A stretch of 32,656 nucleotides of DNA, taken from Pseudomonadota bacterium (GTDB taxonomy: Bacteria > Pseudomonadota > Gammaproteobacteria > Burkholderiales > Burkholderiaceae_D). This document shows positions 1-32,656 of the stretch, piece by piece. The stretch's first letter is position 1. Every line of letters begins with the position of its first letter. The stretch covers positions 1 through 32,656 of the forward strand of contig JARXKM010000007.1 of assembly GCA_030272785.1 (NCBI GenBank), read 5' to 3'. The notes under the pieces were generated by a model. The model was not told the DNA's origin. It did no database searches and saw nothing but the letters and a program-made list of their open reading frames with translations. The position numbers and the translations under genes are program-made.

Positions 1-1
1 C

Positions 2-145
2 CGCGTGCTGGCCATCACCTCGCCGGCGAATGCCGGCTCGAACGCGGTGCTGCGCAAGATCGGCATGCGTTTCGAAGAAGTCGTCCACCTGACGCCGGAC
101 GATCCCGGCACCTTGCTGTACGCGTGCGACCGGTCCCCAGTCTGA
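2..145 (+). CDS. GNAT-family N-acetyltransferase, C-terminal fragment
   Basis: Only the last 47 codons of this gene lie in the window; the reading frame is open from base 2 and ends at a TGA. The peptide carries SPANAGSNAVLRKIGMRFE, which matches the end of the acetyl-CoA fold in RimJ/RimL-like GNAT acetyltransferases (an N-x-x-S followed by a leucine-rich turn and K-x-G-F/M). The substrate cannot be told from this fragment. It converges on the esterase gene with only 3 bases between the stop codons, and no terminator is visible there. It probably belongs to the neighbouring region rather than to the glucan locus. Confidence 0.6.
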   Translation, partial: RVLAITSPANAGSNAVLRKIGMRFEEVVHLTPDDPGTLLYACDRSPV

Positions 146-148
146 GCC

Positions 149-1222
149 TCAGTACGTTGTGCTCCCCCACGGGAAGAACCAGGTCAGCGGCTTGTCCACC
201 CGCGCGGCCCACGATTTTTCGTTGTGGCTGCCGCCTTCGGCCGCGTAGTAGAACAGGTCGACGCCGGTCAGATAGCCGCGCCTGAGCATGGCGTCGCGCA
301 TCAGCATCGTCTCGGCCAGGCCGTCGTCGTTGGTGCCGGCATCGATGTAGAACCTGACCGGCACGCGTGTCGGCAGCTTTGCGATCAACGCCTTGTCGTT
401 CCACCAGAACGAGCTGGAAACGCCGCCGGCTTTCGAAAAGACCTCCGGATGGTGCTGCGCGATCGCCACCGATGCGATGCCGCCCAGCGACGAGCCCATG
501 ATGGCGGTGGTGTCCTTGCCGGGCAGCGTGCGCAGCGTCTTGTCGATCAGCGGCTTGACCGTGTCGATGATGAACGCCTCGTACGCATCGAGCTTGCCGC
601 CGCCGTGCTTCGGGTCGCAACATGGGGTATATTCGGGAATGCGGTCCGGCGTATTGTCGATGCCGACCACGATCACCTCGTCCATCGCGCCGGTGGCGAT
701 CAGGCGGTTGACGGTTTCGTCGATGCCCCACTCGACGCCATACGCCGCGGTCTTCGCGTCGAACAGGTTCTGGCCGTCGTGCATGTACAGCACCGGATAG
801 CGCTTGGCGGCGTTTTCCTGGTAGCTCGGCGGCAGGTAGATGCGCAGCGAGCGGCTGTTCTTCAGCTGCGGCGATACGATGCCGGGCATGATCGACACCT
901 TGCCGAACGGCGCGCCGAAGAACGGATAGATGTCGACAGTGCTGCCGGCGGCGAGCTTGTAGACGCCGCCGATCGAGACCTGCTCGCCGAGCGCAGGCTT
1001 CATGCTCACCGCGCCCAGTTCGTCCGGCCACGAATAGCTCCACACATTGCCGGCGCCGGCCTTCGCGGCGGCGCCCTTCGACCACGACATCGGACCCTTG
1101 TCGCCGACGATGGCGACGCTGCCCTTGCCGGCATCGTAGTGCACGCGCACCGTGGTGGCGCCGGCATTGGCGATGAACAGCATCGGCAGTGCCGCCAGCG
1201 CGGCGATTTTAATCATCTTCAT
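149..1222 (-). CDS. Exported alpha/beta-hydrolase esterase (putative esterase, Esterase D/Fes-like)
   Basis: The 357-residue product starts with a signal peptide (cleavage near NAGA-TT, about residue 22). Residues about 24-105 form a beta-rich segment that resembles starch-binding or E-set modules. Residues about 118-350 are an esterase domain of the PF00756 type. The nucleophile elbow is GSSLGG with Ser245, the acid is probably Asp294 in FYIDAGTNDD, and the histidine is His333 in EGGSHNEKSW. This is the last gene of the eight-gene operon; its ATG overlaps the stop of the upstream glycosidase (ATGA), so translation is probably coupled. Family members hydrolyse acyl esters of sugars, siderophores or glutathione adducts. 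A role in removing acyl groups from glucans or in glucan ester turnover is inferred from position only. Confidence 0.8.
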   Translation of the reverse strand: MKMIKIAALAALPMLFIANAGATTVRVHYDAGKGSVAIVGDKGPMSWSKGAAAKAGAGNVWSYSWPDELGAVSMKPALGEQVSIGGVYKLAAGSTVDIYPFFGAPFGKVSIMPGIVSPQLKNSRSLRIYLPPSYQENAAKRYPVLYMHDGQNLFDAKTAAYGVEWGIDETVNRLIATGAMDEVIVVGIDNTPDRIPEYTPCCDPKHGGGKLDAYEAFIIDTVKPLIDKTLRTLPGKDTTAIMGSSLGGIASVAIAQHHPEVFSKAGGVSSSFWWNDKALIAKLPTRVPVRFYIDAGTNDDGLAETMLMRDAMLRRGYLTGVDLFYYAAEGGSHNEKSWAARVDKPLTWFFPWGSTTY

Positions 1223-4128
1223 TTGACCCTCAACAGGCGTACGCCATAGATATCGAAGCGGTTCGAGGCGCCATCGGCGCCGCCGGCCGCACTGAACGTG
1301 CTGTTACTTTGCAGGTAGCTCATGTTATAAAAATCGCTCAGTTCGAGCCGGTACGCGCCGGCCGCAAGGCGCACTTCCAGCGGCGTCGAATACACCAGCG
1401 GCGTGTGCGCCTTGTCGATGCGCGCATGCGGCAGCTGCACCACATGCCTGGCCAGCACGCGGCCGGAAGCGTCCTTCACCGCCAGCCATTTGACTGCGCC
1501 GCTGATGCCAAGGTTGATCTGGTTCGCGCCATTATGATAGCGCAGCTGCACCTGGTAGACGCCGGCCGCCGGCACCTCGATGGCGTCGACGGCGAAGCGG
1601 TCGGCCGGCTTGCCCCAGTCCTTCAGGCGCGGCGCGGAAAAGCGCGCGTCCGGCCCGCTGACGGTGACGTTCGAGGCGACGCGCGCATCCGTGACCGCAA
1701 TCTCGATGCCGGCATCGACGCACCTGGCGGCGCTGTGATGGCTGCGGTTGCCCGAGGCGGCAAACAGCGCCTCGGCCGAATAGCAGGCGGTGGCGCTGGC
1801 ACTGCGGTCGCGCCATGCGCCGGCGGCGACGCGGGCGGCGGCCAGCTTGCCGTCGCGGTAGACGTTGTAGACGACGTCGGCACCGTTCTTGCCGGCGACG
1901 ATATCGAAGTGCGCATGGCCAGAGGCGTCGCGCGCGAGGCCGGCGATATCCGGCTCGCGCGGGCCGAACACCGCGCTCGATTCGGCGTACGGATCGGCGC
2001 TGACGCGGCGCATCGCCTGCTTGCCAGGCACCAGCGCGCCGAGCCGGATTGCAATGGTGCTGTCGGCCGGCAGGTCCCGCCATGCCACCTGCTGCGATTT
2101 GCTGGCGCCGTTGACGGTGACGCTGTCGACCAGGTAGTAACCGTCACCCTGCGCAGCCGGCGGCAATTCGATCGTCACGCGAATGGTCTTGTCGCGCAGG
2201 CGCAGGTCGCCCAGCGTGATCGAGGCAGACCCGCCGAAGGTATCGCGCCGCAGCCGGCTGGTGATGAACGGCCGGATGGCGATGCCGTCGGCGCTGGCCG
2301 AGATGCCGAACACGTCCCCGATCACCATGCCGAGGTAGGCGCCGACGGACCACAGCTGGCGCTTCGAATTGATGACGGGGCCGATCAGCGACGGTTGTTT
2401 CTCGTCGAGCAGCAGCGGCTGGCCGGACAGCCATTCGAGGTTTTCCATGTTCGACAGGTTCAGCGCAGCGCCGCGCATCAGCGCCTGGTAGGCCGCATCG
2501 GCGACGCTGACGTTGGCGCCGATGACGGCTGCCTTCAGGCCATAGGCGGTGACGAACGGCCACATCGCGCGGTTGTGATAGACCGGCATCCCTTGCTGCT
2601 GCGGCCAGATCACCGGCGCGCCCATCGGGCCGTGCGGGTAGCGGGCGAGGATGCTGCGCGTACGCGCGCCGTCGGCCACACCGGTGACGATCGCCAGCGC
2701 CTGGCCGAGCCAGTCGAACTTGTGCATGGTCGCGCCGTCGAAATGCGGCGCCGTCAGGCTGCTGTACATGCCTTCGTCTTTCAGCCACAGGCGCTGGTTG
2801 ATCGCCCGTTTCAGTGCGGCCGCCCACGCCGTGTATTTTTTGGCCAGCGCGGCCTGGCCTTGTTCCTGCGCCAGCGATGCGGCCAGCGTCAGCGCCTTGT
2901 AATGGCCGACATTGGTCGACAACGCTTTCGACGTCGCCAGCGAGGCGATGTCGCTGGTGATCCACGCCGCGTAGGTCTGGTCGCGCCAGTCGAGAAACGA
3001 TTGCTCGCCGGTGTAGAGCCCGTCGGCGCTGTCGAATGCGGCCAGACGGTCGTTCTCGATCGTGTTCAACAGCGCCTTGAGCGCGCGCGCGGCGAACGCT
3101 TTGCGCTCGGCCGCGGGCAGGGTGGCGAGCGCTTGCTCGGCGCCGAACGCCCAGGTGACGCGGTCGGTGCTGACCGGCCAGCTGCCGCCGCTGCCGGTGT
3201 CCTGGATGATTTGCAGGCCATCGGCGCTGCCGGCAAGCTGCGCCGGATTGGCGACGCCGGGACGGTAGCCGGACAGTTTGAAGTCGAGCGAGTGCATCAC
3301 GCGCAGCGGGTCGAGCATGGCCAGGCCCAGGTCGGCCGCGTACGACAGGTCGCGCGTCCAGACGTAGTGCCATTTTTCGCCGGTCTCGAAACAGTCGCAG
3401 GCGATCGCCGCGCCGCCGTTGTAGTTGCCGTCCCTGATCTCGGCCACCGAGTCCTGCTTCATCTCGGCGCCGGCCAGCGCGAACAGCGCATCGAACGCAA
3501 GGTTGCCGCTGCGGACGGTCGGCAGCTCGGCCGACTCGCGGTAGGTGACGAATTGCGGGCCCGGGTCGCGCAGCTGCATGCTGCTCGATTGCGCGTACTC
3601 GCGCAGCGGCGCGGCGGCGTCGCGCGCCGAAAAGCGCGCGGTCTCCTGGTTGCCGTCGAAGGTGGCAAAGGCGAGCGACACGGCGGCCTGCCGGCCTTGG
3701 TGCGGATCGCTGGCGACGACCGGTGCGGTGGCGACGCGCTCGACGCGCAGCACCGGCGTCGATGGCGTTGATACATCGATGATGAAACGGTAGGCGCCGG
3801 TCTGCTTGACGAACAAAAAATCTTCCGGACCGGGATGGGTGTCCATCTTGTAGTCGGTACCCGTCGCCACAGCCACGCTGGCCGCCGGGTCGATCACCCA
3901 TTCGGCGCTCCAGTCCTTGTAGCCGACCTTGAACGCATGGTAACCGGGGCTGATCACGATCTGCGTTTCGTACACGCCCTTGCCCTTGTAGGCGAGCAGG
4001 TTGTCGGTGCCCCAGCCGTTGAAGGCGCCGCGCACGTAAAGCTCCTTGGACAGCGGACCGTTGTCTGCGCCGATGGCGGCGCCGGAAAGCAGAGCGGCGA
4101 GCAGAAAGGTGGTTTTCATGCGTTCCAT
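1219..4128 (-). CDS. Exported multidomain six-hairpin glycoside hydrolase (glucoamylase/debranching-like) with N- and C-terminal carbohydrate-binding-like modules
   Basis: The product is 969 residues from the ATG that overlaps the upstream stop as TGATG; an ATG three codons later (MKTTFLL) is an alternative start. A signal peptide covers residues about 1-21. Residues 28-80 (YVRGAFNGWG...GYHAFKVGYKDW) look like a CBM48/CBM20-type starch-binding E-set module. Residues about 195-625 are an alpha/alpha six-hairpin catalytic domain with YVWTRDLSYA (Asp260) and SFLDWRDQ (Asp380, Asp383), similar to GH15/GH63/MGH1-like glucosidases. Residues about 735-810 resemble a fibronectin-III fold, and 818-969 resemble a CBM6/35-like beta-sandwich. 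The ORF track extends 370 codons further upstream, but that part is the shadow of the debranching-enzyme gene. The exact bond cleaved is unknown; alpha-glucan exo-hydrolysis or debranching is inferred from neighbours. Confidence 0.82.
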   Translation of the reverse strand: MERMKTTFLLAALLSGAAIGADNGPLSKELYVRGAFNGWGTDNLLAYKGKGVYETQIVISPGYHAFKVGYKDWSAEWVIDPAASVAVATGTDYKMDTHPGPEDFLFVKQTGAYRFIIDVSTPSTPVLRVERVATAPVVASDPHQGRQAAVSLAFATFDGNQETARFSARDAAAPLREYAQSSSMQLRDPGPQFVTYRESAELPTVRSGNLAFDALFALAGAEMKQDSVAEIRDGNYNGGAAIACDCFETGEKWHYVWTRDLSYAADLGLAMLDPLRVMHSLDFKLSGYRPGVANPAQLAGSADGLQIIQDTGSGGSWPVSTDRVTWAFGAEQALATLPAAERKAFAARALKALLNTIENDRLAAFDSADGLYTGEQSFLDWRDQTYAAWITSDIASLATSKALSTNVGHYKALTLAASLAQEQGQAALAKKYTAWAAALKRAINQRLWLKDEGMYSSLTAPHFDGATMHKFDWLGQALAIVTGVADGARTRSILARYPHGPMGAPVIWPQQQGMPVYHNRAMWPFVTAYGLKAAVIGANVSVADAAYQALMRGAALNLSNMENLEWLSGQPLLLDEKQPSLIGPVINSKRQLWSVGAYLGMVIGDVFGISASADGIAIRPFITSRLRRDTFGGSASITLGDLRLRDKTIRVTIELPPAAQGDGYYLVDSVTVNGASKSQQVAWRDLPADSTIAIRLGALVPGKQAMRRVSADPYAESSAVFGPREPDIAGLARDASGHAHFDIVAGKNGADVVYNVYRDGKLAAARVAAGAWRDRSASATACYSAEALFAASGNRSHHSAARCVDAGIEIAVTDARVASNVTVSGPDARFSAPRLKDWGKPADRFAVDAIEVPAAGVYQVQLRYHNGANQINLGISGAVKWLAVKDASGRVLARHVVQLPHARIDKAHTPLVYSTPLEVRLAAGAYRLELSDFYNMSYLQSNSTFSAAGGADGASNRFDIYGVRLLRVK

Positions 4129-6428
4129 CAGCGGTATTCGCCGCGTTCCACGATGCCCTTGAGGACATCCTTCGAGCGCAGCATCGGGAAGTGGTCGGGG
4201 ACATACTGCGCCGGCGTGCGGAATGCGAGCTTGCCGATGACGGCGGAAAACGATGGCTGCACCGCCTGAACGGACAGCGCGCGACCGTTCAACGTCGCTC
4301 CGCGCGCGCCGATCGCCAGCGCGGCCGGCTTGCCGGCGGCGAGCGTGAAGGCGATCCGGGAACGGCTCTTGTCGGCGTTGAGAAAGCTGACACTGACGGC
4401 GCGCGGCGCGCCGTGGAGATTGAATTTCCAGTGTCCGGTCGTGCCGACGCGCTTGAAGTCGACTTCCACCGAATCGCCGGCGCCGAACGGCAGCAAGGCT
4501 TCGAACGATGTCCACGCCGACGGGATCGCGGGGCTGAACGCCAGCGTGTTGGCCGGCAGGTCGGGTTTGAAGCCGACGTAGTCCTGGTAGCCGTTGCGGG
4601 CATACTCTGCCACGCTCCACGACTGCGCCCAGGTGCCCGATGGTTTCGGCCGGCCTTGCGCATCGGGCAGCGCGTCGAGCAGTTCGCTCATGGTTCCCAA
4701 AGTGCCGAGACCGAGGATCTGGCGGCCGAGGTTTTGCGTCAGTGGCCACGAGAGATCCTGGTAGCCGAACTTGTTGAGCGCGGTGACCGTGAAGCCGGCG
4801 TTCCAACCCCAGATCGTGCCTTGGTGGTAGGCGGCGTCCTTGTGATGGAAGGCCGGATTCTCGTGGCGCGGATGAAAATAGAGATCGTCCTGGCTCAGCG
4901 AGGCGATGCCGTAGGGGTAGAGCAGCTGCGAGACGGCGTTGCGGGTGACCTTGGCCTGCACGTCGAGCGGCACGAAGTCGTCGAACGGGATCGACACGAG
5001 CATCAGCTGGTTCGGCCTCACCTTGGTGTCGCGGCTGGCGTCGTCGCGCAGGCGGTCGGCCATCACGCTGCCGTCCCAGAACGCGGCGAGAAAGCTGCGC
5101 TGGACCTTGGCGGCGAGCGCGTTCCATTCGCGCGCCCTGGCCTGGTCGCCGGCCTGCGCGGCGAGTTCGGCGCCGGTCTGCAGCGCGGTGTACCAGAGCG
5201 CCTGGATTTCGACCGCGCGCGGGCCGCGCGCGGACCATGGCCGCTTGTTTTCGATGCGCGCATCCATCCAGGTATCGGCGCTGTCGTGCGACAACAGGCC
5301 TTGCCGGTCGGTGTAGTTGGCGATGGCGCCTTCGAAGTAGGGCAGCGCCAGCTTGAACATCTGCGCCGCGAAGGCCCGGTCGCCGGTGTAGCGAATGTAC
5401 TCGAGCGCTTCACGCAGCATCCAAGGCGTGCCGTCGACGGTGTTGTAGATGGTCTGGTCGGTAGCCGACACGCGGTTGGGAATGCGGCCGTATTCCTTGT
5501 CGCGCGGCTCACGCAGGTTCTGGTAGCGGGCGAAGTTCGCCAGCACCGCCTTGGCCTGCTCGAACTGGCCGGCGACGAGCAAGGTGCCGGGCAGCGCGAT
5601 GAAAGTGTCGCGGCCCCAGTTGTCGCGGAACCACGGCAGGCCGGCCCAGATGCCGGTGCCGAATTCTTCGACCACGAACATGGCGGCCGAGGCCTTGGCC
5701 CAGTTCAGCGCCTTGTTGTAGTCGGCGTCGCTGGTGTGCAGGTAGCTGCGGGTGAGCGCGGCGTGGCGGGCAATTTTTTCGGCGCGGATCGGCTCAAGGC
5801 CGGCCTGGCGCGCATGCTGCGTCGCCTCCGCGGCGCTGGCGCCGAAGCCGGCCACCACGGTGAACGAGCGCGTCGGTCGCGCGCTGCGCATCACCAGCCG
5901 ATCGAGCTCGAACGGCTGGTCGGCGACGAAGGCGACGAACTGGGTAGATCCGGCGGCCGGCGCGACGATGACGACGTCGCCCTCGCGCCGCACCGCGCCC
6001 GGCGCCTTCAGCAGCGGGGCGAGCGCGAGGATGGCCGCGCGCGGCGCGGTGACGGCGATCGCCAGCGCGTCTTTTTTCGACAGCAGCGCCATTTCGTCGG
6101 TCGCGCCGCTTCGGTAGTGCACCCGGTGGCCGTACGGCAGCACCTGTTCGAGCGCGTCGGCGCGCTCGTTGGCGGCGCCGTCGACGGAACTTGTGTAGTC
6201 GAGGAACTGGGTACCGTCGCGCCGGACGTAGCCCTCACCCTTGCCGACGCCGTGGGTCCGCCCCGCGAAATAGCCGGCCAGGTTGTCGCCGGCGACGAAC
6301 GGCGATTGCTGCCCCGGCGCGGCGGTGATCGCCATCGCGTCGAAGTACGCATCGACAGCGGGAACCTGCGCGGCCGATGCGAGCGGCACTGCGAGCGACC
6401 CGGCCAGCGCGATCAGGGTGCGCCGCAT
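4128..6428 (-). CDS. Exported amylo-alpha-1,6-glucosidase (glycogen debranching enzyme, GDE C-terminal/GH133-like)
   Basis: The 766-residue protein has a signal peptide (MRRTLIALAGSLAVPLASA, cleavage near residue 20). An N-terminal beta-rich domain occupies about residues 40-200, and the (alpha/alpha)6 catalytic domain about 230-690. Typical debranching motifs are present: WFRDNWGRDTFIALPG at 266-281, YNTVDGTPW at 328-336 and DTWMDAR at 385-391, with RAVEIQALWY around 404-413. Enzymes of this family release the alpha-1,6-linked glucose stub from limit dextrins. Most bacterial homologues are cytoplasmic, so the clear signal sequence is unusual and suggests periplasmic work on imported branched dextrins. 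The gene follows the amylase with a single base between stop and ATG, and its own stop overlaps the next start (TGATG). Confidence 0.88.
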   Translation of the reverse strand: MRRTLIALAGSLAVPLASAAQVPAVDAYFDAMAITAAPGQQSPFVAGDNLAGYFAGRTHGVGKGEGYVRRDGTQFLDYTSSVDGAANERADALEQVLPYGHRVHYRSGATDEMALLSKKDALAIAVTAPRAAILALAPLLKAPGAVRREGDVVIVAPAAGSTQFVAFVADQPFELDRLVMRSARPTRSFTVVAGFGASAAEATQHARQAGLEPIRAEKIARHAALTRSYLHTSDADYNKALNWAKASAAMFVVEEFGTGIWAGLPWFRDNWGRDTFIALPGTLLVAGQFEQAKAVLANFARYQNLREPRDKEYGRIPNRVSATDQTIYNTVDGTPWMLREALEYIRYTGDRAFAAQMFKLALPYFEGAIANYTDRQGLLSHDSADTWMDARIENKRPWSARGPRAVEIQALWYTALQTGAELAAQAGDQARAREWNALAAKVQRSFLAAFWDGSVMADRLRDDASRDTKVRPNQLMLVSIPFDDFVPLDVQAKVTRNAVSQLLYPYGIASLSQDDLYFHPRHENPAFHHKDAAYHQGTIWGWNAGFTVTALNKFGYQDLSWPLTQNLGRQILGLGTLGTMSELLDALPDAQGRPKPSGTWAQSWSVAEYARNGYQDYVGFKPDLPANTLAFSPAIPSAWTSFEALLPFGAGDSVEVDFKRVGTTGHWKFNLHGAPRAVSVSFLNADKSRSRIAFTLAAGKPAALAIGARGATLNGRALSVQAVQPSFSAVIGKLAFRTPAQYVPDHFPMLRSKDVLKGIVERGEYR

Positions 6429-6429
6429 G

Positions 6430-8280
6430 TCAGATCTCGAGGATGACGACGGCGCGCGCCGGCAGCGTCAGCGTGTTGGTCAGGTCGTACGTTGTGCCGG
6501 TGAGGGCGTCGACGCCGGACCTGGCGCCTTTGAGCATCTCCTGGAAGCGCAACGTCGGCAGGCTGACCGCGGTGGCGTTCTTGTTGTAGGCGACCATGAC
6601 CGTCTTCTTGTCGCCGTAGCGGAAGTAGACCCAGGTATCGTTCTCGGGACCGAACTGCATCATCTTCCCGTGATGGATCACCGGCTGCGTCTTGCGCCAG
6701 TTGACCAGTTTGCTGACGAAGGCCTGCGCGTCGCGCTGCTTGCTGGTCAGCCCGGCCCCAGTGAAGGCGTTGACCTTGTCGCCGGCCCAGCCACCCGGGA
6801 AGTCGTGCCGGTAGCTGGCGTCGTCGCGGCCCTTGAAGGTGCTGGTCATCAGCACTTCGGTGCCGGTGTAGAACTGCGGGATGCGCGGCAAGGTCATGGT
6901 AAACACGAGCGCCATCTTGTACAGGTCGACGTCCTCGCCGAGCACGCTGAACATGCGCGGCACGTCGTGGTTACCTTCGAACAGGACCAGGTTGGCCGCA
7001 TCCGGATACAGGCGGTCCTGCGACAGCATTTCGTAGACGTCCTTGAAGCCGTCCTTGTCGTCCTTTTCGGCCAGGCCGGCGCGCATCGCATACATCATCG
7101 GGAAGTCCATCATGCTCGGCAGCGAGCCGGTGAAGCCGTCGGCGCTGACGGCGCCGCGCTGCCAGTGCGCCACCACCGCCGGCGCCTTGTGCCACTCTTC
7201 GCCGACCATGTTCAGGCGCGGGTATTCGGCCACCACGCGGCGCGAGAATTCGGTCAGGAAATCGGCGTCCGAATAGCCGTAGGTGTCGATGCGCAGGCCG
7301 GAAAGGTGGGCGTATTCGATCCACCAGATATTGTTCTGGATGAGGAAATTGGCCACCATTGGATTGGCCTGGTTCAGGTCGGGCATCTCGCTGGTGAACC
7401 AGCCGTGGGTGAAATTGAGCTTGTCGGCCTGGGAGCCGTACGTGTCCATGGTCGACATCCGGTGGTGCACGGTCGGTACGAATTTGCCTTCGTGGTTGGT
7501 CCAGTCGGGCGTCGGCATGTCCTTCATCCACCAGTGGCCGAGGCCAATGTGGGACAGCACGACGTCGTGGATCAAGCCGATGCCGTGCTTGCGCGCTTCG
7601 GCCGACAGGCGTACGTAGTCCTGGTTGCTGCCGTAACGCGGATCGATCTTGTAGTGGTCGGTGGCCGCATAGCCGTGGTATGAATAGTTGGGCATGTCGT
7701 TTTCCAGCAGGGGCGTCGGCCACAGCTGGGTGAAGCCCATCGCGGCGATGTAGCCGAGATGGTCGATGATGCCGGCGATGTCGCCGCCGTGGCGGCCCGA
7801 CCCGCTGGCGCGATCGAGCTTGTCGGCCATGCCCGCCACGCTGTCGTTGGCGGCGCTGCCGTTGGCGAAGCGGTCCGGCATCACCTGGTAGATCGCGTCG
7901 CTGCTGTTAAAGCTCACCCGCTGCGCCGAGCCGGGCTCACGCGCGAGCAGCTGGTAGGTGTATTTCACGGCGCTGGCGGCGTTGCGGAAGGTGATGTCGA
8001 ACTTGCCCGGCGCCGCCTGCTCGCTGACTGCCAGGTCGATGAACAGGTAGTTGCGGTTCGCCACCCGCGTGACGGCGTCGATGCGCACGCCCGGATAGGC
8101 GATCACGGGTTCGAGCTCGGCGATGTGCTGCCCGTGCACCATCAGCTGCAGCTTCTGGTGCTTCATGCCGGCCCACCAGAACGGCGGTTCGAGATGGTCG
8201 ATGCGGTAGTCCTGCGCCTGGCCTGCCGCAGTGGCGAGCAAGGCGATGGCGACGAATGCGGCGGCGAAGATTTTCTTCAT
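6430..8280 (-). CDS. Exported GH13 alpha-amylase, cyclomaltodextrinase/neopullulanase (SusA-like)
   Basis: The product is 616 residues with a signal peptide (cleavage near AGQA-QD, residue 22). Residues about 24-115 match the Ig-like N-terminal domain of cyclomaltodextrinases (HLEPPFWWAGM...LQLMVHG). The GH13 barrel follows, with the nucleophile Asp332 in GLRIDTYGY, the general acid Glu361 in MVGEEW, and His438-Asp439 in FEGNHDV. A beta-sandwich C-domain ends the protein. Conserved region I reads DVVLSHIG; the Asn normally found before His is Ser243 here. The family cleaves alpha-1,4 bonds of cyclodextrins, pullulan and short maltodextrins, here most likely in the periplasm. The start is supported by AGAGA three bases before the ATG. 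The gene begins 24 bases after the ABC ATPase stop, in the same operon. Confidence 0.9.
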   Translation of the reverse strand: MKKIFAAAFVAIALLATAAGQAQDYRIDHLEPPFWWAGMKHQKLQLMVHGQHIAELEPVIAYPGVRIDAVTRVANRNYLFIDLAVSEQAAPGKFDITFRNAASAVKYTYQLLAREPGSAQRVSFNSSDAIYQVMPDRFANGSAANDSVAGMADKLDRASGSGRHGGDIAGIIDHLGYIAAMGFTQLWPTPLLENDMPNYSYHGYAATDHYKIDPRYGSNQDYVRLSAEARKHGIGLIHDVVLSHIGLGHWWMKDMPTPDWTNHEGKFVPTVHHRMSTMDTYGSQADKLNFTHGWFTSEMPDLNQANPMVANFLIQNNIWWIEYAHLSGLRIDTYGYSDADFLTEFSRRVVAEYPRLNMVGEEWHKAPAVVAHWQRGAVSADGFTGSLPSMMDFPMMYAMRAGLAEKDDKDGFKDVYEMLSQDRLYPDAANLVLFEGNHDVPRMFSVLGEDVDLYKMALVFTMTLPRIPQFYTGTEVLMTSTFKGRDDASYRHDFPGGWAGDKVNAFTGAGLTSKQRDAQAFVSKLVNWRKTQPVIHHGKMMQFGPENDTWVYFRYGDKKTVMVAYNKNATAVSLPTLRFQEMLKGARSGVDALTGTTYDLTNTLTLPARAVVILEI

Positions 8281-8292
8281 CTGTCTCTTTGG

Positions 8293-8316
8293 TTAGGCGA
8301 TGCGTTAGGCGATGCG
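8293..8316. repeat. 12-bp exact tandem duplication spanning the ABC ATPase stop codon
   Basis: The 12-mer TTAGGCGATGCG occurs twice in immediate succession. Read on the minus strand, it duplicates the last three codons plus stop of the ATPase gene (Arg-Ile-Ala-stop), so the copy lies just after the true stop and is also in frame. It places a second in-frame TAA behind the first. It looks like a replication-slippage product; a function as a safety stop is possible but unproven. Confidence 0.9.
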
Positions 8317-9414
8317 TTGCTCGGTGGCGGGGTCGAACAGCACCGCCTTGGAAAGGTCGAAGGCGAGGGTGAGCGGCTGGCCGGCGACGGCAGCGGCGCG
8401 CGGGTGGGTGCGGCAGGTGATGCGCACGCCGTTGACGACGGTGAACACCAAGGTATCGGGGCCGGTCGGCTCGATCATCTGGACGACGCAGTCGACCGTG
8501 GTGGGCTGGTAGGCGCCAGCGCGGGCGCCGGCGCGGGCGCTGTCGGCGTCGGTGATGTGTTCGGGCCGGATGCCGAGGATGACATCGGCGCCGCGCGCCA
8601 GCGCCGCCAGCTCCGGCGGCAGCGGCAGCACGGTGGTGGCGCCGCCATGCTCGAGCGCGAAGCCGCCGGCGTCGATGCGCCCGCGCAGGAAGTTCATCGA
8701 CGGCGAGCCGATGAAGCTGGCGACGAACAGGTTGTCGGGCCGGTCGTAGATCTGCTGCGGGGTGCCGAACTGCTGCACCACGCCGTCCTTCATGACGGCG
8801 ATCTTGTCGCCCAGGGTCATCGCCTCGATCTGGTCGTGAGTGACGTAGACGATGGTGCTGCCGAGACGCTGGTGCAGCAGCTTGATTTCGGCGCGCATCT
8901 CGACGCGCAGCTTGGCGTCGAGGTTCGACAGCGGTTCGTCGAACAGGAACAGGGCCGGGTCGCGGGCGATCGCGCGGCCCATGGCGACGCGCTGGCGCTG
9001 GCCGCCCGACAGCATGGCCGGCTTGCGGTCGAGCAGGTGGGTCATCTGCAGCGTGTCGGCGACCCGCTCGACGATTTTTTTCTGTTCGTTTTTCGGCACC
9101 TTGCGGATGCCGAGGCCGAACGAGATGTTTTCGCGCACCGTCATGGTCGGGTACAGCGCGTACGACTGGAACACCATCGCGATGTCGCGCGACTTGGGCG
9201 GCACGTCGTTGACGACCTTGCCGCCGATGGCGATCTGGCCGGCGCTGACGGTCTCCAGCCCGGCGATCATGTTCAGCAGGGTAGACTTGCCGCAGCCGGA
9301 ACCGCCCACCAGGATCAGGAATTCGCCGTCGGCGATGTCGAGGTCGATGCCTTTGAGGACCTCGGCGCCATTCGGGTAGACCTTGCGTACGCCGCGGATC
9401 GATAAACTCGCCAT
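8305..9414 (-). CDS. Sugar ABC transporter ATP-binding protein (MalK/UgpC/GtsD type)
   Basis: The 369-residue ATPase starts at MASLSIRG; the ORF track adds 82 upstream codons that overlap the permease gene and are not real. All nucleotide-binding motifs are present: Walker A GGSGCGKST (37-45), Q-loop Gln83, signature LSGGQ (135-139), Walker B LFLFDE (155-160) and switch His193. Residues about 240-369 form the MOI/TOBE regulatory domain typical of MalK/UgpC proteins, containing FIGSPSMNFL and GIRPEHI. It powers import through the two permeases encoded just upstream; only two bases separate the permease stop from this ATG. MalK-type TOBE domains often respond to regulators of sugar uptake, but nothing here shows a partner. 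The exact substrate is set by the binding protein, so a specific symbol is not assigned. Confidence 0.93.
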   Translation of the reverse strand: MASLSIRGVRKVYPNGAEVLKGIDLDIADGEFLILVGGSGCGKSTLLNMIAGLETVSAGQIAIGGKVVNDVPPKSRDIAMVFQSYALYPTMTVRENISFGLGIRKVPKNEQKKIVERVADTLQMTHLLDRKPAMLSGGQRQRVAMGRAIARDPALFLFDEPLSNLDAKLRVEMRAEIKLLHQRLGSTIVYVTHDQIEAMTLGDKIAVMKDGVVQQFGTPQQIYDRPDNLFVASFIGSPSMNFLRGRIDAGGFALEHGGATTVLPLPPELAALARGADVILGIRPEHITDADSARAGARAGAYQPTTVDCVVQMIEPTGPDTLVFTVVNGVRITCRTHPRAAAVAGQPLTLAFDLSKAVLFDPATEQRIA

Positions 9415-9416
9415 TG

Positions 9417-10274
9417 CTAACCTTTCACCGCGCCGGCGGTCAGGCCGCGCACGAAGTATTTTCCCGCCACCAGGTACAGTGCCAGGGTCGGCAGCGCGGC
9501 GATGATCGCCGCCGCCATGTCGACGTTGTATTCCTTGACGCCGGTCGAGGTGTTGACCAGGTTGTTGAGCGCGACCGTCACCGGCTGCGCATCGGAGCCG
9601 CCGAACACCACGCCGAACAGGAAGTCGTTCCAGATCTGGGTGAACTGCCAGATGAAGCACACCATGAAGATCGGCAGCGACAGCGGGAAGATGATCTTCC
9701 GGTAGATCAGGAAGAAGCCGGCGCCGTCGATGCGGGCCGCCTTGATCAGCTCTTCGGGCACCGTCACGTAGTAATTACGGAAGAACATGGTGGTGAACGC
9801 CAGGCCGTAGACGATGTGGACGAACACCAGGCCGGTGGTGGTGTTGGCGATGTCGGCGATGCCGAGCAGGCGCGCCATCGGCAGGATCACCACCTGGAAC
9901 GGGATGAAGCAGCCGACCATCAGCGTGGTGAACAAGATTTCGGAACCGCGAAAGCGCCAGTGCGCCAGCACGTAGCCGTTGAGGGAGCCGATCAGGGTCG
10001 AGATCAGCACCGCAGGGATGGCCATGCGCAGCGAGTTGAAGAAGTACGGCGCCAGACCTTCGCAGGCGGCGCCGGTGCAGGCGCTGCCCCAGGCCTTGGC
10101 CCAGGCGGCGCCCGACAGCGAGGACGGCAGGTCGAGCAGGTCGCCGCTGCGGATCTGCTCGAGCGACTTGAACGAGGTGGCCAGCATCACGTACAGCGGC
10201 ACCAGGTAGTACAGCGCGCACAGTACCAGCAGCAGGTAGACGGCGGCGCGGCCGAAAGGGAACTTAGCGGCCAT
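9417..10274 (-). CDS. Carbohydrate ABC transporter permease (MalG family, GtsC-like)
   Basis: The 285-residue inner-membrane protein has about six transmembrane segments and the permease-ATPase contact (EAA) motif EELIKAARIDGAG around residues 174-186. The C-terminal stretch NDFLFGVVFGGSDAQPVTVA and the final RGLTAGAVKG closely resemble, from memory, GtsC of the Pseudomonas glucose/mannose transporter rather than enteric MalG. It pairs with the upstream permease, and its first 11 bases overlap that gene's end. The short periplasmic loop contains two cysteines (66 and 71) that could form a disulfide. Role: half of the translocation pore for a sugar, probably glucose or a short glucan fragment. 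Confidence 0.9.
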   Translation of the reverse strand: MAAKFPFGRAAVYLLLVLCALYYLVPLYVMLATSFKSLEQIRSGDLLDLPSSLSGAAWAKAWGSACTGAACEGLAPYFFNSLRMAIPAVLISTLIGSLNGYVLAHWRFRGSEILFTTLMVGCFIPFQVVILPMARLLGIADIANTTTGLVFVHIVYGLAFTTMFFRNYYVTVPEELIKAARIDGAGFFLIYRKIIFPLSLPIFMVCFIWQFTQIWNDFLFGVVFGGSDAQPVTVALNNLVNTSTGVKEYNVDMAAAIIAALPTLALYLVAGKYFVRGLTAGAVKG

Positions 10275-11166
10275 GGCGGGTGCCCCGGGTTTCGAGGTAC
10301 ATCATCGGCACCAGCACGGCCATGATGGTGGCGAGCATCATCATCGCCGAGGCGGCGCCGAGCCCGAGCTGGCCGCGCGAGAACGCATACTGGTACATGA
10401 ACACGGCCGGCACGGTCGACGAGGTGCCGGGGCCGCCGGCGGTGAGCGCCATCACCAGGTCGAAGCTCTTGATGGCGATGTGTGCCAGGATCAGGAACAC
10501 GCTGAAGAAGACCGGCCGCAGCGACGGGATGACGATGCGGCGGTAGATGGTCGGCAGCGAGGCGCCGTCGACCTGGGCGGCCTTGATGATGCTGTCGTCG
10601 ATGCCGCGCAGGCCGGCCAGGAACAGCGCCATGACGAAGCCGGACGACTGCCACACGCCGGCGATGACGACGGTGTAGATCGCCATGTCGGGGTTGATCA
10701 GCCAGTCGAAGGTGAAATTGGGGAAGCCCCAGCCGCGCACCATTTTTTCCAGTCCCAGTCCGGGGTTGAGTATCCATTTCCAGGCCGCGCCGGTGACGAT
10801 GAACGACAGCGCCATTGGGTACAGGTAGACGGCGCGCAGCGCGCCTTCCATGCGGATTTTCTGGTCGAGGAAGATCGCCATCAGCAGGCCGACGGCCAGG
10901 CAGATGACGACGAACAGCACGCCGAAGATGGCCAGGTTGTTGGCGGCGACCCACCAGCGGTCAAGATCGAACAGCGCTATATATTGGACAAAGCCGGCGT
11001 ACTCGAAGTTCGGCATCATGCGCGATTCGGTCAGCGACAGGAAGCCGGTGACGGCGATGAAGCCGTAGACGAACACCAGCGAGGCGATCACGGTGGGCGC
11101 CAGCACGAGGCGCGGCAGCCAGCGGTCGGCGAGGGCGGACAGCGCCATGGGCGGAATTGACGCCAC
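10264..11166 (-). CDS. Carbohydrate ABC transporter permease (MalF/UgpA family, GtsB-like)
   Basis: The product is 300 residues with about six transmembrane helices and the EAA contact loop DSIIKAAQVDGASLPTIYRR at residues 191-210. It forms the second half of the translocation pore with the downstream permease. The chosen start is the GTG that follows the binding-protein TAA with no spacing. An in-frame ATG six codons later (MALSALADRW) is equally plausible, because neither start has a clear Shine-Dalgarno sequence. Translation therefore probably depends on ribosomes finishing the binding-protein gene. It lacks the long periplasmic P2 loop of E. coli MalF, fitting the Gts/Ugp-type subfamily. 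Confidence 0.9.
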   Translation of the reverse strand: MASIPPMALSALADRWLPRLVLAPTVIASLVFVYGFIAVTGFLSLTESRMMPNFEYAGFVQYIALFDLDRWWVAANNLAIFGVLFVVICLAVGLLMAIFLDQKIRMEGALRAVYLYPMALSFIVTGAAWKWILNPGLGLEKMVRGWGFPNFTFDWLINPDMAIYTVVIAGVWQSSGFVMALFLAGLRGIDDSIIKAAQVDGASLPTIYRRIVIPSLRPVFFSVFLILAHIAIKSFDLVMALTAGGPGTSSTVPAVFMYQYAFSRGQLGLGAASAMMMLATIMAVLVPMMYLETRGTRHGR

Positions 11167-12420
11167 TTAGCGGGTCTTGGCGGCTTTGGCCAGCGCGGCC
11201 ACGGCGTCTTTCGACGTCATGGACGAATTCATGAACCGGGCGACGACGTCCATGATGGCGCCCTGCGCCGCGGAGCCGACCGCCATGTTGTGGGCCAGGC
11301 TGGGGACGAAGGCGCCGGCCTTGCTGCTCGCCTCGAGGTCGGCCATCGATTGCTGCGCGCAGCTGTCGAATTTCGCTTTCGGGACGCCGGCACGGACCGG
11401 GATCGAACCCTTGTTCAGGTTGAACACTTCCTGGAAGGCGGGACTCATGATGGCGCTGGCGAGCACCAGCTGCGATTTCTGGTCGTCCGGCTTCTTCTGC
11501 TTGAACATCAACATCGAGTCGATATTGAAGGTGAAGGCCTTGGCGGTGCCGGGCGCGGCGACGCACAGGAAATCGGTGCCGGGCTGCTTGCCGGCGGCGG
11601 TGAATTCGCCCTTGGCCCAGTCGCCCATGAACTGCATGCCGGCCTTGCCGTTGATGACCATGGCGGTGGCCAGGTTCCAGTCGCGCCCTGCGCTGTCGCG
11701 GTCGATATAGGTCTTGATGCGGGCCAGCGTGTCGAACGTCTTGACCATCAGCGGGCCGGTCAGGCTGGCCTGGTCGAGCTGGACCAGCGCCTTTTTATAG
11801 AACTCGGCGCCGCCCACGCCCAGCGCGACCGATTCGAAGATGGTCGTATCCTGCCATGGCTGGCCGCCGTGGGCGACGGCGACCAGGCCGGCTGCCTTGA
11901 TCTTGTCGGCGGCGGCGAAAAATTCGTCGAAGGTGGCCGGCGCCTTGGCAACGCCGGCCTTCTTCAGTACCGCCGGATTGACCCACAGCCAGTTCACGCG
12001 GTGCACATTGACCGGCGCGGCGACGTAGTGGCCCTTGTATTTCATGATGGTCACGACCGCCGGCGGCAGCAGGGTGTCCCATTTTTCGGCCAGCGCCACC
12101 GCGTCGATGTCGGCCAGTACGCCTTCCTGGCCCCATTCCTGGATGGCCGGGCCCTTGACCTGGGCGGCGGTCGGCGCGCCACCCGAGATCACGCGCGCCT
12201 TGAGCGCGGTGGCGGCGTTCTCGCCGGCGCCGCCGGCGACCGCGAAGTCCTTCCAGGCGACGCCCTTGGCGGCCAGCGTCTTCTTCAGTTCGGCCACCGA
12301 ACGGGCCTCGCCGCCCGACGTCCAGTAGTGCAGCACCTCCACCTGGGCGGCGTGGCCGGCGCCGCAGAACAGGGAAAGGACGGCGGCGGCGAGCAGTGTG
12401 CGGGCAAGGTGGCGATGCAT
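11167..12420 (-). CDS. Periplasmic sugar-binding protein of an ABC transporter (family 1, GtsA-like)
   Basis: The product is 417 residues from the ATG preceded by GGAG at good spacing (GGAGACACCATG); the ORF track's longer version adds 52 codons from the control region. The signal peptide is cleaved near GHA-AQ (about residue 24). The mature start VEVLHYWTSGGEARSVAELKK, followed by a conserved VAGGAGENA and PTAAQVKGPAIQEWGQEG, is typical of glucose/mannose-binding proteins such as Pseudomonas GtsA (recalled similarity). It is the first gene of the eight-gene operon and hence probably the most expressed. Substrate is inferred as glucose or a short alpha-glucan product released by the periplasmic hydrolases of the same operon; maltose cannot be excluded. 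Confidence 0.9.
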   Translation of the reverse strand: MHRHLARTLLAAAVLSLFCGAGHAAQVEVLHYWTSGGEARSVAELKKTLAAKGVAWKDFAVAGGAGENAATALKARVISGGAPTAAQVKGPAIQEWGQEGVLADIDAVALAEKWDTLLPPAVVTIMKYKGHYVAAPVNVHRVNWLWVNPAVLKKAGVAKAPATFDEFFAAADKIKAAGLVAVAHGGQPWQDTTIFESVALGVGGAEFYKKALVQLDQASLTGPLMVKTFDTLARIKTYIDRDSAGRDWNLATAMVINGKAGMQFMGDWAKGEFTAAGKQPGTDFLCVAAPGTAKAFTFNIDSMLMFKQKKPDDQKSQLVLASAIMSPAFQEVFNLNKGSIPVRAGVPKAKFDSCAQQSMADLEASSKAGAFVPSLAHNMAVGSAAQGAIMDVVARFMNSSMTSKDAVAALAKAAKTR

Positions 12421-12465
12421 GGTGTCTCCATAAGGTGGCGAGCTGATTATGTTGGCGTCGGATTT

Positions 12466-12480
12466 CGTAGTTCTGCTACA
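12466..12480. promoter_or_regulatory. Candidate operator 1 (CGTAG-N5-CTACA)
   Basis: The 15-mer CGTAGTTCTGCTACA has 4 of 5 arm pairs of the shared palindrome TGTAG-N5-CTACA. It lies about 46 bases upstream of the binding-protein ATG, downstream of the predicted leftward promoter, where a bound repressor could block elongation. Alternatively it overlaps the -35 position of a weaker promoter whose -10 would be CATAAT (12446-12451, minus strand). Confidence 0.5.
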
Positions 12481-12538
12481 TCGCGTCATCGACGCGCAGC
12501 AGGGGCAAATCCGTCGCCACTGAGCTTCTTCACCTAAA

Positions 12539-12567
12539 AGCATACTATAGAAGCATGGGCATATCAA
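12539..12567 (-). promoter_or_regulatory. Candidate sigma-70 promoter of the ABC transporter/amylase operon
   Basis: On the minus strand TTGATA (12567-12562) is followed after exactly 17 bases by TATGCT (12544-12539). Both hexamers are close to consensus (5/6 and 4/6). Transcription would start near 12532, giving a leader of roughly 110 bases that contains candidate operator 1. Confidence 0.5.
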
Positions 12568-12720
12568 TTGATTCACGCGATCGCGGGTGGCATGAATAGC
12601 TAGTTTAAGTACATATTGCCGCTTGGTCGTCAGGCCGCAGCGTCACCGCGCCGGCCGTGCTGGCGTTTCCTTGCACCAACATAGTGCTGCTTGCGTCGAA
12701 ATAGTGAAAATTTGCGTAAA

Positions 12721-12735
12721 TGTAGTCCGACTACA
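12721..12735. promoter_or_regulatory. Candidate operator 2, perfect palindrome TGTAGTC-C-GACTACA
   Basis: The two 7-base arms TGTAGTC and GACTACA are exact reverse complements around a single C. This is the best copy of the motif. It lies in the middle of the divergent region, 33 bases centre to centre from operator 3, about three helical turns, so two dimers could sit on the same face of the DNA. Confidence 0.6.
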
Positions 12736-12753
12736 GGCCCTCCGGGTCGATGT

Positions 12754-12768
12754 TGTAGCTGAAATACA
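12754..12768. promoter_or_regulatory. Candidate operator 3 (TGTAG-N5-ATACA)
   Basis: TGTAGCTGAAATACA matches the shared motif at 9 of 10 arm positions. Extended outward, GTTGTA and TACAAC form a 6-base inverted repeat with a 7-base spacer. It is about 110 bases upstream of the predicted start of receptor transcription. Confidence 0.5.
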
Positions 12769-12838
12769 ACGCGCACAGGCTTCCCTATGAGTGCAGACGC
12801 CAAAAATGCCACAAATTCGTAGTGCGGCGCAACTCCCG

Positions 12839-12866
12839 TTGACAGTGCATCTAGTTTTAATACAAA
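12839..12866 (+). promoter_or_regulatory. Candidate sigma-70 promoter of the TonB-dependent receptor
   Basis: A perfect TTGACA (12839-12844) is followed after 16 bases by TACAAA (12861-12866), matching TATAAT at 4 of 6. Transcription would begin near 12873, leaving about 100 bases of untranslated leader before the receptor ATG. The surrounding sequence is AT-rich relative to the window. Confidence 0.55.
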
Positions 12867-12971
12867 ATCTTGAGCAGAACGTCTTAGAACGTTTGCTTCG
12901 GGATCCCGGCTTAAAAGCTTTCCGGCTGTAGTCGCGGGACAAATGCGTTATTTAATGAATTGAGGGGACAC

Positions 12972-15725
12972 ATGAAAGTTTTCGCGAACAAGCAGTCGAA
13001 CGGTAAGCTCCGCCAGCGTACGGCATTCCCACTGCGCCCGGTGGCCGCCGGTTGCATGCTGTTGCTGTCGGCAATGGCGGTCAATGCGAGCGCCCAGGAA
13101 GTGGTGCCGGCGCCGGCCCAGAGCACGGCGATCGGCAACGGCGCCGAGCCGGCCGTTCAAAGCGTGGTGGTGTCCGGTATTCGCCGCGGCATCGAAGCGG
13201 CGATTTCAGTCAAGCGCAATTCGACCTCGATCGTGGAAGCCATTTCCGCCGAAGACATCGGCAAACTGCCGGATTCGAGCATCGCCGAATCGATCGCGCG
13301 CCTGCCAGGCCTGACCGCGCAAAACGTCGGCGGCCGTGCCGTCAACGTCAGCATCCGCGGCATGTCGGGCGACTTCTCGACCTCGCTGCTGAACGGCCGC
13401 GAGCAGGTCAGCACGGGCGACAACCGCAGCGTCGAATTCGACCAGTACCCGTCCGAGCTGCTGTCCGGCGTGGTGGTCTACAAGACCCCGGATTCCGCGC
13501 TGGTCGGCCAAGGCCTGTCCGGCACGGTCGATCTGCAGACGGTGCGTCCGCTGGCGTTCGGCCGCCGCACCGTGGCGGTCAACGCGCGCTCCGAGCGCGA
13601 CGGCCAGGGCACCAATTTCAAGGGTACGGGCAAGCGCTTCAGCGCCTCGTACATCGACCAGTTCGCCGACCGCACCATCGGCGTGGCGATCGGCGCGACC
13701 CGCTTCACGTCGGACCTGACCACGGCCAACGCCGAGAACTACGACGTCTACACCGGCAGCACCAATTACAACGGCCAGGATGTCAAGGTCGTCAACGGCT
13801 TCAAGCTGTTCAACAACACCAGCAAGAAGAGCCGCGACGGTGTGATGGCCGTGCTGGAATACCGTCCGAGCAAGGAATTCCACTCGCAGCTCGACCTGTT
13901 CTACTCGAAATTCGACGATGAAGTGATCCACCGCGGCCTCGAGCTGCAGGTCAACGACAGCTGGAAGACCGGCAACGGCGATCCATTCGTCGCCTCGCAG
14001 GCGCCGGTGCTGGCGCCTGGCGCGGTGATCTCCGGCGGCAAGCTCGTCAGCGGTACCTGGCTGGGCGTCAATCCGCTGTCGCGCCACATCTACGACCCGA
14101 CCAAGGACGAGCTGAGCTCGATCGGCTGGAACAACGAACTGCGCTTCGGCGACCAGTGGACCGCCACCGTCGACGTCAGCCAGTCGCGCGCCACCCGCAA
14201 GGAATCGATCTCGGAACTCGAAGCCGGCGTGGTCGGCCCGAACGGCCGTCCGCTGTCGGAAGCGGTGGGCGTAATCAACGGCAACACCATCGGATCGCTG
14301 CAGTACAACCACGGCGACGCGTCGCTGATCAAGCTGACCGATCCCGAGTCGTGGGGCCAGAACGGCTACACCAAGTCGATCTCGGTCAAGGACACCATCA
14401 AGGCCGGCCGCCTCGGCTTCCAAAAGGGCATGGACGGCATGATCAGCAAGGTCACGTTCGGCGTCAACTACTCCGAGCGCGCCAAGGACAAGAGCGCCGA
14501 AGAAGCCAAGCTGGTCCTGAAAACGGCACCGGGCGCCTTGCCGGCCGGCGCCGGTTCGGTGCTGGTGGGCGGTTCGCAGTTCAGCAGCATTTCCTTCGAT
14601 CCGGCGGCAGTGTTCCCATCGTCGTACAACCTGATCAAGAACGTCAACGGCGACATCCTGCTGAAGGACTGGAACGTGACGGAGAAGGTGTCGACGGCCT
14701 ACGTCAAAGGCGACCTCGACACCAAGGTCGGCGGCTTCGACCTGCGCGGCAATATCGGCGTGCAGATGGTCCGCACCGACCAGGCATCGACGGCGCCACA
14801 GGTGGACAACGCCAAGCAGGACGTGGTCGCGCTGCACACCGCCGGCAAGTCCTACACCGACTTCCTGCCAAGCATGAACCTGGTGTTCGACCTCGGCAAC
14901 GACCAGGCGCTGCGCTTCGGCCTGGCCAAGGTGCTGGCGCGGGCCCGCATGGACCAGTTGAGCGCGGCGCGCCGTTCGGAAATCGATGCCACCACGCACG
15001 TCTGGACCGGTAGCGGCGGCAACCCGCTGCTCGACCCGTTCCGCGCCAAGGCAGTCGACGTGTCGTACGAGAAGTACTTCGGCACCAAGGCTTACATCAG
15101 CGCCGCGGCGTTCTACAAGAAGCTCGACAGCTACATTTTCGACTTCAACGACAACGCCTACTCGTTCGCCGGCTTCCCGAACGTCACCGGCCGCACGTCG
15201 AGCACGATGATCGGCAAGTTCACCCAGCCGCGCAACGGCAACGGCGGCAGCATCAAGGGCGTCGAACTGGCGGCGTCGATGCCGTTCAGCGTGGTCTCGG
15301 ACATGCTCGACGGCTTCGGCATGCAGGCGAACTTCTCGCACAACGACAGCGCCATCAACCCGTTCGGCGATGCCGATGCGCGGCCGTTGCCTGGCCTGTC
15401 CAAGCAAGTGGCGAGCCTGACGTTCTACTACGAGAAGTTCGGCTTCTCGGCCCGCGTGGCAGCCCGTCATCGTTCCGACTTCCTCGGTGAAGTGCAAGGC
15501 TTCGGCGCGGCGCGCGAGTACCAGTACGTCAAGGGCAACACGGTCGCCGACCTGCAGCTCGGTTACGAGTTCCAGTCGGGCATGGCCAAGGGCGTGACGG
15601 TGCTGGTGCAGGTGCTCAACGCCAACAAGGCGCTCGAGCAGCAGTACCAGGCGTCGACCGGCACCATCACCAAGACGGACGACTTCGGCCGTACCATCCT
15701 GATCGGCGCGAACTACAAGTTCTAA
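12972..15725 (+). CDS. TonB-dependent outer-membrane receptor (TIGR01782-type, MalA-like), probable maltodextrin uptake
   Basis: The 917-residue protein starts at the ATG behind GAGGGG with 5-base spacing; the ORF track's TTG start four codons earlier is less likely. The signal peptide ends near NASA-QE (residue 41). A probable TonB box is at VQSVVVSGIRRG (62-73). The plug domain covers about 75-200 with the typical ISAEDIGKLPDSSIAESIARLPG and VSIRGMSGDFSTSLLNGRE. The rest is a 22-strand barrel ending in ILIGANYKF, a normal outer-membrane assembly terminus with final Phe. Caulobacter and Xanthomonas members of this class carry maltose or other sugars; the substrate here is inferred from the flanking amylases. 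No SusD-like partner is present. Expression is probably controlled by the divergent region with operators 2 and 3. Confidence 0.93.
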   Translation: MKVFANKQSNGKLRQRTAFPLRPVAAGCMLLLSAMAVNASAQEVVPAPAQSTAIGNGAEPAVQSVVVSGIRRGIEAAISVKRNSTSIVEAISAEDIGKLPDSSIAESIARLPGLTAQNVGGRAVNVSIRGMSGDFSTSLLNGREQVSTGDNRSVEFDQYPSELLSGVVVYKTPDSALVGQGLSGTVDLQTVRPLAFGRRTVAVNARSERDGQGTNFKGTGKRFSASYIDQFADRTIGVAIGATRFTSDLTTANAENYDVYTGSTNYNGQDVKVVNGFKLFNNTSKKSRDGVMAVLEYRPSKEFHSQLDLFYSKFDDEVIHRGLELQVNDSWKTGNGDPFVASQAPVLAPGAVISGGKLVSGTWLGVNPLSRHIYDPTKDELSSIGWNNELRFGDQWTATVDVSQSRATRKESISELEAGVVGPNGRPLSEAVGVINGNTIGSLQYNHGDASLIKLTDPESWGQNGYTKSISVKDTIKAGRLGFQKGMDGMISKVTFGVNYSERAKDKSAEEAKLVLKTAPGALPAGAGSVLVGGSQFSSISFDPAAVFPSSYNLIKNVNGDILLKDWNVTEKVSTAYVKGDLDTKVGGFDLRGNIGVQMVRTDQASTAPQVDNAKQDVVALHTAGKSYTDFLPSMNLVFDLGNDQALRFGLAKVLARARMDQLSAARRSEIDATTHVWTGSGGNPLLDPFRAKAVDVSYEKYFGTKAYISAAAFYKKLDSYIFDFNDNAYSFAGFPNVTGRTSSTMIGKFTQPRNGNGGSIKGVELAASMPFSVVSDMLDGFGMQANFSHNDSAINPFGDADARPLPGLSKQVASLTFYYEKFGFSARVAARHRSDFLGEVQGFGAAREYQYVKGNTVADLQLGYEFQSGMAKGVTVLVQVLNANKALEQQYQASTGTITKTDDFGRTILIGANYKF

Positions 15726-15746
15726 GCGGTCGGTGCATTACAATTG

Positions 15747-15784
15747 AACCCCTTGTCGTTGCGAAACGGCCGGGGGTTTTTTTT
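15747..15784 (+). terminator. Intrinsic terminator after the TonB receptor
   Basis: AACCCC (15747-15752) pairs with GGGGTT (15773-15778), with an inner CGTT-GCGA-AACG hairpin inside the loop, and the stem runs into a tract of eight T. Two further T-runs follow before the halogenase ATG. It should end most receptor transcripts and so lower expression of the genes behind it. Confidence 0.75.
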
Positions 15785-15823
15785 AGGTTTTTTTCACGTT
15801 TTTTCACTCAGAACTGACCCGCC

Positions 15824-17338
15824 ATGTCGTTTCCCCATATCCGCAACATCGTCATCGTCGGCGGCGGCACCGCCGGCTGGATGACCGCCGCCGCCCTGTC
15901 CAAGGTGCTGACCGGCAACTGGACCATCCGCCTGATCGAATCCGAGGAAATCGGCACCGTCGGGGTGGGCGAGGCCACCATCCCGCTGATCAACGTCTAC
16001 AACCGTGCGCTTGGCATCGACGAAGACGAGTTCATGCGCGCCACCAACGGCACCTTCAAGCTGGGCATCGAGTTCGTCAACTGGGGCAAGCTGGGCGACT
16101 CCTATATGCACGGCTTCGGCAACCTCGGCCCGGACATCGGCATCACCAAATTCCACCAGTACTGGCTCAAGGCCCAGCAGGACGGCTACGCACTGGACAT
16201 CGAAAACTATTCGATCTGCTCGCTCGCCTCGCGCCATGCCAAGTTCATGCGCGCGCGCCCGGACCTGGGCAATTCGCCGCTCAGCGAGATCGCCCACGCC
16301 TTCCATTTCGACGCCAACCTGTACGCCGCCTTCCTGCGCAAGTACGCCGAGCAGCGCGGCGTGATCCGCATCGAGGGCAAGGTCAGCGGCGCCACCACGC
16401 GCCCGGCCGACGGCTTCATCGAGGCGGTGGTGATGGACAACGGCGAGCGCATCGAGGGCGACCTGTTCATCGACTGCTCCGGCTTTCGCGGCCTGCTGAT
16501 CGAACAGACGCTGCATGCCGGCTACGACGACTGGAGCCACTGGCTGCCGTGCGACCGCGCCTGGGCGGTGCCGTGCGAATCGAGCGGCCCGCTGCTGCCG
16601 TACACGCGCTCGACCGCGCGCGACGCCGGCTGGCAATGGCGCATTCCGCTGCAAAACCGCATCGGCAACGGCCACGTCTACAGCAGCAAATTCAGCGACG
16701 ACGCCAGCGCCGCCGACATCCTGATGCGCAACCTGGACGGCAAGGCGCTGGCCGAGCCGCGCCAGCTCAAGTTCGTCACCGGCCGGCGCAAGAAATTCTG
16801 GGACAAGAACTGCGTGGCGATCGGCCTGTCGAGCGGGTTCATGGAGCCGCTCGAGTCGACCAGCATCCACCTGATCCAGGCCAGCATCGCGCGCCTGACG
16901 ACGTTCTTCCCGGACCAGGGGTTCGAGCAGGCCGACATCGACGAATTCAACCGCCAGGCGCATTTCGAAGTCGAGAAGATCCGCGACTTCCTGATCCTGC
17001 ACTACAAGGCGACCAGCCGCACCGATACCGACTTCTGGAACTACTGCCGCACCATGGAGATCCCGGAGTCGCTGCGCAACAAGATGGCGCTCTACGAGAG
17101 CAATGGCCGGCTGTTTCGCGAGGCCAGCGAGATGTTCTCGGAGATCAGCTGGTTCGAGGTGATGCACGGACAGGGCATCAAGCCGCGCGGCTACCATCCG
17201 CTGGTCGATGCGCTGGCCGACGGCAAGATCCGCAGCTTCCTCGAGAACGTCAGCACCACCACCCAGCGCTGCGTCGAGGCGATGCCGAGCCATGCCGACT
17301 TCGTGCGCGAGAATTGCGCGGCGCCGCAGTCGAAGTAG
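15824..17338 (+). CDS. Flavin-dependent tryptophan-halogenase-family protein (FADH2-dependent)
   Basis: The product is 504 residues. The FAD-binding motif is GGGTAGW (13-19), followed by GVGEATIP (47-54). The halogenase signature WxWxIP appears as WQWRIP (270-275). The lysine that carries the hypohalous acid equivalent in PrnA/RebH is present at the same number (Lys79, in GTFKLGIEF). The partner glutamate is Glu344 in FMEPLESTSI. All residues needed for halogenation are therefore retained. No signal peptide is seen, so it is cytoplasmic. The Shine-Dalgarno sequence is weak and a terminator lies upstream, suggesting low expression. Related proteins (BrvH, Xanthomonas B100 halogenases) brominate indoles, but their natural substrate is unresolved. 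No flavin reductase or natural-product genes are in the window. Confidence 0.9.
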   Translation: MSFPHIRNIVIVGGGTAGWMTAAALSKVLTGNWTIRLIESEEIGTVGVGEATIPLINVYNRALGIDEDEFMRATNGTFKLGIEFVNWGKLGDSYMHGFGNLGPDIGITKFHQYWLKAQQDGYALDIENYSICSLASRHAKFMRARPDLGNSPLSEIAHAFHFDANLYAAFLRKYAEQRGVIRIEGKVSGATTRPADGFIEAVVMDNGERIEGDLFIDCSGFRGLLIEQTLHAGYDDWSHWLPCDRAWAVPCESSGPLLPYTRSTARDAGWQWRIPLQNRIGNGHVYSSKFSDDASAADILMRNLDGKALAEPRQLKFVTGRRKKFWDKNCVAIGLSSGFMEPLESTSIHLIQASIARLTTFFPDQGFEQADIDEFNRQAHFEVEKIRDFLILHYKATSRTDTDFWNYCRTMEIPESLRNKMALYESNGRLFREASEMFSEISWFEVMHGQGIKPRGYHPLVDALADGKIRSFLENVSTTTQRCVEAMPSHADFVRENCAAPQSK

Positions 17339-17341
17339 GCG

Positions 17342-18049
17342 ATGTTCAATCCGCGTGCGCGCATCAGCGAGGTGCCGATCGGCGACGGCCAGTCGTGCAT
17401 CGTGGTCGACGACTGCATGCTTGACCCGCGGGCGCTGCGCGCGCTGGCGATCGAGCACGCCGCCGGCTTCGACGCGGCGCCGCGCAATGCCTTCCCCGGC
17501 CTCGAGCTGCCGATGCCGGCGGCGTTTTCCGGCCTGCTCGACGAGTTCTTCATGCAGCACGTGCGGCGCCGGCTGGGCGCGCGCCGCACGCTCGACGTGC
17601 ACAGCCGCCTGTCGCTGGTGACCTTGCCGGGCGCGCAGCTGCGGCCGCTGCAGCGCGTCTGCCATCGCGACCGCTTCGGCGTCGCCGCCGACCAGCTGGC
17701 CGCCGCCTGCGTGCTGTACCTGTTCGACCAGCCGGCGCTGGGCGGCACCAGTTTCTTCCGGCCGCGCCAGTCGGCGGCGCAGACCAACGACATGATGCGC
17801 ACGCTGGGCGGCATGGATACGGCCGCGGCCAGCGCCATGCTCGGCGCCGAACCTGGCTACCTGTTGGCGTCGAACGCCTGGTTCGAGCTGGTGCACACCG
17901 TGCCGGCGGCATGGAACCGCGCCATCTTCTACGACGGCAGCATTTTCCACTCCAGCCACGTCGGCGCGCCCGAGCTGCTGAGCGCCGATCCGGCGCGCGG
18001 CCGCCTCACCCTCAACGGCTTTTTTGTCTGTCGCCGGCAGGCCGGCTGA
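17342..18049 (+). CDS. DUF6445-family-like protein, possible Fe(II)/2-oxoglutarate-type dioxygenase fold
   Basis: The 235-residue protein begins three bases after the halogenase stop. From memory, its layout matches the DUF6445 family: CIVVDDCMLDPRAL near the start, FPGLELPMP (51-59), RLSLVTLPGAQLRPLQR (89-105), then CHRDRFGV (107-114), VLYLFDQPALGGTSFFRP (124-141) and WNRAIFYDGSIFHSSHV (191-207). The HxD pair His108/Asp110, a distal His203 or His206, and Arg221 in RGRLTLNGFF are arranged like the facial triad and co-substrate arginine of 2-oxoglutarate oxygenases. Catalysis is inference; no biochemical role is established to my knowledge. Members are commonly seen next to TonB receptors and tryptophan halogenases. 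No signal peptide is visible. Confidence 0.75.
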   Translation: MFNPRARISEVPIGDGQSCIVVDDCMLDPRALRALAIEHAAGFDAAPRNAFPGLELPMPAAFSGLLDEFFMQHVRRRLGARRTLDVHSRLSLVTLPGAQLRPLQRVCHRDRFGVAADQLAAACVLYLFDQPALGGTSFFRPRQSAAQTNDMMRTLGGMDTAAASAMLGAEPGYLLASNAWFELVHTVPAAWNRAIFYDGSIFHSSHVGAPELLSADPARGRLTLNGFFVCRRQAG

Positions 18050-18081
18050 CGGTCCCTTCTTTCAACTCACACACCATCACC

Positions 18082-20052
18082 ATGCCATCAATCCGTCTAC
18101 GCCTTGCCGCCAGCCTGTTTACCGGCGCGTTTGCCACGTTGGCCGTTTGCGTCGCCGCGCAGGCCGCGGCGCCGGCGCTGGAGCAGTTTTTCCGCACGCC
18201 GGCGATCCGCATCGCCAGCCTGTCGCCGAACGGGCGCTACCTGGCGTCAACGGCGATGCTGGGCGGCTCGGTTCAGCTCACCGTGGTCGACCTGCAGACG
18301 CGCGAAGCGAAAAAGATCGCCGGCTATGCCGATGTCGACATCTTCCGGATCGAGTGGATCAGCAACGATCGGCTGGCGTTCAACGTCATCGATCGCACCA
18401 GCGAACAGAATGCGTCGTACAGCGGCCTGTTCGCCATCGACCGCGACGGCACCCGCGAGCGCGCCTTGTCGGCGATGCCGGCCGCGCTGATGCTGCGCGC
18501 GCGCCAGTCGTTCAACGACGTCGCCGCCGAGCCGGTGGCGTACGACCTGGTGCAGCCGCTGCACGACGGCTCGGCCGGCATCATCGCGCTCGGCTACTTC
18601 ATCAACGGCGACATCGTGCCGTACCGGATCGACAGCGTCAGCGGGCGGCGCAAGGCGATCGACTTCAGCGTGACCGGCCGGGCGCACGACTTCGTGTTCG
18701 ATGCCGCGAACCGCTTGCGGGTGGTGACCGCCTACATGGACAGCGAAGGCGCCAGGTCGGCCGTCTGGTACCGCGACGACGAGGCGCAGCCTTGGCGCAA
18801 GCTGGCCGAGCATGCCACCCTGAACCCGCCATTTCGCGCCATCGGCATCGATCCGGACGGCTTGCTGGTGGTCGCCGGCGTGCATGGCCGCGATGGCGTG
18901 TTCCGCTACAACATGGCTGACAACAAGGTCGGCGCGCTGGTCGCCGCCAGCGCCGACGCGGACGTCAACGACGGCCTGGTGTTCGATCCGCAGACCCACA
19001 AGCTGATCGGCGTGCGGGTGCGCTCCGAGCCGCCGCACACCGAGTGGCTCGACCCGCAGTACGCGGCGCTCCAGCAGGGCCTCGACCAGGCCGCGCCGGA
19101 CATGGTCAGCCAGGTCACGCCGGGCGGCGACGCCGCGTCGCCGCGCCTGGTGTTCAGCTCGTCGTCGACCGATCCGGGGCGCTACCTGCGCTACGACCCG
19201 GCCACCAAGCAGCTGCTGCCGCTGCTGACCCGGATGCCGTGGATCGTGCCGGCGCAGATGTCGCCCAAGCTGGTGTTCGACTACAAGGCGCGCGACGGCC
19301 TGCCGATTCCATCCTACCTGACCTTGCCCAAGGGCCGCCCGGTCAACCGGCTGCCGCTGATCGTGCTGCCGCACGGCGGTCCGGCCGCGCGCGACGATGC
19401 CAGTTTCGACCCGCAGGTGCAGTTTCTGGCCAGCCGCGGCTACGCCGTGCTGCAGCCGCAGTTCCGCGGCTCGACCGGTTTTGGCGAGGCCCACTTCCGC
19501 AAAGGCTTTCGCCAATGGGGCCTGCGCATGCAGGACGACCTGAGCGACGGCATCGCCGACCTGGTAAAGCAAGGCGCGGTCGACCCGGCGCGCGTATGCA
19601 TCATGGGCGCCAGCTACGGCGGCTACGCGGCGGCGATGGGCCTGGTGAAGGATCCGCAGCAGTACCGCTGCGGCATCGACCTGCTCGGCGTGACCGACAT
19701 CGGCTACCTGTTTACCATCGGCCGATGGGAGGGCAACAAGGTGGTCGCCTTCCATTCGAAAATCACCATCGGCGACCCGGGCCAGATGCGCGACCAGTTT
19801 GTGGCGACGTCGCCGGCGCTGCAGGCGGCCAGCATCCGCGCGCCGCTGTTCATGGCCTACGGCGAGCACGATACGCGCGTGCCGCTGGTGCATGGCGAAG
19901 ACCTGCGCGACGCGCTCAAGAAGCACGGCAAGGTCTACGAGTGGATGACTTTTCCGGACGAGGAGCACGGTTTTACCATCGAAGCGAACCGCTTCCGGCT
20001 GTACCGCGCGATCGACGCGTTCCTGGCAAAGTACAATCCGGCCGGCGCCTGA
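18082..20052 (+). CDS. Exported S9-family prolyl oligopeptidase (dipeptidyl aminopeptidase/acylaminoacyl-peptidase-like)
   Basis: The product is 656 residues from MPSIRLRLAASLF, chosen because it gives a good signal peptide (cleavage near AAQA-AA, residue 29); the ORF track starts 57 codons earlier inside the DUF6445 gene. Residues about 35-390 form a WD/TolB-like beta-propeller. The peptidase domain covers about 400-656, with the nucleophile Ser511 in GASYGG, Asp597 in YGEHDTRVP and His629 in EEHGF. The family cleaves short peptides. It follows DUF6445 after 32 bases and probably shares its transcript. The start has no strong ribosome site. What peptide it acts on in a sugar locus is unknown. 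Confidence 0.88.
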   Translation: MPSIRLRLAASLFTGAFATLAVCVAAQAAAPALEQFFRTPAIRIASLSPNGRYLASTAMLGGSVQLTVVDLQTREAKKIAGYADVDIFRIEWISNDRLAFNVIDRTSEQNASYSGLFAIDRDGTRERALSAMPAALMLRARQSFNDVAAEPVAYDLVQPLHDGSAGIIALGYFINGDIVPYRIDSVSGRRKAIDFSVTGRAHDFVFDAANRLRVVTAYMDSEGARSAVWYRDDEAQPWRKLAEHATLNPPFRAIGIDPDGLLVVAGVHGRDGVFRYNMADNKVGALVAASADADVNDGLVFDPQTHKLIGVRVRSEPPHTEWLDPQYAALQQGLDQAAPDMVSQVTPGGDAASPRLVFSSSSTDPGRYLRYDPATKQLLPLLTRMPWIVPAQMSPKLVFDYKARDGLPIPSYLTLPKGRPVNRLPLIVLPHGGPAARDDASFDPQVQFLASRGYAVLQPQFRGSTGFGEAHFRKGFRQWGLRMQDDLSDGIADLVKQGAVDPARVCIMGASYGGYAAAMGLVKDPQQYRCGIDLLGVTDIGYLFTIGRWEGNKVVAFHSKITIGDPGQMRDQFVATSPALQAASIRAPLFMAYGEHDTRVPLVHGEDLRDALKKHGKVYEWMTFPDEEHGFTIEANRFRLYRAIDAFLAKYNPAGA

Positions 20053-20136
20053 GACGCGCGGCACTGCACGAAAAAGGCACGGCGCAAGCGGCAACAGAGT
20101 AAACTGTAGGTTTAGCACCGATAAGTGAGCACTCCA

Positions 20137-21990
20137 ATGTCCGATACCCCCCTTCCGCAGTTTTCCGATCTGAACCTCTCCGCCGCCGTCCTCAAGGTGA
20201 TCAAAGAGGTCGGCTACGAGACGCCTTCGCCGATCCAGGCCGCCACCATTCCGCTGCTGCTGGCCAATCGCGACGTGTTGGGGCAGGCCCAGACCGGGAC
20301 CGGCAAGACCGCCGCCTTCGCGCTGCCAATCCTGTCGCGCATCGACATCAAGCAGCACTCGCCGCAGGCGCTGGTGCTGGCGCCGACGCGCGAACTGGCG
20401 ATCCAGGTCGCCGAAGCGTTCCAGACCTACGCCGCGCACATCAAGGATTTCCACGTGCTGCCGATCTACGGCGGCCAGAGCTACGGCCCGCAGCTGTCGG
20501 CCTTGCGCCGCGGCGTGCACGTCATCGTCGGCACGCCGGGGCGCGTCATCGACCACCTCGACAAGGGCTCGCTCGACCTGTCCAAGCTGAAAACGCTGGT
20601 GCTCGACGAGGCCGACGAGATGCTGCGCATGGGCTTCATCGACGACGTCGAACAGATCCTGCAAAAAACGCCTGAGTCGCGCCAGACCGCGCTGTTCTCG
20701 GCCACCATGCCGTCGGCGATCAAGCGCATCGCCAAGACCTACCTGCGCGACCCGGCCGAAGTGACCGTGGCCGCCAAGACCGGCACCGCCGACAATATCC
20801 GCCAGCGTTACTGGATGGTGAGCGGCATGCAGAAGCTCGAGGCGCTCACCCGCATCCTCGAAGCGGAGCCGTTCGACGGCATGATCATCTTCGCCCGCAC
20901 CAAGCTGGGCACCGAGGAACTGGCCGGCAAGCTGCAGGCGCGCGGCTTCGCGGCGACCGCCATCAACGGCGACATGCAGCAAACCCAGCGCGAGCGCACC
21001 ATCGCCCAGCTCAAGGACGGCAAGATCGACATCCTGGTCGCCACTGATGTCGCCGCGCGCGGTCTCGACGTCGAGCGCATCAGCCACGTGATCAACTACG
21101 ACGTGCCGTCCGATCCCGAAAGCTACACCCACCGCATCGGCCGCACCGGCCGCGCCGGCCGCAGCGGCGAGGCGATCCTGTTCATCACCCCGCGCGAGCA
21201 GGGCCTGCTGAAAGCGATCGAGCGCGCCACCCGCCAGCCGGTGTCGCCACTGACCCTGCCGACGGTGAAAACCATCAACGACGTGCGCATCGCCAAATTC
21301 AAGGACCAGATCACCGAGACCCTGGCCGCCGGCGGCATCGACGTGTTCCGCACCCTGATCGAGGAATACGAGCGCGAACTGAACGTGCCGGCGGTGGAAA
21401 TCGCCGCGGCGCTGGCCAAGCTGGCGCGCGGCGACGTGCCGCTGCTGCTGGAAAAACCGGACCGCGCCGCCAAGGCCGCGCCGGTGTGGGAAGAGCGTCC
21501 GGCCCGCGCGCCGCGCGCCGACGCGCCTATGCGCCCGGACCGCGGCGCCGCACCGATGCGTCCGGACCGCGGCGATGCGCCGGCGTTCAAGCGCGAGCGC
21601 GTGGCGCGCCCGGCCGAAGACGGCATGGGCACCTTCCGCATCGAAGTAGGCCATTCGCACGGCGTCAAGCCGGGCAACATCGTCGGCGCCATCGCCAACG
21701 AGGCGGGCATCGAGTCGAAGTACATCGGCCGCATCGAGATCTACGACGACTACAGCACGCTCGACCTGCCGGTCGACATGCCGCCTGACCTGATCGATCA
21801 CCTGAAAACGGTGTGGGTGGCGGGCCAGCAGCTGAACATCACGCGCGACGGCGAACCGCCGGCGGTGAAAAAGGCCGGCGCTTCCACCGGCCCGAAGAAT
21901 CCCGGCGATCGCCGCTTTGCCGAGAAGGCCGGCTACGCCAAGGGGCCGAAGAAGGAACATCGCAAGGGTCCGCCGCCGAAAGCGGAATAA
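20137..21990 (+). CDS. deaD: DeaD/CsdA-type DEAD-box ATP-dependent RNA helicase
   Basis: The product is 617 residues from ATG (MSDTPLPQF); the GTG four codons earlier in the ORF track is an alternative. All helicase motifs are visible: Q-motif GYETPSPIQ (26-34), motif I AQTGTGKT (51-58), PTRELA (83-88), TPGR (133-136), DEAD (157-160), SAT (188-190), ATDVAARGLD (302-311) and HRIGRTGRAGR (332-342). A linker at about 455-495 includes a repeated MRPDRG. Residues about 497-570 are the DbpA-like RNA-binding domain (TFRIEVGHSHGVKPGNIVGAIANE), which matches DeaD rather than RhlE. It unwinds RNA in ribosome assembly and mRNA decay, often during cold growth. It has no clear functional tie to the glucan genes. 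Confidence 0.9.
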   Translation: MSDTPLPQFSDLNLSAAVLKVIKEVGYETPSPIQAATIPLLLANRDVLGQAQTGTGKTAAFALPILSRIDIKQHSPQALVLAPTRELAIQVAEAFQTYAAHIKDFHVLPIYGGQSYGPQLSALRRGVHVIVGTPGRVIDHLDKGSLDLSKLKTLVLDEADEMLRMGFIDDVEQILQKTPESRQTALFSATMPSAIKRIAKTYLRDPAEVTVAAKTGTADNIRQRYWMVSGMQKLEALTRILEAEPFDGMIIFARTKLGTEELAGKLQARGFAATAINGDMQQTQRERTIAQLKDGKIDILVATDVAARGLDVERISHVINYDVPSDPESYTHRIGRTGRAGRSGEAILFITPREQGLLKAIERATRQPVSPLTLPTVKTINDVRIAKFKDQITETLAAGGIDVFRTLIEEYERELNVPAVEIAAALAKLARGDVPLLLEKPDRAAKAAPVWEERPARAPRADAPMRPDRGAAPMRPDRGDAPAFKRERVARPAEDGMGTFRIEVGHSHGVKPGNIVGAIANEAGIESKYIGRIEIYDDYSTLDLPVDMPPDLIDHLKTVWVAGQQLNITRDGEPPAVKKAGASTGPKNPGDRRFAEKAGYAKGPKKEHRKGPPPKAE

Positions 21991-22001
21991 CTCGTTAAAA
22001 A

Positions 22002-22028
22002 GGGCGCCTCGATGGCGCCCTTTTTTTT
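22002..22028. terminator. Bidirectional intrinsic terminator between deaD and the M28 peptidase gene
   Basis: GGGCGCC and GGCGCCC form a perfect 7-bp stem with a 5-base loop. It is followed by eight T on the plus strand and preceded by five A on the same strand, so it can also end minus-strand transcripts. It lies between two convergent genes. Confidence 0.85.
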
Positions 22029-22055
22029 ATGCTCCGCCGACCCTGCGCGCAATGT

Positions 22056-23762
22056 TTAGTGTTGCGCCGCCTTGAGCATCGCGTCGCGGCTTGCCTTGAA
22101 CTCGGAACCGGCGTGCCACTGCGGCCAGGCGGTGCCCTGCGCGACGTCGTAACCGACCATGAACAGCAAGGCGATGTCCTCCAGCGCGCCGTCGAACGTG
22201 AGTCCGGCGCCCAGCGCGTCGGTGACCTTGTGGTAGTCATTGGCGTAGTAGGCGTCGGCCTTGTCGCGGCCGTAACTGTCGGGCTGGCCGATGTACTTGC
22301 TGCGGCTCTTGGTATACAGCACCGGCACGCCCACTTTGGCAAACTCGACATGGTCGGCGCGGTAAAAGCTGCCGTTCTCCGGCCGGCTGTCGCCTTCGGT
22401 GCCGCGTCCTTGCGTGCGGGCATGCTTTGCCAGGATGTCGTCGATCGATGAATGCCCGGACGTCACGTTTTCGACCTGCGCCGTCCGCCCCCAGCCGTTC
22501 ATGTTGTCGATATTGATGTCCAGCAGCGTCCGTTCGAGCGGATACAGCGGGTGCGTCGCATAGTACTTGGCGCCCAGCAGGCCGGATTCCTCCAGGGTGG
22601 TGGCCATCAGCAGCACCGAGCGCCGCGGCGGCACCGGCAAGGCCTGGTAGGCGCGGGCCAGTTCGAGCAGGGCGGCGGTGCCGGAGGCGTTGTCGAGCGC
22701 GCCGTGGTACACCTGCTTCGTTTTCGGGCCGGGCAGGCTCGGGTCGATGCCAAAGTGGTCCCAGTGGGCGGAGTAGATCACATATTCGTGCTTGAGGGCG
22801 GGGTCGGAACCGTCGATCAGCGCGACCACGTTGTTGGTGGTCAGTTCCCGGATGACGTTCTTGATGTGGAAGGTGGCGCTGCCGCCCAGGCTGACAGGGC
22901 GGAAGTCCTTCGACAGCGCAGCCTGCTTGAGCTTGTCGAAGTCGTAGCCCGCCGCCGCCATCATGTCCTTCGCCCGGTCAAGCTGGATCCAGCCCGGCAC
23001 CGGCGGGAACGACGGATTCGGTCCGTTCGCGCGCAGCTCGAACTGTTCCTTCACGCCGCCGGTGCGCACCACCTCGTAGGGATAGCCGGCCGGCCCGGTC
23101 TCGTGGATGATGATGGCGGCCGCGGCGCCCAGCTTCGCGGCGATCTCGTATTTGTAGGTCCAGCGTCCGTAGTAGGTCATCGCCTTGCCCTTGAACATGG
23201 CCGGATTGAGCCTGGCAGGGTCGCGCGGATCCGGCACCGGCGGGTCGTTGACCAGCATGACGATGGTCTTGCCGCGCACGTCGACGCCCTTGTAGTCATC
23301 CCAGCCGTATTCCGGCGCCACGATCCCGTAGCCGACGAACACCAGTTCCGACTTGTCCAGCCGCAGCTCGGCCTGCGGGGCCGATGTATGGGCGACGAAA
23401 TCGTCGGGAAATTTCAGCGTCACCGTGCGGGCGCCGATCTGGTAGCGCATTTGCGCCGTCGGCAGCATCGCCACTACCGGCACCTGCTGGAAAAAGCTGC
23501 CGTTCGGATTGCCCGGTTTCAGTCCCAGCCTGGCAAACTCCTGCTGCAGGAAAGCCGTCGTTTTCGCTTCGCCGGCGGTGCCGGGGCCGCGGCCTTCGAA
23601 CTCGTCCGAGGCCAGCGTCTTGATATTGGCGACAAACGCGGCGCCGGAGATGGCGCTCAAAGGCGCCGGCGGCGCGGACTTGGCGTCATTCGCCGCGCCG
23701 GCGAAGGCGGTGGACGCTTGCAGGCAGAGCGCGAGCAAGCCGAGCTGAATGGCGGAGGTCAT
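22056..23762 (-). CDS. Exported M28-family zinc metallopeptidase with PA-domain insertion
   Basis: The 568-residue protein has a signal peptide (MTSAIQLGLLALCLQASTAFA). Residues about 130-300 correspond to a protease-associated (PA) domain inserted in the peptidase fold. The co-catalytic zinc site is complete: His333 in SAHWDH, Asp357 in GALDNASG, Glu391/Glu392 in TLEESG, Asp419 in INIDNM and His511 in NDYHKVTD. Family members are aminopeptidases or glutamate carboxypeptidase-like enzymes. The gene lies 62 bases downstream of the MFS transporter stop on the same strand, with no clear Shine-Dalgarno before the ATG, so it may be read from the MFS transcript or a weak promoter of its own. Function in peptide scavenging is inferred. 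Confidence 0.9.
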   Translation of the reverse strand: MTSAIQLGLLALCLQASTAFAGAANDAKSAPPAPLSAISGAAFVANIKTLASDEFEGRGPGTAGEAKTTAFLQQEFARLGLKPGNPNGSFFQQVPVVAMLPTAQMRYQIGARTVTLKFPDDFVAHTSAPQAELRLDKSELVFVGYGIVAPEYGWDDYKGVDVRGKTIVMLVNDPPVPDPRDPARLNPAMFKGKAMTYYGRWTYKYEIAAKLGAAAAIIIHETGPAGYPYEVVRTGGVKEQFELRANGPNPSFPPVPGWIQLDRAKDMMAAAGYDFDKLKQAALSKDFRPVSLGGSATFHIKNVIRELTTNNVVALIDGSDPALKHEYVIYSAHWDHFGIDPSLPGPKTKQVYHGALDNASGTAALLELARAYQALPVPPRRSVLLMATTLEESGLLGAKYYATHPLYPLERTLLDINIDNMNGWGRTAQVENVTSGHSSIDDILAKHARTQGRGTEGDSRPENGSFYRADHVEFAKVGVPVLYTKSRSKYIGQPDSYGRDKADAYYANDYHKVTDALGAGLTFDGALEDIALLFMVGYDVAQGTAWPQWHAGSEFKASRDAMLKAAQH

Positions 23763-23824
23763 GGTCAGAGGTCGTGTCGGGGAGGGACGACCAGTGTGCC
23801 ATGTTTTTATTGCTTAAAGTGCAT

Positions 23825-25102
23825 TTAGTGCGCCGGCGACAACTGCGGCGTTGCCGCCGCGGCCGCATGCTTGTCGCTCACCAGGCACCACAAGCCGGCG
23901 GAAATCGCCAGGCAGCTGCCGCAGATGATGAACAGCACGTTCGAGTCGGCCGCCGATTTGAGCACGTAGCCGACGCCGGTCGACAGCAGCTGCGGGATCA
24001 CCACCGACAGGTTGAAGATCCCCATGAAAAAGCCCATGCGGCTCTTGTCGACCTTCTCGCTCATGATCGCGAACGGCAGGCTGACCACCGCGCTCCAGCC
24101 GATGCCGACCACCGCCATCAGCGCATACAGCATCACCGGCGTGCGCGCCATGAAGGCGATGGCGAAGTAGCCGAGCGCCATGAGGGCGATGCAGCCGGCC
24201 TGCGTGCGCACCCGGCCGATGCGCGCCGCCAGCGGCGCCAGCACCAGCGCCGGCAGCAGGAAGCCGACCACGTTCATCACCGCGAACGAAATCGAGATCA
24301 CGTGGCCCGATTGCGCCGCGAACGCCGCCATCGAATTCGGTCCGCTGACGATGTGCTGCTGGATGAAGGCGATGATGTAGACGAACATCGACTGCACGCC
24401 GATCCACGAGAAGCCGTGCGCCAGGTAGATGCGCCACAGCTGGCCCCATTCGGTCGCGGTGGCGGCTACCTGGTCGGACTTGACGCTCAGTTCACGCGGC
24501 TCGGTGACGAAGAACATCGGCACCACCGAGAACGCGAACACGATCACCACGCCGATCGAGATCAGCGCGTAGTTGTCGATGAAGGCGCCGATCAGGTAGG
24601 CCATCACGCCCCAGAAGCCGGAGATGGTCTGCATCCAGGTGAAGCCGCGGGTGCGCGCCTCGCCGTCGGGCGTGACGTCGGCGATCAGCGCACGGGTCGG
24701 ATTGAAGCCGATGTTGATCGACAGGTCCAGCGTGAGCGCGACGATCACCGCCACCACCAGCAGGTTGCCGATGCCGAGCAGGCTGGCGACGGCGTCGATG
24801 CGCGGCAGCAGGAACACCATCAGCGCGGCCAGGGTGCCGCCGATCAGGATAAAGGGCCGGCGCCGGCCGCCCCAGAACCAGGCGCCGTCGCTGATCAGCC
24901 CGATCAGCACCTGGCCGATGATGCCGGCCAGCGGCCCGGCCGCCCAGACGATGCCGATTTCGTGGATGTCGAGGTGGTACTTGGTGCTGAGCAGCCAGCT
25001 GAGTGCCGAAATCTGGATGCACAGCGCGAAGCCCATCGCCGTCGACGGCAGGCTGATGATCGCGTTAAAGGAGTTGCTCAGGCGCTTTTGCATGTCCAGC
25101 AT
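23825..25102 (-). CDS. MFS sugar transporter (GPH/sucrose-maltose carrier-like), copy 1
   Basis: The 425-residue protein has about 12 transmembrane segments. The cytoplasmic loop GGRRRPFILIGG and the segment NIGFNPTRALIADVTPDGEARTRGF are typical of the sugar:cation symporters related to plant sucrose transporters and to the maltose carriers of Caulobacter and Xanthomonas loci. It likely brings maltose or short maltodextrins across the inner membrane by proton symport; this is inferred from the neighbours. The ATG is preceded by GGGGACACC, a strong ribosome site. It is divergent from the GH31 gene, with candidate operator 4 about 40-50 bases upstream of its start. It is only distantly similar to the second MFS gene of the window. 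Confidence 0.88.
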   Translation of the reverse strand: MLDMQKRLSNSFNAIISLPSTAMGFALCIQISALSWLLSTKYHLDIHEIGIVWAAGPLAGIIGQVLIGLISDGAWFWGGRRRPFILIGGTLAALMVFLLPRIDAVASLLGIGNLLVVAVIVALTLDLSINIGFNPTRALIADVTPDGEARTRGFTWMQTISGFWGVMAYLIGAFIDNYALISIGVVIVFAFSVVPMFFVTEPRELSVKSDQVAATATEWGQLWRIYLAHGFSWIGVQSMFVYIIAFIQQHIVSGPNSMAAFAAQSGHVISISFAVMNVVGFLLPALVLAPLAARIGRVRTQAGCIALMALGYFAIAFMARTPVMLYALMAVVGIGWSAVVSLPFAIMSEKVDKSRMGFFMGIFNLSVVIPQLLSTGVGYVLKSAADSNVLFIICGSCLAISAGLWCLVSDKHAAAAATPQLSPAH

Positions 25103-25140
25103 GGTGTCCCCATCTTTTCTGTTGTCGAGTGGCCGGTGTC

Positions 25141-25155
25141 TGTTATTTGACTACA
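25141..25155. promoter_or_regulatory. Candidate operator 4 (TGTTA-N5-CTACA)
   Basis: TGTTATTTGACTACA keeps one intact CTACA arm of the shared motif and a degenerate TGTTA arm. It lies in the divergent region upstream of the first MFS gene and is identical to operator 5 at 13 of 15 positions, which argues against chance. Confidence 0.45.
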
Positions 25156-25209
25156 AAATGCGCATTTTTGCGCCGGCTCGGTTTGGATTCTACTATGGAA
25201 CGGTTTAGA

Positions 25210-25238
25210 TTGACACTGAGAAATCGTCATGTTATTTT
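25210..25238 (+). promoter_or_regulatory. Candidate sigma-70 promoter of the GH31 alpha-glucosidase gene group
   Basis: A perfect TTGACA (25210-25215) is followed after 17 bases by TATTTT (25233-25238), 4 of 6 to consensus. Transcription would start about 20 bases before the GH31 ATG. The -10 element lies inside candidate operator 5. Confidence 0.6.
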
Positions 25239-25244
25239 CCTACA
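25230..25244. promoter_or_regulatory. Candidate operator 5 overlapping the GH31 -10 element
   Basis: TGTTATTTTCCTACA matches operator 4 at 13 of 15 positions and the general TGTAG-N5-CTACA form with one intact arm. It covers the -10 box and the predicted transcription start, the classical place for repression. Confidence 0.5.
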
Positions 25245-25265
25245 AATCCTTTCCTGGGCAGTTCG

Positions 25266-27695
25266 ATGAGAGCAGCATTCACCACCTTGTACCTGCTCTC
25301 GCTGGCCTGCTTGTCGGTCCAGGCGGCGGCACAGGCGCAGCCCGTGCGACCGGTCGGCAACGTGCAGTCGGTGCAGGTCGACGGCCAGCAGGTGCGCCTG
25401 CAAACCGACAATGCCAGTGTCGAACTGACCGTCTACAGCGCCTCGGTGATCCGCGTGCGCATCGACAAGCAGAAGCTGGGGCGCGACTTTTCGTATGCGG
25501 TCGTCGCCACGCCGCAAGCGGCCCGTACCAGCGTCACACAGGACGCCACGGCGCTGACGCTGTCGACCGATGCGCTCACCGCGCGCGTGACCAAGCAGCC
25601 ATTCTCCATCACCTTCGCCACGCCGGACGGAAAAATCATCAACCAGGACGAGCCGGGCCTGGCGACGTCGTGGATCGGCGAGGAAGTGGCAACCTACAAG
25701 ACGCTGCAGCAGGGCGAGCGCTTCGTCGGCCTCGGCGAAAAGACCGGCAACCTCGATCGCCGCGGCAGCGCCTACACCAACTGGAACACCGACGCGTTCC
25801 GTTACGGCGCCGCCAGCGATCCGCTGTACGCGTCGGTGCCGTTCTATGTCGGCATCCACCACGGCCTCAGTTACGGCATCTTCTTCGACAACAGCTATCG
25901 CAGCGATTTCAATTTCGGCGCCAGCAACAACCGCTTCTCGTCGTTCTCGGCGCAGGGCGGCGAGATGAACTACTACTTCATTTACCATCCGCGCCTGGCC
26001 GACATCATCGGTTCGTACACCGCGCTGACCGGGCGCATGCCGCTGCCGCCGCTGTGGAGCCTGGGCTACCAGCAGAACCGCTACAGCTACTACCCGGAAG
26101 CGGAAGTGCTGCGCATCGCCCACACGCTGCGCGAGAAGAAGATCCCGGCCGACGGCATCACGCTCGATATCCACTACATGGACGCCTACAAGCTGTTCAC
26201 GTGGGACAAGGCGCGCTTCCCCGACCCGGCCGGCATGACCGCCAAACTGGCCGCGCTCGGCCTGAAGACGACCGTCATCGTCGACCCCGGCATCAAGGTC
26301 GAGAAGGGTTACGGCGCCTACCAACGCGGCCTGCGCGACGATGTCTTCATCAAGTATCCGGACGGTGCCAACTACACCGGCGAAGTGTGGCCGGGCTGGT
26401 GCAATTTCCCCGATTTCACCAGCGAGAAGGGCCGCGCCTGGTGGCGCCAGGAAGTGCGCACCTTCGCCGCGGCCGGCGTGTCCGGCCTGTGGAACGACAT
26501 GAACGAGATCGCCACCTGGGGCCAGCAGATGCCGAACAACGTGCTGTTCGATTTCGACGGCGCGCCGACCACCCACAAGCAGGCCCACAACGTCTATGCG
26601 CTGCAGATGGCGCGCGCCAGCTACGAAGGCATGAAGGCGGCCACCGGCAAGCGCCCGTTCATGCTCACGCGCGCCGGCTTCGCGGGGCTGCAGCGCTACT
26701 CGGCCATCTGGACCGGCGACAACCGCGCCGAGGAGGACCACATGCTGCTCGGCGTGCGCCTGCTGAACAGCCTCGGGCTGTCCGGCGTGCCGTTCACCGG
26801 CATGGACGTCGGCGGCTTCACCGGCGCGCCGACCCAGTCGCTGTTCGCGCGCTGGATGCAGATCGGCGCGTTCACGCCGTACTTCCGCAATCACGCCGCC
26901 AGCGACACCAGGTCGTCCGAACCGTGGACCTACGGCGACGAGGTGCTCGACATCTCGCGCAACTACGTCAACCTGCGCTATCGGCTGATGCCCTACCTGT
27001 ATTCGGCCTTCGCCGAGGCGGCGGCGACCGGCGCGCCGGTGATGCGCTCGCTGGCGATCGACTACACGCACGATCCGCAAATCTACGCGCCGGCGTTCCA
27101 GAACCAGTACCTGTTCGGCGGCGCCTTGCTGGTGGCGCCGTTCGAGAGCACGCGCGACTTCGGCAAGGTGTATTTTCCGGCCGGGCAGTGGTACGACCTG
27201 GCCACCGATGCGATCGAGCAGGGCGCGCGCGAAAAGATCATCGAACTGCGCGCGGCGACCTTGCCGGTGTACGTCAAGGCGGGCAGCGTGGTGCCGGTGC
27301 AGTCGCTGGTGCAGTCGACCGCGGAACGGCCGGCCGCTACCTTGGCGCTGCACATCTACAAGGGCGATGCGGCCACCGTCACCGCCTATTATGAAGACGA
27401 CGGCGCCAGCTTCGCCTACCAGGGCGGCGCCTACTACCGGCGCAGCATCGCCTACGACGGCGCGGCGCGCCGCATCACGCTCGGCGCCGTCGAGGGCAGC
27501 TTCCAGTCGAAGTTCGACAAGCTCGAACTGGTGCTGCACGGTTTCGGCGCCGCGGCCAGCGCGCAGCTGAACGGCACGCCGCTGCGGCTGGCGGCCGGCA
27601 CGCATGGTTTTCTCGGTGCCGGCAGCGCCGATCAGGTTAAAGTAAGCACCACCACGATCAACAACGACGGCGGCCAGCTCGTCATCAGCTATTGA
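25266..27695 (+). CDS. Exported GH31 alpha-glucosidase
   Basis: The product is 809 residues with a signal peptide (cleavage near AAAQA-QP, about residue 24). An N-terminal galactose-mutarotase-like domain precedes the GH31 barrel (about 255-600). The nucleophile is Asp411 in GLWNDMNEIA and the acid/base is Asp485 in IWTGDNRA. A DUF5110-like beta-sandwich ends the protein. The family removes terminal non-reducing alpha-glucose; here it would act on maltodextrins in the periplasm. A Cys at position 15 does not form a convincing lipobox. The promoter and candidate operator 5 lie directly upstream. An 8-bp tandem repeat spans its stop codon. It is followed after 59 bases by the second MFS transporter, probably in one transcript. 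Confidence 0.92.
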   Translation: MRAAFTTLYLLSLACLSVQAAAQAQPVRPVGNVQSVQVDGQQVRLQTDNASVELTVYSASVIRVRIDKQKLGRDFSYAVVATPQAARTSVTQDATALTLSTDALTARVTKQPFSITFATPDGKIINQDEPGLATSWIGEEVATYKTLQQGERFVGLGEKTGNLDRRGSAYTNWNTDAFRYGAASDPLYASVPFYVGIHHGLSYGIFFDNSYRSDFNFGASNNRFSSFSAQGGEMNYYFIYHPRLADIIGSYTALTGRMPLPPLWSLGYQQNRYSYYPEAEVLRIAHTLREKKIPADGITLDIHYMDAYKLFTWDKARFPDPAGMTAKLAALGLKTTVIVDPGIKVEKGYGAYQRGLRDDVFIKYPDGANYTGEVWPGWCNFPDFTSEKGRAWWRQEVRTFAAAGVSGLWNDMNEIATWGQQMPNNVLFDFDGAPTTHKQAHNVYALQMARASYEGMKAATGKRPFMLTRAGFAGLQRYSAIWTGDNRAEEDHMLLGVRLLNSLGLSGVPFTGMDVGGFTGAPTQSLFARWMQIGAFTPYFRNHAASDTRSSEPWTYGDEVLDISRNYVNLRYRLMPYLYSAFAEAAATGAPVMRSLAIDYTHDPQIYAPAFQNQYLFGGALLVAPFESTRDFGKVYFPAGQWYDLATDAIEQGAREKIIELRAATLPVYVKAGSVVPVQSLVQSTAERPAATLALHIYKGDAATVTAYYEDDGASFAYQGGAYYRRSIAYDGAARRITLGAVEGSFQSKFDKLELVLHGFGAAASAQLNGTPLRLAAGTHGFLGAGSADQVKVSTTTINNDGGQLVISY

Positions 27696-27704
27696 ACTAT
27701 TGAA
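27689..27704. repeat. 8-bp tandem duplication spanning the GH31 stop codon
   Basis: CTATTGAA occurs twice in succession and contains the final Tyr codon and TGA of the GH31 gene. It resembles the 12-bp duplication at the ABC ATPase stop. The second copy is out of frame because the unit is 8 bases. Confidence 0.8.
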
Positions 27705-27710
27705 TTCCCA

Positions 27711-27730
27711 GTCCGGCAGCTAGTCCGGAC
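27711..27730 (+). other. Short intergenic hairpin between the GH31 and MFS genes
   Basis: GTCCGG (27711-27716) pairs with CCGGAC (27725-27730) around an 8-base loop. No T-run follows, so it is not a normal terminator. It may stabilise or mark processing of the upstream message, or be chance. Confidence 0.3.
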
Positions 27731-27754
27731 ACATAGAAGACCTCGGAGACACAG

Positions 27755-30803
<3,049 letters not shown>

Positions 30804-30826
30804 CCATCATCGACCCCAAGGACCGC

Positions 30827-32500
30827 ATGAAATACTCCGTCGTCGCCGCTTCCATCGCGCTCATCGCCTTCACCAGCGGCGCGCTTGCCAATCCGGCCGC
30901 GGCGCAAGCCGTGCGCAAGCCGTTTTCGTGGGATAACGCCACCGTCTATTTTCTGCTGACGGACCGCTTCAACAACGCCAATCCGGCCAACGACCACGCC
31001 TACGGGCGCAGGGACGACGCTGCGCCGGCGCGCGCCTACATGGGCGGCGACCTGGCCGGCATCACGGCGAAAATCCGCGCAGGGTATTTCAAGGACCTCG
31101 GCGTGGACGCGATCTGGATCACCCCGCCGGTCGAGCAGATCCATGCCGGCACCGACGAAGGCACCGGCAAATCGTACGGCTTTCACGGCTACTGGGCGCG
31201 CGACTTCACCAGCGTCGACGCCAACCTGGGTACCGAGGCGGACGTACGCGAACTGGTCGACACCGCCCACGCGAACGGCTTGCGCGTGCTGCTCGACGTG
31301 GTGATGAACCATACCGGCCCGGTCACCGCGGACGACCCGGTGTGGCCGGCCGACTGGGTGCGCACCGGCCCGACCTGCACCTACAAGGACGCCAGGACCA
31401 CCATCGATTGCACCCTGGTGGCCAACTTGCCCGATTTCCGCACCGGCAGCAACGCGGCGGTGAAGCTGCCGCCGGCGCTGGCGGCGAAGTGGAAAGCGGA
31501 AGGACGCTACGAGCGCGAGACGAAGGAACTCGATGCCTTCTTCAAGCGCACCGGCTATCCGCGCGCGCCGCGCTACTACCTGATGAAATGGCACGCCGAC
31601 TGGGTCCGCAAGTATGGCTTCGACGGCTTCCGCGCCGACACCGTCAAGCACACCGAGCCGGGCGTGTGGAAGGAGCTGAAAGCGGTCGCCAGCGCCGCCT
31701 ACGAGGACTGGAAACGCGCCAACCCGGCCAAGCGGCTCGGTGACGACAAGTTCTTCATGACCGCCGAAGTGTTCAACTATTCGATCGCGCACGGCCACAA
31801 GTTCGACACCGGCGGCGGCGCCATGGTCGATTTTTACGCGAACGGCTTCGACAGCCTGATCAACTTCAGCATGAAGAGCGACGCGCAGCAAGGCTACGAG
31901 GCGCTGTTCGGCAGCTATTCGGCGGCGCTGAACGGCCCCTTGAGCGGCCATTCGGTGCTCAATTATATGAGCTCGCACGACGATTCGGCGCCGTTCGACG
32001 CCTTGCGCAGCCGCCCCTTCGAGACCGCCAACAAGCTGCTGCTTGCCCCCGGCGCGGCGCAGATCTACTACGGCGACGAAACCGCGCGCCTGCTGCACAT
32101 CGACGGCGCCGAGGGCGACGCCAACCTGCGCAGCTTCATGAACTGGGACGAACTGGCGAAGAACGCCCAACGCACCGGCTACGGCGTGGCCGACGTGCGC
32201 GAACACTGGGCCAAGCTAGGCCAGTTCCGCCACGCTCACCTGGCCGTCGGCGCCGGCGTGCACCAGATGATCCAGCACGCGCCGTACGTTTTCAAGCGCA
32301 CTTACGACAAGAACGGTGTGAGCGACAAGGTGGTGGTGGCGCTTGGCCTGCCGACCGACAAGCGGGCCAGCATTCCGGTGCGCGGGGTGTTTAACGACGG
32401 CCAGACGGTGCGCGACGCTTATTCGGGCACCAGCGCCGTCGTTGCGGGTGGCCTGGTGCAGTTCCCGGCGCAGAATGCCGTGGTGCTCATTTCCTACTAG
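30827..32500 (+). CDS. Exported GH13 alpha-amylase (MalS-like)
   Basis: The product is 557 residues from MKYSVVAASIALIAF, preceded by AAGGA at 4-base spacing; the longer ORF in the track overlaps pgm in another frame and is not real. A signal peptide ends near ANPAAAQA (about residue 28). GH13 regions are intact: region I DVVMNH (157-162), region II GFRADTVKH with nucleophile Asp271, region III TAEVFN with Glu314, and region IV NYMSSHDD with His384/Asp385. Cys184 and Cys195 could form a disulfide. The pattern resembles periplasmic MalS-type amylases that cut alpha-1,4 bonds of maltodextrins. It follows pgm by 23 bases, so the two are probably cotranscribed. It is unlike the SusA-type GH13 in the left operon, which has a different N-domain. 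Confidence 0.9.
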   Translation: MKYSVVAASIALIAFTSGALANPAAAQAVRKPFSWDNATVYFLLTDRFNNANPANDHAYGRRDDAAPARAYMGGDLAGITAKIRAGYFKDLGVDAIWITPPVEQIHAGTDEGTGKSYGFHGYWARDFTSVDANLGTEADVRELVDTAHANGLRVLLDVVMNHTGPVTADDPVWPADWVRTGPTCTYKDARTTIDCTLVANLPDFRTGSNAAVKLPPALAAKWKAEGRYERETKELDAFFKRTGYPRAPRYYLMKWHADWVRKYGFDGFRADTVKHTEPGVWKELKAVASAAYEDWKRANPAKRLGDDKFFMTAEVFNYSIAHGHKFDTGGGAMVDFYANGFDSLINFSMKSDAQQGYEALFGSYSAALNGPLSGHSVLNYMSSHDDSAPFDALRSRPFETANKLLLAPGAAQIYYGDETARLLHIDGAEGDANLRSFMNWDELAKNAQRTGYGVADVREHWAKLGQFRHAHLAVGAGVHQMIQHAPYVFKRTYDKNGVSDKVVVALGLPTDKRASIPVRGVFNDGQTVRDAYSGTSAVVAGGLVQFPAQNAVVLISY

Positions 32501-32517
32501 GCGCTTCGCTACGAACA

Positions 32518-32539
32518 GGTCTGACACTAGTGTCAGACC
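32518..32539. repeat. 22-bp perfect palindrome between convergent genes
   Basis: The sequence GGTCTGACACT is followed directly by its exact reverse complement. As RNA it could form a 9-bp stem with a CTAG loop on either strand. No T-run follows, so it is not a standard terminator, though its place between two converging genes fits transcription termination or message protection. It also looks like a repetitive extragenic palindrome of the kind I recall from Oxalobacteraceae genomes, which is unverified. Confidence 0.7.
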
Positions 32540-32561
32540 ACGCCGAAAGCAGAAAGTTCGG

Positions 32562-32656
32562 CTAAACGGCATCGAGACTGAACAGCTCTTCGACCGTCAC
32601 ACCCAAGGTGCGCGCCAGCTTCAGCGCGAGGATGGTCGAGGGCACCATGCGGCCCG
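32562..32656 (-). CDS. XRE-family helix-turn-helix regulator, C-terminal fragment
   Basis: Only the last 30 or so codons are inside the window. They read GRMVPSTILALKLARTLG then VTVEELFSLDAV before a TAG stop. This is the final part of a Cro/CI-type helix-turn-helix domain, as in small YgzD/YozG-like regulators of about 70 residues that end right after EELF. Its targets cannot be told. It is convergent with the MalS-like amylase gene. Nothing links it to the TGTAG-N5-CTACA motif. Confidence 0.6.
   Translation of the reverse strand, partial: GRMVPSTILALKLARTLGVTVEELFSLDAV

Follow-up and report, generated by a model that had tools for sequence, protein, structure and literature searches.

What a protein of the DUF6445 family does, and on which molecule it acts, is the question raised by a gene row in the window (the whole stretch of 32,656 nucleotides that was analysed, from a bacterium of the Burkholderiaceae_D). 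In this row the DUF6445 gene directly follows those of a TonB-dependent receptor and a flavin-dependent halogenase.

Genomic setting

Judged from the domains of its predicted proteins, the window is a maltodextrin/alpha-glucan utilization locus, with GH13 and GH31 enzymes, a MalK-type ABC importer and a phosphoglucomutase. These alpha-glucan genes lie at 6430-12576 on the minus strand and 25266-30803 on the plus strand. The plus strand carries, in order, the genes for the TonB-dependent receptor, the halogenase, the DUF6445 protein, an S9 hydrolase and a DEAD-box helicase (Table 1), and further on those for GH31, an MFS protein and phosphoglucomutase. Since sugar genes surround it, the receptor is likely to be a maltodextrin receptor. 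Only 3 bp separate the end of the halogenase gene from DUF6445, and the spacing of the genes suggests that receptor, halogenase and DUF6445 form one operon; a sigma-70-like site, matched to the consensus only, lies upstream of the receptor (12839-12868). In a sister species (L138) the receptor, halogenase, DUF6445 and DEAD-box genes are kept while the S9 gene is absent, and the S9 hydrolase was therefore rejected as a fixed partner. It was also considered as a lasso-peptide isopeptidase, but the match is weak (70 bits, cut-off 400) and was put down to the likeness of S9 enzymes in general.

Table 1. Predicted features of the window and of the DUF6445 gene.
Feature	Coordinates	Strand	Basis
Divergent maltodextrin genes: cyclomaltodextrinase, MalK-type ATPase, two permeases, solute-binding protein	6430..12576	-	Pfam
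TonB-dependent receptor, TIGR01782 TonB-Xanth-Caul subfamily	12960..15725	+	TIGR01782, 590.2 bits, cut-off 310
Flavin-dependent halogenase, BrvH/Xcc4156 type	15824..17338	+	PF04820, 662.9 bits
DUF6445 protein, predicted P4H-like Fe(II)/2-oxoglutarate-dependent oxygenase, 235 aa	17342..18049	+	PF20043, AlphaFold2, PDB fold matches, hhalign
H108-R109-D110 codons (H108 17663-17665, D110 17669-17671), predicted HxD ligands of Fe(II), in the stretch that links strand 80-93 to strand 118-126	17663..17671	+	137/137 for H and D; DSSP
G135-T136-S137-F138 codons, equivalent of the P4H GG.T.F motif	17744..17755	+	T136 137/137; hhalign pairing with GGaTvFP of P4H-like proteins
H203 codon, predicted distal Fe(II) ligand, within strand 202-206	17948..17950	+	137/137; DSSP
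R221 codon, predicted to bind the carboxylate of 2-oxoglutarate, at the first position of strand 221-232	18002..18004	+	137/137; DSSP
S9 (prolyl oligopeptidase family) hydrolase, apparent signal sequence	18082..20052	+	PF00326, 139.7 bits

Family membership of the DUF6445 protein

The reading frame starts with an ATG at 17342 and ends with the stop codon at 18047-18049. Its product matches the Pfam model PF20043 over the entire profile (positions 1-224 of 224; 238.8 bits, E 8.9e-71, curated cut-off 24). A signal peptide is not apparent by eye, and the protein is presumably cytoplasmic. One copy was found in the source genome, the completeness of which is estimated at 83%.

Direct searches say little about function. 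NCBIfam holds no family model for the protein, a literature search for DUF6445 by name found no paper, the single-sequence search of the PDB with the window protein gave no usable match, and the A1 profile search returned only chance-level matches to serine hydroxymethyltransferase. Single DUF6445 members match PF13640 (2OG-FeII_Oxy_3) and PF13759 weakly; the Pfam cut-off of PF13640 is not reached, the best family member having an E-value of 0.008 and the window protein no match. The protein is not filed under PF13640 because its score is below that cut-off: by sequence comparison it is prolyl-4-hydroxylase (P4H)-like, yet not a PF13640 member by the cut-off of that family itself. Many sampled genomes of the genus g217 carry a distant subfamily of DUF6445, which scores 57-67 bits and sits in long open frames of 422-588 aa (for example G541:C107:256217-256843 and G403:C80:252380-253003).

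Invariant residues

An earlier note on this DNA had picked out CHRDR, FHSSH and GRLTLNGFF in the translated frame and read them as the HxD...H...R pattern of Fe(II)/2-oxoglutarate (2OG) oxygenases, with His108, Asp110 and His203 or His206 as metal ligands and Arg221 as the 2OG-binding residue. All three motifs are present as written. Three sources supplied the homologues: the phylum (399 genomes, 30 of them positive), the family (295 genomes, 78 of them positive) and named genomes (79 loci). Invariance was scored in 137 distinct, non-redundant sequences with a median pairwise identity of 34% and a minimum of 15%. Among about 225 columns five are fully invariant, each in 137/137 sequences: H108, D110, T136, H203 and R221. 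Four of these five are residues that the earlier note had named, a coincidence with a rough chance of about 5e-8 by simple counting, which ignores the above-average conservation of H, D and R.

Both ways of searching, by HMM and by a GGT-based pattern, favour conserved cores. The pattern by which loci L031-L109 were found, GGT[ASG]F[YF]R[HQ][RK], biases T136 and its neighbours, not H108, D110, H203 or R221, and the loci for which only the Pfam model was used (L002-L030, L110-L137) are just as invariant at these residues. The proposed roles of His108, Asp110 and Arg221 thus fall on residues that never vary, the roles themselves being predictions. Of the two candidates for the distal ligand, H206 was rejected: its column is variable (D in 22, C in 16 and V in 13 of the 137 sequences), and as H203 never varies, H203 is the predicted ligand.

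In 18 of the 137 sequences, the window protein included, the residue preceding the metal His is Cys in place of Pro (CHxD). These 18 group together in the tree at a modest support of 0.58. Genomes of the family to which the window belongs account for 17 of them, and Duganella flavida, a member of the Oxalobacteraceae, for the other; judged by this grouping, the window may itself come from the Oxalobacteraceae.

Predicted fold and remote homology

The AlphaFold2 model of the protein, built from 21 aligned homologues, has a mean pLDDT of 93.1 and a pTM of 0.89. (For the Duganella homologue, folding from its sequence alone gave a pLDDT of 31 and was set aside.) As assigned by DSSP, strand 80-93 is followed by the HxD segment (108-110) and by strands 118-126, 135-141, 181-188, 193-198, 202-206 and 221-232. 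In the double-stranded beta-helix of 2OG oxygenases, the HxD motif is found at core strand II, the distal His on strand VII and the basic residue that binds 2OG on strand VIII. The strand order of the predicted model matches this arrangement, and its HxD, distal His and Arg lie on the strands where such residues would be expected.

At E <= 0.001, comparison of the model with the PDB by Foldseek gave 73 matches. Prolyl hydroxylases head the list, and each of the best 10 of the 73 is a 2OG oxygenase; among the best matches are the prolyl 4-hydroxylase of Phytophthora, the prolyl hydroxylase of P. putida (as a complex with EF-Tu), OGFOD1, EasH, TlxIJ and PHD2. Small-molecule oxygenases share the fold, and several are present among the matches. 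Because the TM-scores of the best matches are moderate (about 0.4-0.5), the branch of the superfamily is less certain than the class. Profile comparison with hhalign pairs DUF6445 with one P4H-like group of PF13640 at 83% probability (E 8.8e-6, an E-value for one pair and not for a database), with PHFD set opposite PHYD and GGTaF opposite GGaTvF. Two other PF13640 groups gave weak pairings (2-7%), and 14 unrelated controls (SapC, FecR, GntR, NagA, NagX, TonB, AroE, RNase II, halogenase and others) reached at most 1.6%.

The jelly-roll-type fold of the model, with prolyl hydroxylases leading the PDB matches, and the invariance of His108, Asp110, a distal His and Arg221 are the two points on which the earlier note had staked its reading, and both came out in its favour. 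Together with the profile homology they strongly support a Fe(II)/2OG oxygenase. We therefore predict, with a probability of about 0.88 that applies to the enzyme class and not to the target, that the DUF6445 protein is a Fe(II)/2OG-dependent oxygenase of the prolyl-4-hydroxylase-like branch. In the proposed mechanism, H108, D110 and H203 would hold Fe(II) and R221 would anchor 2OG; O2 would be activated to Fe(IV)=O and the substrate hydroxylated, with conversion of 2OG to succinate.

The neighbouring halogenase

The solved structures nearest to the window halogenase are Xcc4156 (6y1w, 547 bits), 9luq and BrvH (6frl, 500 bits), with tryptophan halogenases at 307 bits or less. It keeps the FAD motif GGGTAG (GxGxxG), the catalytic Lys and Glu (K79 and E344) and WQWRIP (WxWxIP), and by these sequence features is assigned to the open-site BrvH/Xcc4156 type. 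BrvH and Xcc4156 have an open substrate site, for which larger or peptide substrates have been suggested, and indole is probably not the natural substrate of BrvH; the two papers make no mention of TonB (PMC5945002, PMC7336383). A more distant flavoprotein, QhpG, hydroxylates peptidyl tryptophan (PMC7876137); the window halogenase matches the QhpG model weakly, at 25 bits against a cut-off of 240.

Recurrence of the gene row

Within about 10 kb of DUF6445 in the 79 named loci, a TonB receptor was found in 51, a halogenase in 43, SapC in 25 and Cupin_8 in 18. At least one of the four is present in 57 loci, and none in the other 22 by local profiles, which miss some receptors (for example in L109). 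The GC-rich loci were scored by six-frame profile searches, naive ORF calling being noisy there. The sugar genes near the row vary: they are of the GlcNAc type (NagA, SIS, GntR, kinase, NagX) in Pelomonas, Undibacterium and relatives, and of the maltodextrin type in the window. In a clade that includes Duganella flavida the order is RNase II-DUF6445-tonB-aroE, with no adjoining halogenase (L031:7968-12509; L141; L149). The source genome itself holds two further receptor-halogenase rows without DUF6445, L178 (G000:C241:1-14000) and L180 (G000:C408:9000-22439), one of which reads receptor-halogenase-SapC-Cupin_8-halogenase. The literature search for halogenases with TonB receptors, SapC or cupin found nothing on these cassettes.

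The earlier note had further proposed that the DUF6445 protein and the halogenase are a pair of oxidative enzymes that work one after the other or share a substrate. In part this agrees with the data. Nearly half of the nearby halogenase ORFs (30/62) lie on the same strand less than 1 kb from DUF6445, and a strong halogenase is present in 35 of the 39 family genomes with a strong DUF6445 match against 63 of the 256 others (Fisher p 4e-15, from genome lists compiled by hand and ignoring relatedness). Against a close pairing stand the 36 of 79 loci in which no halogenase was found within about 10 kb, the RNase II-DUF6445-tonB-aroE clade, and four relatives, each listed as at least 98% complete, that have DUF6445 and no strong halogenase (G593, G613, G642, G677). 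Because of these four genomes, an obligate two-step pair is not supported. Distances between DUF6445 proteins correlate with those between receptors (r 0.75, n 57, or 0.62 if only the 43 loci that carry receptor, halogenase and DUF6445 are counted) and with those between halogenases (r 0.46, n 43), all of these values being confounded by species relatedness. As the distances track the receptors better, and some DUF6445 genomes carry no strong halogenase, the steady partner of DUF6445 looks like the receptor, with the halogenase a common but optional one.

Possible substrates

If the protein is an oxygenase, its target may tentatively be placed in the uptake machinery: a polypeptide, either the receptor or TonB, modified before export, rather than the sugar. 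Such a target is the most economical since the cassette is constant while the sugar genes change, and it is in keeping with the position of DUF6445 next to tonB in some genomes and with the several protein hydroxylases among the nearest folds.

About equally likely, and no less tentative, is a small-molecule substrate, such as an aromatic compound, imported or secreted, on which the halogenase acts as well. The adjacency and genome co-occurrence of the two genes given above speak for such a shared substrate, and many of the fold matches act on small molecules; but there are DUF6445 loci and genomes without a strong halogenase, the sugar genes differ among loci, no NRPS or PKS domain was matched in Pfam scans of the window ORFs, and the receptor-halogenase rows L178 and L180 of the same genome lack DUF6445.

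Prolyl hydroxylases such as PHD2 act as sensors, and the DUF6445 protein could likewise bind Fe(II) and 2OG to report oxygen, iron or 2OG status to sugar uptake through a hydroxylated regulator. PHD2 is among the fold matches and DUF6445 is placed in nutrient-uptake loci, but no transcription factor was found beside it in the window and the nearby regulators differ from locus to locus (GntR, sigma/FecR), so that we regard a sensor as unlikely. That the HxD...H...R pattern is coincidental and DUF6445 has another fold or function is highly improbable, for although Pfam gives no function and the single-sequence PDB search was empty, the 137/137 invariance, the confident model and the fold and profile matches argue against it.

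Returning to the oxygenase with a target in the uptake machinery, a wider proposal is that DUF6445, the open-site halogenase and Cupin_8 make up an interchangeable kit for the modification of TonB-dependent receptors or TonB, in which residues of the uptake machinery would be hydroxylated and halogenated in the cytoplasm before export. We consider this rather doubtful; if true, it would supply a natural substrate for the BrvH/Xcc4156-type halogenases. The question of that substrate becomes testable here, by gene deletion and peptide mass spectrometry. The enzyme class is already well known, and the new part is the functional assignment of DUF6445: a family of unknown function, present in 30 of the 399 phylum genomes sampled, gains a testable enzyme class and is now tied to TonB-receptor/halogenase cassettes. 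That the cassette stays constant between maltodextrin loci and GlcNAc loci points to the uptake machinery.

Comparison with known systems

Two kinds of protein from the gene rows themselves can be set beside DUF6445. The BrvH/Xcc4156 halogenases are the nearest type to the neighbouring halogenase and belong to a different enzyme class from DUF6445. Cupin_8 (PF13621) is another oxygenase-like protein of the same receptor-halogenase-SapC rows. Its L042 member shows HxD and, further on, a His when inspected by eye, but Cupin_8 has no profile similarity to DUF6445 (1-2% by hhalign). Compared with DUF6445 (PF20043) at large, the window protein is a full-length member that belongs to the CHxD clade, a clade with a longer loop after the metal His.

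The closest known systems are the prolyl-4-hydroxylase-like oxygenases (PF13640; 4iw3, P. putida with EF-Tu; 6iuq, Phytophthora; PHD2; OGFOD1). DUF6445 differs from them in having no significant single-sequence similarity and in scoring below the PF13640 cut-off, and classical P4Hs carry Lys where DUF6445 has Arg as the predicted 2OG binder. Common to both, according to the model and the alignments, are the strand order, the HxD...H triad, the GG.T.F motif and a basic residue on the last strand.
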